This document shows, piece by piece, positions 1-63,219 of a DNA stretch of 63,219 nucleotides. This DNA is from Clostridia bacterium. Lineage in GTDB: Bacteria > Bacillota > Peptococcia > DRI-13 > UBA5745. The position numbers were made by a program, and so were the translations under genes. Location: assembly GCA_018436095.1 (NCBI GenBank), contig JAHDMJ010000028.1:1-63219 (forward strand), read 5' to 3'. The notes beneath the pieces were generated by a model, which saw only the letters and a list, made by a program, of their open reading frames with translations, had not been told where the DNA came from and ran no database searches. The number at the start of each line of letters is the position of its first letter. Position 1 is the first letter of the stretch.

Positions 1-260
1 AATGCTTAAACATTTTTTACAGTTTGGTAGTGAATTCATTTCAGCCAGGGCACTAGATACAGCCAAGACCTATATTTCTACTTATTTTTTGAGCCGCCAT
101 AACTCTAAGGGGTGTCTACAAACTTGCATTTTTGCTCAGCTGGCGCCCTTACTGGATACAAACTTGCATTTTTGCACAGAAAAGTCCGCACCACCAGAGG
201 ACAAAACCTGCAGACCGGACAAAAGCGAATTCCGAGTCAAGCTTGGCATGACAAATCTGA
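1..260 (+). repeat. Long dispersed repeat R1, copy a
   Basis: This stretch matches the reverse complement of about 14993-15248 over roughly 250 bp with scattered substitutions. A stretch of about 60 bp running up to the TTTGCTCA near 137 is essentially identical. It contains two copies of a short motif (AAACTTGCATTTTTGC, at 119-134 and 159-174) and one copy of a 16-bp AGAGGACAAAACCTGC unit that is doubled in copy b. The left boundary may lie outside the window. Confidence 0.85.
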
Positions 261-408
261 TCATTGGCGGCTTTTCTTGATGTATGGTTTAATTTTGCGG
301 GAATTTAGGCTAAAAAACGGGCCGCCTCCCTCTTGGCTTTAACCAACAGGAAGACAGTCCGTTTTTTTCAAGGCAGCTTAAATGTTGGCCGACACAGCTT
401 AATTATGG
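1..408. other. Gene-free left flank with repeat arm R1a
   Basis: I see no credible gene here. Positions 1 to about 260 are one arm of a long inverted repeat (partner at about 14993-15248). Positions 276-310 carry a second dispersed segment (TGTATGGTTTAATTTTGCGG core) that recurs near 15550-15590 and, inverted, at 42428-42465. Short open frames exist but are made entirely of repeat sequence and lack ribosome sites. Confidence 0.7.
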
Positions 409-1584
409 CTAATACAAAGCGGTGTACTTGCCTTGGGCTATGGTTTCAATGACCGTCTGCCGGTTAAGGGGGCTATGGGTATCAGGATTCATGGTAATAA
501 CCCCGGTCAGCACCTGAATATCCCGGCTGCCGGCAATCCAATCCGCCAGCCGTCCTGGATCAGTGCCTTCCGTCTCTTTAATCCCTTCTATAATCAGATG
601 AAGAGCATCTGCCGCCAGGGCCCCATCGGGCATCATGGGTTCTTCTTCCCAATATTTACTATAGCTATCAATCCAATGAGCTATAGCTGAATCCTCATTT
701 TTGGAGATATTGACAAAGAAGCTGCCCTCCATTATCTCACTATCCATCCCTTGCAATTGCTGGCCGGCCCAGGCGTCGCCCCCCAGAAAAAAGTAATCCA
801 TTGCCAGCTCCTTGGCCTGCTTGATCACCAGCTTCCCTTCAGTAGGGAAAGTAGGGATAAACAGAAGCTGGGCCCCTGACTCCTTGATTCGGGAAAGCTG
901 CCCCGTAAGCTCCGGATCGCCGGCCTGAAAAGATTCATTGGCGGTTATAACGCCGCCTTTCTCGGCAAAGGCCTGCTCAAAGTAAGCGGTTAGGTTAAGA
1001 GAATAGTCCGAACTGCTGTCTTTTAAAATACCGGCTTTCCTAACATCCAGATATTCAACGGCAAAAAGGGCAGCCTTTTCCGCCTGGTCGGCATCAGTAA
1101 AATTAGTTCTGAAAATATACCGTAAAGGCTGACTATGGCCTGCCGGTACTGTTAACTGGTCGTTGGTACCCGTTGTGCTGATCATTACAATGCCTGCCTC
1201 CTCAAAAACCTGGGCGGCAGTGATGCTGAGATTGGATTGAGAAGGACCGATTACCGCCAAAGCTCCGTCATTAGCCAAACGGTTGGCTGCCGTAAAGGCG
1301 CCTGTCTGATCGCCGCCATTATCATAGCTGATCAATTTCAGCTCTCGGCCCAAAACTCCGCCGTCAGCATTGATGTTATTCACCATCATCTCCAGAGCCT
1401 TCTTCTCCGACTGGCCCCAGGCCGCATTATCACCGGACAAAGCCGCTATATGCCCAATGATAATAGGTCCTTCTCCTTTGCTGCCCTCAACAGCGCCGGC
1501 AGATGAGGCAGTCATGCCACAACCCCCTGCAATAATAACTAATAAAGCCACCATCAATAAAAAGGCTGCTTTATTCTTTCTCAT
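409..1584 (-). CDS. Lipoprotein substrate-binding protein, branched-chain amino acid ABC type
   Basis: The 391-residue product is a type I periplasmic-binding fold protein of the LivJ/LivK (Peripla_BP_6) family. Residues 1-21 form a lipoprotein signal ending in an IAGGC lipobox with Cys22 as the anchor. The domain opens near residue 41 with GHIAALSGDNAAWG, and NDQLTVPAG and GGDAWAGQQL fit the ligand-cleft regions of the family. The ATG follows a GGGGGAG ribosome site. No permease or ATPase genes adjoin it, so it is an orphan receptor that must work with components elsewhere, or it senses rather than transports. The LysR gene is divergent 143 bp away and may control it. The actual ligand cannot be read from sequence. 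Confidence 0.85.
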   Translation of the reverse strand: MRKNKAAFLLMVALLVIIAGGCGMTASSAGAVEGSKGEGPIIIGHIAALSGDNAAWGQSEKKALEMMVNNINADGGVLGRELKLISYDNGGDQTGAFTAANRLANDGALAVIGPSQSNLSITAAQVFEEAGIVMISTTGTNDQLTVPAGHSQPLRYIFRTNFTDADQAEKAALFAVEYLDVRKAGILKDSSSDYSLNLTAYFEQAFAEKGGVITANESFQAGDPELTGQLSRIKESGAQLLFIPTFPTEGKLVIKQAKELAMDYFFLGGDAWAGQQLQGMDSEIMEGSFFVNISKNEDSAIAHWIDSYSKYWEEEPMMPDGALAADALHLIIEGIKETEGTDPGRLADWIAGSRDIQVLTGVITMNPDTHSPLNRQTVIETIAQGKYTALY

Positions 1585-1622
1585 TTTATCTCCCCCTTAC
1601 CGCAGATTTACCAAATTTCTTA

Positions 1623-1650
1623 TTTATAGTATAATGGTGGCCTAGATCAA
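1623..1650 (-). promoter_or_regulatory. Candidate promoter for the binding-protein gene
   Basis: On the minus strand, TTGATC (1650-1645) and TATAAA (1628-1623) are separated by 16 bp, about 40 bp upstream of the ATG at 1584. Confidence 0.4.
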
Positions 1651-1678
1651 AGTAAAATGAATGATTTTTATACTTTAC

Positions 1679-1693
1679 ATAAGGAATCCTTAT
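1679..1693. promoter_or_regulatory. Candidate LysR operator
   Basis: ATAAGGAATCCTTAT is a perfect palindrome about one central base. It contains the T-N11-A arrangement typical of LysR-type binding sites. It lies in the divergent intergenic region, 35 bp before the LysR start. Confidence 0.45.
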
Positions 1694-1727
1694 ATAAAAA
1701 TACGATCTTGAAAGGCAGAGGGTTGGC

Positions 1728-2588
1728 ATGAACATTTCCCGATATCAGGTATTGATTAAAGTAGCGGAGCTGGGCAGCTTATCAAAAGCTGCGGATGTGC
1801 TGGGCTATACCCAACCCGGCATCAGCCACACGTTAAACGCCCTGGAGGCTGAATGGGGCATACAATTGTTAACCAGAGGCCGCTCCGGCGTGGAATTAAC
1901 GGCGGAGGGGGAATTGCTGCTGCCTACCGTAAGGCGGGTTTGCAACGTCCATGATGATCTGTTTCACCAAATATCGGCGGTCAAAGGCGTAGAAACGGGA
2001 ATACTTCGAGTGAGCACCATCAACAGTGTATCCGCCCACTATTTGCCGGCCTTGATAAAAGCTTTTAAACAATCTTACCCGAATATCCGATTTGAGCTGT
2101 TTCAGGGTGAAGACAAGGAAAATGAGAAATGGATAACAACGGGCAAAGTCGATTGCAGTTTTACTTTGCTGCCAAGCCTCAAGGAATTATCCAGCATCAG
2201 TCTTTATGAGGATCAAATGGTAGCTATACTGCCTGAGGACTACCCTGTGGATAAAGAAGCTTTTCCCATTCATAACTTTGAGCGGGAGCCTTACATCTAT
2301 GTTGACGGCAGCCCGAGAAATATTGAGAAGCATTTTGAAATTCTGGGTGTGAAGCCCAATATCCAGTTTACGGTAAAGGATGAGTTTTCGGCCATGCAAA
2401 TGGTGGAATCCGGTCTGGGCATCAGTATACTTTCCGAATTATTTCTGCGGCGAACCTCTTACCGGATTAAAATGCTGCCTCTGGACCCGCCTAATCGCCG
2501 GCGCATTGGCCTGGTATATAACCACCGCACCTATTTGTCTTATGCCGCCAGACAATTTATCGCCTTCGTCCAGCAGTATAATAAATAA
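1728..2588 (+). CDS. LysR-family transcriptional regulator
   Basis: The 286-residue protein has a winged helix-turn-helix at residues 1-60 (AELGSLSKAADVLGYTQPGI is the recognition region). The effector-binding domain runs from about residue 88 to the end, opening with GILRVSTINSVSAHYLP. Length and architecture are those of an ordinary LysR-type activator/repressor. It is transcribed divergently from the lipoprotein binding-protein gene, the usual arrangement for a regulator and its target, and a palindrome with T-N11-A spacing sits between them. The inducer is unknown. Transcription probably stops at the strong hairpin at 2611-2648. Confidence 0.9.
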   Translation: MNISRYQVLIKVAELGSLSKAADVLGYTQPGISHTLNALEAEWGIQLLTRGRSGVELTAEGELLLPTVRRVCNVHDDLFHQISAVKGVETGILRVSTINSVSAHYLPALIKAFKQSYPNIRFELFQGEDKENEKWITTGKVDCSFTLLPSLKELSSISLYEDQMVAILPEDYPVDKEAFPIHNFEREPYIYVDGSPRNIEKHFEILGVKPNIQFTVKDEFSAMQMVESGLGISILSELFLRRTSYRIKMLPLDPPNRRRIGLVYNHRTYLSYAARQFIAFVQQYNK

Positions 2589-2605
2589 CGGCATTAATGC
2601 CTCTC

Positions 2606-2648
2606 AAAAAAGGTAGGCCTCCTGCATAATAAAACAGGAGGCCTACCT
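2606..2648 (-). terminator. Strong intrinsic terminator, probably bidirectional
   Basis: A perfect 14-bp stem (AGGTAGGCCTCCTG, 2611-2624, with 2635-2648) has a 10-nt loop. The T-run lies on the minus-strand side (2610-2606), so it best terminates the leftward rsfS operon. It also sits 22 bp after the LysR stop. Confidence 0.85.
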
Positions 2649-2687
2649 ATCTGCGGCTTATCCATATGAAAACTGGAGCATTATGGC

Positions 2688-3050
2688 TTATGCCTCTTCC
2701 GGGAAAACCTCTTCATGGGGCAGAGCCGGAGCGTCAGCCCACAAGCGTTCCAGATTATAGAAGCTTCTTTCATCCTCCTGAAAAATATGAATGATAATCT
2801 GGCCATAGTCCATCAGAATCCAGCGGCCCTCCTGCATGCCTTCGATGCGGTTGAGGATGGCTCCTGCCTTCTCCAGTTCTTCTTCAATGCAGTCGGCCAT
2901 GGCCTGGGTCTGGGTGCGGCTGCTGCCGGTACCTACCACAAAATAATCGGTGAGGGTAGACAAATCCTCCAGTTTTAATACGGTAATCTTGGAGCCCTTA
3001 CGCTGATCCATAGCCTTAGCAGCCAAAATGGCTAATTCTTTGCTTTCCAT
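2688..3050 (-). CDS. rsfS: Ribosomal silencing factor RsfS
   Basis: This is a member of the RsfS/Iojap/YbeB family, which binds ribosomal protein uL14 and blocks subunit joining when nutrients are scarce. The family core is visible: KAMDQRKGSKITVLKLEDLS, then TDYFVVGTGSSRTQTQA, then EGMQEGRWILMDYGQIIIHI and FYNLERLW. An upstream in-frame ATG at 3086 exists, but the ATG at 3050 has an AAAGGGG site at the right distance and gives the usual N-terminus (MESKELAIL, about 120 residues). It overlaps the end of yqeK by 19 bp, so the two are translationally coupled. Confidence 0.93.
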   Translation of the reverse strand: MESKELAILAAKAMDQRKGSKITVLKLEDLSTLTDYFVVGTGSSRTQTQAMADCIEEELEKAGAILNRIEGMQEGRWILMDYGQIIIHIFQEDERSFYNLERLWADAPALPHEEVFPEEA

Positions 3051-3676
3051 ACTATACCCCTTTCTTCTTTTAACCACGCCAGGCAAAGCAGGGTGCCTTG
3101 ATGGAGCGGCAGTTTTTTTCTTTCCAAATAAACCAGAGTCTGTTCGATGGCCTCAATCATAGCGGCCCGTAAATCTTGGCGGCAAAGCCGCCGTAAAATT
3201 TCTACTCCATTATATGCCCGGCCGGGCTCTATTAAATCCGCCATAAAAATGACACAGGCTTCCAGGCTCATGGCCGGCCCTCCTACGGTGTGCAGCCGGA
3301 TTGCTTCTAAAATAACCGGATCGGCTATCCCCCATTCCCGGCAAGCCCGCCAGGCCCCTACAGGCCCGTGCAGTATGGAAGGATTTTCTCTTTCCGCCGG
3401 GTCAGTAATCAAATCCTGAGCTTCTGCCAAGGCCAGGAGCTGCTCATTGCTCAACTCTTTGGCGCTATCGTGGAGAAGTCCTGCCAGGGCCAGCTTAACT
3501 AGATCACCGCCGAACAAATGTCCCATAGCCACTGCCTCGTCGGCCACCGCCAAGCTATGATTAAAGCGCCGGGGTTTTAGCTGTCCTTGCAGCTTGTCTT
3601 TTAAGCTTTGCCATTCTTTTTGGCAGCCGGCCCGGCGGCAAATCTCTTCTGCCGTGCTTCCCGTTTCATTAATCAT
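3032..3676 (-). CDS. yqeK: YqeK-type HD hydrolase (symmetrical Ap4A hydrolase family)
   Basis: The 214-residue protein is an HD-domain phosphohydrolase. Metal ligands are visible as [13 protein letters not shown] (His40), LLHDSAKEL (His69-Asp70), LHGPVGAW and RLHTVGG. YqeK-family enzymes cleave diadenosine tetraphosphate symmetrically to two ADP. It sits between nadD and rsfS, the conserved Firmicute order. It shares 4 bp (ATGA) with nadD and 19 bp with rsfS, so the three form one coupled unit. Confidence 0.92.
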
Positions 3677-4335
3677 GGTTTATATAGTCCCTGTTTGTAT
3701 ATATATTGTTCCACTGTCTCCGGCAGCAAATACTTGATGGAACGGCCCCGGGCCACCCGGCTGCGGATATCCGTAGAGGATATGGCCATGGCCGGCACCT
3801 CAATGGTAATAATTTTCTTCAGGTATTCCGGTTTTAGCTGGGCCCCCAGCCGCTCCGCCATGGCCTGGTTCTGAAAGCCCGGCCGGGTGGCGGCAATAAA
3901 GGTACAATCGGCAAAAAGCTCATCGATGCCCTTCCAGGTAAGTATCTCCAAAATGGCGTCGGCCCCGGTGATAAAAAACAACTCCCCGTCTTGATCCATC
4001 ATTTGGCGAAAATAGCTTACCGTATCGGCGGAATAAGAATAACCCAGGCGGTTGATCTCTACCCTGGATACCTCAAAGCAGGGATTGGTTATCGTAGCCA
4101 GTTCCGTCATTAAAAAACGTTTGTCTTTCGGCGTGACCTTTTTTTCTACCTTGTGGGGAGGCTGCCCTGAGGGAACAAAAATCACTTTATCCAGACTAAA
4201 GCTGGTACGGACTGCCTCAGCCGTCACCAGATGGCCCTGATGGATGGGGTCAAAAGTACCACCCATCAATCCCAGGCGTTTTATATTGGATAGATCAATA
4301 TCTTTTTCCGGCAATAAGCATGATTCAACGTTCAT
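3673..4335 (-). CDS. nadD: Nicotinate-nucleotide adenylyltransferase
   Basis: This enzyme adenylates nicotinate mononucleotide with ATP in NAD synthesis. The nucleotidyltransferase signature [15 protein letters not shown] is at residues 22-36, and the second ATP motif [10 protein letters not shown] lies near residue 185. [10 protein letters not shown] matches the substrate loop. The ATG has a GGAGG site. Compared with typical NadD it carries about 20 extra N-terminal residues (from the initial [11 protein letters not shown]) before the first strand. It lies 9 bp after proA and overlaps yqeK by 4 bp. Confidence 0.94.
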
Positions 4336-4344
4336 GTTGCCTCC

Positions 4345-5604
4345 TTATTTTCTGATCTGGCCGTCCCCCTGGACAATATACTTGATGGTAGTCATTTCCT
4401 CAAGGCCCATGGGGCCCCGGGCGTGGAGTTTTTGGGTGCTGATGCCGATTTCTGCGCCGAAGCCAAACATACCGCCATCGGTGAATCTGGTGGAAGCATT
4501 GACAAGAACCACGGCGGCGTCGATACGGCCGGTGAATTGACGGGCGGCGCCATAATCCTTCGTGATAATCGCCTCGGAATGCCGGGTACCGTAAGTATTG
4601 ATATGCTCTATGGCCTCATCCAGATTCTCCACTACTTTTATGGAGATAATCATGTCCAAAAACTCGGCGCCATAGTCTTCCTCCGTAGCTGCCGACGACT
4701 GGGGCAAATAGGTGCGGCTTTCGGGACAAGCCCGCATCTCCACGCCTTTGGCTGCCAAGGCTGCGCCGGCCATGGGCAGGAATTGGGCCGCTATCTCGCG
4801 GTGTACCAGCAAGGATTCGGCGGCATTGCAAACGCCTATGCGCTGGGTTTTGGCATTGAGAAGAATATCCAGAGCCATCTGCTGGTCCGCAGCAGCATCC
4901 ACATAAATATGGCAATTGCCAATACCGGTTTCAATCACCGGTACCGTAGCTTCCCGTACCACCGTCTGGATCAGGCCCGCTCCTCCCCTGGGGATTAAAA
5001 GATCCAGGTAACGGTTCATCCGCATAAACTCAAGGGCAGCCTCCCGGCTGGTATCCTCCAGTAACTGCACTGCATCCTCAGGGCCTTCCTGCTGCCGGAT
5101 GGCCTGGCGCAGAGCCTTCACCACCGCCAGATTTGAGGCCTTGGCCTCGCCGGAGCCCCGCAAAATCACGGCGTTACCGGTCTTGAAACAAATGCCGGCA
5201 GCATCGGCCGTTACATTAGGCCTTGCTTCATAGATCATACCGATGACACCGAAGGGCACCCGAACCTTGGTGATTTCAATATCCTGAGCTCCCTTCCAGC
5301 CCCCCAGCACCTGACCTACCGGATCCTTAAGACCCACTAAATCCTCCAGGCCGCAAGCCATGGCTTCCAGCCGGTCTGCCGTCAGCGTCAGGCGGTCTAC
5401 AAAGGCGGCGTTCATCGATTTTGCTTTGGCAGCCTCCACATCTATAGCATTTGCAGCCAAAATAACCGGAGCCTCACTGCGCAAAGCTGCTGCCATAGCC
5501 CTCAGCATGCTGTTTTTATCGACTGCCGAAAGAGCCGCCATCCGGACTGCCGCTTGCCTGGCCTTAGCTCCCAAAGCGTAAATTTCTGTTTTTAACGTTT
5601 CCAT
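4345..5604 (-). CDS. proA: Gamma-glutamyl phosphate reductase
   Basis: This is the second step of proline synthesis, NADPH-dependent reduction of gamma-glutamyl phosphate to the semialdehyde. The 419-residue protein has the normal length. The aldehyde-dehydrogenase-like catalytic cysteine is Cys259 in RIGVCNAAE. IYEARPNVTADAAGICFKTG and the C-terminal GGMFGFGAEIGISTQKLHARGPMG are family signatures. It is 15 bp downstream of proB in the same operon. Confidence 0.96.
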   Translation of the reverse strand: METLKTEIYALGAKARQAAVRMAALSAVDKNSMLRAMAAALRSEAPVILAANAIDVEAAKAKSMNAAFVDRLTLTADRLEAMACGLEDLVGLKDPVGQVLGGWKGAQDIEITKVRVPFGVIGMIYEARPNVTADAAGICFKTGNAVILRGSGEAKASNLAVVKALRQAIRQQEGPEDAVQLLEDTSREAALEFMRMNRYLDLLIPRGGAGLIQTVVREATVPVIETGIGNCHIYVDAAADQQMALDILLNAKTQRIGVCNAAESLLVHREIAAQFLPMAGAALAAKGVEMRACPESRTYLPQSSAATEEDYGAEFLDMIISIKVVENLDEAIEHINTYGTRHSEAIITKDYGAARQFTGRIDAAVVLVNASTRFTDGGMFGFGAEIGISTQKLHARGPMGLEEMTTIKYIVQGDGQIRK

Positions 5605-5619
5605 AATGACCTTCTTTCT

Positions 5620-6876
5620 TTATTCCCATAAAGATAAATTGTCCCGGTGTATGACTTCCGGCTCGTGACCAGGGCCAAGCAGGCCCTCAATCTCACTGCT
5701 GTGCCGGCCCCGGATACTCTCCAGTTCTTTCGAACTATAGTTGACTATTCCCCGGGCAATGGTCCGGGAGGCAAAGCTGATCTCCACTACCTGCCCCCGC
5801 TCAAAGCTGCCTTGCACCTGAAGGACACCGCTGGCCAACAGGCTTTTGCCCCTTTCCTGCAAAGCTGCCGCCGCCCCCTCATCTACGATTATGCCGCCGG
5901 CAGTCCGGGTACTAAAGGCCAGCCAACCCTTGCGGCTGCCCAGAGGATGGGCCTTCGGCAAAAATAGCGTGCCCTGATAAACCGTCAAGCCTTGGTTGAC
6001 GCCAGTAGCGTGCCCAACGGCCGAGCCTTCGTTGACGCCAGTAGCGTGCTCGACGGTTGGGCCTTCGTTGACGGCCATTGCTTGCCCCTCTGCAGCCTGA
6101 TCCCGGGATTCATTGAGAAATTGCAGGCAATCCCGGCGGCTGCCGTTGGTCAGCACCATGGGAATGCCTTGCATCACCGCAATCCTGGCGGCGGCAATCT
6201 TTGTCTGCATGCCGCCGCTGCCGAATTTGCTGCCCTCGCCGCCGGCTAAGGCTTCGACCTCCGGCGTAATCTCCTCCACCAGGGGAATCAGGCTGGCCTC
6301 AGGGTCTTTACGGGGATCGCTGGTATACAACCCGTCAATATCCGACAAAAGCACCAGCAAATCGGCATCTGTCAAACCGGCCACCATGGCGGCCAGGGTA
6401 TCATTATCCCCTACCTTAATCTGATCAAAGGCCACCGTATCATTTTCATTAATGACAGGAATGGCGCCGTACTCCATAATCTGCCGCAGGGTAGTTCTGG
6501 CATTGAGGTAACGCTGGCGGTGGGCTACATCGTCTTTGGTCAGCAGCACCTGGGCTACAGCTATGCCATACTCTCCAAATAATTTCTCGTAAATATGCAT
6601 CAAAATGCCCTGGCCGATAGCCGCCAAGGCTTGCTTGGCCGAAATTTCTTTCGGCTTTTCCTGTATATTGAGGCGGCCCATACCGGCTCCCACGGCGGCG
6701 GAAGTAACAAGAATCACATCCCGGCCTTGGTTTTTCAAATCCGCCAGTTGACGGACAAGCAGCTCCATTTGCATCAGGTTAAGATTGCCGGTCTGGTGGG
6801 TCAACGTGCTGGTGCCCACCTTGACTACGATGCGCTTTGCCTTATGCAGTTTGGACCATCCTGCTTTGATCTCCAT
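5620..6876 (-). CDS. proB: Glutamate 5-kinase with repeat-bearing linker
   Basis: The product phosphorylates glutamate as the first, feedback-inhibited step of proline synthesis. The amino-acid kinase domain spans about residues 10-262 (VVKVGTSTLTH, VTSAAVGAGMG, INENDTVAFD, KFGSGGMQTKIAAA). A PUA domain follows from about residue 325 (GGIIVDEGAAAALQERGKSL). At 418 residues it is roughly 45-50 longer than common ProB. The excess is a linker built of three degenerate 12-residue units (about residues 260-296, VNEGPTVEHATG type), encoded by 36-bp tandem repeats. The repeats keep frame, so the gene appears functional. Confidence 0.94.
   Translation of the reverse strand: MEIKAGWSKLHKAKRIVVKVGTSTLTHQTGNLNLMQMELLVRQLADLKNQGRDVILVTSAAVGAGMGRLNIQEKPKEISAKQALAAIGQGILMHIYEKLFGEYGIAVAQVLLTKDDVAHRQRYLNARTTLRQIMEYGAIPVINENDTVAFDQIKVGDNDTLAAMVAGLTDADLLVLLSDIDGLYTSDPRKDPEASLIPLVEEITPEVEALAGGEGSKFGSGGMQTKIAAARIAVMQGIPMVLTNGSRRDCLQFLNESRDQAAEGQAMAVNEGPTVEHATGVNEGSAVGHATGVNQGLTVYQGTLFLPKAHPLGSRKGWLAFSTRTAGGIIVDEGAAAALQERGKSLLASGVLQVQGSFERGQVVEISFASRTIARGIVNYSSKELESIRGRHSSEIEGLLGPGHEPEVIHRDNLSLWE
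5964..6098. repeat. 36-bp tandem repeat inside proB
   Basis: Two nearly identical 36-bp units (5991-6026 and 6027-6062, each containing GTTGACGCCAGTAGCGTG) are followed by a third decayed unit (6063-6098). A half unit precedes them. The period is a multiple of three, so copy changes keep proB in frame. Confidence 0.9.
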
Positions 6877-6960
6877 AATACCGCTCCTGACTAAGCAATG
6901 CTGAGCATACTATGATTAAAGGCCATGTCAGCCCCGCTCATGCTCTAATGATTTTAAACC

Positions 6961-6988
6961 ATTATAACATATTTAACTTTCCTGCCAA
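6961..6988 (-). promoter_or_regulatory. Promoter for the proB-proA-nadD-yqeK-rsfS operon
   Basis: On the minus strand, TTGGCA (6988-6983) and TATAAT (6966-6961) are spaced by 16 bp. The -35 box lies inside the last codons of trkH and the -10 lies 85 bp before the proB start. It allows proline genes to be transcribed apart from the trk genes upstream. Confidence 0.65.
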
Positions 6989-8421
6989 AAGCCTTTGCTG
7001 AATAAAATTAAAATCGTATATAGCTCCAGGCGGCCCAGAAGCATTAGGAAGGACATAAAGTACAGGCTCCAGGCCGGCATATTGCCGTAATTATCCATAG
7101 GCCCCAATTGGCCGAAGGCAGGCCCAACATTATTGATACAGGTGGCCACAACAGAAAAGGAGGTCAGCATATCATAATCCGCCAGGCAAAAAACGGCTGT
7201 GGAAATTAAAGTGATCAGCACATAAATAAACAGGAAACTTTGGGTGCTGGCCATAACCTCCGGCGTGATCAGACGGTCGTTTACCCGCAGATTCACTACA
7301 GCCCTGGGATGTAAAATGCGGGTAAAGATTGATTTGGCGCTTTTGCACAAAATCAAAAACCGGCCTGCCTTCAGGCCGCCGCCGGTAGAGCCGGCGCAAG
7401 ATCCGATAAAGGGAATCATCAGCACCAATAATTGTCCGATAGGCGGCCATAACGTATAATCGGCATTTACAAAGCCTGAGGAGGTATAGACAGAAGCGAG
7501 CTGCACATAGCTTTCGACCAGAGCCCCGGGAATCTGCTTGCCTCCTTTCCAAAGAAAAAGACTGTTGAGGCAAACCACCCCTAAAAGCAAACCCAGATAA
7601 AGCCGGAGTTCCTCATTTCTCCAAAAAGGCTTTAAAGAACGGTGCTTATACGCAGCATAAAAAAGCCCGATGCTCAGGCCTGAGGTCGTCATGAAAAAAG
7701 CCAGGGTTACTTGAATCAGTGGGCTAAAGCCTATAAGACTATCGTTTTTCGTGGAAAAGCCACCGGTGGAGATAGTACTGAAAACATGACATACCGCGTC
7801 AAAGGGCGTCATACCCACTAAAATCATGACCAAAATCATAACGAAAGTGAGAACTAAATAAGTCAGCCAAAGGATTTTAGCCGTTTCCTTAATACGGGGG
7901 GCAATCTTTTCTTTGATAGGCCCTGTGGCCTCAGCCTTAAACATCTGCATGCCGCTATTGCCAAAAAAGCTAAGAAGGGAAACGAAAAGTACTACGATGC
8001 CCAAGCCTCCCAGCCAGTGGGTCAGGCTGCGCCATAAAAGTACACTGCGCTCCAAGGCCTCCACATCGGCAATTACCGAAGCGCCGGTAGTAGTAAAGCC
8101 GGAAACCGTCTCAAAAAAAGCCTCGGGGAAATTGGGAATAACGCCGTAAGCCAAATAAGGAATAGCGCCATAGACTCCCGCTACCAGCCAGGTTATCACC
8201 ACCAGGAGATAAGCGTCCCGGGAAGTTATATCACCAAACTCATTGAAGCCATGGCGAAGGCCCAAGCCCCCTAAAATTCCGGACAAGCCCACTACCCCAA
8301 AAACCAAGGCATGCCGGTCACCGTCAATAATACCCAAAACCATAGGAAAAAACATGGAAAGCCCTAGAACTGCCAGGACTACACCTAAATAAGAAAGTAT
8401 ACGCTTGATATTCGTCGCCAA
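6973..8421 (-). CDS. trkH: TrkH-type potassium uptake channel subunit
   Basis: This 482-residue polytopic membrane protein is the ion-conducting subunit of the Trk/Ktr K+ uptake system. The four pore-loop filter segments are recognisable: GFTTTGASV (about residue 108), STISTGGFSTKND, VYTSSGFVNADY and NNVGPAFGQLG. It starts with TTG at 8421 behind GAAGGGAAG. It is 37 bp downstream of trkA, its regulatory partner, which fits a complete K+ uptake unit. Confidence 0.93.
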   Translation of the reverse strand: MATNIKRILSYLGVVLAVLGLSMFFPMVLGIIDGDRHALVFGVVGLSGILGGLGLRHGFNEFGDITSRDAYLLVVITWLVAGVYGAIPYLAYGVIPNFPEAFFETVSGFTTTGASVIADVEALERSVLLWRSLTHWLGGLGIVVLFVSLLSFFGNSGMQMFKAEATGPIKEKIAPRIKETAKILWLTYLVLTFVMILVMILVGMTPFDAVCHVFSTISTGGFSTKNDSLIGFSPLIQVTLAFFMTTSGLSIGLFYAAYKHRSLKPFWRNEELRLYLGLLLGVVCLNSLFLWKGGKQIPGALVESYVQLASVYTSSGFVNADYTLWPPIGQLLVLMIPFIGSCAGSTGGGLKAGRFLILCKSAKSIFTRILHPRAVVNLRVNDRLITPEVMASTQSFLFIYVLITLISTAVFCLADYDMLTSFSVVATCINNVGPAFGQLGPMDNYGNMPAWSLYFMSFLMLLGRLELYTILILFSKGFWQES

Positions 8422-8458
8422 GAAAACGTCTTCCCTTCAATCATCTAACTATAATTAT

Positions 8459-9796
8459 CTAACTAAACAATTTAATAACCTGATCATAGACCCTGGGCAG
8501 ACAAAATACGGTAACCTGATCATCAGGTAGCAGCCTGTCGTTTCCCTTGGCGATCATCACCTCGCCGTTTCGCATGATAGAGCCTACGATAGAACCTACG
8601 GGGAACGTAAGATCCTTTAATTTATGTCCGGCAACCTTGGAATGGGGATCTACTTCGAATTCCATCATGCTGGCTCCTTCTTCTCTGAGAAGGGTAAAAG
8701 AAAGCAAATGGGCGCTTTTTTTGATGAATCGAAATATGGCGTTGGCTGTTAAAACCCTGGGGCTTACCCCGATATCGATACCTACCCGTTCCATCATATC
8801 AATATAATCGGAACGCCGTACCTGGGCTATAGTACGCCTGGCCCCCAAATGCTTAGCAATAAGGCTGACCAGTAGATTGACCTTATCATCGTCGGTAACG
8901 CTGACAAAGACGTCAGTTTTGCCCGCGCCTTCTTGCTTTAGCAGGTCCAAATCCGTGGCGTCGCCGTGAATGACCAGCACCCGCCGGAACTCTTCAGACA
9001 ATGCTTCACATTTTTTATAATCCTTCTCAATAAGTCTGACTGCATAGTCATTTTTTTCCAATATTTTAGCCAAATGACCGCCGGTCCTGCCCCCGCCCAG
9101 AATGATCACCCGCTGGGTCTCTTGCCGCTCCATACCCAGAAAATGCTCCACTTGAATCATCTCGTTGGTGCGAGCCAGCAGAAAAATAGTATCTCCAGCC
9201 AAAATCTTATCGTTGCCCCGGGGAATGATCACCTTATGATTACGGGCTACAGCTATAATCAAATAAGGCAGCTGGGGGTTTAATTGGCTCATGGCCAAGC
9301 CTTTAACCGGGGATTTTTCCGAAATGGGCAGCTCCAGCAGCATCACTTTATGGTCGGCGTAATACATCACATCCAAAGCTTCCGGCACCTCAATAAGCTT
9401 GGCGATTTCCCGGGCGGTAACCAACTCCGGATTGATGATCAGATCGATGCCCGATAAAAAATTAGCTCCGGAAGACTTCTCTTCCAGATACTCGGGATTA
9501 CGTACCCGGGCAATAGTGCTTTTGACACCGGCTTGCTTGCCCAACATGCAAGCCACCATGTTAACCTCATCGGAAGCGGTAACGGCCACCAAAAGACCGG
9601 CCTCCGCTATGCCGGCGCTTTCCAGAACGGATATGCTGGCGCCGTTACCCTGGATCACATGGATATCCAATTTATCTTCTAATGAAGCGATGTGCTCCTC
9701 ATTTTTCTCAATGACGGTCACATCATAGTCTTCCTCTGTCAGCAACTCGGCAATGGAGAAACCCAGCTTACCGCCGCCAACAATGATAGCAAGCAT
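8459..9796 (-). CDS. trkA: Trk potassium transporter regulatory subunit TrkA
   Basis: The 445-residue cytosolic ring subunit gates TrkH through nucleotide binding. It is a tandem duplication: a first RCK_N Rossmann fold at residue 1 (MLAIIVGGGKLGFSIAELL), an RCK_C, then a second RCK_N near residue 229 (VIILGGGRTGGHLAKIL) and a second RCK_C. Both halves keep the GxGxxG-like loop and an acidic residue at the end of strand 2 (VTVIEKNEEH, VRLIEKDYK), as expected for NAD(H)/ATP binding. It starts 1 bp after the DUF1294 stop, behind GGAGG. Confidence 0.94.
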   Translation of the reverse strand: MLAIIVGGGKLGFSIAELLTEEDYDVTVIEKNEEHIASLEDKLDIHVIQGNGASISVLESAGIAEAGLLVAVTASDEVNMVACMLGKQAGVKSTIARVRNPEYLEEKSSGANFLSGIDLIINPELVTAREIAKLIEVPEALDVMYYADHKVMLLELPISEKSPVKGLAMSQLNPQLPYLIIAVARNHKVIIPRGNDKILAGDTIFLLARTNEMIQVEHFLGMERQETQRVIILGGGRTGGHLAKILEKNDYAVRLIEKDYKKCEALSEEFRRVLVIHGDATDLDLLKQEGAGKTDVFVSVTDDDKVNLLVSLIAKHLGARRTIAQVRRSDYIDMMERVGIDIGVSPRVLTANAIFRFIKKSAHLLSFTLLREEGASMMEFEVDPHSKVAGHKLKDLTFPVGSIVGSIMRNGEVMIAKGNDRLLPDDQVTVFCLPRVYDQVIKLFS

Positions 9797-9797
9797 C

Positions 9798-10094
9798 TTA
9801 CCTTATGCCTCCCCAATATAATAATGCCCCCCATTGCAGCATAGCTAAAAGGGGTGTTAAGTAATAAAAGACCGGCTTATTTGTCTTATGCCTAAACCAG
9901 GTCATGGCCAGCCATAAACCTAAGGCGCCGCCGAAAAAAGCGCCCCAAAGCAGCAGCCTTTCCGGCACCCGGCCTTTTTGCCTTTTGGCTTGTAGTTTAT
10001 CCCAACCGGCCAGCAAAAGCAATACAAAACTGGCAAAAAGACAAAACATTATCAACTGTTGATTGTTGAATTGCGGCAAATAAAAAAGCTCCAA
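9798..10094 (-). CDS. Small DUF1294-family membrane protein
   Basis: The 98-residue protein has three or four hydrophobic segments. The DUF1294 core is intact: GWDKLQAKRQKGRVPERLLL, then GGALGLWLAMTWFRHKTNKP. The family has no established function. It begins with TTG at 10094, supported by GGAGGAAG eight bases upstream. It is packed between ligA (24 bp) and trkA (1 bp), so it is probably co-translated with the K+ uptake genes. Confidence 0.85.
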   Translation of the reverse strand: MELFYLPQFNNQQLIMFCLFASFVLLLLAGWDKLQAKRQKGRVPERLLLWGAFFGGALGLWLAMTWFRHKTNKPVFYYLTPLLAMLQWGALLYWGGIR

Positions 10095-10118
10095 TTTTTC
10101 TTCCTCCGGTTATGCGGA

Positions 10119-12197
<2,079 letters not shown>

Positions 12198-12259
12198 TCA
12201 TTCGCCTATTTAAACTTGAGATTTTGCATATTTTCAGTGCTCCGGCCCAATACCGTGGC

Positions 12260-14827
12260 TTATCCTTCCATCCGCTTGATGGGAGCAATATCCGCTTGCA
12301 ACGTCCTTAACCCTTTGTCCGGAAAAGCTACCACATAGGTCAGGCTTTTGCCGGCGCCCTTGGCGCTGACGATGCTGCCGGGGCCCCAGACTTTATGGAC
12401 GATCTTATCGCCGGGTTTGAAGATTTCGCCGGCGCCGGTGCCGGAAGAGGAGCCGCTGCCGGAAACCGGGCTGCCGCCGCCAATGGAACGGCTATTGCTG
12501 CCGCTGTTGCTGCCGCTGCCGCCAAAACGGCTGCCGCCGCTGCTGCCGGTCCCGCCGCCATCATTGTAACGGCCGCTATTGCCATAGCCGCCTCTGCCGC
12601 CGTAGCCTCCCCGTTCCTTAGAGCCCCCGATACCACCGTAGCCGCTTTCAAAGGGTTCATCCTCATAGCCACCGCCGCCGAAAGCAAAGCCGCCGTTTTT
12701 CGGGGGAAACTCTTCTTTTAGATATTCCGGAATTTCCGCCAGAAAGCGGGAAGGCAACTGGTGGGTATAGCTGCCGTATTGGTTGCGCCGGGCTGCCCAG
12801 GATAAATACAGTTTTTCTTTCGCCCTGGTAAGGGCCACATAGCACAAACGGCGCTCTTCTTCGATTTCACTATCGGTGATGCAGCGGAAATGGGGGAAAA
12901 TCCTTTCCTCCAACCCCACCACGAATACTTGAGGGAATTCCAGTCCCTTAGCCGTATGCATAGTCATCACCTGGACCACACCCCGGCGGTCTTCGTCAGC
13001 TACCATTTCCATGTCGGTGATCAGAGAAATTTCTCCCAAAAACTCTGACAAGGTCCCGCCTACCGTCTTGTCATAGTCCTCCGTTTTATTAATGAATTCC
13101 TGAAGGTTGTCCCAGCGGTCCCGGTTTTCCAGGCTATCCACTTCCTGAAGCATTTGGCGGTAACCGCTTTTATGCAATATGCTTCTGGTCAACTGGCCTA
13201 CTTTTTCTTCGGCAGCCAATTGTCTTAGCTCCATAAAAAGCTTACGGAATTCTTCCACGGATTTTTCGGCCCGGCTGGAAAGGCCCAGGCCTTGGCGGTC
13301 AAAAAGGGCTTCCGCTAATCCCTTACCGCTGGCAATACTATGGCTGATAATCTGATTAACGGTGGCGTCGCCAATTCCCCGCTTCGGTACATTGATGATC
13401 CGCCGCAGGGCTACCTGGTCGTCGGGATTGGCAATCAGCTTCAAATAAGCCAGAATATCTTTAATCTCTTTACGCTCATAAAAGCGCAGGCCGCCGATAA
13501 TCACATAGGGAATACGGAAACTGGCAAACCATTCTTCCAGCACCCGGGACTGGGCATTGGTCCGCAAAAGTACGGCATGATCGCCAAAGGTCCCGCCTTT
13601 TTCCCTGGTCATCTGAACCCGGCTGCAAACAAAGCGGGCTTCATCCTGGTCATCGGTAGCCCGGTAGCAATAAATTTTATCCCCGGGCTCTTTATCGGTC
13701 CACAGCTTTTTCTGCTTACGCTCCCGGTTATTGGCCACTAAGTGATTGGCCGCCTCCAATATCCGGCCGGCAGAACGATAGTTTTGCTCCAGCTTGATCA
13801 CCTGAGCGCCGGGAAAATCCCGTTCAAAGTCCAGGATATTGCGGATGTCCGCCTGCCGGAAGCTGTAAATGGACTGGTCGTCATCGCCGACCACGCAAAT
13901 ATTGCCGTGGCCCTGAGCCAGCATTTTTACCAGCCGGTATTGAATATGGTTAGTATCCTGATATTCGTCTACCATTATGTACTGAAATTTTTGCTGATAT
14001 TTGGTCAGGCATTCCGGCCGCTTTTGAAACAGAATCACGGTCTGCAGCAGCAGGTCGTCAAAATCCATGGCGTTGCTCTTCAGCAGGCTCTGCTGGTAAC
14101 GGGCATACACCAAGGGCTGCATGTGGTCCATGTTGCGGGTAGGCGGCGAGTAGTTGGACGGCGGCAGCTTCATGCTGCTTTTTTGCCGGCTGATCCAGTG
14201 CAGGTATGCTCTGGGGGGATGTTCCTTATCGTCGAGATTCAGACTTTTTAAAATCTCCCGAATCACTTGCTCCTGATCACCGCTATCATAAATAGAGAAA
14301 TCCGCCTGATAGCCCTCCAGGTACTGCCGCTCTCTCTTCAATATCCGCAGGCAGGCGCTATGAAAGGTCATCACCCACATATCGGCCAGGGATTCCCCCA
14401 AAAGAGCCTCTAACCGCTCCCTCATCTCCTGCGCTGCTTTATTGGTAAAGGTAATGGCCAGAATATTATACATGGGTACGCCCTGCTGGCCGATTAAAGC
14501 CAGCAACTGCCGGGAAAGCAAAGGCTTGTCCCCCTGATTCCTGCCCCCTTCCGCCAGAAAAAGGGCCAGATACTCCAGTTCCGCGTCCCCGGCCCAGTCA
14601 GGGGGCGGGCAATCGGGATCATAGTGGGGCCCAAAGGTCAGTAGATGCAATATCCGGTAGACCATAGCCGTAGTCTTGCCGCTGCCGGCTCCGGCCAGGC
14701 ATAATACCGGCCCTTCGCCGGTTTCTACCGCTAATTTTTGACCTACATTCAAACGGGACAAAATCATATTGCGGATTTCGTCCCGTAAAGCTTTATACTG
14801 TTCTTTTTCTGCTTGATTTAATGCCAT
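12260..14827 (-). CDS. pcrA: UvrD/PcrA-type superfamily 1 DNA helicase
   Basis: This is a 3'-5' helicase for repair and removal of recombinase. SF1A motifs appear in order: GAGSGKTTAMVYRIL (Walker A), NILAITFTNKAA, VDEYQDTN (Walker B), VVGDDDQSIYSFRQAD, LEQNYRS, and VMTMHTAKGLEFPQVF with VALTRAKEKLYL. The 855 residues exceed the usual 730-750 in two places. One is an insert of about 50 residues between Walker A and motif Ia. The other is a roughly 90-residue Gly/Ser/Arg-rich linker before the C-terminal RNA-polymerase-binding Tudor-like module (KPGDKIVHKVWGPGSIVSAK). It has a good GGAGG site and heads the block with ligA. Confidence 0.95.
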   Translation of the reverse strand: MALNQAEKEQYKALRDEIRNMILSRLNVGQKLAVETGEGPVLCLAGAGSGKTTAMVYRILHLLTFGPHYDPDCPPPDWAGDAELEYLALFLAEGGRNQGDKPLLSRQLLALIGQQGVPMYNILAITFTNKAAQEMRERLEALLGESLADMWVMTFHSACLRILKRERQYLEGYQADFSIYDSGDQEQVIREILKSLNLDDKEHPPRAYLHWISRQKSSMKLPPSNYSPPTRNMDHMQPLVYARYQQSLLKSNAMDFDDLLLQTVILFQKRPECLTKYQQKFQYIMVDEYQDTNHIQYRLVKMLAQGHGNICVVGDDDQSIYSFRQADIRNILDFERDFPGAQVIKLEQNYRSAGRILEAANHLVANNRERKQKKLWTDKEPGDKIYCYRATDDQDEARFVCSRVQMTREKGGTFGDHAVLLRTNAQSRVLEEWFASFRIPYVIIGGLRFYERKEIKDILAYLKLIANPDDQVALRRIINVPKRGIGDATVNQIISHSIASGKGLAEALFDRQGLGLSSRAEKSVEEFRKLFMELRQLAAEEKVGQLTRSILHKSGYRQMLQEVDSLENRDRWDNLQEFINKTEDYDKTVGGTLSEFLGEISLITDMEMVADEDRRGVVQVMTMHTAKGLEFPQVFVVGLEERIFPHFRCITDSEIEEERRLCYVALTRAKEKLYLSWAARRNQYGSYTHQLPSRFLAEIPEYLKEEFPPKNGGFAFGGGGYEDEPFESGYGGIGGSKERGGYGGRGGYGNSGRYNDGGGTGSSGGSRFGGSGSNSGSNSRSIGGGSPVSGSGSSSGTGAGEIFKPGDKIVHKVWGPGSIVSAKGAGKSLTYVVAFPDKGLRTLQADIAPIKRMEG

Positions 14828-14992
14828 GGTCTGCCTCCTTGTCTACTACTATTCTAGGTGACAAGGGGCTGTCAGTCAAGACGTGCAGGCATGCCAAACT
14901 GTCCTTAAATGAAAATTGTTAATCGGAAATAGATTAAAAGAAACGTTGGATAACATATAACCTTTTATTTTTAGCCTCATAAAGCATAACCA

Positions 14993-15248
14993 GACTTGTC
15001 TTGCCAAGCTTGACTCGGAATTCACTTTTGTCCGGTCTGCAGGTTTTGTCCTCTCTGCAGGTTTTGTCCTCTCTGTGCAAAAATGCAGGTTTGTATCCAG
15101 TAAGGGCGCCAGTTGAGCAAAAATGCAAGTTTGTAGACACCCCTTAGAGTTATGGCGGCTCAAAAAATAAGTAGAAACCTATGCCTTGGCTGTATCTAGT
15201 GCCCTGGCAGAAATAAATTCACTACTAAACTGCAAAAAATGCTTAAGC
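14993..15248 (-). repeat. Long dispersed repeat R1, copy b (inverted relative to copy a)
   Basis: The reverse complement of this stretch matches 1-260. It carries the short motif twice (15072-15096, 15115-15137). The 16-bp AGAGGACAAAACCTGC unit is doubled here (about 15046-15077) but single in copy a, which indicates slippage since the copies diverged. Confidence 0.85.
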
Positions 15249-15627
15249 TTTCTAACATTTCCTCTGATTAGGCTCTCTAGACGAAGATAAACTTGCAATT
15301 TTGCACAGAGGGGGACCTATAATAAGTCAGCCACCCCCTACCGGTGGGGAGATGATGTGTCCATCTCTTTCCATTAGGATGGCTAATATAGTTTGAAAAC
15401 CCACTTAGCCCCGCCGGCGAATCAGTGTGCAAAGGGGACGGAAATAACCAAAATTGCAAGTTTAAAGTGTCCGGATTTTTTCGAAATAAAGTTAAATACT
15501 ATACAGCTTTTGGGATAAGGATCTAATTAATCCTTATTTATTAAGGGACTAGGATTGTATGGTGTAATTTTACCGGAAGTTAGGTTTTAGAGTGCATCCT
15601 TAAGCATTGAAACGTCTTAAATAATGG

Positions 15628-15653
15628 AAAAAACCGCCGTTCCCGGCGGTTTT
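15628..15653 (-). terminator. Intrinsic terminator after the 102-residue gene
   Basis: A 10-bp stem AAAACCGCCG/CGGCGGTTTT with a 4-nt loop has a T-run on the minus-strand side. It lies about 120 bp beyond the stop of the leftward gene at 15775. Confidence 0.75.
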
Positions 15654-15774
15654 CGGATCTGCTCTTTCGGAGCTTGCCGCTTCACTACAAGCGACCACTC
15701 TCTTTTGCAAGTTTATGATAATACGCCGAGTTACAATTTCTTTAACGCCCGCAGTGCAGCAACAGCAGCCCGCC

Positions 15775-16083
15775 TCAGTGCCTGTGGCGCAGCCGGTCCG
15801 CCGGCGAATAGCTGTCATATTGATCCATATATTCATCAAAGGGATCTGCATCGTAATCAAAACGGGTGTTGTCTTCATGACGGAGCCGGCGGGAGAACTC
15901 CCAGCTCATTTCTATCGGCGGCACGATTTTTTTGGCTAAACCGGCCTGATAAGCCTTACTATAACTTTGGTCCAACTCTTTTTCCTTCTTCTTGCCCACA
16001 AACCAACGTGCTTTAGACGGAGGCCGGCTTAAACCTGCCGACTGGCTGTTGATCCACCGCCGTTTTTTTTCTTCTCCCATCAA
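15775..16083 (-). CDS. Small highly charged protein of unknown function
   Basis: The 102-residue product is soluble, with no signal or membrane segment. A basic N-terminal half (GEEKKRRW, WFVGKKKEKELDQSYSKAYQ) precedes an acidic, aromatic C-terminal half (DYDADPFDEYMDQYDSYS). I do not recognise a family. It is called a gene because an AGGAGGAG ribosome site lies at the right distance before two in-frame ATGs (16083, 16080) and a clean terminator follows. It lies downstream of the P-type ATPase gene, separated by about 225 bp. Confidence 0.6.
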   Translation of the reverse strand: MMGEEKKRRWINSQSAGLSRPPSKARWFVGKKKEKELDQSYSKAYQAGLAKKIVPPIEMSWEFSRRLRHEDNTRFDYDADPFDEYMDQYDSYSPADRLRHRH

Positions 16084-16189
16084 ACCGCTCCTCCTGTAAA
16101 AGATTCACACTTCTAGTATGGGCATCGAAAAACTTTTTATACCAATAAAGGAAAACTGTTACCTAAAGCAGCATTAATATAGACGATAA

Positions 16190-16227
16190 AAAGAAAGATG
16201 CCCAGATACCTTCATTACAAGCATCTG
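16190..16227 (-). terminator. Weak terminator candidate after the cation ATPase
   Basis: On the minus strand AGATGC and GCATCT arms flank a 19-nt loop and are followed by TTCTTTTTA. It sits 80 bp after the ATPase stop. The stem is short, so this is only a candidate. Confidence 0.35.
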
Positions 16228-16307
16228 AACATCCTTCTTGTCGAATTTGCCCGCCGGATTATCCGGCTTGCATTTTTACTTCTCGCCTTGGAGCTCTTCG
16301 TATTATC

Positions 16308-19037
16308 TTACTTCTTGGCAACAGCTCTCTTTACAGCTTTGGTGATTTCACCGAAGACCAGAGGCATGATGGCAATCAGCAGCACCACATCCCAATCATG
16401 GAAATGGAACTGAGTCAGGTTGAAGATATCCCGGAAGGTAGGAACAACCATAACCACCAGCAGCAGGCCAAAGGATAAAAGAGTAGCCATATTCATGTTT
16501 CTGTTGCTGAATACGCCGATCTTGAAGAGGGAGTATTTTTCGGAACGGGCGGAGTAGGCCCGCAGCAATTCGCAGGCAATAATGGTAACAAAAGCATAGG
16601 TACGGCCTGTGGCCAAGCCGATCTCTGTAAGCATACCGCCGCCCCGCTGGCAGCCCAGCCAGAAGGAGAAGAGCACTGCCGCCGTCATCACCAGAGCCTG
16701 GACAGCAATGTTAATCATCATACCGGTGTTGATGATGGGTTCCGAAGGATTACGGGGAGGATCCTCCATGAGACCAGGCTCTTTCTTCTCTGTACCCAGA
16801 GCCAAAGCCGGGAAGGCGTCGGTGACCAGGTTAACCCAGAGCAAGTGAATGGGCAGCAGAGGAATGGCCCACTGGAAGATCATGGCCAGGAAAATAATCA
16901 AGATCTCGCCGACATTACAGGACAACAGGAAGAAAACAAATTTACGGATGTTGCTGTAGATAACCCGGCCTTCTTCCACAGCCTCGACAATGCTGGCGAA
17001 GTTGTCATCGGTGATGATCATATCCGCCGTTTCTTTCGTCACGTCGGTGCCGGTGATGCCCATGGCCACGCCGATATCGGCTCTCTTTAAGGCCGGAGCA
17101 TCGTTGACGCCGTCACCGGTCATGGCGGCAATTTCACCGTTGTTCTTTACAGCCTGGACAATGCGGACTTTATGCTCGGGAGATACCCGGGCAAAAACGC
17201 TGACGGTCTTGACGACTTCATCCAGCTCTTTATCACTCATTTGGTTCAGATCGGAGCCGGCCATAACCTGGTCTTCCTTCTCGATAATCCCCAAATCTCT
17301 GGCAATAGCGGCAGCGGTATCTTTGTAGTCGCCGGTGATCATGATAACCCGGATACCGGCAGTCTTACAAACCTTGATGGCTTCAATAGCCTCCACACGG
17401 GGCAAGTCGATCATGCCTACCAAGCCGGTGAAAACCAGTTCTTTTTCGTCGGCTTCCGGACTGGGATGGGCAGGAACTTCTGTTACCGGCCTAAATGCCA
17501 TGGCCAATACACGGAGAGCCTGGCTGGCCAGATTCTTGTTTTGGGCCAGAATATCTTCGATATCCTTCTGGGTAATATCTTCGATGCTGCCGTCCCGGCG
17601 CAGAATCTTGGTGCAAAGACTGATCAAAATATCGGGAGCACCTTTGGTATAAGCCATCAGTGCGCCTTGCTCATTTTTGTGGAAGGTAGTCATCAACTTC
17701 CGCTGGGAGTCAAAAGGAATCTCCTGCAAGCGAGGCTGCTTCTGGTTCATCAGCTCCTTGGTCATACCGACCTTGGCAGCCGTTACCACCATAGCGCCTT
17801 CCGTAGGATCGCCATGGATTTTCCAAAGGTCATTGCCCTCCTCAGTATCGTGCTCCAGGCGGCTGTCATTACAGAGGGACTGGATTTCCAGCAGCCGGTA
17901 AATAGCAGGCTCGGCAGCCATATCGACTTTATTGCCGTCGATGATTAAATCACCTTCGGGGCAATAGCCTTCGCCGGTTACATTGATTTCAGTGCCGGGA
18001 ATATACATTTTAACGGTGGTCATCTGATTCTGGGTCAGGGTACCGGTCTTATCGGAGCAGATAACCGTGGTGCTGCCGAGGGTTTCCACAGCATGGAGCT
18101 TCTTCATGATAGCTCTGTGCTTAACCATCCGCTGCATGCCCAGGGCCAATACGATAGTTACTACTGCCGGCAGGCCTTCAGGAATAGCCGCTACTGCCAG
18201 GCTGACTGCCGTCATGAACATTTCCAGCATGTCTTCGCCTCTGAGAAGGCCCATAATAAAGACAGCTGCACTGACAGCCAGACAAGCCGTACCTAAAACC
18301 TTACCTAATTGGTTTAGCTTCTTCTGCAGAGGCGTATCTTCTTCCTCATCCTCCTGGATCATCTCGGCAATCTTACCGATAACCGTGTTCATCCCGGTGG
18401 AAGTAACTACACCCTGGCCACGGCCATAGGTGATCAAGGTGCTCATAAAGCCGCAGTTAATCTGATCACCTAAACCGATATCACCTTCCAGCTTAGCGTC
18501 GGCATATTTTTCTACCGGCACGGATTCACCGGTTAAGGCCGCCTCTTCGACTTTTAAGTTAACAGTTTCCATCAAACGTAAATCAGCAGGAATATAGTCG
18601 CCGGTTTCCAGGACAACCAGATCGCCGGGGACCAATTGGACTGCAGGTATCACCAAATGCTCGCCGTCCCGGATTACTTTGGCGTTGGGCGCCGACATCT
18701 TTTTCAGCGCTTCCAGGGCTTTGCCGGCCCGGTACTCCTGGGAAACACCCAAACAAGCGTTGACGATAACGATGGCAATAATAACCAGGGAGTCTACTAC
18801 TTCCCCCACCAGCATAGAAACCACGCTGGCAATAATAAGAATAATAACCATGTAGTCCTTGAACTGCTCAAAAAACATCTGCAGCAAGGTAGCCCCTTTC
18901 TTTTGGGCCAATTCATTGGGACCGTATTTCTCCAGCCGGGCGGAAGCCTCGGCGGCAGTCAAGCCTTTTGACTTGTCCGTTCCCAATTCCTTGCATACAG
19001 CGTCCATGTTTAATTGATACCATGGATCTTTTTGCAC
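16308..19037 (-). CDS. P-type (P2) divalent cation ATPase, Mn2+/Ca2+ export type
   Basis: The product is a P-type ATPase of about 910 residues. Numbered from the GTG at 19046, TGES is at 172-175, the M4 ion motif PEGLP at 289-293, and the phosphorylated Asp332 lies in DKTGTLTQ. The hinge is MTGDGVNDAPALKRADIG, and there are about ten membrane helices with a cation_ATPase_C region. The sequence is closest in style to SERCA/PMCA Ca2+ pumps. Because a yybP-ykoY Mn2+ riboswitch precedes it, Mn2+ export is at least as likely. GTG 19037 (or TTG 19040) is preferred because AAGGGG abuts the GTG at 19046. Confidence 0.9.
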   Translation of the reverse strand: MQKDPWYQLNMDAVCKELGTDKSKGLTAAEASARLEKYGPNELAQKKGATLLQMFFEQFKDYMVIILIIASVVSMLVGEVVDSLVIIAIVIVNACLGVSQEYRAGKALEALKKMSAPNAKVIRDGEHLVIPAVQLVPGDLVVLETGDYIPADLRLMETVNLKVEEAALTGESVPVEKYADAKLEGDIGLGDQINCGFMSTLITYGRGQGVVTSTGMNTVIGKIAEMIQEDEEEDTPLQKKLNQLGKVLGTACLAVSAAVFIMGLLRGEDMLEMFMTAVSLAVAAIPEGLPAVVTIVLALGMQRMVKHRAIMKKLHAVETLGSTTVICSDKTGTLTQNQMTTVKMYIPGTEINVTGEGYCPEGDLIIDGNKVDMAAEPAIYRLLEIQSLCNDSRLEHDTEEGNDLWKIHGDPTEGAMVVTAAKVGMTKELMNQKQPRLQEIPFDSQRKLMTTFHKNEQGALMAYTKGAPDILISLCTKILRRDGSIEDITQKDIEDILAQNKNLASQALRVLAMAFRPVTEVPAHPSPEADEKELVFTGLVGMIDLPRVEAIEAIKVCKTAGIRVIMITGDYKDTAAAIARDLGIIEKEDQVMAGSDLNQMSDKELDEVVKTVSVFARVSPEHKVRIVQAVKNNGEIAAMTGDGVNDAPALKRADIGVAMGITGTDVTKETADMIITDDNFASIVEAVEEGRVIYSNIRKFVFFLLSCNVGEILIIFLAMIFQWAIPLLPIHLLWVNLVTDAFPALALGTEKKEPGLMEDPPRNPSEPIINTGMMINIAVQALVMTAAVLFSFWLGCQRGGGMLTEIGLATGRTYAFVTIIACELLRAYSARSEKYSLFKIGVFSNRNMNMATLLSFGLLLVVMVVPTFRDIFNLTQFHFHDWDVVLLIAIMPLVFGEITKAVKRAVAKK

Positions 19038-19162
19038 CAACAACACCCCTTTTCTTGTTTCCTGCTTGTTCCTTTGTTGAACTGCTTTTGCCGGTTTTGA
19101 TCAGACGTATTATACAGTATCCGCTTTTTTCTTTTTCCGTATTCTGCTAAAGAGAAAATAGA

Positions 19163-19220
19163 CAAAAAAAGACCTTATTTCCATACCATGTTAACCATGA
19201 GTTTGGAAACAAAGGTCTTA
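19163..19220 (-). terminator. Riboswitch expression platform (terminator)
   Basis: On the minus strand AAGACCTTTGTTTCCA (19220-19205) pairs imperfectly with TGGAAATAAGGTCTT (19181-19167), followed by a T7 run. The 5' side of the stem reuses the conserved AAGACCUUU end of the riboswitch aptamer. Metal binding and termination are therefore mutually exclusive, and the switch should be ON with ligand. Confidence 0.75.
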
Positions 19221-19318
19221 CTCTCACACAATGTGTTACTGACCGGACTGGATATGCACCAGCCGTAATGACGATCAGTAAATCCGCTTTGGCAGCGGCG
19301 AGTTACTCCCCTTTAGCA
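19209..19318 (-). ncRNA. yybP-ykoY family Mn2+ riboswitch aptamer
   Basis: The minus strand begins with AAAGGGGAGTAACTCG and continues through a CCGCTG...CGG arm, then TCGTCATTACGGCTGG, a middle stem, and ends GAGAGTAAGACCTTTG. These match the conserved GGGGAGUA and AAGACCUUU internal loops of the yybP-ykoY class, which senses Mn2+ and turns on metal exporters. It lies in the 330-bp leader of the P-type ATPase with a terminator directly after it. A covariance search was not possible here. Confidence 0.82.
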
Positions 19319-19375
19319 ATACATTAATCTTACCGACTTTTTTACTTTATCATTTATTATCTCTGCCGTCAACTT

Positions 19376-19762
19376 TTAAATGCTGTTTTTTGTCTGTTTT
19401 TTACCCGCTTTGGGCTGGTCCCGCTTTTTTTGCGCTAAATGACGGTCAAGAATTTGGCGATAACCATCGGCCCCATAATAGAGACATTTTTTGACCCGGC
19501 TAATCGTAGCGGTGCTGACGCCGGTTTCTTCAATAATGTCGGAATAAGTGCGGTCTTCCGTCAGCATCTTCACCACTTTCCAACGCTGGGCCATGGCCTT
19601 GATTTCGCCGACGGTACAAAGGTCCTCAAAAAACCGATAACATTCTTCCCGATTCTCTAAAGACAGCACAGCTTCATACAGATCATCCACCATTGGGTCC
19701 TGCAGTCTGGATGCGTAGGTCAAGGCCATCCCTCCTTCAAATGATACAGGGTTCGTTAACAT
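19376..19762 (-). CDS. YerC/YecD-type TrpR-like helix-turn-helix protein
   Basis: The product (128 residues from 19762, 117 from 19729) is a TrpR-fold DNA-binding protein of the YerC/YecD family. DLYEAVLSLENREECYRFFEDLCTVGEI is the family core and the HTH is YSDIIEETGVSTATISRVKKCL. The basic C-terminal tail is rich in Lys and Gln. ATG 19762 has no visible ribosome site. ATG 19729 follows GAAGGAGGG, although very closely. The target is unknown. It lies 5 bp downstream of the DUF2007 gene. Confidence 0.85.
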   Translation of the reverse strand: MLTNPVSFEGGMALTYASRLQDPMVDDLYEAVLSLENREECYRFFEDLCTVGEIKAMAQRWKVVKMLTEDRTYSDIIEETGVSTATISRVKKCLYYGADGYRQILDRHLAQKKRDQPKAGKKQTKNSI

Positions 19763-19767
19763 TTCTG

Positions 19768-19968
19768 TCAGCCGGTAAAAGAAGAAGTTAAAATCTCTGC
19801 CGCTTCCTGGGCTTCTGATTCGGCTACCAATACCTCCACGGGGCTTGAAGCTCCCATTTGAGGCGCTCCTAAAGGACGGAGCATCACTAAAATCCCTTCC
19901 ATCTCCAGCAGCGATTTATATTGATCTGCCATTACCTGATTTTGTGCTATGTATACTACGGTCCACAT
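19768..19968 (-). CDS. DUF2007-like small protein
   Basis: This 66-residue protein resembles the DUF2007 (putative signal-transducing) family: MWTVVYIAQNQVMADQYKSL, EGILVMLRPLG and VEVLVAESEAQEAAEIL. Members have a small alpha/beta fold and no settled function. It starts with ATG behind GGGGAGAG, and sits 32 bp after coaD and 5 bp before the yerC-like gene, so the three are probably one transcript. Confidence 0.75.
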   Translation of the reverse strand: MWTVVYIAQNQVMADQYKSLLEMEGILVMLRPLGAPQMGASSPVEVLVAESEAQEAAEILTSSFTG

Positions 19969-20000
19969 GCTAAACTCTCCCCTCTTTCCGTCGTCTGCTA

Positions 20001-20504
20001 TCAGAGGCTGTTGAGACTTTCCAGATCATCTGCAAATTTTCTTTTTAATGCTCTTTCCACCCCGGGAGTTACCAAACCGGCTATTCTGGCGTTGGAGCTG
20101 GCTACCTGCTTGATCATGGAAGAGCTGATAAAGGAATACTCGGAGCTTGACATCAGGAAAATGGTTTCTATTCCTTCATCTAAATATTTATTAATGGCCG
20201 CTACCTGCATCTCATATTCATAATCGGAAACGGCCCGCAGACCCCGGATAATGGCATGGGCGCCGATATCTCTGGCCAAATCCACCGTCAGTGAGTCATA
20301 GACCATGATGCTGCAATTGGGCAGGTGGACGATGGCTTCCTCCATGAAGGCCTGTCGTTCTTCTAAGTTAAACAGGGCACGCTTATAATTTTGATTGGCG
20401 ATAGCTATCACAACCCGGTCAAACAACCGGCAAGCCCTTTCCGCAATATGAATATGGCCGACGGTTACCGGATCAAAGGTGCCCGGATAAACTGCAATTT
20501 TCAT
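20001..20504 (-). CDS. coaD: Phosphopantetheine adenylyltransferase
   Basis: This enzyme catalyses the penultimate step of coenzyme A synthesis, adenylating 4'-phosphopantetheine. The 167-residue length is standard. The nucleotidyltransferase motif YPGTFDPVTVGHIHIAERA is at residues 6-24 and the second ATP motif EYSFISSSMIKQVAS lies near residue 122. IRGLRAVSDYEYE is a family marker. A GGGAG ribosome site precedes the ATG. Confidence 0.96.
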   Translation of the reverse strand: MKIAVYPGTFDPVTVGHIHIAERACRLFDRVVIAIANQNYKRALFNLEERQAFMEEAIVHLPNCSIMVYDSLTVDLARDIGAHAIIRGLRAVSDYEYEMQVAAINKYLDEGIETIFLMSSSEYSFISSSMIKQVASSNARIAGLVTPGVERALKRKFADDLESLNSL

Positions 20505-20694
20505 TATCTCCCATCCTTTCCCCTTTTAATTCTGGATTGCACTAAAATATCCTGCCAAAAAAAGTATAAATTATAATACCTCAGTAGAAAATTTTCGATT
20601 GCAGACAATTTTCTTACCTTTATACGTTTCGACGAGGCAGGAGATAGTGATGACTGGAAAAAGCGCAAAGGCGCAGTGAGTGCCGGAGAGACCT

Positions 20695-23600
20695 CTACGA
20701 GGCTGGAGAATCTTTTCTGGCTTTTTCTTTTAAAACTACCTTGTCTTCACCTAAAAGTGCAATCAAATCCTGCAGCAAAAGGTTGCTGCCATCAATTTTC
20801 GGCCAAAAATCAGCGGCTAAAGCCTGCTTTTGCTTGGCAAAAAACAGAAATACGGGAATGGGGCCGCAATGCCTGTACATTAAGCTGCGAAGCTGATCCA
20901 TAATAACCTGATCCTGGGCTTCCTGATCCGGCAAAGCCAGCCAAAGCTGACGGCGTTCCAAAGAAGTCTTGCCGGCTTTGAGATCCAGCAGGTCCACATC
21001 TTGGGTAACCCAGGGCGGCAAAGGCTCCGCCTTATCCCCCGCAGCCGAACTACCGTTGCCGGCTAAAGTCTTTCCGGGCCGGCCGCTAACCGGGGGATTA
21101 TCGCCGGAAAAACTACCGGCCGTTAAGCCGCCGCCGGCCAGGTCTTCTTCCATGCCCCCCAGCACCTCCAGCTTCTCCAGAAACAGCTTGGGCTGCTCCT
21201 CCTGGCCCTGGTAGCGGCCCTTGATTACTACCGCTAAGTCATTGGCTAAACGGGGAGCCATTTCCTCAAAAAGCTTAGGGAAAACCAGGACGTCAACGCT
21301 GCCGGTCAGATCCTCCAGCCGGAAATTAGCCATCATCTGGCCTCGTTTGGTCACCGTCCGCCGGTACTCATTAATGATGCCGCCCACCACTACCGGCAGA
21401 TCCTCTTCCTCCGGCAAATCGTCAATATGATGGCTGATCTTTTTTTCCACCAGGCCCACGTAAGGCCTCAGGGGATGGCCGGAAAGATACAGGCCCATGA
21501 CCTCTTTTTCTTTCGTCAATATATTTTTAGGGTCAATCTCTTCTTTTTCCGGCAGGGGAAAGCTATCCTCCCGGGGCCTGATTTCCGGCGACAGATCAAA
21601 CAGGGATATTTGGTTGCTGGCTCCGTCCTTTTGCCAGGCCGCCGCCGTCTCCATTACCTGAGGCAAGATTTCCAGCAACTGGGCCCGATGGCCCGGCACA
21701 GAAGAAAATGCCCCGGCCCAAATCAGGTTTTCCATGACCCGCCGGTTAATCTGGGTCAGATTGACCCGGCGGCAGAAGCTTTCCAGGCTGGTATAAGGGC
21801 CGTTAGCCCGTTCCTCAATGATGGCCTGGATAGCCGGAGCACCCACCTGTTTGATGGCAGCCAGACCAAAGCGAATAGCGCTGCCGCTGACGCTGAAGCC
21901 GGGCAGGCTCTCATTGACGTCGGGAGCCAGAATCTCAATGCCTCTTTGCCGGCATTCATTGATGTAAAAAGGAACCTTGTTTTTTGTTTCCATGACGCTG
22001 GAGAGCAGGGCCGCCATAAACTCTACGGGATAGTGGGCTTTGAGCCAGGCCGTCTGATAAGCAACGAGAGCGTAAGCCGCCGAGTGGCTTTTGTTGAAAC
22101 CGTAGCCGGAAAAGTACTCCATCAACTCGAAAATCTTGCGGGCAACATCCTCGGCCACCCCTTTTTTCTTAGCTCCGTCCACAAAGGTCTGGCGGTAAGC
22201 CGCCAGTACCTCCGGCTTTTTTTTGCCCATAGCCCGCCGCAACTGATCGGCTTCACCCAAGGTTAAGCCCCCCATGTCGCCGGCAATACGCATGACCTGC
22301 TCCTGGTAAAGGATGACGCCATAGGTGGTATCCAATATGGATTCCAGCATGGGATGAAGATAGGCGTTGGGTACCTGGCCGTGGCGGCGGCGGATAAAAT
22401 CCTCCACCATGCCGCTGCCCAAAGGACCCGGCCGGTACAAAGCCACCAAAGCTACGATATCGTCAAAACGTTCCGGCTTCAGCTCCCGGATAATCTGGCG
22501 CAAACCGTCGCTTTCCAACTGGAAAATACCGATAGTATCTCCATCGGACAAAAGCTTATATGTGGCTTCATCATCGAGAGGCAACCGGTCAATATCAATA
22601 TGAATACCCTGGCTTTGACGGATTAACTCTACGGCGTCGCCGATAACCGTCAGGGTCCTGAGGCCTAAAAGGTCCATTTTTAAAAGACCGATGGATTCTA
22701 CCGTATCCTTCTCAAACTGGGTGCAAGGCAAGCCGTCGGAGGACTTTTGCAAAGGCAGGTACGTTTCCAGGGGCCGGCCGGAAATCACCAGGCCGGCGGC
22801 ATGGACGCCGCTATGCCGGGGCAGACCCTCCAGAGATTTTGCCACTTTAATCAGGCCTGCCACCTGTTCGTCTTCTTCAATCAGGGTCCTCAATTCCCTG
22901 GATAACTGCAAAGCCCTGTCCAGGGTAATATTCAATTCAAAAGGCACCAGCTTGGCAGTTTTATCTACGGTAGCCAAAGGGATACCCATAGCCCGGCCGG
23001 CATCCCGGATGGCAGCCTTTGCCGCCATGGTCCCGAAGGTAATAATCTGACTGACTTTATCCCGGCCATAGCGCTCAATAACGTATTCGATAACTTCTCC
23101 CCGCCGCAGATAGCAGACGTCAATATCAATATCCGGCATGCTGATCCGCTCCGGATTGAGAAAGCGTTCAAACAGAAGGTCATAGGCCAAGGGATCGATA
23201 TTGGTGATACCCAGGCTGTAGGACACAATACTGCCGGCAGCGGAGCCCCGGCCGGGTCCCACATAGATGCCCTTTTCCCGGGCAAAGCGGATAAAATCCC
23301 AAACAATCAGAAAATAGCCGGGGAAACCCATATTTTCAATAACTGAAAGCTCATAGTCCAGACGCTGCCGGGGGGAGCTCCCCTTATCCCGCGGCTTGTC
23401 TACTGTGCCGGGATACCGCTCCTCCAGTCCTTTTTCGCAAAGCTGGCGCAAATAAGAAGCCTCGTCTTTTTGGCCGGCAGGCAAAGGATAGGGCGGCAGG
23501 TGATTATGGCCGAATTCCATTTCCACCTGGCAGCGGCGGGCAATTTTTACGGTATTGGCCAAAGCTTCGGGATAATCGCCGAAAAGCAGTTCCATTTCCG

Positions 23601-24345
23601 CAGGACTTTTTAAATAGAACTCCTGAGTTTCAAACTGCATTCTGGCCGTATCCGCCAGAGTCTTGCCCGTCTGAATGCACAACAAAACATCCTGGACGTA
23701 GGCGTCTTCCCGGCTGACGTAATGGAGGTCATTGGTGGCTACCAGCGGTATGCCTGTCTCCTCATGAATCCGGATTAACCCGCCATTGACCAGAGTTTGA
23801 TTTTCTATGCCGTGATCCTGCAGTTCCAGAAAATAATTACCCCGTCCGAATATGGCGTCATATGCTAAAGCCGCCTCTTTAGCCTCATCAAACTTGCCTG
23901 CCATCAATAAGCCGGGTATCTGGCCGGCCAGACAGGCGGAAAGACAGATAAGACCCTGGGCATTGGCCTGCAAAAGCTCCATATCGATCCTGGGTTTATA
24001 ATAAAAACCCTCCAGCCAGCTGCGGGAGACCAGCTTAATCAGATTTTCGTAACCTGTCTGGTTTTCTGCCAGCAAAACCAAGTGGTAAGGCTTTTCGTCC
24101 AAACCGGCTACTTTATCCCAGCGGGTCCTGGGGGCTACGTAGACTTCGCAGCCGATGACCGGATGGATACCGGCTTTTTTAGCCTCTTTATAAAACTCCA
24201 CTACTCCGTACATCACACCGTGGTCGGTAATAGCCAGAGAATCCATGCCCAGCTCCTTGGCCCGGGCAAGCAGTGACCGTATTTTGCAGGCGCCGTCTAA
24301 TAAACTGTAGCAAGTATGATTATGTAAATGTACAAATTCTGTCAT
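20695..24345 (-). CDS. dnaE: DNA polymerase III alpha subunit, DnaE type
   Basis: The roughly 1216-residue replicative polymerase opens with a PHP domain (FVHLHNHTCYSLLDGACKI). The PolC/DnaE palm carries the catalytic aspartates in MPDIDIDVCYLRRGEVIEYV, and the fingers region shows GYGFNKSHSAAYALVAYQTA. Tandem HhH and an OB fold follow (VVVGGIINEYRRTVTKRGQM). A divergent, glycine-rich C-terminal tail ends the protein. ATG 24345 is chosen over 24372 because GGAGG sits ten bases upstream. Firmicutes usually also have PolC; whether this is the sole alpha subunit cannot be judged here. It is divergent from yqeY. Confidence 0.95.
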   Translation of the reverse strand: MTEFVHLHNHTCYSLLDGACKIRSLLARAKELGMDSLAITDHGVMYGVVEFYKEAKKAGIHPVIGCEVYVAPRTRWDKVAGLDEKPYHLVLLAENQTGYENLIKLVSRSWLEGFYYKPRIDMELLQANAQGLICLSACLAGQIPGLLMAGKFDEAKEAALAYDAIFGRGNYFLELQDHGIENQTLVNGGLIRIHEETGIPLVATNDLHYVSREDAYVQDVLLCIQTGKTLADTARMQFETQEFYLKSPAEMELLFGDYPEALANTVKIARRCQVEMEFGHNHLPPYPLPAGQKDEASYLRQLCEKGLEERYPGTVDKPRDKGSSPRQRLDYELSVIENMGFPGYFLIVWDFIRFAREKGIYVGPGRGSAAGSIVSYSLGITNIDPLAYDLLFERFLNPERISMPDIDIDVCYLRRGEVIEYVIERYGRDKVSQIITFGTMAAKAAIRDAGRAMGIPLATVDKTAKLVPFELNITLDRALQLSRELRTLIEEDEQVAGLIKVAKSLEGLPRHSGVHAAGLVISGRPLETYLPLQKSSDGLPCTQFEKDTVESIGLLKMDLLGLRTLTVIGDAVELIRQSQGIHIDIDRLPLDDEATYKLLSDGDTIGIFQLESDGLRQIIRELKPERFDDIVALVALYRPGPLGSGMVEDFIRRRHGQVPNAYLHPMLESILDTTYGVILYQEQVMRIAGDMGGLTLGEADQLRRAMGKKKPEVLAAYRQTFVDGAKKKGVAEDVARKIFELMEYFSGYGFNKSHSAAYALVAYQTAWLKAHYPVEFMAALLSSVMETKNKVPFYINECRQRGIEILAPDVNESLPGFSVSGSAIRFGLAAIKQVGAPAIQAIIEERANGPYTSLESFCRRVNLTQINRRVMENLIWAGAFSSVPGHRAQLLEILPQVMETAAAWQKDGASNQISLFDLSPEIRPREDSFPLPEKEEIDPKNILTKEKEVMGLYLSGHPLRPYVGLVEKKISHHIDDLPEEEDLPVVVGGIINEYRRTVTKRGQMMANFRLEDLTGSVDVLVFPKLFEEMAPRLANDLAVVIKGRYQGQEEQPKLFLEKLEVLGGMEEDLAGGGLTAGSFSGDNPPVSGRPGKTLAGNGSSAAGDKAEPLPPWVTQDVDLLDLKAGKTSLERRQLWLALPDQEAQDQVIMDQLRSLMYRHCGPIPVFLFFAKQKQALAADFWPKIDGSNLLLQDLIALLGEDKVVLKEKARKDSPAS

Positions 24346-24420
24346 CAGCAAATAACCTCCGGGACTTCCCAATCGGGCAAAAAGGCAGTATCATAATGCT
24401 AATCTGCAATTAAAACGTGG

Positions 24421-24426
24421 TATAAT
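24421..24426 (+). promoter_or_regulatory. Candidate -10 box for yqeY
   Basis: A perfect TATAAT lies 70 bp before the yqeY start. I see no good -35 hexamer at the normal distance, so this is tentative. Confidence 0.3.
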
Positions 24427-24496
24427 AATAGAAAAACGATACACAGCAGAAAAATGATCAAGAAAAATAATCAACAGAAAAAAGGAGTGTTGCAGC

Positions 24497-24955
24497 ATGC
24501 CGCTTATGGAGCAGCTTAATCAAGAAATGAAGGAGGCCATGAAGGCCAAGGAGGAAGGAAAGCTGAAGCTTTCCGTCATTCGAATGGTCAAATCCGCCAT
24601 TAAGTATCAGGAAATCGAAAAAGGCGAGAGCCTCAGCGACGAAGAAATCATCACCTTGATTTCCCGGGAGCTGAAGCAGCGCCGGGAAGTAATTCCTGAG
24701 TACGAAAAAAAAGGACGCACTGATGTAATTGACACCTTAAACCAGGAGATCGCCGTCTTGATGACCTATTTGCCCAAGCAACTGGAAGAAGGGGAGATCA
24801 GATCCCTGATCGCCGCCGCCATCGCTGAAACCGGCGCCGCCGGCCCCAAAGACATGGGCAAGGTCATGGGTAAAATCAGCGCCGCCACCAAAGGCAAGGC
24901 CGATGGCCGCCTGGTTAGCAGCTTGGTCAAAGAAATGCTGGAAAAGCTGGTTTAG
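24497..24955 (+). CDS. yqeY: YqeY/GatB-like domain protein
   Basis: This 152-residue protein has the tRNA-amidotransferase GatB/YqeY domain fold: an N-terminal helical part (MPLMEQLNQEMKEAMKAKEE, LSVIRMVKSAIKYQEIEKGE) and a C-terminal GatB_Yqey domain (PKDMGKVMGKISAATKGKAD). Stand-alone members are widespread in Firmicutes and are suspected to act in tRNA-dependent processes, without proof. AAAGGAG precedes the ATG. It is a single gene, divergent from dnaE. Confidence 0.93.
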   Translation: MPLMEQLNQEMKEAMKAKEEGKLKLSVIRMVKSAIKYQEIEKGESLSDEEIITLISRELKQRREVIPEYEKKGRTDVIDTLNQEIAVLMTYLPKQLEEGEIRSLIAAAIAETGAAGPKDMGKVMGKISAATKGKADGRLVSSLVKEMLEKLV

Positions 24956-25328
24956 CAGATAGAGCAGATAGCTCAAAAGGGCAGGTTTGTATGAAGGCTC
25001 TGAAAAGTCGGCGGCCAATCAGGCGAGGTGCTCAAAAATCGAAGTTGTGCCGCAGCAGACATCAAATTTAGGCTAAAAGCAGAGGCTAACTGCACAAAAA
25101 TCGAAGTTGTGTTGCACTATTTCCTTTAAATTGGCTCAGATTACGAAAAACTGCCCTCTAATCCGTCACACAACTTCGATTTTTGAGCATCTGGAAGCAA
25201 AAAACAGGTAAAATCCCCTGCTTGCCGTCACACAACCTCGATTTTTGAGCAGTTAGCCGAAGCAAATGATGACATACCTGCAATTTTGGGCAGTTGCTCC
25301 AGCAAGGGGCCGCCAAACTTAACCGGTA
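24956..25328. other. Gene-free region with a cluster of short inverted motifs
   Basis: No gene is seen. Five related elements are present: CTCAAAAATCGAAGTTGTG at 25031-25049, a near copy at 25093-25111, inverted copies at 25166-25187 and 25226-25250, and a weaker one at 25277-25293. The direct and inverted pairs could fold into long stem-loops. They belong to the same motif style seen at 115-180, 15072-15308 and 42037-42310. Confidence 0.7.
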
Positions 25329-25889
25329 CTATTCGTCAAAAAGGTCCGGCTGGCAATAAGCCGTTTGACGATGGCCCGGCACATCCTGAAACTCTTCCAG
25401 CAGCTTGGAGTACTTTAAGGAAAAATTAAAGGAGATGGCAATCTCCGGCTTCTGGATATCGTAGGCCCGCAGCACTACCTTATCGGCATAAAACATGTAC
25501 TGGTATTCGTCATCCCGCCAAGTGATACAGCAATTGCCGATTTTTAAGGTTACGTGGCCCCACTCATTGATGGAAAATCCCAAGTATGCACTATTGGAAT
25601 AACGGCACTGGCCGAACCGGATAGCAATACTACGATCCGGCTGGTCCAGAAACGTAGAAAAATGCTCGAGAATCAGGCGGCAGGGCGGGCTGATCTCCTC
25701 CAGCAACCGGCGCTCCGAAGCCACCATATCCTCAATCTGGCGAAAACGCAACCGCTGGGAATGAAACTCCGGATCCTTGTCTTCTTCCATATACTCGTCG
25801 GTAACCCGGCGAATCGTCTGGGTCAGTTCTTCCATGGCGGCAAGATAGCGTTCGTCCTTTTTTTCACGTTCTGCCATATCAATATCCAT
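25329..25889 (-). CDS. Conserved-looking protein of unknown function
   Basis: The 186-residue product is soluble. Its N-terminal third is charged and helical (EREKKDERYLAAMEELTQTI, QIEDMVASERRLLEE). The C-terminal half looks beta-rich and aromatic (SAYLGFSINEWGHVTLKIGN, YQYMFYADKVVLRAYD). I recognise no family. ATG 25877 (MAEREKK) may be the real start, because AAAGGA abuts ATG 25889 but lies 12 bp from the second. It is isolated between the repeat cluster and the tRNA. Confidence 0.65.
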   Translation of the reverse strand: MDIDMAEREKKDERYLAAMEELTQTIRRVTDEYMEEDKDPEFHSQRLRFRQIEDMVASERRLLEEISPPCRLILEHFSTFLDQPDRSIAIRFGQCRYSNSAYLGFSINEWGHVTLKIGNCCITWRDDEYQYMFYADKVVLRAYDIQKPEIAISFNFSLKYSKLLEEFQDVPGHRQTAYCQPDLFDE

Positions 25890-26098
25890 TCCTTTCCCTT
25901 ACAGGCTCTGGCAATGTGCTCTCATAGGCTCCGGCAATGCCCTCACAGGCCCTGCCGGCATCTTCTGCAGGCTGGCAGCGCCCTTGCCGGCCGGCCTTAA
26001 AGCCCTTGCCGATCCCAAGCGGACATAAAAAATATTCATTGACTATTATGTCTTTCGTGGCTATAATTATTTAGTGACTCCAAGGAGTCAATCAATCA

Positions 26099-26172
26099 CG
26101 GGATGTAGCGCAGTTTGGTAGCGCGCCTCGTTCGGGACGAGGAGGCCGCAGGTTCGAATCCTGTCATCCCGA
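26099..26172 (+). tRNA. tRNA-Pro (anticodon CGG)
   Basis: The cloverleaf is complete: a 7-bp acceptor stem CGGGATG/CATCCCG, a D-arm with AGTTTGGTAG, an anticodon stem CCTCG/CGAGG around TTCGGGA (anticodon CGG), and a T-arm with GGTTCGAATCC. CCA is not encoded. A terminator follows within 15 bp. Confidence 0.96.
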
Positions 26173-26182
26173 CTACCGGTTA

Positions 26183-26216
26183 AAATGTCGCCATATGGCG
26201 GCATTTTTCTTTTTTT
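26183..26216 (+). terminator. Terminator after tRNA-Pro
   Basis: AAATGTCGCC/GGCGGCATTT forms a stem with one G-U pair and loop ATAT, followed by TTCTTTTTTT. Confidence 0.85.
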
Positions 26217-26344
26217 CTCACATCTATTCTACACTTAGACAAAGGAGATAGCAAGAAAATAATCCACCTTGCCAGCGATTGGCGGAGATGGATTATGATG
26301 CAGCCTTGCTATGGATGATGACTCCGCTTTTCCCCGAAGCATCT

Positions 26345-26995
26345 TCAGACACTGCCCAGGGCGGCCCAATCCTCTTCAAAGCGTTTGATACCTGCTTCAG
26401 TCAGAGGATCAAGAAGCATGTTCAGCAATACAGGATAAGGGATGGTGGCAATATGGCAGCCTCTGGCCGCCGCTTCCGCCACCTGTGACCGCCTGCGAAT
26501 GCTGGCGGCAATAATCTCCGTCGTCAGGCCATGGCTTTGCCAGATCTGCCGGCATTCCTCCAGCAGAGAGATGTAGCTGCGGCTATTATCTTCCAGCCGG
26601 CCTAAAAAGGGGCTGATGTAGCTGGCCCCCGCCCTGGCGGCCGCCAGGCACTGAGTGGCGGTAAAAATCAAAGTGGCATTGGTTCTGATGCCCTCCGCCT
26701 TCATTTCCCGGATGGCTTTCAACCCCTCGGCGGTCATGGGCACCTTAATAACAATTCGCTGGTCTATGGCCGCCAGCTTTTTGCCGTGAGCCACCAACTC
26801 TGCCGCCTCTCTGCCCATAGCTTCCCCGTTGACGGGAATACCTTCCGTCACCGACAAAATCTCCTGCAGACGCTTTTCTATATTAACTCCTTCTTTAGCG
26901 ATCAGCGTAGGATTTGTGGTTACGCCAGCCAGGATGCCCATACTCCATATTTCCTTAATCTCCCGGACATTGGCCGAATCGATAAATAGTTTCAT
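26345..26995 (-). CDS. Transaldolase / fructose-6-phosphate aldolase family
   Basis: This 216-residue class I aldolase belongs to the short transaldolase (TalC/FSA) group: MKLFIDSANVREIKEI at the N-terminus, GVTTNPTLIAKEG, and the Schiff-base lysine in IVIKVPMTAEGLKAI. NATLIFTATQCLAAARAGA and SYISPFLGRLEDN follow. Sequence alone does not separate transaldolase from F6P aldolase activity, so no symbol is given. No pentose-phosphate gene adjoins it. The ribosome site is weak. Confidence 0.9.
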   Translation of the reverse strand: MKLFIDSANVREIKEIWSMGILAGVTTNPTLIAKEGVNIEKRLQEILSVTEGIPVNGEAMGREAAELVAHGKKLAAIDQRIVIKVPMTAEGLKAIREMKAEGIRTNATLIFTATQCLAAARAGASYISPFLGRLEDNSRSYISLLEECRQIWQSHGLTTEIIAASIRRRSQVAEAAARGCHIATIPYPVLLNMLLDPLTEAGIKRFEEDWAALGSV

Positions 26996-27049
26996 AAAAT
27001 ACCACTCTTTTCTAAAACAAGTTGCTGGTCTTGCCGCTTTTTTAATAGT

Positions 27050-28504
27050 TTATCGAAGAGGAGTAAAGGTTATGCCTTGTTCTCCCCGCATAAATGAGCA
27101 GAAGTCGTACTTTGTCTCCAGCAGCATCTGCTCCGGCCCAATGACAATCCGTACTCCCGGATAAATGGATTGCTTGATATTAATTGTACCATAGCCCACG
27201 GTGGCCAGTTCTTCATGGACAACCTCCAGTTCCGCTTCCATCTTTTCTAAATTCTCCGTCAACTGGCAGCATATGGTTCTGGCTTGTTCCAAAGCTTCCC
27301 GCTTGTCGGCTGTGAGCGTGCCCTTTTTTTCGTATTCCTTAAGCATAATAATAGCCTGGGTCAGTGAAGCCTTTTGATTCTTACTGGTTTCAATTTGCTG
27401 CTCCAATTGCTGGTGGCGTTCTACCGTGGCCGGATCGTTGCCCACTTCTAAAACAGTAGGAACAGGACTGTTTTTCCCTCCGATGAAGGAGCCGTTGATG
27501 GTGTTGCGGGCTACGGCTTTGCCGCCGGCCAGAGTACCCTTGCTGCCGATCAAATTGATGTTGCTGCCGCTCTGAATATAGGAATGCTGGACAAAGGTGG
27601 ATTCTATATCACCGCCGGCCTGAGCCCTGCCGGACTGAATATATTTGGCCTTAATATAGCCCCCGGCCTGGACGCAGCCCTGGCCGTTGCCATTGAGCCC
27701 TTCTTTTAAAACAATATTGCCGCCGGCCACCACCTGAGCTCCTTCAACACTGCCATTGACCGTAACGTTGCCGGTGGCCTGAACACTAAAGCCCGTCAAT
27801 ACATTGCCGTTGATCACCAGGTTGCCCAAAAAGTTGATGTTGCCGGTGGCATTGCAAACGTCGCCTTTAAGGATAAAGGTATTTTGAACTTGCAGCTTCT
27901 GCCCGATCAAATCCACCTGACCGTCGCAAGCAGCCAGAAGCTGAAGCTGGTCTTCAGACAGCTTGGTGTTTTTGCCTGCGGGCAATGCTGCATCTCTTCC
28001 CGGTTTGGCCGCCACCTCCGCACCCAAGACATTATAGCCCGGCGTTCCGGCAGTGGCCGGTGTTTTTATGCACAAAACATCATTTTCTTTAACATTCTCA
28101 AAAATCCCTAAGTCTTTATAATCCACTGTACCGTCGGGGTTTTCCCGAGGCTTAAGATCCTTGCCCAGCCTTACTTTGTAGCTTAATTCCGCCGGACGGC
28201 CGTCAATGGGCCAGAGCCCTTTGGCCACAACCACCGGCTGGTCATAACAAGGCTTTTTAGCCAAATCTTCCAGTATATTCTCTAAAATACCATAAATCAC
28301 GCCTTTAGCAGCCAGCGCCGCTTTTAACTCATCAGCAGTTAAATCGGAACCACCGTTTTGGGGAGGAATAATTTTAAGCTCCGCTTCCATATAGTTAGAA
28401 GCCAAGGTTACGACAGGCGCTGCATTAATCGGTGCCGGCTCCTGGGAAAGCTGGGGATCCTGGGATGCGTCGGCATAAACCTGTTTTTCGGAATCGGGGT
28501 TCAT
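27050..28504 (-). CDS. fapA: FapA (DUF342) polymer-forming-like protein
   Basis: The 484-residue protein has the FapA architecture. An N-terminal domain (ELKAALAAKGVIYGI, VVAKGLWPIDGRPAELSYKV) is followed by a right-handed beta-helix with regularly spaced GN/GG turns (NINFLGNLVINGNVLTGFSV, VVAGGNIVLKEGLNGNGQG, AGGYIKAKYIQSG). A coiled-coil segment comes next (about residues 355-435). Family members scaffold cell-surface or signalling assemblies in Firmicutes; the role here is not known. GGGAGG precedes the ATG. Confidence 0.88.
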   Translation of the reverse strand: MNPDSEKQVYADASQDPQLSQEPAPINAAPVVTLASNYMEAELKIIPPQNGGSDLTADELKAALAAKGVIYGILENILEDLAKKPCYDQPVVVAKGLWPIDGRPAELSYKVRLGKDLKPRENPDGTVDYKDLGIFENVKENDVLCIKTPATAGTPGYNVLGAEVAAKPGRDAALPAGKNTKLSEDQLQLLAACDGQVDLIGQKLQVQNTFILKGDVCNATGNINFLGNLVINGNVLTGFSVQATGNVTVNGSVEGAQVVAGGNIVLKEGLNGNGQGCVQAGGYIKAKYIQSGRAQAGGDIESTFVQHSYIQSGSNINLIGSKGTLAGGKAVARNTINGSFIGGKNSPVPTVLEVGNDPATVERHQQLEQQIETSKNQKASLTQAIIMLKEYEKKGTLTADKREALEQARTICCQLTENLEKMEAELEVVHEELATVGYGTINIKQSIYPGVRIVIGPEQMLLETKYDFCSFMRGEQGITFTPLR

Positions 28505-28666
28505 TTTGATACCTCCCTAATCATAATTTATAAATTAAGCAAATACGATATTACTATTCTAGCATAATAAGACCGAATATTTAAGAAGGAAATAGCAAAT
28601 TATCGTAGAATTCTTGCTTAATCAGGTAAAAACCTCAATTTGAAGGGCTAAATTAAGGAGGTTGCC

Positions 28667-29248
28667 ATGGAATATACCGTCAGCGATTTATTGAAAAACT
28701 GTCTGGCCTTGGAGGAAAAAGCCGCAGCAGAATACACCAGGGCAAAGCTGATTTGGGCCAAGGATGTTATTTATGATTACCGCAGCAGAATGAAATGCAG
28801 CCTCAACACTTGCGGTCACTACGGCAATAATTTCATGTGCCCGCCCAAACTGGAGGATGTATCCTTTTATCGGCGGATGAATGAAAGCTACCGTCTGGCC
28901 ATACTTGTTCAGGACCAGCAGGATTGGCACAGTCCCCATTATGACGAAGCCATGGAAAAAAAGTTTAAAGAGATGTCCGTCATCAGCCTTAAAAAGCTGG
29001 TCAAGCTGGAGAACTCCGCCTTTGGCTGCGGTTTGCCTTATGCTCTGGCCTCCGCCGGCGGCAACTGCAAATTATGCGATCCCTGCAAAGCCCGCTTGGG
29101 CGAGCCGGCCTGCGCCCATCCCGATTTGGCCAGACCCTCCATGGAAGCCATGGGTATAGATATTGCCGCCACTTGCAGCCGGGCCGGCTTGCCTGCGGAT
29201 TTTCTACCCGGCCGGCTTCTGGTTACCGGGCTTCTTTATCTTTATTGA
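28667..29248 (+). CDS. DUF2284 cysteine-rich metal-binding protein
   Basis: The 193-residue protein carries the conserved cysteine clusters of DUF2284: CSLNTCGHYGNNFMCPP in the first third, then CGLPYALASAGGNCKLCDPC, CAHP and TCSRAGLP. These probably bind an iron-sulfur cluster or zinc. The family is common in anaerobes and has no assigned reaction. A perfect AAGGAGG site precedes the ATG. It is a single gene, convergent with the CapA gene 41 bp away. Confidence 0.85.
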   Translation: MEYTVSDLLKNCLALEEKAAAEYTRAKLIWAKDVIYDYRSRMKCSLNTCGHYGNNFMCPPKLEDVSFYRRMNESYRLAILVQDQQDWHSPHYDEAMEKKFKEMSVISLKKLVKLENSAFGCGLPYALASAGGNCKLCDPCKARLGEPACAHPDLARPSMEAMGIDIAATCSRAGLPADFLPGRLLVTGLLYLY

Positions 29249-29289
29249 TGCAGTCTCATCAATGTAATCCTCGCTGCCCAATCCCGCCC

Positions 29290-30681
29290 TCACGGGGCGG
29301 CTTCCCCTGCAATTTCCTTCCATACAGGCGTATCTTCCAAAGTCAGCAGGTTTAAAGCCGGCTGGCTTTTTATGATATAATCCCAAGCTTTCGGCACGTT
29401 GGCCTTATCCTCGTTGCCAAATGGCGGCGCTTCCCCCGTCAGCTCAGCCATGGCCAGCTCCAGGGGCCAAACCTTATGTTGAGAAATACCCTGGCGATTC
29501 CTGCGCTGAGTATAAATAGGGATATATTCGGCATTTTTGAAATAAGGCTCTCCCGTGGCTCCATCTACGCCCAGAGTCAGCTTTAATATAATACTGCTCA
29601 GCCGGTCCATGCCTTCTTGATTGGAAACAAAATTGCCTTGAGAATACATAACGAATTTTATTTGATCCTTGCCGGAAGCTTTATATACAAGAGGGGGCAA
29701 ATCGGCGGCAGCTTGTCCCGACTGCTTTTCCGTTTGCGCGTACAATTCCGCCAAGTGGATAGCCTCTCCCCGCTGCAATACGTGAGGATGATTGCCTAAA
29801 ATCAGATCGGCGCCGCCTTTAAGCAGTGCCTGAGCCAATTCCGTTTGCTCTTTGTTTGGCTTCGTTTGGTATTCTACTCCCCAATGGAGCATTACGATCA
29901 CATATTGAGCCCCTTCCCGGCGGGCCTGGCTGATATCGGCTAATAACTGATCGGCATTAATATAATTAATACCGAAACCTTTATCTTTTGGCAGCGTCAA
30001 ACCATTGGTGCCGTAAGTGGCCGCAATAAGCCCAATTCTGACGCCGGCTGTCTCCAGCTTTAAAATCCTCGGCTCTTCCGGGCTCCGAAAGGTGCCGGTA
30101 TAGAAAAGACCGGCAGCGTCCAGATTATCCAGAGTGGCGCATAAGCCCTGAAAGCCCCTGTCCAGGCTATGGTTATTAGCGGTAGACACCACATCAAAAC
30201 CGGCGTCTTTCAGGTTTTTAGCCAGGACCTCGGGCGCATTGAACATAGGATAGCCGGTAAAGCCTCTATTGCCTTCTCCCGCCAGGGGAGTTTCCAAATT
30301 GCCGATGACCAGATCACCTTGCCGCAATAAAGGCGCTACCTTATCAAACATAAAGGAAAAATCGTAACTCTTGCTTTCAGGCTGCCAGCCCGCTTTAATC
30401 TGAGGACTATGCATCATAATATCGCCGGTGGAAATAATCGTAAATTCCCAATCCTCCGGTATCGCCGGCGGACGCAGTCCCTTGCCCGCGGTAGCCAAGG
30501 CAGTCTCACTGCCGCCTCCGCTGCCCTGGCTGATTTGGCCGCCCTGGTTGTAGAAGGGCAGGGCATCCTGAAAGACGAAAACTAACAATGCCAGAAAACA
30601 AAAAGAAGCAACGGCAAGGAATAAGGCTTGCCGTGCTTTTCTTTTTCTGCGGTTAAGCGTCCGGGTATTATTACTATTCAT
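29290..30681 (-). CDS. CapA-family anchored protein
   Basis: The 463-residue protein has a basic N-terminus and one membrane segment (about residues 20-38), so the catalytic part is outside the cell. The PGA_cap (CapA/PgsA) metallophosphatase-like fold shows FTIISTGDIMMHSP, DLVIGNLETPLAGEG, VVSTANNHSLDRG, VIVMLHWGVEYQTK and DLILGNHPHVLQRG. Relatives act in poly-gamma-glutamate synthesis, but no capB or capC lies nearby, so the substrate is open. It lies 40 bp after the LUD gene on the same strand. Confidence 0.88.
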   Translation of the reverse strand: MNSNNTRTLNRRKRKARQALFLAVASFCFLALLVFVFQDALPFYNQGGQISQGSGGGSETALATAGKGLRPPAIPEDWEFTIISTGDIMMHSPQIKAGWQPESKSYDFSFMFDKVAPLLRQGDLVIGNLETPLAGEGNRGFTGYPMFNAPEVLAKNLKDAGFDVVSTANNHSLDRGFQGLCATLDNLDAAGLFYTGTFRSPEEPRILKLETAGVRIGLIAATYGTNGLTLPKDKGFGINYINADQLLADISQARREGAQYVIVMLHWGVEYQTKPNKEQTELAQALLKGGADLILGNHPHVLQRGEAIHLAELYAQTEKQSGQAAADLPPLVYKASGKDQIKFVMYSQGNFVSNQEGMDRLSSIILKLTLGVDGATGEPYFKNAEYIPIYTQRRNRQGISQHKVWPLELAMAELTGEAPPFGNEDKANVPKAWDYIIKSQPALNLLTLEDTPVWKEIAGEAAP

Positions 30682-30721
30682 CTATGGCTCTTTTCATTTA
30701 TGCTTCTCTTTGTGTCCCCTT

Positions 30722-31360
30722 TTAGTAACCCAATGCCTCCCCAACTACCAGCACTGTGGTTTTCATTCCGACAGGACATTTGTGAAATATAGTCGCTACA
30801 TTGCAAATACGTTTGGGCGTAGAGCAATCCATGCAATGACCGATTCTGACACAGGGATTATCCGTTCCAATCCTTATATTATTGATAGGGGCGGCATAGC
30901 CGTAGACCCTTTCTTCCGCTTCTTCCAGGTTGGCTACTATTTTGTTGGCGCCTGCAACAATAATGACTTCCCGGGGTCCAAAGATCATGGCCGCCACCCG
31001 GTTGCCCCGGCCATCCACATTATAAAGCCGGCCATCCCGGGTAACGGCGTTGGAGCCGGACAGGAATATATCGCAGGTCAACTGCTTGCGGCGTATTTCT
31101 TGGGCCTCTTCGGGATCTTTGGCAGCATTATGATCGTAGCAGACACAGTTTCTCTTGGCCAGTTCTTCTTTGATATCCAGATATTTAATGGTGGCTGAGC
31201 CCCCAAAGCCAACGCTGGCCCCAGCCGGAATCATCTCCAGCAGCCGCTTTTTCGCACTGGCTGCATCCGGCAGGTACTCAGCCTGAAAACAGTTTTTCTT
31301 CAGCGCTTCTACCGTCGCCTTGCCCAGAAGCTCTGTATGCAGTTTAACATTTTGATCCAT
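30722..31360 (-). CDS. LUD-domain (LutC/DUF162-like) protein
   Basis: This 212-residue protein belongs to the LUD superfamily, which includes lactate-utilisation subunits and DUF1121-type proteins of anaerobes. The core reads VGFGGSATIKYLDI, FLSGSNAVTRDGRLYNVDG and GPREVIIVAGANKIV. A C-terminal cysteine run (CVRIGHCMDCSTPKRICN) suggests a metal site. No lutA or lutB neighbours are present, so a lactate role is not supported. It starts behind AAGGAG. Confidence 0.85.
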   Translation of the reverse strand: MDQNVKLHTELLGKATVEALKKNCFQAEYLPDAASAKKRLLEMIPAGASVGFGGSATIKYLDIKEELAKRNCVCYDHNAAKDPEEAQEIRRKQLTCDIFLSGSNAVTRDGRLYNVDGRGNRVAAMIFGPREVIIVAGANKIVANLEEAEERVYGYAAPINNIRIGTDNPCVRIGHCMDCSTPKRICNVATIFHKCPVGMKTTVLVVGEALGY

Positions 31361-31404
31361 ATGCCATCGCTCCTTTATATCTTATTTTTAATCAAAGGGA
31401 TATT

Positions 31405-33276
31405 TCAGAATGATGTCGGCAAAAACGAAGCTATGCCTTTATCGGCATCCCAACCCACGGTAACGCCCAGAATCTGCTCGCCCAATACCCTGAAGGGCAA
31501 AAAGGTTCTGCCTTCGCTGATGGCAGGCGCCGCGGCAATCTCCAAAGCTTGACCATCAACCGTCATCACTTTGCTGTCAATAGTTAACAGAACCGACTTT
31601 CCGCCGTTGTCGATTTTTACTGTGCCAGCCTGGCCATCCCATTCTACGCTGCCTTCAGGAAGTCCCAAAGCTCTGGCTACATAACTGACAGGCACCATGG
31701 TGTAATCCTCCTTGATGTATGGGGCTACGTCCATCGTTACCTTTTCGTCGCCAATCTTAAGCTCCGTGCTGCCGATGGTCAGTTCCACCGCAATCATCCC
31801 TGCCGGTTTCGCCACCACCTCAGCAATAGCTACAGCCGCTTCATGGCTCAAGCCGCTGCCGCCGGCGGTAAGAAAAACAGGGCCGCTATAGCTTTCATCA
31901 GCAGTTATATAAAAAGTCAGCTCTACTTTAGCTTTAAGGTCTTTTTTTACGACGGCATTGCGGATAGTCAAGCCGTTTGCCGCCAACGTCCAGGAACCGC
32001 TGTTTTCCGTGTTTAGCCCATAGGCATTCTCATCAATGCGCCTGATCAACGTATCCTGAGGCAGGTCAACAGCAAAATTTGTGGTGGTAACTCTCACTGC
32101 TTTGGCAGTAATTCCCTCCGGTAAAGTAAAGGTAGTCCTGCCGTCGGCCCACCATCTGCCCGCCGCCGACTCCTCCAAGGTAACTTTTAAGGTCTTCAGG
32201 CTTTCGCTGACGGCGTCGGCAGGCTCATAGCCGGCAATCAGCTTAGGCAAAGCCTCATCAGCCGCCGTGACGGTATAATCCACTTTGATCCGGTTAGCCA
32301 CCCTTACCGTTTCCCGCTCCATGTTGCAGCCCGATAAAGTCACGGCTACCGGACCGTAAGCCGTATTATCTGCCGCAGCTGACAGTTGAAGATTCTTCAC
32401 GATAAGAGCCCGAGGCTCTCCTGAACCATCTTTATTCATCGCAATATCGAGTTTTATTGACGCCTGGTTTTCCTTAGCATTCGGCCCTTCAACAGCATAA
32501 TACCTGTCCTTGATAGCCAAACCGCTGGTCTTGCGTCCCGCCAATTGTATCTGGTCAATATTAATCCAGCTATAGCCTGCGGGGGCCACAAGCGCCAGTG
32601 TGCCGTCTACTAAAGCGCCGGGCTCCAGCTCTTGGATGACAATATCTTCAAGGACTACGGTCTGAGAAAAGCTCTTGCTCTCTCCCGGCTTCACCTGAGT
32701 AATAATTGAACCGCCTAAGCCGCCGCTGGCAAAGGTATAAGCGCCGCCGGAAGAAAGACCGCCGGAGGCCGGATCGTAAATTTCAACGGAAGCCGGGCTG
32801 CCTGTCACCTCAACCAGCATAGGGATATAGAGAGCCTCGTAGCTGGAAACTACAGTATAGGGATCGAGAGTAATAACGGCTACGTTATCCCTTCCCCCCG
32901 GGCTCATTACATAGCTCAAACCCTGGGGCCATTGCCCGCCGGTGAGGTAACCTTCGTTGGAATCCACCGGTATGAATTCACCGTCTTTATTGACATCGCC
33001 ATAATCGTCGATGCCCATCCGGCTATAAGCTTCAAAATCCCAATAGGCATTGGTAAGCCGCAGTTCAAAAGAAATGCCTTGCAGCCTGGTGCCGCTTTGG
33101 GGCTGGATTACCAGCACCGGGATTTTTTCCGGGTCGGCTAAGATCGCAATCGAATATCCTGCCTTGGCTCCTGCGAGGTTAATGATGGAATTGCTGGTCT
33201 CGGCAAACAAAAGGCCTGCCGGCAGGACAGATATCAGAAACAGGACGGTTAAAAGAAAAGACAGTTTTCTTTTCAT
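31405..33276 (-). CDS. Secreted stalk-domain (copper amine oxidase N-like) protein
   Basis: The product, about 623 residues, has a Sec signal at residues 1-26 (KRKLSFLLTVLFLISVLPAG). A long beta-rich ectodomain follows, and the C-terminal stalk domain matches the copper-amine-oxidase N-terminal-like family (ITMDV-type strand, YTMVPVSYVARALGLPEGSV, KVMTVDGQALEIAAAPAISE, RTFLPFRVLGEQILG). Such domains are surface modules, not oxidases. It is 35 bp after the prepilin peptidase gene and in line with the Tad operon, so it may be the surface or adhesive component. It is preceded by AAGGAGG. Confidence 0.8.
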   Translation of the reverse strand: MKRKLSFLLTVLFLISVLPAGLLFAETSNSIINLAGAKAGYSIAILADPEKIPVLVIQPQSGTRLQGISFELRLTNAYWDFEAYSRMGIDDYGDVNKDGEFIPVDSNEGYLTGGQWPQGLSYVMSPGGRDNVAVITLDPYTVVSSYEALYIPMLVEVTGSPASVEIYDPASGGLSSGGAYTFASGGLGGSIITQVKPGESKSFSQTVVLEDIVIQELEPGALVDGTLALVAPAGYSWINIDQIQLAGRKTSGLAIKDRYYAVEGPNAKENQASIKLDIAMNKDGSGEPRALIVKNLQLSAAADNTAYGPVAVTLSGCNMERETVRVANRIKVDYTVTAADEALPKLIAGYEPADAVSESLKTLKVTLEESAAGRWWADGRTTFTLPEGITAKAVRVTTTNFAVDLPQDTLIRRIDENAYGLNTENSGSWTLAANGLTIRNAVVKKDLKAKVELTFYITADESYSGPVFLTAGGSGLSHEAAVAIAEVVAKPAGMIAVELTIGSTELKIGDEKVTMDVAPYIKEDYTMVPVSYVARALGLPEGSVEWDGQAGTVKIDNGGKSVLLTIDSKVMTVDGQALEIAAAPAISEGRTFLPFRVLGEQILGVTVGWDADKGIASFLPTSF

Positions 33277-33311
33277 CAATAATTACCTCCTTAAACCTTT
33301 TCTCCATCATA

Positions 33312-33743
33312 CTATATCACAAAACCCTGCCAGAGAAAATAGGCCGCCGCCATGAAAGGAGCCAGGGGCAAAGCCCTTGGCCTTTTTTTGCCTAAGAAAA
33401 GCAAAACCACAGACGCCGCCAATAGCACCCCGCAATACATCCCTAAAAAATCCAGCCAATGCTTCCAACCTAGAAAAAAACCAATAAGGGCGGCCAGCTT
33501 CACGTCACCAGCTCCCAGACAACGAAACCGGTAAGGAATAAAATGAATGAAAAAGGCCAGCATTCCTGCCCCCAAACAGCCGGGCAGCAGGGCAGCTTCT
33601 CCTTCAACGAACAAAACCGCCGCCAGGATCGCAAAACAGCCCAAACCGCCTAAGATCAAAAAGTTAGGAATCCGCCGGCTTTTCAAGTCGGTGCCGGCGG
33701 CGCCTAACAGCAATACACCTAAAATTATCTTCCCCGCGAACAT
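33312..33743 (-). CDS. Prepilin peptidase, A24 family (TadV/CpaA type)
   Basis: This 143-residue membrane aspartic protease cleaves prepilins. The first catalytic Asp lies in AAGTDLKSRRIPN (Asp19) and the second in RCLGAGDVKLAALIGFFLG. Short single-domain A24 enzymes without the methylase part are typical of Tad systems. It lies between the SAF-domain gene and the stalk-domain gene on the same strand, and the GGAGAGG site is good. Confidence 0.88.
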   Translation of the reverse strand: MFAGKIILGVLLLGAAGTDLKSRRIPNFLILGGLGCFAILAAVLFVEGEAALLPGCLGAGMLAFFIHFIPYRFRCLGAGDVKLAALIGFFLGWKHWLDFLGMYCGVLLAASVVLLFLGKKRPRALPLAPFMAAAYFLWQGFVI

Positions 33744-33788
33744 TACCTCTCCTCATTCCAGCGTTGCTTATTGCCTCTTAAGCGCATC

Positions 33789-34499
33789 TTATCGTCCGTT
33801 AGCCTGGCCTGACCGGGGCGAAAAATAGATCCTGCCTTCTTCGTTATAGCGAATCAAGGCCTTAATCCGCTCCTCGTCTTCTTTATCCACCATCAGGGTA
33901 ATAACTGCCGGCAATAGGTCGTTGCTGTAGCCGTCTCCTGCCGGGCCTCCGGCAAGAGCCAGCCCGCCGGCATTCTTTTTATCGATTATCAGCAGATCAG
34001 CCAACATGGGGTCTTCTTCCGGCCCGATGATTTGCGAAGGCTGGACCTCCTCATAGCCGTTTTTAGCCGGTATATAAACCACAGCGTCAGCCCTCACCCC
34101 CGGCCAAAGCCAGTCGCCGCCGCTGCGCACCAGGTCTGTGGCCACAGCAATCAGACACATATCCTCCCGGTTGTCAAACTCCCAACGCCAGCCACCGCCG
34201 GCACTATCAGCAGAAGTCAGCCGCCGCAGCCGTAAAACATCCCCCGCCCCAACACCCAATTCGCCGATATACCAGGGCCCCCGGGCCATAAACTCGCCGA
34301 TATCCGTAATATAGTCTTTATCCAAGCCAAAAACCGGCTTTTCCATCATAGTCAGGTTGTCGGCATTTAAAGGCGTTCCCGGCAGCAGATCCCTTTTGGC
34401 GGCAACCACCCTTTGGGTGGCTCCGGCTTGTTTTAGGTAAGCCTGGTTTAAGGTAAAGGTGATGCCGAATACCACTATAAAACTAAAGCTGATAACCAA
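33789..34499 (-). CDS. CpaB/RcpC-like SAF-domain pilus assembly protein
   Basis: The product has one N-terminal membrane segment and then an SAF-type beta-clip (RVVAAKRDLLPGTPLNADNL), as in CpaB/RcpC of Tad systems. VRADAVVYIPAKNG and PAVITLMVDKEDEERIKALI fit that family. TTG 34499 has no ribosome site and starts inside the hydrophobic segment. The frame stays open to 34550 and adds a basic N-terminus (KGKRGLIGFIIKG). AGAGGGG precedes a CTG codon at 34544 by nine bases, so the true start may be that non-standard codon. Confidence 0.75.
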   Translation of the reverse strand: MVISFSFIVVFGITFTLNQAYLKQAGATQRVVAAKRDLLPGTPLNADNLTMMEKPVFGLDKDYITDIGEFMARGPWYIGELGVGAGDVLRLRRLTSADSAGGGWRWEFDNREDMCLIAVATDLVRSGGDWLWPGVRADAVVYIPAKNGYEEVQPSQIIGPEEDPMLADLLIIDKKNAGGLALAGGPAGDGYSNDLLPAVITLMVDKEDEERIKALIRYNEEGRIYFSPRSGQANGR

Positions 34500-34561
34500 G
34501 CCTTTAATAATAAAGCCGATGAGCCCCCGTTTTCCTTTCGCCAGCTTTAATCACCCCTCTT

Positions 34562-34999
34562 TTATTTATATTGCCCCTGATAAGCCAGGCTTTTATTGAC
34601 CGTAATCTCTCTGCCTTCTTGGCCGATTAAACCGGCCAGAAGAAAAGGTATGCTCACCTTGGCCTGTCCGGCCGCTCCAATCCGCTCATTAGCCCCCGTT
34701 ATCTCCATTTGGAAAGAAAGGCTTTGCTCCAGAGGACCGGCCATGTTTTGCCAAAGAATGTAGCGGGCCCAGTTCTTCGCTTGTTCCTGCTGCGCAAGCT
34801 GCCTTCCCCAAATCAGGTCCGCCTCCGCTACACTTTTGACGATTGCCCCGTCCAGGGCCAACTCAAGGCTCTGCCCCAGGCGATGCCTGACTAGCCAGTA
34901 AGAGGCGGAATCCGTCACCAAACAAACAAGCAGAAACATTATCCAAAGCCAAAAAAACGCTCTCACCTTTTCTACCGCCTTTCTTATTTGTCGGTTCAT
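34562..34999 (-). CDS. TadE/TadG-like pseudopilin
   Basis: The 145-residue protein has a short basic cytoplasmic end (NRQIRKAVEKVRAFF), one membrane helix (about residues 15-33) and a small extracellular domain. This is the layout of TadE-like minor pilins, but sequence match to the family is weak and the call rests largely on position. It begins 15 bp after the preceding TadE-like gene. Confidence 0.6.
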   Translation of the reverse strand: MNRQIRKAVEKVRAFFWLWIMFLLVCLVTDSASYWLVRHRLGQSLELALDGAIVKSVAEADLIWGRQLAQQEQAKNWARYILWQNMAGPLEQSLSFQMEITGANERIGAAGQAKVSIPFLLAGLIGQEGREITVNKSLAYQGQYK

Positions 35000-35014
35000 A
35001 TAGCTGTCAGCCGG

Positions 35015-35425
35015 CTATCCCCTTCTTATATAAGTATGGGCCAGGCCCTGAAGCCGCAGGCTAAAAGGTACGCTGAGCTCTTTGCCGAAAGGCCTCAGGC
35101 TGCGGACGGGATAGCGGCCCCAGGCCTTTAGCTCCATCAGTTCCCCTCTTTGCACAGTCTTAGGCGTACCCTCCAGGCGGATATCGAAATCCATCAGGTT
35201 TAAAGATACAAGCATTTCCCGAAACTTCCTTTCCATATGGCCGTCCAGTCCGTTTTCCCCTTTCATCATTTCCATGACCTCACCGCAGGCGCCGTACAAT
35301 TTCCAGGCGGACATGCTATAGGCGGCTATCTCTACTGCTAAAAACAGAATAATGGCCAGAACGAACATGACGTAAAAACCGCTGATCAGCCCTTCTCCTG
35401 ACCGGCTGCCCCATAACCCCCTCAT
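35015..35425 (-). CDS. TadE-like (DUF4320-type) pseudopilin
   Basis: The protein is 136 residues from ATG 35425, chosen because a strong GGGGGGAGGG site precedes it; the frame continues upstream without one. The N-terminus SRSGEGLISGFYVMFVLAII has the short basic end and E-containing hydrophobic helix of type IVb pilin-like proteins. A globular domain with RLEGTPKTVQRGELMELKAW follows. It lies between the pilin-like gene and another TadE-like gene. Confidence 0.7.
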   Translation of the reverse strand: MRGLWGSRSGEGLISGFYVMFVLAIILFLAVEIAAYSMSAWKLYGACGEVMEMMKGENGLDGHMERKFREMLVSLNLMDFDIRLEGTPKTVQRGELMELKAWGRYPVRSLRPFGKELSVPFSLRLQGLAHTYIRRG

Positions 35426-35453
35426 ACACCCTCCCCCCTTCCTTTGCCTTCCT

Positions 35454-35693
35454 TTAAGAGCCGGGATTAAATACACGGTCAAGATGAGAAAAGATATTAT
35501 TGACGTAGCTTGTAAGCTTGCCGTCTACAATGCCCTTGATCAACACTAAAAGCAAAGCCATAATGGCCATCCAGCCTAAAGCAGAAACCAAGTCGCCTTT
35601 TTCCTCCCGCAGAAAACCGGCGGCCTTATTTTGCAGAACCGCCAGTCTGCCTCCCCAGTAAACACCCCTATCCTTATACCATTTCATCATCAT
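35454..35693 (-). CDS. Flp-like small pilin candidate
   Basis: The 79-residue protein has a basic N-terminal region, then EEKGDLVSALGWMAIMALLL, then a short tail (YVNNIFSHLDRVFN). A hydrophobic helix following a charged E/G-rich segment is the mark of Flp/Tad major pilins, and processing would be after the Gly in EEKG. Three consecutive ATGs (35693, 35690, 35687) follow AAAGGAGG. I am unsure whether it is the main pilin. Confidence 0.65.
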   Translation of the reverse strand: MMMKWYKDRGVYWGGRLAVLQNKAAGFLREEKGDLVSALGWMAIMALLLVLIKGIVDGKLTSYVNNIFSHLDRVFNPGS

Positions 35694-35700
35694 CTTCCTC

Positions 35701-35760
35701 CTTTGGCCTGCTCCGATTAGGCGAATAATCCTCTGGCCTGCTCCGATTAGGCGAATAATC
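35701..35760. repeat. 30-bp tandem duplication at the tadC 3' end
   Basis: Positions 35701-35730 and 35731-35760 match in 29 of 30 bases (GCTCCGATTAGGCGAATAAT core). The duplicated piece contains the last codons and stop of the TadC-like gene, so a second copy of the gene's end sits between it and the pilin gene. Confidence 0.9.
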
Positions 35761-36643
35761 CTCCCACCTGCCCCAATATCTCCCAGCCTTTTAAAAGCAA
35801 TGCCGCCACAGCCAACGCAAATAAAAGCCCATACAACTGAACTATTTTTTCCGGTTTATTACGTATCAGAGACTCCGCAGCCTCCTGCCGTAATGCCGTC
35901 AATTCCCCCTCTATGCTGCCGAAATAGGCTTCAGCAGCTCCATAACCGCTTTCCACCGCCAGCATCAGAGCCGAAGCCAGCTTCTGTACCGGCGGCAAAT
36001 CAAAGCTGATGGCAAACAACCGGAAGGCGCCTGCGGACCCAATGGTTTGAATATCATGGATCAATTGGCCTAGGGCCTGAGCCATAGCAGGCCCGCCGGC
36101 GGCCTGAGCCTGCCGGAGAGCTGATAAGTAATCTCTGCCGCCGGCAAAGCAGATTCGCAGCCTGTCCATAACCTCAGGTATATCCCTTACTAATTCCTGT
36201 TGCCAGCGGTTGTATTTGCGCTCTAAGCTCTTTAGCTCCTGCCGGAAAAGCAGGGCAAAAACCGCCGGATAGGCTAAGGCTTGCCGCCAGTCCTGCCATA
36301 GTAAGGGCAGCGCCAGAGCCGGCAAAGCCAACATTAAACTTTTCAGCAACAAAACAGCCAGTTTTTCCCGGGCATCAGCTTTTTCTCCCATTAGCTCAAG
36401 CTTTCTGTCCAGTTGCTGCCAATAGGATTGTTCCAGCCGGATCAGTCCCGCGCCTTTATCCATGATACTGATTACCGGTTTCAGGCGGCGGTTTTCTCCC
36501 GCCTGCCCCTCATGCCATCCCTGGCTTCTTGCAGCAAAACCGGCCAGCTTATACGGCTCTCTCTTCTTTTGCCACCAGTCGAAAATCTCAGCAAACAGCC
36601 ATGATGCGTATATAGCCCAAACCAGCGGCGGCAAACAAATCAT
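35747..36643 (-). CDS. TadC-like inner-membrane platform protein
   Basis: This 298-residue protein is related to the type II secretion F domain: ELVRDIPEVMDRLRICFAGG in the cytoplasmic helical part, hydrophobic segments around residues 105-140, and a last membrane helix near 270-290. TadC pairs with TadB to form the pilus platform. ATG 36643 has its AAGGGGG some 20 bases away. An in-frame ATT at 36652 is better spaced, so the start is uncertain. A 30-bp duplication covers the stop. Confidence 0.8.
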   Translation of the reverse strand: MICLPPLVWAIYASWLFAEIFDWWQKKREPYKLAGFAARSQGWHEGQAGENRRLKPVISIMDKGAGLIRLEQSYWQQLDRKLELMGEKADAREKLAVLLLKSLMLALPALALPLLWQDWRQALAYPAVFALLFRQELKSLERKYNRWQQELVRDIPEVMDRLRICFAGGRDYLSALRQAQAAGGPAMAQALGQLIHDIQTIGSAGAFRLFAISFDLPPVQKLASALMLAVESGYGAAEAYFGSIEGELTALRQEAAESLIRNKPEKIVQLYGLLFALAVAALLLKGWEILGQVGGLFA

Positions 36644-36666
36644 CGGATTAATACCAATTTCCCCCT

Positions 36667-37548
36667 TTAAAGCTCTTCAACATTTAAGGACAGATATTCC
36701 TGGCCTTTAACTGCTACATAAAGGCTGACAGCCACATAAGCAAAGATCAGCAGCTTTCCCGGCAGCGAATAGAGATAGAGGTTTTTTTGTCCCGTATCCA
36801 GCATGGATAAGACCACCGGAAAGCTCCAAGACATTAATAAAGCGGCATATAACTGTCTTTTGCGGCTGGCAGCTTTTTGAGCCACCAGAAGCACTGCCTG
36901 CAAATCGGCCTCCAAGCTTTGAACAGACTTGTCCAGAGCCCGTAAAGCCGCAGGAGTCCAGCCATCTTTATTAGCTTGGATCAAGGTCTCGGCCACATGA
37001 TCAAATTTTTTAAGCTTTATGCTATTTTGCCATAAAACCACAGCCTCCCGGACGCTGCTGCCTAAACGCAGCTCCTCCAAAACCTGTCTGAGGATTTTTG
37101 TCCGCTCACCCCGTCCATCGCTTTCAATCACCATTTCAATAGCCCTGCTGAGACTGCCCTGATCCGGCAGGCGGGCCAAAAGCTGGCGCAGAGAATCCGT
37201 CAGGGCCATTAAGGTTTCCAACCGCTGCCGCCTTTTGCGATTGTTGATAATCAAGGTTGGCAGAATCAGCGTCAGCAGCCATCCCAAACCGAAAAGCAGC
37301 AGATTGCCGGTGATAAGATACAGGCTGCAAGCAGCAGACAAGCTGAAAAGCCAGACCATTTTTGTTTCCCTGCCACCCCAGCTCACTCCCGCCGCATAGG
37401 CCTGGCTATGCAGGCGTTTTTCCTCCCTTGCCCAATAGCTTTCCTCCTTTTTACGGCCCCGCTCTTTCTGATTGCCGGTAATTAAAAGCAGAAATGATAG
37501 CGTCAGCCAGCCGGTAAACAGTGCCGCATTAATAAAAGATCTTGCCAT
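36667..37548 (-). CDS. TadB-like inner-membrane platform protein
   Basis: This is a roughly 293-residue T2SF-domain protein. Membrane segments lie near residues 5-22 and 60-90 and at the C-terminus. The cytoplasmic core includes ALTDSLRQLLARLPDQGSLS and ELRLGSSVREAVVLW. ATG 37548 is used because AAGGAG lies eight bases upstream; the open frame runs further upstream into tadA. It is 38 bp after the TadA-like ATPase gene, in the usual TadA-B-C order. Confidence 0.85.
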   Translation of the reverse strand: MARSFINAALFTGWLTLSFLLLITGNQKERGRKKEESYWAREEKRLHSQAYAAGVSWGGRETKMVWLFSLSAACSLYLITGNLLLFGLGWLLTLILPTLIINNRKRRQRLETLMALTDSLRQLLARLPDQGSLSRAIEMVIESDGRGERTKILRQVLEELRLGSSVREAVVLWQNSIKLKKFDHVAETLIQANKDGWTPAALRALDKSVQSLEADLQAVLLVAQKAASRKRQLYAALLMSWSFPVVLSMLDTGQKNLYLYSLPGKLLIFAYVAVSLYVAVKGQEYLSLNVEEL

Positions 37549-37586
37549 TCTACGGCTCCTTCTTATTCCTTTTAAACTCTTGCCCT

Positions 37587-38984
37587 TTATTTTGCCGGCA
37601 AAAGCCAGCGGTCGATATGGTCCTGAGGCACCAAAGCCTGACGAAGCTTGTCTGCTAAGGCTTGAGAAATCCCGTTCAGCCGCCGGTGCCTGCCGGATAC
37701 TTTGCCGTCTGCACCCAATCCGGTCTGACAAAATTGAAAGAGCTTCCGGCAAACAGGTTTTTTGGCGCCTTCATAGCCTACCAGCTCTGCCACCTCAGTG
37801 ATCACCCGGCTTCTGCCCATTTTTTGCTGAAAAAGAATTAAATCCACGGTATCCGCCAATTGAGCGGCAATAACCTCGTCATTGTAACCGTCTCCCGCCA
37901 GTTGCACGATACGCACCGCCGCATTGGCAGCGGAACTGGCATGGATGGTGAAATACGTAATATGCCCCGTATTCATACTCTCATGGGCCTGGCGGCAGGC
38001 CTGGGCGTCCCGAACCTCTCCAATCATCACTTTGACGGGCCGCATCCGTAAAGACACTTTAGTCAGCCGGGCAATATCGAATCGCTTTTCCTTGTTTTCA
38101 TGGTCTTTCGTCTGCAAGGCTACGATATTGTGGTAGTTTTGATAGTTGCTGCGCCGCCGCAGCATCATTTCCGGGCTGTCTTCAATGGTAATGATTCTGG
38201 TATCGGCGGGAAAATAAAAGGGTATGGCCATCAGAGTGGTGGTTTTTCCCGAATTGGTAGCCCCGGCAATAATACCGTTACACCAAGGCAGCACCTGAGT
38301 AAAAAACTCATCCATTTCTTCACTGATGCAACCGCCGGCCACTAATTGGGCTGATGTAATGGTTTCCTCAGCAAATTTTCGTATGGAAGCGCAAGTGCCT
38401 TCCGTGGCAATTCCTCCTCTGCCGGAGCCTAAAACGGCACAGATTCTGAACTTCTCAAAGAGACTGTCAATATGAGGCTCATTAGCCGTCAGCGCCTTGC
38501 CGTCAGCCATCAGCATTTTATTGATGATCACCTCTAAATGGGCTTCATCTTTAAATCCCATCTCCGGATGGTATTCCTCCACCCCCTCCTTTTCCAAATA
38601 AACATCTTTATAGTTGTTAATATCAATATTGGTCACTGCCGGATCATCCAGAGCTTTTTGGATAGGACCATAGTATAAAATCTCTTCCTGCAGCCGGATA
38701 TATAGCTGCTTCTGCTCCATCCCCGGGGCAGTTAAGCCCGTTTGGGCCAGATAATGCAGAATCTGCTTTTTCATCATTTCCCTGGTTTTAGGATCAATGA
38801 CTGCGGTAGCCAGGCCTGCACTGTGGTTTTCCCGCAGATAATCTCTCACTTGCCTTACTGCTGCCGAAAGATCAATAGCCCTGCCCTGGTCTTGGCTTTG
38901 CCCTTCTCCTTGGCCATATAGCTGCCCCGCTTCCGCCTCACCCGCAGCATAGATATATTCCAAAGGATCAAAAAAATTTTTCAT
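37587..38984 (-). CDS. TadA/CpaF-type secretion ATPase
   Basis: This 465-residue type II/IV secretion ATPase powers pilus assembly. Walker A is GATNSGKTTT (241-250) and the Asp-box region is IITIEDSPEM. Walker B is KVMIGEVRDAQACRQAHESM and the His box is TGHITYFTIHA. An N-terminal domain of about 100 residues precedes the core. It lies 9 bp after the MinD-like gene. The chain identifies the region as a Tad/Flp locus. Confidence 0.92.
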   Translation of the reverse strand: MKNFFDPLEYIYAAGEAEAGQLYGQGEGQSQDQGRAIDLSAAVRQVRDYLRENHSAGLATAVIDPKTREMMKKQILHYLAQTGLTAPGMEQKQLYIRLQEEILYYGPIQKALDDPAVTNIDINNYKDVYLEKEGVEEYHPEMGFKDEAHLEVIINKMLMADGKALTANEPHIDSLFEKFRICAVLGSGRGGIATEGTCASIRKFAEETITSAQLVAGGCISEEMDEFFTQVLPWCNGIIAGATNSGKTTTLMAIPFYFPADTRIITIEDSPEMMLRRRSNYQNYHNIVALQTKDHENKEKRFDIARLTKVSLRMRPVKVMIGEVRDAQACRQAHESMNTGHITYFTIHASSAANAAVRIVQLAGDGYNDEVIAAQLADTVDLILFQQKMGRSRVITEVAELVGYEGAKKPVCRKLFQFCQTGLGADGKVSGRHRRLNGISQALADKLRQALVPQDHIDRWLLPAK

Positions 38985-38993
38985 GACCGGCCC

Positions 38994-39911
38994 CTACAAA
39001 TAAACCAATCCCGCTTCTCCCCCATCATCGTTCTTTACTTGGGCCGGCCAATAATCCTGCCTTAGCTCCCAGGAGCTTGCCTCTTCATTAAGCAAAGCTC
39101 CCCAGGGAACTTCCCGCTCAAAATTAAAGAAGTGTTGGCCGGCTGAATCCGAATTTTCTGTCACTGCTTCTTTGTTGCTTAGGCCTCCGTCATCCTCTTC
39201 ACTCTGGATTTCTTCGTCATCAAAATTAAATGCCTGCTCTAAAGTCATTTTGATTTTACGGCTATCCCAAGAGGTCACTTTAATACCTTTTAAGCTTTCA
39301 TTTTCTTTGCCTTTGGCGTATACGATCCTTTCGATGGCTTTGATATCTCCTACCGCTGCCAAAATAAATTTTTCGGGACTATGCTTATATACCTGAATCA
39401 AACGGCGGATAGAGGCTAAGGCATAGGCGGCTTCCGTAGGTTTGGCCAAAGGAATTACCACTTGATCCGCCGCTTTCAGGGAGAAAAAGGTCATGGGGTT
39501 GACTAGTTGGCCCTGACAGTCCAGAATCAGGTGCCGGCAGCCTCTGGCCCAGGCCAGCTCCTGGAGAGCCGTAACAAAATCCATCAATGCGCTGAAGCTT
39601 ACTCTGGTTACAACGGGGCAATCCGGGGTGGCAAATACACTGGCAGGCAAAAGGGCAAGCTTTTGGTTCACTTGATGAACCATATCCCAGGTCAGGCAGT
39701 TTTTTTGGTCAAAGCGCATAAGAGCAGACTCTGTATTGCGGCTGCGGTCCATAATACCGGAGACAAAACCTAAGCGGGGAATGCCCAGGCAGGGCAGCTC
39801 GGCAAGCAAAGCCTTTCTCTGCTCCGCCAGCAATTCCGCCGTACCGAAAGACAACTCCGCGGCATCCACCCCTGTACAGGACCAAAAAACGGTTGTGTTT
39901 TTTCTCATCAT
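38994..39911 (-). CDS. MinD/CpaE-like protein with degenerate P-loop
   Basis: I read this 305-residue protein as a distant ParA/MinD relative, the place normally held by CpaE/TadZ. The N-terminal strand FWSCTGVDAAELSFGTAELL occupies the P-loop position but lacks the GKT lysine pattern. CRHLILDCQGQLVNPMTFFS resembles the Walker B strand, followed by DQVVIPLAKPTEAAYAL. The C-terminal 70 residues are acidic and appear disordered. AGGAGG precedes two ATGs. It is probably a pilus-localising protein without ATPase activity. Confidence 0.6.
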   Translation of the reverse strand: MMRKNTTVFWSCTGVDAAELSFGTAELLAEQRKALLAELPCLGIPRLGFVSGIMDRSRNTESALMRFDQKNCLTWDMVHQVNQKLALLPASVFATPDCPVVTRVSFSALMDFVTALQELAWARGCRHLILDCQGQLVNPMTFFSLKAADQVVIPLAKPTEAAYALASIRRLIQVYKHSPEKFILAAVGDIKAIERIVYAKGKENESLKGIKVTSWDSRKIKMTLEQAFNFDDEEIQSEEDDGGLSNKEAVTENSDSAGQHFFNFEREVPWGALLNEEASSWELRQDYWPAQVKNDDGGEAGLVYL

Positions 39912-39950
39912 AAAATCTCCTCCTAATCTTTGGTTTTTTATCGCTGAACT

Positions 39951-41729
39951 TCACTGTATGCTTTGCCATTGTATGTTCTGCCATAAATCGGATAAGCACT
40001 GACAGCTTTCCCCCGAGATCCCCTCATATTTGCCGCTTAAAGCAGTCAGGCTGATGAAATCCTTTTTAATTACCGGGGGTATGATGACATATTGCTCTAA
40101 GGCCAAATTTTTCATTTGTTTATTAATCCTCTCTCCTCCCCAGCTGCCGTCAAAAACCGGCAAGCAGCGGCTTTGCCACTTTCCTTGCAAATAAGGGGCC
40201 TCATTGAAGGAAGGAGTCCAGGGAGAAAAAGCAATGATTTTCCTGCGGCAAACAAGGCTATCTTTCCAACAAAGAGAAGCCCTATCTCCAAAGCCTAAAT
40301 AAAAAACGTAAGTGTATTGCTCTTCCATGATAGCCCAATGAACGAGAGAGGCGAAAAATCCGTCCCAAAAAGGGTAGAGTTTCTTTTCTATCTGGCCTTG
40401 GGGCAAAATATCCAAAAGGGCATAATCAGGGTGGCGGCTGCGAAAGCAATAGTTTTGCCATGGCCCCCTAACCCCTGAAGCAAAATCCTGCAATGCTTCT
40501 CTTAAACTTTTTTCCGGCTGGTACAGGCCTAAAGCCTTCTCCAACCGGGAATCGCCGCCCGGCAACTCCACAAGCAAAGTTTTGCTGCCGCTGCCGGCTA
40601 AATGAGCAGCCATCAAAAAAGCTAAGGCGTAAGTCAACAGGCAGTCCTCCTCGGAAAAGAAAAGGGCAGTAGAGCCGGTCCGAGGCACTTCCGGTGCTTG
40701 CTGTTTTTTGCTTTTAATCGGCAGCTTGAAGTTTTTATAAGTCAGCCATTGCTTTGGGAATGTTGCTTTTAGCAAGGGTTCCGGAGTTAATGCTACAGTA
40801 GCCGCCGCCGGGGGCGGGGGCTCAACCGGAGCCGGGGCTGGGGCCGGGGCTGGGGCTGGGGCTGGGGCTGGGGCCGGGGCTGGGGCTGGGGCCGAAATCA
40901 GGACCGGTATCGGTGGTGGAGGCGGAAATGGACCAGCCGCTAAAGAAGAAAGCTCTGCCGCCAGAACTGGCACTGAATCTGACATCGAGGCTGATGCTGG
41001 GGCTGGTACTGAATCTGGAGCCCGTGCCGACATCGGTGCTGGGCCTGGAAAACTTGCCGGGCCTGGCATTGAAGCAGGTGCCGGTACCGCAACTGCAATT
41101 GGAGCCGGTTTCTTCCATAAACTCAGCTTTTCCTTTCTCGTAATCTCTATCCTATTTTCCACCCAGGCTTTCAACAGCCGGGAACCATCCCTCAGCTTGA
41201 TCTGCCAAAGCCGCCGCCCCTCCTCCGGCTCCGGAATGGCGGGAGGCGGTAAAGTGTCCAAATAAGCTTCTAACTGGCGGAAGCTCCGCTTCGTGGACAA
41301 TACTTCCTCAAAAAGCCGGCTATCCATCCCGGACAAAAACCAGAAATCGTAAAAGCCCTGGCTCATTAAGTCGATCAGAAGATTTTGGCCCGTACTTTTT
41401 TCCTCAGGCATTAAAAGCTTTATCCCGGCATCTCCTGCCACAGACCGCACTTTGATTAAGGATTGCAGCAGAAGCGCTTCCGGCTCTCTCTGCAGCAGCG
41501 ATACATTGCGGTAATAATTGAGGCCGTTGACAACCAATATACGTTGGCTGGTATTCTGAACGGAAGATTCTTCTGGCTTACGCTTAGAATAATGCGCAAT
41601 AGCCTCCTGAAAATCTCGGAAAATACCGGCGGCTGTATACTGGCCCGGCAATAAGGAAAGGAGAGGAGAATCACTGGAGAAAAAAATAAAGTCCACCGGT
41701 ATTATCCGTTTTACAAGATCGGGTATCAC
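39951..41729 (-). CDS. CpaE-like fusion with Pro-Ala hinge
   Basis: This is the first large gene of the Tad operon (592 residues). An N-terminal alpha/beta domain (FIFFSSDSPLLSLLPGQYTA, RILVVNGLNYYRN, FYDFWFLSGMD) is joined by a long Pro/Ala-rich linker (about residues 215-315). The C-terminal MinD-like domain has FFSEEDCLLTYALAFLMAAH in the P-loop place, then TLLVELPGGDSRLEKALGL. The ATP-binding lysine is absent. It starts with GTG, overlapping the stop of a 23-codon upstream ORF (GTGA). Confidence 0.6.
   Translation of the reverse strand: MIPDLVKRIIPVDFIFFSSDSPLLSLLPGQYTAAGIFRDFQEAIAHYSKRKPEESSVQNTSQRILVVNGLNYYRNVSLLQREPEALLLQSLIKVRSVAGDAGIKLLMPEEKSTGQNLLIDLMSQGFYDFWFLSGMDSRLFEEVLSTKRSFRQLEAYLDTLPPPAIPEPEEGRRLWQIKLRDGSRLLKAWVENRIEITRKEKLSLWKKPAPIAVAVPAPASMPGPASFPGPAPMSARAPDSVPAPASASMSDSVPVLAAELSSLAAGPFPPPPPIPVLISAPAPAPAPAPAPAPAPAPAPAPVEPPPPAAATVALTPEPLLKATFPKQWLTYKNFKLPIKSKKQQAPEVPRTGSTALFFSEEDCLLTYALAFLMAAHLAGSGSKTLLVELPGGDSRLEKALGLYQPEKSLREALQDFASGVRGPWQNYCFRSRHPDYALLDILPQGQIEKKLYPFWDGFFASLVHWAIMEEQYTYVFYLGFGDRASLCWKDSLVCRRKIIAFSPWTPSFNEAPYLQGKWQSRCLPVFDGSWGGERINKQMKNLALEQYVIIPPVIKKDFISLTALSGKYEGISGESCQCLSDLWQNIQWQSIQ
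40831..40893 (+). repeat. GGGGCT/GGGGCC hexanucleotide tract
   Basis: Ten consecutive GGGG runs are separated by CT or CC on the plus strand, which is the template strand of the CpaE-like gene. They encode part of the Pro-Ala hinge. The spacing fits an intramolecular G-quadruplex. Confidence 0.9.
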
Positions 41730-41797
41730 TGCTGCATGATGCTCACCACTTTCTTCAGATCTGACATGGTCAGTATCTGCACCAATATTGTTCTCAT
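41726..41797 (-). CDS. 23-codon leader ORF before the Tad operon
   Basis: An ATG at 41797 opens 23 codons (peptide contains ILVQILTMSDLKKVVSIMQQ). They end in a TGA that overlaps the GTG start of the CpaE-like gene as GTGA. GAAGGTGAT lies about 13 bases before the ATG. The overlap suggests translational coupling; it could also be a frameshifted remnant of a longer N-terminus. Confidence 0.4.
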   Translation of the reverse strand: MRTILVQILTMSDLKKVVSIMQQ

Positions 41798-41846
41798 GGC
41801 AAATGATAAGATCACCTTCTTACGATATCTTTATCCTTTTTTTACC

Positions 41847-41874
41847 ATTTTATCATAAAATTGTATTTCGTCAA
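41847..41874 (-). promoter_or_regulatory. Promoter of the Tad operon
   Basis: On the minus strand TTGACG (41874-41869) and TAAAAT (41852-41847) are spaced by 16 bp within AT-rich DNA. They lie 50 bp before the leader ORF and about 118 bp before the CpaE-like start. Confidence 0.6.
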
Positions 41875-42735
41875 CTACTAAATTAGATTTTTCTCATTTA
41901 AATTGAAATATAGCCAAATTTAAGCCATAAAACCTTAATTCTTGCGGTTTTGTATTATATCTATATAGCTATTGCTCGGCCGCCGGCCCTGGTATGACCG
42001 TCATGGCCCCTGCTATGCCCTGTCCCGTAGGGATTATTGCTCAAAACCGTAAGTTTGTAGTTTCGCCCTGCCATTTTTACGCAAAACACTCGGACACTTT
42101 AAACGAAGGTACTGAAAGGGGTACAAGCTGACCGTCATAAAGCTGAAATGTACAAAATTTGAGGTTTTGTGGCTGTTGTTCCTTTGGAATAGCAGATTTA
42201 ACCTATGCCTAACACTAAATATAGGGAGAAATTAGTGTTCAGTAGCGTAAAACTTGAAATTTTCAGCAGTTAGCTAAGGCAAATACACATAAAACCTCAT
42301 TTTTTGTACACTCGACTGGATGGGAAGCGATTTTTTTACACACTGTGACCGCGGCTTCCGGCACTCGCGACTTTTGTCATTGCACGGCTCACGCAACACC
42401 ACTCCATTACCCCGCACCGTCCTGCTGTTCATCCTGAATTCCCGCAAAATTAAACCATACAAGAATTGAGCACTGTGATGAATCAGGCTTTTTAAGAGTG
42501 ATGCTTTATCAGCGTATAGGCTAAATACCCTATACGGCAATGATTCCCGGCAAAGTTCTCGTTCGCCAAGAGGGTGGGCTGTCCTATTCTATTTTTTGCT
42601 TTGTAGCTAATCCCGCCGGGAGCCTAAGCAGATTTTTCGGATCATAAATATCGTTAGATTGGCCGTTCCCCCCCACAGGCGGGGGGGGGTGATTAGCTTG
42701 TTGAGGGCCAATTCGGGGGTGCAATTTTGCAACCA

Positions 42736-42775
42736 TAAAAAAACAGGATCGTGAGGTTTAAGCCTCAGATCCTGT
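42736..42775 (-). terminator. Intrinsic terminator downstream of nfo
   Basis: ACAGGATC/GATCCTGT (42743-42750 with 42768-42775), extended by inner TGAGG/CCTCA pairs, is followed on the minus strand by a T7 run. Confidence 0.8.
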
Positions 42776-42903
42776 GTAGCAGTAGATCATTGCCGCAAAC
42801 TATAATGTTGTATTTCAAAGGCGAATTACCATTCTTTGCCGCAAATTAGCGCTCTTAATCTTGAAATTCTCCTATTTTTCGAGGTTCCGGACGGGACTTG
42901 CCG

Positions 42904-42977
42904 CCCTTTAGCAAAGCCTTGTCCTCTGGCAAAGCCTTATCCCTTTGGCAAAGCCTTGTCCTCTGGCAAAGCCCTAT
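42904..42977. repeat. 37-bp tandem repeat across the nfo stop codon
   Basis: Two 37-bp units (42904-42940, 42941-42977) each consist of two related 18/19-bp halves (GGCAAAGCCTT core). The nfo stop (42974-42976) lies in the last unit. A looser relative of the unit occurs in the final nfo codons (about 43000-43045). Confidence 0.85.
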
Positions 42978-43834
42978 CCTTGACTGGGCCGCTGCTCTGC
43001 CTCCGGCAAAGCCATGTCCCTTAGCAAAGCAATTTCTCTGGCATAGCCATCAAGATCGTTTGGCGTCTCCAGATAAAAGGGCAAATCCCTTAACGACGGA
43101 TGGTTGACGATTTTCCTGAAAGCCTCCAACCCTATGCAGCCTTCGCCGATTTTGCTATGGCGGTCCTTATGGCTGCCTAAAGGATTCATGCTGTCATTCA
43201 AATGGATGGCTTTCAGCCGCCACATTCCCACAACATCGTCAAATTCCTGCAGCACCTCTTCAAGCCGGGCAGCCACATCATAGCCGCCGTCAAAAACATG
43301 GCAGGTATCGAGACAAATACCCAGCTTTTCTTTCAGCTCCACAGCGTCAATGATCTGCCGCAGCTCTTCAAAGGTCTTGCCTATCTCATTGCCTTTGCCG
43401 GACATGGTTTCCAAAAGAACCATAGTCTTTTGCTCAGGCTTCAGCACCTGATTCAGCATATGGGCTACGGTGCGGACGCCTTTTTCCGGCCCCTTGCCGC
43501 CGTGGCTGCCGGGATGAAAATTATACATAACGCCGGGAATATGCTCCAGGCGGCTAATATCCTCAAGCATTGTTTCTCTGGTGAAGTTTTGTATACGCTC
43601 TTCATCGGAACCGGCGTTCAGCGTATAAGGAGCATGAGCAAGAATTTTCTCAATGCCCGCCTCTTGGGCAAAAGCCAGGTAATTTTCTATATCCGCCATA
43701 TCCAGAGCTTTAACATTGCCGCCCCGGGGATTTCTTGTAAAGAACTGAAAGGTATTGGCGCCGATGGACCGGGCTTGCTTGCCCATAGCCAGATAACCTT
43801 TTGATGAAGATAGGTGGCATCCGATTCTCAACAT
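42974..43834 (-). CDS. nfo: Endonuclease IV (AP endonuclease)
   Basis: The roughly 286-residue TIM-barrel nuclease cuts 5' to abasic sites. Zinc-site motifs are clear: GCHLSSSKGY at the N-terminus, HAPYTLNAGS, NFHPGSHGGKG, LLETMSGKGNEIG, GICLDTCHVFDGGYD and HLNDSMNPLGSHKDRH. ATG 43834 (MLRIG) is chosen because AAGGA precedes it; ATG 43852 has no site. Its C-terminus ends in 18-bp-type repeats. It lies 18 bp after the XRE-cupin gene and may be co-transcribed. Confidence 0.94.
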   Translation of the reverse strand: MLRIGCHLSSSKGYLAMGKQARSIGANTFQFFTRNPRGGNVKALDMADIENYLAFAQEAGIEKILAHAPYTLNAGSDEERIQNFTRETMLEDISRLEHIPGVMYNFHPGSHGGKGPEKGVRTVAHMLNQVLKPEQKTMVLLETMSGKGNEIGKTFEELRQIIDAVELKEKLGICLDTCHVFDGGYDVAARLEEVLQEFDDVVGMWRLKAIHLNDSMNPLGSHKDRHSKIGEGCIGLEAFRKIVNHPSLRDLPFYLETPNDLDGYAREIALLRDMALPEAEQRPSQG

Positions 43835-43852
43835 GTTTTTTTCCTTAATCAA

Positions 43853-44407
43853 TCAAAAATTTGGCGGGGTAACGGCAAAGACCAGCCTGGTATCCTCATC
43901 GCTATTATTATACCAGCGATGATAGGCAAGACCCGGAATCCTTACGCTATCCCCTTCGTGCAAAACATATTCCACATTTTCCATCTGCAAAACAATGCTG
44001 CCTTTCAGCACGAGAGCCACCTCTTCGCCCTCGTGGTTCATTAGCTGATGGGAGTTTTCCGTGTGGGGCTGCAGCCGCATTTCAAAAAACTCAATATTTC
44101 CCGAGGCATCCGGCGTTAGCAGCTCAAGGTATGGCTTTCTTTTGTCCCGGGAGCCAATCTGCTTACGCTCATTCTTGCGTACAACAATATCTTTTTCTGC
44201 GCCTTCGGTCATAAATAAATAATATAAAGGCACTTGCAATTCCTTGGAAATCAGCTTCAGCGTCGATAATGAAGGATTGGCATTATTTCGTTCGATCTGA
44301 CTTAGCATGGAAGGTGTTATTTGAATGCGCTGAGCCAATTCTTTTTGGCTCATCTTATTTTTTTCCCGAAAAAGCACAATACGTTCACCCAGATTTATCT
44401 CGTCCAT
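43853..44407 (-). CDS. XRE-family regulator with C-terminal cupin
   Basis: The 184-residue protein has an XRE HTH at about residues 6-60 (MSQKELAQRIQITPSMLSQI). A small-molecule-binding cupin spans about residues 105-180 (HTENSHQLMNHEGEEVALVL, HEGDSVRIPGLAYHRW). Such proteins often control amino-acid or amine catabolism. It is divergent from the GntP permease gene, and the 280-bp gap is AT-rich with repeated TTTAAT motifs, so I infer it controls that transporter. It has an excellent GGAGGAG site. Confidence 0.9.
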   Translation of the reverse strand: MDEINLGERIVLFREKNKMSQKELAQRIQITPSMLSQIERNNANPSLSTLKLISKELQVPLYYLFMTEGAEKDIVVRKNERKQIGSRDKRKPYLELLTPDASGNIEFFEMRLQPHTENSHQLMNHEGEEVALVLKGSIVLQMENVEYVLHEGDSVRIPGLAYHRWYNNSDEDTRLVFAVTPPNF

Positions 44408-44535
44408 TAGCCAACTCCTCCAGCCGATAGCCGGTTTTCGGTTTTTATTTATTATACACTGTTTTCAAAAAAACGTAAATCGAGATTACTGCCCAAAAAT
44501 ATTTAATCAGATTTAATAATAATCGATTAATGCAA

Positions 44536-44564
44536 TTGACATTTAATAATCTTTGTAATAAAAT
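44536..44564 (+). promoter_or_regulatory. Sigma-A promoter of the GntP permease unit
   Basis: A perfect TTGACA (44536-44541) and TAAAAT (44559-44564) are spaced by 17 bp. Repeated TTTAATAAT and ATTAAATTAA elements flank it and are candidate XRE sites. The mRNA leader would be about 115 nt. Confidence 0.75.
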
Positions 44565-44687
44565 TAATTTAATTCGATATAATTAAAATATATTAAATTA
44601 AAATGTTGGGAGCTGACCTGTCAATCGAGGGAGGTGATAGCCACAACCGCAGGAAAAAGTCTTTAATAAATGGAAGGAGAATGATTA

Positions 44688-46037
44688 ATGAATACTTCGC
44701 TAATTATTATTTCTCTGGCCTTATCTATTGGACTTCTGGTTTTTCTCACGGTTAAAATTAAGCTGCACCCTTTCTTCGCTTTAACGATTTGCGCCTTTGT
44801 TTATGGTATAATAACTGGACTATCGGTTCCGGAAATCGTGACGGCTTTTTCGGCGGGTATGGGCGGCACCATTGCCGGTATCGGCGTGGTCATCGCTATC
44901 GGTACCGTCATGGGCAGCCTTTTGGAAAAAAGCGGCGCCGCTGAGACCATGGCCCGGACTATTCTTAAAATAACCGGTCCCAAGCATGCTGCTTTAGGCT
45001 TAGCTGCTACCGGTTATTTTGTATCCATTCCCGTATTTTGCGATTCAGCCTTTGTTTTGCTTTCGCCCCTGGCCCGGCGGCTTAGCCGGGACACCAAGAC
45101 AAGCATGACCACTATGGCCATTGCTTTAGGCATGGGCCTCCACGCCACCCACATGCTGGTGCCCCCTACCCCCGGCCCCCTGGCTGTAACCGGAATTCTG
45201 GGCGCGGATCTGGGTCTCGTCATTTTGCTGGGCATGCTGGTCTCTATTCCCGTCACCTTGGTGGGCTATTATCTGGGCATAGTTTTCGGCCGCAAATATT
45301 ATTATCTGCCCGAAGATATTGAGGAAGCAGTTGTGGAAGACAGCCGTCTGCCGGGAGCTGTTCAGTCCTTCCTGCCCATTCTGCTGCCCATCTTCCTTAT
45401 GCTTTTACACACTATTGCCTCCTTGGATTCGGCGCCTTTTGGCAATGATAATTTCATCACCGCACTGCTTTCCGCTGTTGGCCAGCCTGTTACCGCTTTG
45501 CTGATCGGCCTGGCCTGCGCCTTCTTTACCTATAAGAACTTATACCCGGAGGACAAAAAGGTCTGGACCTTTGACGGTGAATTTGGCGAATCTTTGAAGA
45601 CAGCGGGGCAGATCGTGCTTATTGTAGGAGCCGGTGGCGCTTTTGCCACCGTATTAAAAACCAGTCACCTGGAAACTATTGTACAGACTTATTTCTCCAG
45701 CATCACTTTAGGAATCCTGGTGCCCTTCATCATCGGCGCCATTTTCCGCACTTGCATCGGTTCCGGTACGGTGGGCATGATTACCGCCGCTTCCATGCTG
45801 CTGCCTTTGTTGGACGTGCTGGGCTTTACTACGCCTATCGGCCTGGTTATCGCCATGCTGGCCTGCGCTGCCGGCGGCTTCATGGTCTTTCACGGCAACG
45901 ATGACTTTTTCTGGGTTATTACCTCTACTTCAGAAATGAAACCGGAAATCGCTTACAAAACCTTACCCATTATCAGCGTTGCTCAGGCTCTGACCGCTTT
46001 AGTCATGGTATTTATATTACAATTCATTTTCATTTAA
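44688..46037 (+). CDS. GntP-family carboxylate/hydroxy-acid permease
   Basis: This 449-residue protein with about 12-14 membrane segments belongs to the gluconate:H+ symporter family. VPPTPGPLAVTGILGADLGL and RTCIGSGTVGMITAASMLLP are characteristic stretches. The family includes gluconate and D-serine (DsdX) importers. Because the next gene is a D-threonine-aldolase/D-serine-dehydratase-like enzyme 33 bp downstream, I infer a D-hydroxy amino acid as substrate. GGAAGGAG precedes the ATG. Confidence 0.88.
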   Translation: MNTSLIIISLALSIGLLVFLTVKIKLHPFFALTICAFVYGIITGLSVPEIVTAFSAGMGGTIAGIGVVIAIGTVMGSLLEKSGAAETMARTILKITGPKHAALGLAATGYFVSIPVFCDSAFVLLSPLARRLSRDTKTSMTTMAIALGMGLHATHMLVPPTPGPLAVTGILGADLGLVILLGMLVSIPVTLVGYYLGIVFGRKYYYLPEDIEEAVVEDSRLPGAVQSFLPILLPIFLMLLHTIASLDSAPFGNDNFITALLSAVGQPVTALLIGLACAFFTYKNLYPEDKKVWTFDGEFGESLKTAGQIVLIVGAGGAFATVLKTSHLETIVQTYFSSITLGILVPFIIGAIFRTCIGSGTVGMITAASMLLPLLDVLGFTTPIGLVIAMLACAAGGFMVFHGNDDFFWVITSTSEMKPEIAYKTLPIISVAQALTALVMVFILQFIFI

Positions 46038-46070
46038 TTAACTCATATTGCACCGAAAGGACTGATCAAC

Positions 46071-47189
46071 ATGAAAAAACAAGAGCTAGCTACCCCCGCC
46101 GTCCTTGTGGATCTGGATATTTTAGAAAAAAACATGAAGAAATATCAGGAGCTTTGCAATAAACACGGCAAAGAGCTTTGGCCTATGACAAAAACCCACA
46201 AAAGCACGGAAATCGCCAAAATGCAAAAGGCTTTCGGCGCCACCGGCTTTTTGGGCGGTACTTTAGATGAATGCGAGGCTTTTTGCGATGCCGGCATGGA
46301 AACCATCATGTATGCCTATCCGGCAGCTTCCCAGCCTAACCTTTCCCGGGTCATTGCCCTGGCCCAAAAATGCCATTTCATCATCCGCCTGGACTGCATG
46401 GAAAACGCCCGGGCCATCAGTGAAGCGGCGGCCCAGGCAGGGGTTACCGTCAATTATACGATTATTGTAGACAGCGGTTTACACCGTTTTGGCGTGGCCC
46501 CGGAAAAGGTGGCGGACTTTGCCAATGCCCTGAGGGAGCTGCCAGCCTTGTGCTTCAAGGGGATTTCCGGCCATCCCGGCCATGTCTACGGCGCCCAAAA
46601 CCATAGCGAACTGGCTAAATACGTAGCTGATGAGAAAAACGCCATGGCGGCGGCCGCCGCCGCTTTAAAAGAAGCGGGCTTTGCTTTGGAAATCGTCAGC
46701 AGCGGTTCCACCCCTACCTTTGCCGGCTCCATTGCCGATGAAAACATTAAGATCTATCATCCCGGCAACTACGTATTTCACGACGCCATCCAACTTTCTA
46801 TAGAGGCGGCTGAAGAGGCGGAATGCGCCTTAACCATTTATGCCACTATTATTTCAAAGCCCAGAGAGGATATGTTCATCATTGACGCCGGCTCCAAATG
46901 CTTCGGTCTTGACCAGGGGGCCCACGGCAATAGCAGCATTTCCGGCTTCGGCCGGGTGAAAGGCCATCCCCAGCTATCCCTTGTAGGCTTGTCCGAAGAG
47001 GTAGGCAAGCTTAAAATCCAGGGTGAAACCCAGCTTAAAGTAGGGGACAAAATCGAAATCATCCCCAACCATTCTTGCGTGCCGGCCAATCTCACCTCAT
47101 TTCTTGTAGGCTGCCGGCAGGATAATGTAGAAAAAACCCTGGCGGTAGATATCCGGGAAAACAGCAAAAACCCTGTGCCGGAGAAATAA
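46071..47189 (+). CDS. D-threonine aldolase / D-serine dehydratase-like PLP enzyme
   Basis: The 372-residue protein is a fold-type III PLP enzyme. TPAVLVDLDILEKNM opens the alanine-racemase-like barrel, and the PLP lysine region is MTKTHKSTEIAK (about residues 39-50). SSGSTPTFAG holds the cofactor phosphate. PNHSCVPANLT near residue 345 supplies the His-x-Cys metal site of this class. The family cleaves or dehydrates D-beta-hydroxy amino acids. Which reaction occurs is not decided by sequence. Confidence 0.85.
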   Translation: MKKQELATPAVLVDLDILEKNMKKYQELCNKHGKELWPMTKTHKSTEIAKMQKAFGATGFLGGTLDECEAFCDAGMETIMYAYPAASQPNLSRVIALAQKCHFIIRLDCMENARAISEAAAQAGVTVNYTIIVDSGLHRFGVAPEKVADFANALRELPALCFKGISGHPGHVYGAQNHSELAKYVADEKNAMAAAAAALKEAGFALEIVSSGSTPTFAGSIADENIKIYHPGNYVFHDAIQLSIEAAEEAECALTIYATIISKPREDMFIIDAGSKCFGLDQGAHGNSSISGFGRVKGHPQLSLVGLSEEVGKLKIQGETQLKVGDKIEIIPNHSCVPANLTSFLVGCRQDNVEKTLAVDIRENSKNPVPEK

Positions 47190-47201
47190 CCACAAACAAG
47201 C

Positions 47202-47240
47202 AGGGCTTCGGATCAGCAATGATTCGAGGCCCTATTTTTA
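47202..47240 (+). terminator. Terminator after the D-hydroxy amino acid unit
   Basis: A 13-bp stem (47202-47214 with 47221-47233, two G-U type pairs) is followed by ATTTTTA. It ends the permease-enzyme transcript before the sigma-54 activator gene. Confidence 0.75.
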
Positions 47241-47335
47241 TGGTTTATCTTGTTTATGGTTCCTGATTATGGTACAACTATCTCACAGAAAGCAATAAAC
47301 ACTATGGCAAATTTACTTCTTAGCGGGAGTGGGAT

Positions 47336-49447
47336 ATGACAAAGCAAATTGTAATGGTTACGGAAGGATCTGCTACAGCAGATTTTTACAGCAGTCTGCT
47401 GCTGGATCTGTTTGGCAGCACATTACGGTTGTGGAATTTCAGCACTGAAGAAGGGGTACCTGAGAGCCTGCCCGATGGAGATTTGTATCTGATTGGCGCT
47501 ACTTCCTCCAATATTTTTAGCCATATACTCTCGCTGATTCCCTCCAGTAAAAGTATAGTGCTGATCACGCTGACTTTTCAAAAAAGCCAACTGGAACCTT
47601 TGGGACGAATTCCCCAAGGCACCAGGGCTTTGCTGGTAAACCTCAGCACCAACATGGCCATTGAGACCATCGCCGAGCTGAATCGCCTGGGAGTCACTCA
47701 TATCAACATGATGCCGGCGGCTCCCAATATGCAGGAATTACCTAAGGCTCAACTGGCTATCACACCGGGAGAGCGGCGCTATGTCCCCGAAGGCATCAGC
47801 GAGATTCTGGATATCGGCAGCCGGGTTTTCACCTGCGAAACTCTTACGGAGATTGCTCTCAAGCTGGGCTACAACTGGTTTTTGCGCAGCAAAAAATACC
47901 ACGCTTACCTGGATACGCTGGTGGAGTCCGGGCAAAGCGTAGCTATGCTCCGTTTGGAAAGCCTGCGCATGGAAAACTACCTGGATATGCTGATGGGCGC
48001 CCTGGACATGGGGGTTTTGGGCGTAAATATGAACGGCGAGGTATTTGCCGCCAATGCCATGGCACAGACCATCATCGGCAGAAACCGGGAAGTAATCGGC
48101 AAGAAACTAAAGGAAGCCGCTCCGGAAATTGACGAGGTGCTGGCGGGAGAAGGCAAAGACAAAAAAACTTCCAAGTTAATTATGATTAACGGTTCACCCA
48201 TCACTTTGTCCATGGTGCCTGTTTTCTGGCAAGGGGATCCCGTAGGCTGCTTTGCCCTGCTGCAGCGCTTCACCGACGAGGAAAAACGGCAGCATCAGTT
48301 CCGTTTGCAGCTCTGCCACCGGGGTTACACCTCCAAATATACCTTTGACGATATTGTGGGAAAAAGCCCGGCTATTGTACGGGCTAAAAACGTAGCCCGG
48401 AAGATGGCCCAAACGGACTCTTCTATTTTGTTAACCGGTGAAAGCGGTACCGGCAAAGAGTTATTTGCTCATTCTATTCACTGGGCCTCAGCCCGCCGGG
48501 ATATGTCCTTTGTTGCCATCAATTGTGCCGCCTTACCCGAATCCTTGCTGGAAAGCGAGCTTTTCGGCTATGCCCAGGGGGCTTTTACCGGCGCTAAAAA
48601 AGGCGGTAAGCTGGGGCTTTTTGAATATGCTCATAAGGGCACTCTATTTTTGGATGAAATTGAAGGTATGAGCCAAACCCTTCAGCTCAAGCTGCTGCGG
48701 GTACTGCAAGAAAAAGAAATGATGCGGGTAGGGGATGACCGCATCATCTCCATTGATGTGCGAATCATTGCAGCCTCCAATGAAGATATTCTCAATATGG
48801 TGCACCGGGGCGCCTTTCGCAGGGATCTCTACTATAGGCTTAATACATTGCCCATTAATATTCCGCCTTTGAGAGAGCGGGAGGACGATTTATTTTTAAT
48901 TATGGAAGCGGTGCAACACAAGTTAGGCGCCGGCTTCCGCCTTTCCTCTCAGGCCAGGGAAATATTCCGCAGCTACTGCTGGGATGGCAATGTGCGGGAG
49001 TTGATCAATATTGTGGAATATCTGCGTTTTGCGGACAAAGAGCTGATTGAGGTAGAGGATCTGCCTCAGATTATGCTCGTAAAAAAAACGGTTTCCCCGG
49101 CGGCGGCATTATCAGGTCCGGCATGGGCAGCAACACCGGCAACAGCCTCGGAATCCCCGTTCCGGCAGCCCGGCCAAACAAGTGATGTTTTGGCAGCTCT
49201 GGGACAGGTGGCAAAAGGCAAAGAAGAAGCCTATTCTTTTGTGCTGCAAGTCCTGCTGGCAGCAGCGGCAGGTTTGGGCCGGGGCGCCCTCTGCCAAGCT
49301 GCCCGGGAGCAGGGCATTTATTTAACCGAGCAGGAAATACGGGGTATTTTGGTACATCTCAATGAATTAGGACTAGTCTCAGTCTCCCGGGGCCGGGGAG
49401 GCAGCCGGCTAACAAAAAACGGTGCAGCCATAGCAGCCCGGTTATAA
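47336..49447 (+). CDS. Sigma-54-dependent transcriptional activator with PAS domain
   Basis: This 703-residue enhancer-binding protein has an N-terminal sensory region of unknown type (1-200) and a PAS domain at about 210-310 (LDMGVLGVNMNGEVFAANAM). The AAA+ core has Walker A GESGTGKE (368-375), the sigma-54-contacting GAFTGA (415-420) and FLDEIE (438-443). The C-terminal DNA-binding part is a winged helix (TEQEIRGILVHLNELGLVSV) rather than the usual Fis-type HTH. It has no receiver domain, so it probably senses a metabolite. A -24/-12 promoter lies 200 bp after its stop. Confidence 0.93.
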   Translation: MTKQIVMVTEGSATADFYSSLLLDLFGSTLRLWNFSTEEGVPESLPDGDLYLIGATSSNIFSHILSLIPSSKSIVLITLTFQKSQLEPLGRIPQGTRALLVNLSTNMAIETIAELNRLGVTHINMMPAAPNMQELPKAQLAITPGERRYVPEGISEILDIGSRVFTCETLTEIALKLGYNWFLRSKKYHAYLDTLVESGQSVAMLRLESLRMENYLDMLMGALDMGVLGVNMNGEVFAANAMAQTIIGRNREVIGKKLKEAAPEIDEVLAGEGKDKKTSKLIMINGSPITLSMVPVFWQGDPVGCFALLQRFTDEEKRQHQFRLQLCHRGYTSKYTFDDIVGKSPAIVRAKNVARKMAQTDSSILLTGESGTGKELFAHSIHWASARRDMSFVAINCAALPESLLESELFGYAQGAFTGAKKGGKLGLFEYAHKGTLFLDEIEGMSQTLQLKLLRVLQEKEMMRVGDDRIISIDVRIIAASNEDILNMVHRGAFRRDLYYRLNTLPINIPPLREREDDLFLIMEAVQHKLGAGFRLSSQAREIFRSYCWDGNVRELINIVEYLRFADKELIEVEDLPQIMLVKKTVSPAAALSGPAWAATPATASESPFRQPGQTSDVLAALGQVAKGKEEAYSFVLQVLLAAAAGLGRGALCQAAREQGIYLTEQEIRGILVHLNELGLVSVSRGRGGSRLTKNGAAIAARL

Positions 49448-49475
49448 ATACATTGATAAAACACAATAAAACACA

Positions 49476-49512
49476 AGAGCGGCTTCTTTAAGGGGCCGCT
49501 CTTTATCTTATT
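49476..49512 (+). terminator. Terminator of the sigma-54 activator gene
   Basis: AGAGCGGC/GCCGCTCT forms the stem, followed by TTATCTTATTTT. Confidence 0.75.
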
Positions 49513-49549
49513 TTAGATACAGGAACATGGGATCGCCGAATCAATGGGT

Positions 49550-49592
49550 TAAATAATAGGTTAAAGTTTTTCATTCTTTAACCTATTATTTA
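49550..49592. promoter_or_regulatory. Candidate upstream activator (enhancer) site
   Basis: A perfect 17-bp inverted repeat (TAAATAATAGGTTAAAG, 49550-49566, with 49576-49592) has a 9-bp spacer. It is centred roughly 100 bp upstream of the expected start of the -24/-12 promoter, a normal distance for an enhancer-binding protein. It lacks the GC-rich stem and T-run of a terminator, and a separate terminator precedes it. Confidence 0.6.
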
Positions 49593-49643
49593 TTGGAAGG
49601 CCTTTCAGTAAACAAAAAAACTAAGCAGTCAGGAAAAAGATGG

Positions 49644-49660
49644 TTGGCATGATATTTGCT
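49644..49660 (+). promoter_or_regulatory. Sigma-54 (-24/-12) promoter
   Basis: TTGGCATGATATTTGCT fits the YTGGCACG-N4-TTGCW consensus. The invariant GG (49646-49647) and GC (49658-49659) are exactly ten bases apart. It lies 50 bp upstream of the aminotransferase start and just downstream of the sigma-54 activator gene. Confidence 0.8.
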
Positions 49661-49709
49661 AAATATATAAGGCAATCAGAATATTCAGCCCATAGAAAGA
49701 GGTGGCCCC

Positions 49710-50879
49710 ATGCAATACAATTTTGATATTCAAATTGACCGCAGCCAAAACTATGCCGCTAAGCTGGAGGAATCCCTTCTCAACTTCGGCACGAAGGAGG
49801 TAATCCCGCTGTGGATTGCAGATATGGATTTCCGCACTGCGCAGCCTATTATTGACGCAATCAAAGCCCGGGCGGATCAGGGAATCTTCGGCTATACCTT
49901 CCGCCCCGACGACTATTTTGAGGCAGTCAGGGACTGGCAACGCCGCCGCCACGGCTACAATCCCGATGTGAAGCAAATGGCTTTTGCCCCCGGCGTAGTT
50001 CCATCTATGCGGATATTCCTGAACCTGTTTACGCAACCGGGAGATAAAATCTTAATCCAGCAGCCTGTATACCATCCTTTCGCCGACATTGTGGAAAACA
50101 GCAACCGCACTCTGGTGGTCAGCCCTCTGCGCCGGGATGATTCGGGCGACTATACTATGGATGTGGCTGATTTTGAGCTTAAAGCCAAAGAAGGGGTCAA
50201 ATATTTTATCCTCTGTGCCCCCCACAATCCCGTAGGCCGGGTTTGGAGCAAAGAAGAGTTGAAAGAAATCGGAGATATCTGCCTGCGCTATGGCGTAGGC
50301 ATCCTGTCTGACGAAATCCACAGCGATCTGGTTTTTGGCGGCAATCAGCATACGGTGATGGCCACTGTCTCTCCCGAGATTGCAGCGATTACCTCCACCT
50401 TTATTTCCCCCAGCAAAACCTTTAATCTGGCGGGACTCCAGGCCTCTACTATCATTTTTGATACAGCGGAGCACCGGGAGCACTACCTCAAAACCCTCAA
50501 GGAGATGGATATTGCCCGTAATAATTGCTTTAGTTTGGTAGCCACCATGGCCGCTTACAACGAGGGCGAGGAATGGCTGGAGCAGCTCCTAACCTATGTG
50601 GAAGAAAATATGCAGTTTATCGGTGATTATTGCCGGCAATATCTGCCGCTGATCAAGCCCAATAAGCCTGAGGCCACCTACATGTGTTGGCTGGACATGA
50701 GAGAACTTAAGATGGGAGATGATGCGCTTCAAGAGTTTTTAGTCAAAAAAGCTGGAATAGCCCTCAGTCAAGGCAGCAGCTTTGGTCAGGGCGGTCAAGG
50801 TTTTATGCGCCTGAATGCAGCCTGCCCTAGAAGCACTTTGGAAAAAGCCCTGGAACAGCTACGAGCAGCCCTATCCTAA
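49710..50879 (+). CDS. MalY/PatB-type PLP aminotransferase / C-S lyase
   Basis: This 389-residue fold-type I enzyme is of the MalY/PatB group. WIADMDFRTAQPIIDAIKAR is the group signature near the N-terminus. HNPVGRVWSKEEL and GILSDEIHSDLVF follow, and the PLP lysine lies in ISPSKTFNLAGLQAS. Members carry out cystathionine or cysteine beta-lysis or transamination. It follows the sigma-54 promoter, so I expect it to be switched on by the upstream activator together with the antiporter gene. Confidence 0.9.
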   Translation: MQYNFDIQIDRSQNYAAKLEESLLNFGTKEVIPLWIADMDFRTAQPIIDAIKARADQGIFGYTFRPDDYFEAVRDWQRRRHGYNPDVKQMAFAPGVVPSMRIFLNLFTQPGDKILIQQPVYHPFADIVENSNRTLVVSPLRRDDSGDYTMDVADFELKAKEGVKYFILCAPHNPVGRVWSKEELKEIGDICLRYGVGILSDEIHSDLVFGGNQHTVMATVSPEIAAITSTFISPSKTFNLAGLQASTIIFDTAEHREHYLKTLKEMDIARNNCFSLVATMAAYNEGEEWLEQLLTYVEENMQFIGDYCRQYLPLIKPNKPEATYMCWLDMRELKMGDDALQEFLVKKAGIALSQGSSFGQGGQGFMRLNAACPRSTLEKALEQLRAALS

Positions 50880-50976
50880 GGGCAAATCAGACACAGGCAG
50901 CAGGGCTGCCATGCTGCGCTGCCCCCAGCGCGGCGCCACACTGCCACGCTATTACAACAATTAGGAGGGTATGAAC

Positions 50977-52344
50977 ATGAATCAAGAGAACAATAGCAAG
51001 AAGTATGGTTTTTCTGCATTCATTCCTTTATTTGTTTTCCTGGTGCTCTACATCGGCAGCGGCCTGACCTTTACGGCTCTGGGGTACGAAGGGGCCTTCA
51101 AGCAGTTTCCCAGGCATGTAGCCTTGATCATTGGTTTAGCTTGCGCCCTGTTGATGAGCCCCAAAATGAAGCTGGATAAAAAAATCGATATATTCTGCGG
51201 CAATGCAGGCAACCCCGGCGTTATGCTGATTGGCTTGATCTATCTGCTGGCCGGCGGCTTCCAGGGCGCAGCCAGCGCCATGGGCGGCGTTGACTCCGTC
51301 GTTAATCTGGGCCTGCGTTTCATTCCCGCTTCTCTGTTGATCCCCGGCATTTTCCTGATTTCCTGTTTTATCTCCACAGCCATCGGCACCTCCATGGGTA
51401 CCATTGCAGCCATGGCTCCCATTGCCATCGGCGTAGCTTCCAAGGGTAATTTGAATATGGCAATTGCCTGCTCGGCGGTCATCGGCGGCGCCTACTTTGG
51501 CGACAATCTATCCATTATCTCCGACACCACCATCTCAGCCACCCAAGGCGTAGGTTGTGAGATGAAAGATAAATTTAAAATGAACTTTTTGATCGCCCTG
51601 CCGGCAGCTTTAGTGGCTATGATCATGTATGCCCTCGTCGGCGGCACCGGTGTTATCGAAGGGGATTTGGAATATCATATCGTTCGCATCATCCCCTACT
51701 TTGTAGTGCTGGTAACGGCTCTTATGGGCTTTAACGTGGCCGGTGTTTTGTTCGTCGGCATTGTCATGTGCGGCATCATTGGCCTGGCTACCGGCGTGGT
51801 GGGCTTTTTTGAGTACATTCAAGCCATCGGCAACGGCATGTCAGACATGATGAGCATTACCATCGTAGCCATTTTGATTTCCGGCCTGATCGGCCTGATC
51901 AGGGAATACGGCGGCGTGGAATGGCTGATTAACACCATCACCTCAAAAATCGCCGACCGCAAAGGCGCTGAATACGGCATCTCCCTGCTGTCCGGCCTCT
52001 TGTCTATCGCCCTGGTCAACAACACTATCGCTATTATTATTTCGGCTCCTATTGCCAAAGAGATCGGCGCTACATACCACATCTCTCCCAAGCGGCTGGC
52101 CAGCTTGCTGGATATTTTCGCTTGTGCTTTCCTGGCCCTGTGTCCCCATGACGGCGGTATGCTCATCATGACGGGCCTGACTAACGTATCTCCTATTGAG
52201 GTCTTGAAGTATTCCTTCTATATCTTTGCCCTCATCATCGCTTCGGTAATTACTATTCAACTGGGCTTGCTGCGCACCCCCGAAGAAAAAGAATATGCTG
52301 CCCAGCAAAGTAAGGCTGCCCAAGCCATTGATTCCCACCAATAA
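50977..52344 (+). CDS. NhaC-type Na+/H+ antiporter family transporter
   Basis: The roughly 455-residue protein with 11-12 membrane segments belongs to the NhaC family. IACSAVIGGAYFGDNLSIIS and SALLSIALVNNTIAIII-like regions are typical (here GLLSIALVNNTIAIIIS). ATG 50977 is preferred over 50971 since AGGAGG is eight bases before it. Some NhaC-family proteins exchange organic acids or amino acids. Its place behind a PLP enzyme under a shared sigma-54 promoter makes a substrate/product exchanger plausible, but this is inference. Confidence 0.85.
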   Translation: MNQENNSKKYGFSAFIPLFVFLVLYIGSGLTFTALGYEGAFKQFPRHVALIIGLACALLMSPKMKLDKKIDIFCGNAGNPGVMLIGLIYLLAGGFQGAASAMGGVDSVVNLGLRFIPASLLIPGIFLISCFISTAIGTSMGTIAAMAPIAIGVASKGNLNMAIACSAVIGGAYFGDNLSIISDTTISATQGVGCEMKDKFKMNFLIALPAALVAMIMYALVGGTGVIEGDLEYHIVRIIPYFVVLVTALMGFNVAGVLFVGIVMCGIIGLATGVVGFFEYIQAIGNGMSDMMSITIVAILISGLIGLIREYGGVEWLINTITSKIADRKGAEYGISLLSGLLSIALVNNTIAIIISAPIAKEIGATYHISPKRLASLLDIFACAFLALCPHDGGMLIMTGLTNVSPIEVLKYSFYIFALIIASVITIQLGLLRTPEEKEYAAQQSKAAQAIDSHQ

Positions 52345-52365
52345 TTCTTAAATCATTCCTCCGAT

Positions 52366-53802
52366 CTAATCCCAAACCAGACTCAAGGGCTGGCTATAGA
52401 GAGACCGCAGGCCCAGCCAATGATTAACATAGGGATCACGGTTGCTGCTGTACTCATATCTGCCGGCATAAATAAGACCTGCTTTTTCGTAAATCAGCAA
52501 ATAAGGATTGCCGCCACGCCATTCATTATAAAAGGCTATGGCCAGCCTTTGACCATTATAGTCCATTACCATATCGCCATAGGGCAAATACTTCTCATCG
52601 ACTTGCTGGAGAGCATTGAAATCACCGGACATTTCTATTTTATAGTCCTCGCCGTCTCCGCCCTCTGTAATTAAACAAAAGCTGTAATCATCAAACATCA
52701 CAAAATAAAACGTATCATAAGCATCAAACTTCCAAATTCCGGCATTGACTCTCTGCCGGGGCAGCTCTATTTTTTGGCTCAGATTCATGGTCTGGCTTTC
52801 AATTACCGACAGCATTATCCTGGGTTGTTCCCTGGATTCTCCCCCCGGAGAATCCAGTTCTTTTTTTGTGCCCTTTTCCTCAGTGATCAAAAGCAGATGT
52901 TTCTGATCCCGGGCTGTCAAAAGCCCCAGCCCCCGGTCATCCTTATGCTCAAAGGGATAAGCCAGGTGCATTTCCTTAGGCTTGGGCCGGAAGTCACCGC
53001 TTAAGGCACCCATGTCTCCCAGGTTTTCCAAGGGCAGCAAATGAATGCCGGCCAAATCCGGGGGAAAAACTGTCGGCACAGCTTTTCCTTCATGATAGCC
53101 CTGCAGATCAAGGGTAAAGTAAAAATTATCTTCTATGGCTGCCCCTTTGGCGTTAATATTTATGCTGTGCTCAACATCATTGCAATCCACGTTGATAACG
53201 TTCCCTAATTCGTCCTTAATTATCGTCACTTTGATCTTATGCTTATCCCCTACCGGAATTTTAAAATAATTTCTCAGGTCCTGCAAAACCTCCTGGTTCA
53301 TTTGCAGATGTTTATTCGGGAAAGAAATATCTATGCTCAGGGGGTAATATTCGTAATAGTCTTTAAGAGCCACAACCTCTTCCCGGCTGCCGCCGGCGGG
53401 GGTCCGCTCCGCCACATCCATAATAGGCTTCATAATCATACCGTTTTCTTGTTCCCAGGCTAGATCAAGATTGCCGCTCATGCCAAAATTGGTATTGGTA
53501 TAGATATTAATCCAAAGCTGAGACTGGGGCACCTCATAGCTTTGTCTGACCTGGCTGAAACGGAAATCCACTTTGCTTTTTTCCTCAGTGCCCGGGCGGG
53601 TGACGATATCCCAAAACAAATGATCGTCGCAGGTAATTCTATTGCTCAACGTAAGACCAGCAGCGGCGGCTTTATCTCCCAAAAGTGTCTTTTCCTCAAC
53701 ACTGATCTTATCCTTGGCCTGATCCACCCAATTCCAGCCCCAATAAATGGTCCCTATGGCCAAAACCAGCAAAACCAGGGTTAATCCTAAACTCTTGCGC
53801 AT
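52366..53802 (-). CDS. Membrane-anchored protein of unknown function
   Basis: The 478-residue protein has one N-terminal membrane segment (LGLTLVLLVLAIGTIYWGW) and a large extracellular, beta-rich part (LWINIYTNTNFGMSGNLDLA, YPLSIDISFPNKHLQMNQEV, DTFYFVMFDDYSFCLITEGG). I recognise no family. It lies 11 bp after the ABC ATPase gene and is almost certainly translated with it, so it should serve the same exporter-like system. It is convergent with the antiporter gene. Confidence 0.75.
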   Translation of the reverse strand: MRKSLGLTLVLLVLAIGTIYWGWNWVDQAKDKISVEEKTLLGDKAAAAGLTLSNRITCDDHLFWDIVTRPGTEEKSKVDFRFSQVRQSYEVPQSQLWINIYTNTNFGMSGNLDLAWEQENGMIMKPIMDVAERTPAGGSREEVVALKDYYEYYPLSIDISFPNKHLQMNQEVLQDLRNYFKIPVGDKHKIKVTIIKDELGNVINVDCNDVEHSININAKGAAIEDNFYFTLDLQGYHEGKAVPTVFPPDLAGIHLLPLENLGDMGALSGDFRPKPKEMHLAYPFEHKDDRGLGLLTARDQKHLLLITEEKGTKKELDSPGGESREQPRIMLSVIESQTMNLSQKIELPRQRVNAGIWKFDAYDTFYFVMFDDYSFCLITEGGDGEDYKIEMSGDFNALQQVDEKYLPYGDMVMDYNGQRLAIAFYNEWRGGNPYLLIYEKAGLIYAGRYEYSSNRDPYVNHWLGLRSLYSQPLSLVWD

Positions 53803-53813
53803 ACCAGCTCCTC

Positions 53814-54545
53814 CTATTCCCCGCCGGAAAGCTGAGACAGGGCCTTGCCTACCCGGTCCGCTTTATATTGATAGCTCTCCTTCACATAGCTCATCAGAGT
53901 ATCGCCTTTTTCCTCCAATTCCTGCATCAGCACATCCCCCAAAATTTTGCCTTGGCGCAGCAGTACCGCCCGGCCGATAAACTTTTCCACTTCCTCCAAT
54001 AAATGAGTGGACAGCATCACCGTTTCTCCGGGCTCTAAAATCCCCAGCAGCACCTTGTAGAAATCCTCCCGGTTAAACACGTCATTGCCGGCAAAGGGTT
54101 CATCCATCAAAATGTAATCGGCACCCTGGCATAAAGCCAGAATTACCTCGATCTGGTTTTTCTGTCCTGTGGAAAAATGGCGAATGGCCTTGGTTGCCGG
54201 CAGCTCAAAAAACTCCATCAGCCCATCAAAACGCTTTGCCCGAAAGGCCGGGAAATGAGAAGCATAAAACTCTTTGTGAGCCTTGGCTGTCAGATTAGGA
54301 AAGAAAGAATGCTCGCTGGTAGCAAAGGAGAAGCGGCCGATGTTTTTCCTGGTAATGGCCTGGCCGTCCAGGGTGATCTCCCCTTCATAGCGCAGAAACC
54401 CTAAAACACATTTCATCAATGTGGTTTTGCCGGCGCCGTTTTCCCCAAAAAGACCGACGATTTCTCCTTGGCCCAGACTTAAATCCACACCTTTAAGAGC
54501 CTGCTTGCCTCTATAAGATTTTTTCAGGTTGCTAATGTTCAACAT
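53814..54545 (-). CDS. ABC transporter ATPase (YtrB/CcmA-like)
   Basis: The roughly 243-residue protein has Walker A GLFGENGAGKTTLMK, a signature region HFSTGQKNQIEVILAL (the usual LSGGQ is replaced by FSTGQ), Walker B YILMDEPFAG and a His switch VMLSTHLLEE. ATG 54545 is used because GAGGAG is correctly placed; the open frame upstream overlaps the preceding gene. It works with the two membrane proteins encoded just upstream. Confidence 0.9.
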   Translation of the reverse strand: MLNISNLKKSYRGKQALKGVDLSLGQGEIVGLFGENGAGKTTLMKCVLGFLRYEGEITLDGQAITRKNIGRFSFATSEHSFFPNLTAKAHKEFYASHFPAFRAKRFDGLMEFFELPATKAIRHFSTGQKNQIEVILALCQGADYILMDEPFAGNDVFNREDFYKVLLGILEPGETVMLSTHLLEEVEKFIGRAVLLRQGKILGDVLMQELEEKGDTLMSYVKESYQYKADRVGKALSQLSGGE

Positions 54546-54556
54546 AGTCATACTCC

Positions 54557-55069
54557 TCAATAAGCCGGCGGGATAACCTGCCAAATTTTTTGCCATTGAC
54601 CGGGAGCCAGACAGGCTGCCGGCGTAACAAGAAGGTAAAGGCCGAAATAAAGCAGTAATAAAAGGCCTGCCAAAAGCAGCGCCGCCGCCGCAAACAACAG
54701 GGGCAAGGTCAGACAGCGCCGCCACAGCTCGAAGCGGTCCGGCAGCCGCCTCATTAAGTAAATACTTTTGCTGCCCTGGTAATGGTAAGAATAATGATAA
54801 GCGGCTAATATGATCATACCAAAGACCAATATACCAAAGCCCAAAAGGCTTTTGTCCAAGATCACAGGGAAATCCGGCATGATAGCGCCCTCTATCAGCA
54901 CCTTCCTCATACCTATGCGGCGAAAGAGCCTTTCATAGGCTCCATTGAGGCGGAAAAGAAAGCCCAGACTGTAAAAAAAGCTAAGGCCTGCGCCGATAGC
55001 CAGCCACTTGAATTCCTGCCAATAATCCATACCGGCGGGAATATATTTTTCCACATCAAAATTCTTCAT
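54557..55069 (-). CDS. ABC exporter membrane protein 2
   Basis: The protein is about 170 residues from ATG 55069 (MKNFDVEKYIP), which follows GGGGG and overlaps the previous gene by 14 bp. Three or four hydrophobic helices (WLAIGAGLSFFYSLGFLFRL, LGFGILVFGMIILAAYHYSY, a long C-terminal pair) suggest half of an ABC permease. There is no family-level match I can name; position between two ABC genes defines it. Confidence 0.75.
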   Translation of the reverse strand: MKNFDVEKYIPAGMDYWQEFKWLAIGAGLSFFYSLGFLFRLNGAYERLFRRIGMRKVLIEGAIMPDFPVILDKSLLGFGILVFGMIILAAYHYSYHYQGSKSIYLMRRLPDRFELWRRCLTLPLLFAAAALLLAGLLLLLYFGLYLLVTPAACLAPGQWQKIWQVIPPAY

Positions 55070-55787
55070 TTGCTTTCCCCCAAAGGATATAGTATAAAGA
55101 ATGCCCGGCCAAGGATAAGGCCAACAACCAAATCCAAGCGTCGGAGCCAAAACGTCCCATTTCCTGCGGGAACACCCAAAAAGTGAAAACCGCTAAAAAG
55201 CTCATGGCAATGTCTCTTTTGCCCCGTCTTTGCTTGAAGGGGAGGCAGGCTGCCCCCAGGGACAAGCCCAGCAGCAAAGCCCCGTTGCGAAGAAAACGGC
55301 TGGTTTCCTCCAGAGGCAGCAGGCTATGCAAAAAGCTATTGCGGTAAAAGGCTAAGAAAATTGTTTGCTCATTTATATAAGCAGGATCTACGGCAGAAAC
55401 ATATAAGCGGCCGAGCCAAAGGATGATAAAAAGCTGTACTGCCCAAAAAATCAGGAAACAGGCTAAATAATAGACCGACCAAAGTAAAGCAATCGCTTCT
55501 TCGCTTAAGGAAAGCCTTTGCAGGGTGTATCTGATCTTGCTGCCACCGGACTCATATCCATTCAGGCTTAAAATTAAGCAGAGGACAAGGAAAGCCCCTC
55601 CGCAAACTATGGGAATACCGCTGAGATTAATCAAACCCTCCAGACCTTCCGGATGCACAGAGCTTTTTTGGAGCAGCCGGTAAAACAATGCCGTCTCCAG
55701 GGCCCCCATCAGCAAAAGCAGGCCGCTTATTTTATAGACCGTACTTCTGGCCGCCAGCATCAATAAAGACAAATAACCCCTCATCAT
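55056..55787 (-). CDS. ABC exporter membrane protein 1
   Basis: This 243-residue protein has about six hydrophobic segments (YKISGLLLLMGALETALFY, GIPIVCGGAFLVLCLILSLN, YYLACFLIFWAVQLFIILWL). It resembles the permeases of GntR-controlled YtrA-F-type loci in layout. GAGGAG precedes two ATGs. It is the first transporter gene after the GntR gene. Confidence 0.75.
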   Translation of the reverse strand: MMRGYLSLLMLAARSTVYKISGLLLLMGALETALFYRLLQKSSVHPEGLEGLINLSGIPIVCGGAFLVLCLILSLNGYESGGSKIRYTLQRLSLSEEAIALLWSVYYLACFLIFWAVQLFIILWLGRLYVSAVDPAYINEQTIFLAFYRNSFLHSLLPLEETSRFLRNGALLLGLSLGAACLPFKQRRGKRDIAMSFLAVFTFWVFPQEMGRFGSDAWIWLLALSLAGHSLYYILWGKANEEF

Positions 55788-55875
55788 TATATCTCCTCAT
55801 CGGAAAGCTCCCGCTTTGGCGGTGGTTAATAAAACTTACTGCAATCACCGGGTTTTCAACTGCGGCTACCCGGCT

Positions 55876-56253
55876 TTAAATCCTATCCCAGATATCCTCC
55901 AGCAGCCGCACAGCCTCTACCTTAGAAATCTCCATCTGCTTCATGGACTTCGCCAGCACTCCGACGTCCCCTTCCAATAGCTGAGAACGAATAGCTCCTA
56001 TCTGCTGCTCATTTACCGTCACCCAGCTACCGGCGCCGGCTTGAGATTCGATGATCCCTTCTTCCTCCAGCAAGCGGTATGCCTTCTGAATAGTATTGGG
56101 GTTAACGCCAAGGAGGGCCGACAGCAGCCGCCGGGAAGGCATTTCCTCCCGGTTGTGAATCACACCGGCTATAATGCCTTGCTTAATGTGGCGCACAATC
56201 TGGCTGTAGATGGGGGTGCCATCTTCTATGGTAAAGTGCTCAAATGAAATCAT
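55876..56253 (-). CDS. GntR-family (YtrA-type) repressor
   Basis: The roughly 125-residue protein has only the N-terminal winged HTH (GTPIYSQIVRHIKQGIIAGV, LLSALLGVNPNTIQKAYRLL) plus a short helical dimerisation tail (VGVLAKSMKQMEISKVEAVR). This is the compact YtrA subfamily, which represses neighbouring ABC transporter genes. ATG 56253 is preferred to the TTG at 56277. A perfect 16-bp inverted repeat lies upstream. Confidence 0.9.
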   Translation of the reverse strand: MISFEHFTIEDGTPIYSQIVRHIKQGIIAGVIHNREEMPSRRLLSALLGVNPNTIQKAYRLLEEEGIIESQAGAGSWVTVNEQQIGAIRSQLLEGDVGVLAKSMKQMEISKVEAVRLLEDIWDRI

Positions 56254-56297
56254 TGCTGCTTCGCCGCAACCTCTCAATAGCGTATTACTAGCATAAT

Positions 56298-56335
56298 ACA
56301 GTTAACCGTATTATAGAACTAATACGGTTAACTGT
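56298..56335. promoter_or_regulatory. Operator for the GntR repressor
   Basis: ACAGTTAACCGTATTA (56298-56313) and its exact inverse (56320-56335) are separated by 6 bp. Each half also contains a GTTAAC core. It lies 45-82 bp before the gntR start. Confidence 0.75.
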
Positions 56336-56357
56336 CAAGGTAATAAACGGCTAAGGT

Positions 56358-56377
56358 ATTTAGAAATTTATCTAAAT
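56358..56377. promoter_or_regulatory. ArsR/SdpR operator 1
   Basis: ATTTAGA-N6-TCTAAAT, a perfect palindrome, lies just upstream of the -35 box (TTGACT, 56383-56388) of the rightward promoter. Confidence 0.75.
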
Positions 56378-56382
56378 TACTC

Positions 56383-56410
56383 TTGACTTTTCCTCAGCCA
56401 TGTGTAATCA
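56383..56410 (+). promoter_or_regulatory. Promoter of the sdpR-sdpI-like pair
   Basis: TTGACT (56383-56388) and TAATCA (56405-56410) are spaced by 16 bp, bracketed by two identical-type operators. Confidence 0.5.
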
Positions 56411-56413
56411 TTT

Positions 56414-56433
56414 ATTTAGAAAATCATCTAAAT
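56414..56433. promoter_or_regulatory. ArsR/SdpR operator 2
   Basis: A second ATTTAGA-N6-TCTAAAT palindrome lies just downstream of the -10 box, 17 bp before the start codon. Occupancy would block transcription, as expected for autorepression. Confidence 0.75.
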
Positions 56434-56449
56434 AGTTGAGGTGATATTA

Positions 56450-56734
56450 TTGAGCTTCCCGGAAACTTTCAAGGCTTTGTCCGATCCTGTCAGGCGGGAT
56501 ATTCTCGTTATGCTGAAAAACGGCAGGATGCCTGCCGGAGAAATTGCCCAGCATTTCGACATGACGGGGGCAACAGTCTCTTATCATTTATCACAATTGA
56601 AAAAAGCCGGACTTATTTTTGAGACAAGACATAAAAACTTTATTTATTATGAGTTGAATATTTCGGTCTTTGAAGAAGTTATGCTTTGGTTATCCCAATT
56701 TAGCGGAGGAATGAATAATGAAAACAAGAAATAA
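56450..56734 (+). CDS. ArsR-family repressor, SdpR-like
   Basis: The roughly 94-residue winged-helix protein begins SFPETFKALSDPVRRDILVM, with recognition region GEIAQHFDMTGATVSYHLSQ. There are no metal-binding cysteines, so it is of the SdpR rather than the metal-sensing type. TTG 56450 is chosen because GAGGTGAT lies five bases before it; GTG 56441 overlaps that site. It overlaps the SdpI-like gene by 17 bp. Confidence 0.9.
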   Translation: MSFPETFKALSDPVRRDILVMLKNGRMPAGEIAQHFDMTGATVSYHLSQLKKAGLIFETRHKNFIYYELNISVFEEVMLWLSQFSGGMNNENKK

Positions 56735-57398
56735 CCTTACCGTTCTTATACTGTCATCCATCGTTTGCTTGCTGCCCCTTCTTCTATCCTTTGCGCTATA
56801 CAATGATCTTCCCGAGCAAATAGCTATTCATTGGAACAGCGTGGGAAATCCCGACAATTTTGTTCCGAAGCCACTTGCCGCCCTTGGCTTGCCCTTTTTA
56901 TTTCTCTTCATTAATATGTTTTCTAAAATCCATCTTAATAATGATCCCAAACGCGCCAACACATCAAAAGCAATGCAGATATTCGCTGCCTGGATGCCGC
57001 CGGTTTTATCGCTGATTCTTGTTCCGATTACTTTATTTATTGCTATGGGTATAAATATTTCAATATCCTTAGTAGTCCCTGTATTGGTAGGCCTTTTGTT
57101 CATTATCTGCGGCAACTACCTGCCGAAAAACAGGCAAAACTATACCATCGGCATAAAGCTTCCCTGGACCCTGCATGATGCGGATAATTGGAATAAAACT
57201 CACCGGCTGGCCGGATATTTATATATACTTGGCGGTATTCTTCTCATCGCCGCCGCCTTTATATTTGATAATTCCAGAGCAATTAACGGCCTTTCTCTGG
57301 CAGTCTTTGTTGTGATCCTGCTCGTTATCGCCCCGGTTATCTATTCCTTTTTGCTCTATAAGAAAAAAGCCAGCGGTAAAAACAAAGCTAATGAATGA
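56718..57398 (+). CDS. SdpI-family membrane protein
   Basis: The 226-residue protein has an N-terminal DUF1648 domain (LYNDLPEQIAIHWNSVGNPD) and an SdpI domain (NYTIGIKLPWTLHDADNWNK). It has about six membrane segments. In Bacillus, SdpI gives immunity to the SdpC killing peptide and relays the signal to SdpR. No sdpC-like gene is nearby, so this may protect against peptides from neighbours or sense envelope stress. AGCGGAGGAAT precedes the ATG. Confidence 0.9.
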   Translation: MKTRNNLTVLILSSIVCLLPLLLSFALYNDLPEQIAIHWNSVGNPDNFVPKPLAALGLPFLFLFINMFSKIHLNNDPKRANTSKAMQIFAAWMPPVLSLILVPITLFIAMGINISISLVVPVLVGLLFIICGNYLPKNRQNYTIGIKLPWTLHDADNWNKTHRLAGYLYILGGILLIAAAFIFDNSRAINGLSLAVFVVILLVIAPVIYSFLLYKKKASGKNKANE

Positions 57399-57440
57399 CC
57401 GGCCCGGCGGCGCTGAGCATTGCCTGGCGTACATACCGTT

Positions 57441-57475
57441 AAAGGGGCTAACGCGAATTCTGCGTTAGCCCCTTT
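57441..57475. terminator. Bidirectional terminator
   Basis: A perfect 14-bp stem AAAGGGGCTAACGC (57441-57454) pairs with 57462-57475. It separates the convergent SdpI-like and collagen-like genes. Confidence 0.75.
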
Positions 57476-57521
57476 ATACTTTAATTCATTTTAAGCAACA
57501 TCAACCTAAAAATATGGGTTC

Positions 57522-59006
57522 TTAGGAAATACCCAGACCGGCGCTGGCATAGCCTGCAATGGCGGCTGCCACATCGAGACCGGCTGTGATCTCTACGGAG
57601 AATACCAAAAGTAACCTGGTTCCTGCGGTGACAGGAATGTTTAATCCTGTGGTGATGCCGCTGCTGATATCACCGACGGAAATTAACCCCGTCAGAGGAG
57701 GCGCCAGAGTAACCACTGCGCCGGGCACCGCAACGAAGACATCGTCAGGGGTAGCGGATTGGAACAACTGTGCGGATACCGTCGCAGTTGAGCCAACCAG
57801 GCTGACTGCAGCGCTAATGCTTAAGTAACCAGCCAAGGAGGTGATAACGCCATCCCTGGGCATAGAGAACGCAAGGTTCGTCAACCCCAAGAGATTGATT
57901 GTACCGGTGGCAGCGGAAACACCGGGAAGGTTAAGACCAAATCCAACGGCGCTGGAAGTATTAAGCAATCCGCCTAATACAGTGGTCAAAGCAACCGGTG
58001 TACCTGAAGCAAAGGGAATGATTGCCCCTTCACCAGCAGGGCCGGTCGGACCAGTTGCACCCGTGGGTCCAGTGGGACCGGTGGGGCCGGTTGCACCAGC
58101 TACGCCATCAGCACCAGTTGCACCAGTTGCTCCGGTGGGACCGGTTGCGCCGGCTGCACCATCAGCGCCAGTTGCGCCAGTTGGGCCAGTTGGGCCGGTG
58201 GGGCCAGCTGCGCCATCAGCGCCAGTTGCACCAGTTGCTCCGGTGGGACCGGTTGCGCCGGCTGCACCATCAGCGCCAGTTGCGCCAGTTGGGCCAGTTG
58301 GGCCGGTGGGGCCAGCTACGCCATCAGCGCCAGTTGCGCCAGTTGCTCCGGTGGGACCGGTTGCGCCGGCTGCACCATCAGCGCCAGTTGCGCCAGTTGG
58401 GCCGGTGGGGCCAGCTACGCCATCAGCGCCAGTTGCACCAGTGGGACCGGTAGGGCCGGTTGCGCCGGCTGCACCATCAGCGCCAGTTGGGCCAGTTGGG
58501 CCGATGGGGCCGGTGGGGCCAGCTACGCCATCAGCGCCAGTTGCGCCAGTTGCACCAGTGGGGCCGGCAGGACCGGTTGCGCCGGTTGCGCCGGCGGGGC
58601 CGGCAGGACCGGTTGCGCCGGTTGCGCCGGCGGGGCCGGCAGGACCGGTTGCGCCGGTTGCGCCGGCGGGGCCGGCAGGACCAGTTGCGCCGGTTGCGCC
58701 GACAGGACCTTGAGGACCGGCAGAGCCTTGGGGACCGGCAGGGCCTTGAGGGCCGGCAGGACCGATGGGACCTTGGGGACCAGCGGGGCCGGCAGGACCT
58801 TGGGGACCAGCAGGACCAGTTGGGCCAGTGGGGCCACCGGCGGGACCGGTAGCACCCGTTGCTCCGGTTGCGCCAGTTGCACCAGTAGGACCAGCAGGGC
58901 CGGCGGGGCCAGTGGGACCTACGGGACCAGGCGGACAGCAGGGCGGCCAGGGCCTGCAGGGATCAGGGCGGCAACCGGGACGACAATTTTTGTTATATTT
59001 GTCCAT
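57522..59006 (-). CDS. Collagen-like exosporium protein with BclB-type head
   Basis: The 494-residue protein has a cysteine/arginine-rich leader ([18 protein letters not shown]), about 100 Gly-X-Y triplets (residues 27-325, mostly GPT/GAT/GPA), and a C-terminal domain of about 170 residues. That domain matches the BclB family ([59 protein letters not shown]). Such proteins form hair-like trimers on spore surfaces. There is no signal peptide, as expected for mother-cell spore-coat proteins. AAGGAGAG precedes the ATG, with a sigma-K-like promoter 67 bp upstream. Confidence 0.9.
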
Positions 59007-59216
59007 CGAATCTCTCCTTAATCTATTTACGACAACTTATCGTTTAAATAGAATTGATAATTTGTCACTATCATTTTATGACATAGCTTATAAAGTGTGC
59101 CCTTTCCACCCCCTACTTTTGTCAACCTTTAATTTTTTTGCAGCTTCTTAAAAGCAAAACATTTCTGGCAGAGGAAGTATTTGATGTATATTAAAAGTGT
59201 GATGTTCAAAAACCAT
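59007..59216. other. Upstream region of the BclB-like gene
   Basis: No gene is present. Positions 59007-59165 are a diverged duplicate of 60909-61062, the region in front of the next collagen-like gene. They include the ribosome site and the sigma-K-like promoter. Confidence 0.8.
59073..59098 (-). promoter_or_regulatory. Sigma-K-like promoter 1
   Basis: On the minus strand AC (59098-59097), 16 bp, then CATAAAAT (59080-59073). This fits the mother-cell sigma-K pattern AC-N16/17-CATANNNT and is repeated in front of the second collagen gene. Confidence 0.6.
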
Positions 59217-60908
59217 TTAGTTACTTAATTGAACAACAGTTAATGAACGATTCAGGTATCCCAGAGCAGGAAAATTCGTACTAATACTTGCTCCTACCTC
59301 ATCTCCTGCTGCTAAAGCGGCTTGAACGACAAACGTTGAACTGCTTCTATTCGCTATATTAAAAAAGGTAGTCGTATCGCCAAAAATCGGTGTGCCATTA
59401 ACAGTAATAATAGCAGTTAAATACGGCTGATCCGGATCTGGGTCGGTAGTAGCTTCAGCATTAATAGATATCGTTATCTGATAAATCCCGCTTTCTCCCA
59501 CCACTAATTCATTGCCCGATAGGCTAGTCGTAATAGTACCCGATAAAGGTCCAACTATACTAAATGGTACGGGAGTGAATGTTGCTCCAGATGTCTCTAC
59601 ACTACCTCCTCTTAAAGACCCAAAACCTAAAACGACTTCTCCTGTGGGGCCTGTGGGACCCGTAGGGCCAGTCGGGCCAGTTGCCCCATCTATGCCATCT
59701 GCGCCAGTAGGGCCAGTCGGACCGGTTGCACCATCTGCACCGTCAGCTCCGATGGGGCCAGTGGCTCCTGTCGGGCCAGTGGCTCCATCTGCACCGTCTG
59801 CGCCAGTGGGGCCGGTGGGGCCTGTAGGACCAGTTGCCCCATCTATGCCGTCGGCTCCAGTAGGGCCAGTAGCTCCCGTCGGGCCAGTGGCTCCATCTGC
59901 ACCGTCTGCGCCAGTGGGGCCAGTAGCTCCCGTCGGGCCAGTGGCTCCATCTGCACCGTCTGCGCCAGTGGGGCCAGTAGCTCCCGTCGGACCAGTCGGA
60001 CCGGTTGCACCATCTATACCGTCGGCTCCAGTAGGGCCAGTAGCTCCCGTCGGGCCAGTCGGACCGGTTGCACCATCTATACCGTCGGCTCCAGTAGGGC
60101 CAGTAGCTCCTGTCGGGCCAGTCGGACCGGTTGCACCATCTATACCGTCGGCTCCGGCGGGACCTGTGGGGCCAGTTGCACCATCTGCACCGTCGGCTCC
60201 GGTGGGACCCGTGGGGCCAGTTGCACCATCTGTACCGTCGGCTCCAGTAGGGCCAGTGGCTCCTGTCGGGCCAGTAGCTCCCGTCGGGCCAGTCGGACCG
60301 GTTGCACCATCTGCTCCCGCAGGGCCGGCGGGACCAGTTGCACCAGTTGCTCCAGTTGCACCAGTTGCTCCCGTAGGGCCGGCGGGACCGGTTGCGCCAT
60401 CTGTACCGTCGGCTCCCGTCGGGCCAGTGGCTCCTGTCGGGCCAGTCGGACCGGTTGCACCATCTGCTCCCGCAGGGCCGGCGGGACCAGTTACACCAGT
60501 TGCTCCAGTTGCACCAGTTGCTCCCGTAGGGCCGGCGGGACCGGTTGCACCAGTTGCTCCCGCAGGGCCGGCGGGGCCGATTGCACCAGTTATTCCCGTA
60601 GGGCCAGTTGCGCCAGTTGCACCGATTGCTCCCGCAGGGCCGGCGGGACCAGTTGCACCAGTTGCTCCCGTAGGGCCGGCGGGACCAGTTGCACCGGTTG
60701 CTCCCGTAGGGCCGGCGGGACCAGTTGCACCGGTTGCTCCCGTAGGGCCGGCGGGACCAGTTGCACCGGTTGCTCCCGTAGGACCGGCGGGACCAGTTGC
60801 ACCGGTTGCTCCCGTAGGACCGATTGGTCTAGGCGGGCAACAGGGTCTAGACGGCCTGCAAGGATCTGGACGACAGCCGGGGCGGCAATTTCTGTTATAT
60901 TTCTCCAT
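59217..60908 (-). CDS. Collagen-like spore-surface protein with jelly-roll-type head
   Basis: The 563-residue protein has a leader almost identical to its neighbour's ([18 protein letters not shown]). About 130 Gly-X-Y triplets (to residue ~425, many GAT/GPT and GADG units) follow. The distinct C-terminal domain of about 135 residues ([49 protein letters not shown]) resembles C1q/TNF-like trimerisation heads of BclA proteins. The head differs wholly from the BclB type. A TAGGAGAG ribosome site and the duplicated sigma-K-like promoter precede it. Confidence 0.9.
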
Positions 60909-61519
60909 GCAATCTCTCCTAAATCTATTTACGACAATTTATTGTTTTAAATAGAATTAATAATTTGTCACTTCCATTTTATGACACAGCTTATAAAGTG
61001 TGTCCTTTACCTCCCTTACTTTTATTAACTTTAATTTTTGCCAACTCTTTAAAAGCATGAAAAGTTTGTTCCCGAAAAGTGCAGCATCTGCGGTGTTTCC
61101 GGCGATAAGTTTATCAAATACTAAGCCTAAAGCAGTTTACAAAAATTCCTCTCTACACAAATCAAAAGGCGCCCCTAATGAAGTTTACTGCCAAATATCA
61201 GTTTTTTGCTTGGCGTGATTACTTCAAAGGGGTGCTCTTTTTATTATCAAGGTACCCAGCAGTGACGAAGTATACCATAGCTAACTAAGCAAAATGCTAT
61301 TGATCATGAGTACAAATTTGAATAGTTGGGGCCAATGCCTCGAATTCACAAAAATGACATGAACACCCTACCCACCGCTGTGCATAGTGGAATTCCAGAG
61401 AGTTAAGGTTTAAAGGATGCAAAAACATCACTGAATAAATTGAATAAACTCAGCCCGGAATGAGTTTCATCTGCGCATGCTAAAAGGGGCTGTCTCAAAT
61501 GAGGCACTCTTCGATGAAA
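60909..61519. other. Gene-free region upstream of the second collagen gene
   Basis: 60909-61062 duplicates 59007-59165. A long imperfect stem (AGGCGCCCCT near 61170 with AGGGGTGCT near 61230, then CTTTTTATT) could terminate rightward transcripts. The remainder to 61519 shows no gene. The GGGGCTGTCTCAAAT near 61486-61500 resembles ends of some insertion sequences, but no transposase is present. Confidence 0.5.
60976..61001 (-). promoter_or_regulatory. Sigma-K-like promoter 2
   Basis: On the minus strand AC (61001-61000), 16 bp, then CATAAAAT (60983-60976), the same arrangement and distance to the ATG as promoter 1. Confidence 0.6.
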
Positions 61520-62005
61520 CTAATCGATCTTCTTAACAATCAGGGTGGCGTTGGTTCCATTGGCTAGTGTCAGTGACAGTGCAAGCAGGGCGGAAACGGC
61601 CAGATCAAGCACGTTGCCGGCGGCCAGGTTCACCAGTGCGGAGCCGGCAAATTCCGTTGCAGTAGCAATCGTCAATAACTGCGTATTTGTGAAACTCGGA
61701 ATTTCTGTGCCGTTCAGGCGGACAGCAACTGTTGTGGAAGCGCCGAGAGATGCCGTACCACGGAGCATGAAACTGACTTCATACGTACCCGGTGTATCAA
61801 TGGTGATACTATTTGCCGGAGTATAGGTGACATCTGCTGACGGCATCGTATCTGCGAGGGCCACCTTTGTTGCTCCTAAAGGGTGATTGCCAGAACCTGC
61901 GGGGTATCACTGAAGAGGCCACCAAAGGCTTCCAGACCCATTGGACCAGTGGGGCCTGTTGCGCCATCAGCACCGTCTGCGCCTGCCAGGCCGGTGGGGC
62001 CGTTT
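61520..62005 (-). pseudogene. Truncated, frameshifted BclA-type collagen gene
   Basis: The minus strand from about 62005 reads a few Gly-X-Y triplets ([15 protein letters not shown]), then LEAFGGLFSDTPQVLAITL and a TAG stop near 61882. In a different frame the BclA head continues (GATKVALADTMPSADVTYTP, AVRLNGTEIPSFTNTQLLTI, NGTNATLIVKKID) to 61520. The join fits a one- or two-base indel at about 61882. No leader, promoter or long collagen tract lies upstream; similarity ends abruptly near 62005. The 114-residue open part alone could be made from GTG 61864, but no ribosome site is seen. Confidence 0.8.
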
Positions 62006-62061
62006 ATATTAGGAAACTACAAGACAATCCCGGTATAAGGGCAAAAAACAAATAGAATAAG

Positions 62062-62123
62062 AGCTATCCATACAGAAACGCCGCCCCATCGGACAAAAGG
62101 GCAGCGTTTCTGTATGGATAGCT
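62062..62123. repeat. Long near-perfect inverted repeat
   Basis: AGCTATCCATACAGAAACGC (62062 onward) pairs with its inverse ending at 62123, a stem of about 24 bp with one mismatch and a loop of roughly 14-16 nt. There is no T-run on either side, so it is not an ordinary terminator. It abuts the collagen remnant and may be the ends of a small mobile element or a structured leftover. Confidence 0.75.
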
Positions 62124-62265
62124 GTACTTCGGGCCAAGTTGGAGGCATTGAAAAGCCCATTCATGGGGTGCTACGCCAATAAGCGGGAGTTTGAGGGCAG
62201 CCCTCAACGTACCCCTTTGCCAACAGGGCCAAGTCAGCCCGAAGCAAGGTCAGCTCTTGCCGTTT

Positions 62266-63219
62266 TTATATATCAGACAAGCGCACCAATCTAATTGTTC
62301 CTGTTGGGGACTCTATTGCAATCGATATTGGACTCTCTGAGTTGTAGATTGCTCCCAATAGTTCTATAGTGAACTGAGGATCTTCGAAATTAATCAATGA
62401 AACTGTATCGCCCGCATCTAATATTAGAATAGTATTGATAACAAACACGCCGCTTATATCAGAAGCATTGCTTGAATAAGCTCCTGAAGTATAATACGTG
62501 GTAGTGACACTCTCATCGTTTTTTTGCAGCCCCATCACTCCTGAGGAACCTGGTGCCAGTTGTATGCGTCCATCCGCAAGATAAATGCCCGCATTTACAA
62601 CACTGACTCTGCCATCCCCTGTTATTGCAAATGCGCCAGGCGTGTTTGTTGAACTTTCATCTGTAATTGGGATAATTTCTCCAGGTCCAAAAGGTCCTGT
62701 TTCAAAAGTGAAAAATGTTCCTTGCTGAATAAATACGGAGCCTGTGGGGCCGGTTGCGCCATCTGCACCGTCGGCTCCGGTGGGGCCTGTGGGTCCGGTC
62801 GGGCCAGTTGCACCAGTTGCACCATCTGCGCCAGTGGGGCCAGTGGGACCAGTAGGACCGGTTGCACCGTCTATGCCATCTGCGCCATCAGCACCAGTCG
62901 GGCCAGTTGCACCATCTGCGCCAGTGGGGCCGGTGGGACCTGTCGGGCCAGTTGCGCCATCTGCGCCAGTCGGACCGGTTGCGCCATCTGCACCGTCGAC
63001 TCCGGTGGGGCCTGTGGGTCCGGTCGGACCAGTAGGGCCGGTTGCACCGTCGGCGCCGTCTGCTCCAGTGGGGCCAGTTGCACCGTCTGCACCCGTCGGA
63101 CCAGTTGCACCATCTGCGCCAGTGGAACCAGTGGGACCTGTCGGGCCAGTTGCGCCATCTGCGCCATCAGCACCAGTCAATCCGGTAGGACCAGTGGGGC
63201 CAATGGGACCCGTTGGCCC
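62266..63219 (-). CDS. Collagen-like protein, C-terminal part (runs off the window)
   Basis: The frame is open to the right edge, so at least 317 residues are seen and the N-terminus is missing. Gly-X-Y triplets rich in [13 protein letters not shown] run through about residue 155 of the visible part. A third type of C-terminal head follows ([77 protein letters not shown]), again consistent with a small beta-sandwich trimer head. It is probably another spore-surface filament protein in the same strand-wise array. Confidence 0.85.

Follow-up and report, generated by a model that had tools for sequence, protein, structure and literature searches.

P-loop-less MinD-fold proteins in a clostridial Tad-like operon: a possible nucleotide-independent, TadZ-derived scaffold for the motor CpaF

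TadZ-type positioning proteins are normally ATP-using switches. In a Tad-like operon of a Clostridia bacterium, the two proteins with a predicted MinD/ParA fold, here called MinDa and MinDb, both lack the nucleotide-binding P-loop, and the same absence extends to their relatives. We propose, with a probability of roughly 0.55, that the two derive from TadZ and serve, without need of nucleotide, as a scaffold for the motor CpaF, a mechanism inferred from published descriptions of Caulobacter and of TadZ together with the anatomy of the two proteins. The operon lies in a draft genome of 3.7 Mb, on contig C28, and "the window" denotes the whole 63,219-nucleotide stretch that was analysed.

Results

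The operon comprises eleven co-directional genes on the minus strand (41729-31405) in the order minDa, minDb, cpaF, tadB, tadC, Flp-like, DUF4320, tadG-like, SAF/CpaB-like, tadV and a gene for a secreted PF07833 protein (Table 1). Position 41874, the far end of the examined interval, is the start of a promoter-like site and not of a gene, and the 15 promoter-like sites of the region are only slightly above the 10.8 expected. The closest named cpaF records belong to uncultured Clostridia/Peptococcaceae assemblies, the nearest being Clostridia bacterium SM1-B15.1 with a 91% identical CpaF. Tad/Flp (type IVc) features are present, namely a CpaF/TadA with an intact Walker A, the two GspF-like platform proteins TadB and TadC, and a short TadV-type prepilin peptidase. 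The tad gene order, which the initial annotation had marked for comparison, was found again in relatives. The Flp pilin residues E+5 and Y+6 are absent in 18 of 18 aligned Flp-like proteins, and the cleavage-site Gly is kept. Flp-like proteins without Y+6 are described for Gram-positive tad loci (PMC3244431). Those loci that are without classical prepilins (the C. kluyveri and D. hafniense group) resemble the present operon in their reduced tad gene set and in an unusual or missing Flp pilin, and P-loop loss goes unmentioned in the accessible portion of that account (PMC3244431). Judged from its genes, the operon would encode a monoderm, DUF4320-type Tad pilus system.

Table 1. Features of the Tad-like operon and its 5' flank (positions in the window)
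Feature	Position	Strand	Basis and remarks
Promoter-like site	41847..41874	-	Consensus match only: TTGACG-16 nt-TAAAAT, TG before second hexamer; 5' of operon
MinDa	39951..41729	-	592 aa, P-loop-less, putatively TadZ-derived: N-terminal alpha/beta domain, Pro/Ala linker, MinD-like domain; GTG start uncertain
MinDa N-terminal alpha/beta domain	41253..41726	-	Model residues 1-158; occupies the place that the atypical receiver has in TadZ
MinDa Pro/Ala-rich low-confidence linker	40680..41252	-	From the model; 6-bp minisatellite inside
MinDa degenerate P-loop position	40629..40664	-	Alignment of relatives
MinDb	38994..39911	-	305 aa, P-loop-less, predicted MinD/ParA fold, TadZ slot directly upstream of cpaF
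MinDb degenerate P-loop	39858..39884	-	WSCTGVDAA versus WGSPGSGKT in P-loop-intact relatives
CpaF/TadA motor ATPase	37587..38984	-	Walker A intact (GATNSGKTT); T2SSE PF00437 6.2e-30
TadB-like platform protein	36667..37602	-	Weak T2SSF 0.0012, below cut-off; true start probably near 37545 by relatives' length
TadC-like platform protein	35747..36643	-	Position, relatives, and models built from window and relatives; no Pfam or NCBIfam match
Flp-like small pilin candidate	35454..35693	-	EEKG/DLVSALGWMAI; no family match of its own, named by position and relatives
DUF4320 (PF14208) pseudopilin/TadE-like protein	35015..35482	-	Family match
TadG-like membrane protein	34562..34999	-	PF13400 0.023, below cut-off
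CpaB/RcpC-like SAF-domain protein	33789..34550	-	SAF 5e-4, just under cut-off; TIGR03177 5e-4; listed ORF start 34499, homology upstream to about 34550
TadV/CpaA prepilin peptidase	33312..33743	-	Peptidase_A24 1.5e-14, 143 aa
Secreted protein with C-terminal PF07833 "stalk" domain	31405..33279	-	PF07833 2e-38

Related tad loci vary in content. Two loci of the MinDb group (L043 and L044, in G017 and G010) carry MinDb, CpaF, DUF4320 and TadG without TadB or TadC, and L044 then continues into a second, receiver-bearing tad set. In G001 (L031:14477-16291), the gene after minDa, minDb and cpaF is not tadB but one that runs in the opposite direction, which could reflect genome reduction or assembly. 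The window's genome also holds a second tad locus (L057, G000:C4:199000-218500) with two CpaF genes. Elsewhere, the CpaF proteins of L174, L175 and L176 are identical even though their genomes (G113, G132, G216) represent three families, and DUF4320 is present in 3-5 copies in some genomes (G129, G245, G004); together, these two observations suggest that P-loop-intact DUF4320-type tad loci have recently been mobile.

That both MinD-like proteins lack a P-loop had been claimed from the window, and the claim holds across relatives. The loop position reads WSCTGVDAAELS in MinDb, as against WGSPGSGKTTVS in P-loop-intact relatives that occupy the same gene slot, and FFSEEDCLLTYA in MinDa. MinDb is present in 23 of 60 genomes of relatives, the window's own included, and a phylum-wide sample of 398 genomes gave 15 matches, 13 strong and two weak, with the loop scored in every strong match fetched. 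The P-loop is kept in 0 of 27 MinDb, that is, in none of the 26 rows scored by alignment nor in L041, which was read directly from DNA. Likewise, it is kept in 0 of 19 readable MinDa rows in an in-register alignment from which the partial or broken copies of L032 and L038 were dropped; outside that alignment, the broken L038 copy also lacks the loop. In MinDb, the Gly preceding the lost Lys has become D or N in 26 of 26 and the Lys position itself is T, A, G or N, while one Gly of the loop remains in 25 of 26. Most MinDa rows have an acidic loop (S-E-[DE]-D), and the three loop-Gly positions of MinDa hold Gly in 0, 0 and 1 of 19. A loose G-x-GK pattern matches three MinDa elsewhere, twice at the turn before strand 2 and once far downstream. 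A GGGGKT-like string in the MinDa of L030 and L033 sits at the helix 1/strand 2 turn and not at the P-loop position.

Two sets of proteins served for comparison. CpaE-like proteins, found with the CpaE of the genome's second tad locus, occur in 47 of 249 phylum genomes and 18 of 40 relatives; 47 of 48 loci were scored, some of them general ParA/MinD proteins that do not adjoin cpaF. Their Walker-A lysine position holds K in 41, R in three and A, T or V once each, the A and V cases being the second-locus CpaE of the window species (TGRTGATS) and of its sister species G004, respectively. DUF4320 loci were found in 39 of 398 genomes, and 20 regions were fetched, 16 with a TadZ-like gene directly upstream of cpaF and four (L177, L180, L184, L187) without a recognised TadZ adjoining CpaF. 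Of these 16, 15 carry K at the lysine position and one carries R. The two weak MinDb matches, in G245 and G292, proved to be TadZ proteins that occupy this slot and have an intact WGSPGSGKTT, so that the lysine is kept in 17 of 18. Such P-loop-intact DUF4320-type TadZ proteins (e.g., L080, L170, L182) are like MinDb in being a single MinD domain encoded directly upstream of cpaF and followed by TadB, TadC and DUF4320, whereas none of the MinDb or MinDa proteins has the lysine. Set against both comparison counts, the loop loss is exceptional and, within the sample, confined to one group.

The history of this group was approached through CpaF. In a midpoint-rooted tree of 47 CpaF rows, in which some outside rows are long-branched and the contig-end-cut L042 and L045 were dropped, a single branch (100/100 support) separates the 25 rows with a P-loop-less MinDb from the others. 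The branch was recovered in 200 of 200 bootstrap trees, and equal clustering arose in 0 of 500 shuffles; hence, one loss is enough. In the window, and likewise in each of the 26 other loci that carry it, MinDb has the TadZ/CpaE slot directly upstream of cpaF, and its profile matches that of P-loop-intact DUF4320-type TadZ at 98.0% (hhalign, E 1.5e-13). Profile comparison also identifies MinDa and MinDb as paralogues (97.3%, E 1.7e-11). The receiver-bearing CpaE group is matched by part of MinDa at 92.2%, whereas the match of MinDa to the DUF4320-type TadZ profile is 17.8% over the whole length and 21.1% over the MinD domain. By profile, MinDa is thus nearer to the receiver-bearing CpaE group, which makes the duplication scenario tentative.

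AlphaFold2 models of MinDb and MinDa, made from 7-sequence alignments, are modest overall (mean pLDDT 59.7 and 57.4, respectively) with confident cores. The best structural match of MinDb is FleN (5j1j_B; VIA Z 14.9, 165 residues, rmsd 2.5) and that of the MinDa C-terminal domain is MinD (3r9j_B; VIA Z 17.3, 218 residues, rmsd 3.4). A MinD/ParA fold is thus predicted for both proteins, in answer to the fold check proposed with the initial annotation. FleN/FlhG and MinD have intact deviant Walker A motifs. The whole MinDa model matches E. rectale TadZ (PDB 3fkq; VIA Z 14.9, 312 residues over model residues 7-587) with an rmsd of 24.6, a value that a match of both domains in a different mutual placement would be expected to give. 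The models also bear out the suggested fusion of MinDa to an N-terminal alpha/beta domain, in a predicted two-domain layout like that of TadZ; the MinDa N-domain profiles score 1.2% and 2.6% against CpaE N-domains, so receiver identity is not confirmed by profile. MinDb is modelled as a MinD domain plus a disordered tail, with no N-terminal receiver-like domain. Scans of both proteins against Pfam, NCBIfam and PHROGs returned nothing above cut-off, and annotation by a single profile therefore fails on them. When solved structures were searched by sequence, MinDb gave only weak matches to Soj (E 0.0075), and no hit of MinDa was convincing.

The long Pro-Ala hinge described for MinDa is real in the window, where the linker spans about 190 residues of the model, but the long form is specific to the nearest species; the linker is much shorter in distant relatives. 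Its Pro-Ala repeat is encoded by a GC-rich 6-bp minisatellite of 11.5 copies (40826-40894). Several MinDa proteins (L039-L049) terminate in a possible membrane anchor, a basic segment of helix-like character (e.g., ERLKDYKKTLFSKVL), which the window copy does not have. The disordered tail of MinDb ends in a terminal leucine (VYL, IRL, IKL, YPL) in 15 of 23 proteins, all 15 belonging to families f1 and f3-f6, and may be a docking peptide.

Both genes are under constraint. Between the window species and G004, dN/dS is 0.10 for minDb, 0.18 for minDa and 0.05 for cpaF, and the remaining genes of the operon, tadB excepted, have 0.07-0.15, values that place MinDa and MinDb under purifying selection. 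In MinDb, the invariant and near-invariant residues crowd the old nucleotide face (W10, G14, E38-L47 with ELPCLGIPRL, and Q133-F143). Three old-pocket segments covering 37 of 202 columns hold 17 of the 25 columns conserved at ≥90% (hypergeometric 3e-9), a value for which the segments had been widened once the data were known; if they are restricted to the narrow motifs, nine of the 25 fall in 24 of 202 columns (p 6e-4). MinDa is present in 21 of the 22 genomes of the window's order that have MinDb, and minDa lies directly before minDb in most genomes of the order. Among the 21, MinDa is partial or broken in three (L032, L034 and L038, the last as two reading frames), and it is a distant orphan gene in G010 and G017 (L135 and L136 among the orphan loci) and in G015. 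It is absent from G023 and from five MinDb-bearing genomes outside the order (f22/f64).

The final gene of the operon has a different pattern of retention. Residues 509-614 of the stalk protein match PF07833. Among 17 relatives with a readable 3' flank, a full-length stalk protein stands at the operon end in two (G004 and G002; L030, L033), a shorter and different PF07833 protein in six (L040, L041, L043, L044, L076, L078), and no PF07833 protein in nine, some of whose stretches end soon after; in G008 (L035), a phosphoglycerate mutase gene takes its place. The window genome contains 30 PF07833 matches, 28 over cut-off outright and one more when joined with its in-frame neighbours. The gene is thus largely not conserved with the tad genes, and the idea of a dedicated surface tip or adhesin, put forward in the initial annotation, is weak and was set aside given 2 of 17 loci and about 30 matches in the genome. 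A PF07833 gene also follows the second tad locus of the same genome, and an association of PF07833 proteins with tad loci is possible.

Discussion

Our analysis points to a TadZ-like pair that has parted with its nucleotide-binding loop. MinDa and MinDb are like TadZ/CpaE in their predicted MinD fold, in the slot upstream of cpaF and, for MinDa, in the two-domain layout, and they lack the deviant Walker A P-loop of that family. According to PMC13170226, E. rectale TadZ dimerizes by means of ATP bound at its deviant Walker A, and the Caulobacter in situ model places six CpaE dimers around the CpaF hexamer. MinDa and MinDb differ from E. rectale TadZ in having no such loop, in usually occurring as a pair of paralogues and, for MinDb, in the absence of a receiver domain. 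TadZ is further portrayed (PMC6668835) as a hub at the cell pole: it brings in other Tad components, and its ATPase activity is low. We suggest that an ancestral TadZ lost its whole nucleotide-binding loop once, and that in the window's lineage TadZ would now consist of two paralogues, MinDa with a receiver-like and a MinD domain and MinDb with a MinD domain and a disordered tail. These would form a stable nucleotide-independent dimer, probably a heterodimer, in which the old ATP/dimer face may serve as a fixed protein interface by which MinDa and MinDb bind one another and CpaF. The dimer would dock onto the CpaF hexamer at the membrane and mark the assembly site, and ATP would then be used by CpaF only. 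The changed localisation mechanism that the initial annotation had suggested is a fair reading.

A heterodimer cannot be general, since G023 and five genomes from outside the order have MinDb but no MinDa. A more detailed version, which we hold tentatively and at somewhat less than even odds, is that the ATP-switched TadZ dimer has been replaced by a constitutive nucleotide-free MinD-fold scaffold, with a MinDa-MinDb pseudo-ATPase heterodimer in the order and a MinDb homodimer elsewhere, and with ELPCLGIPRL and CQGQL, on the former ATP sandwich face, as a permanent docking surface for CpaF or a partner. The same genomes without MinDa favour a division of labour in which the TadZ role falls to MinDb, working free of nucleotide, and MinDa acts as a regulator (a receiver-like input module, for instance) and not as a structural partner. 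MinDa can also sit away from the tad genes, and the N-terminal domain is found in MinDa only; however, the retention of MinDa in 21 of 22 genomes and its usual place directly before minDb speak against this arrangement, which we consider somewhat unlikely.

The main rival to a nucleotide-free scaffold is that MinDa and MinDb bind nucleotide non-canonically and act as ordinary TadZ switches. It has precedents: E. rectale TadZ has lost both lysines and is an active ATPase, with a lysine of the adjacent helix compensating (PMC10482377), and Liberibacter CpaE has KGGVGSS (PMC8513845). Since E. rectale TadZ is active despite its lysine loss, motif loss alone is no proof of lost binding. In MinDb, one loop Gly persists in nearly all proteins and basic positions such as residues 46, 103, 170 and 181 are well kept. 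Unlike in the precedents, however, the glycine loop itself is gone, with D or N for the Gly before the lysine throughout the aligned MinDb and an acidic replacement in MinDa, and the conservation analysis found no invariant lysine near the MinDb loop. We regard non-canonical binding as unlikely. That both proteins are decaying remnants is far less probable still, at the level of a marginal chance. Loss of the catalytic motif, the MinDa of L038 split into two frames and a G001 locus with no tadB directly after cpaF would fit decay, but the dN/dS values of 0.10-0.18 and the open frames and invariant motifs kept in at least eight families largely refute it, and gene decay was rejected on these grounds. 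Overall, a nucleotide-independent scaffold built from MinDa and MinDb is the reading that we prefer.

Loss of the Walker-A lysine in TadZ/CpaE is already known, and what appears to be new is that two paralogues kept side by side have both lost the loop in its entirety; in the open-access library searched, we found no earlier report of a P-loop-less TadZ or of DUF4320. Known lysine-less TadZ proteins can still use ATP. On the question of whether TadZ needs nucleotide binding for pilus placement and assembly, the present lineage offers a natural experiment: the CpaF tree calls for one loss, and the corresponding slot holds a P-loop-intact protein in relatives as close as the sister species G004 (L171). 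The lineage would also contribute a documented MinD-fold pseudo-ATPase pair to a superfamily whose members are mostly accounted for by dimer cycles that ATP drives, and it suggests that in these bacteria the pilus may be positioned by a fixed scaffold and not by an ATP-driven switch.
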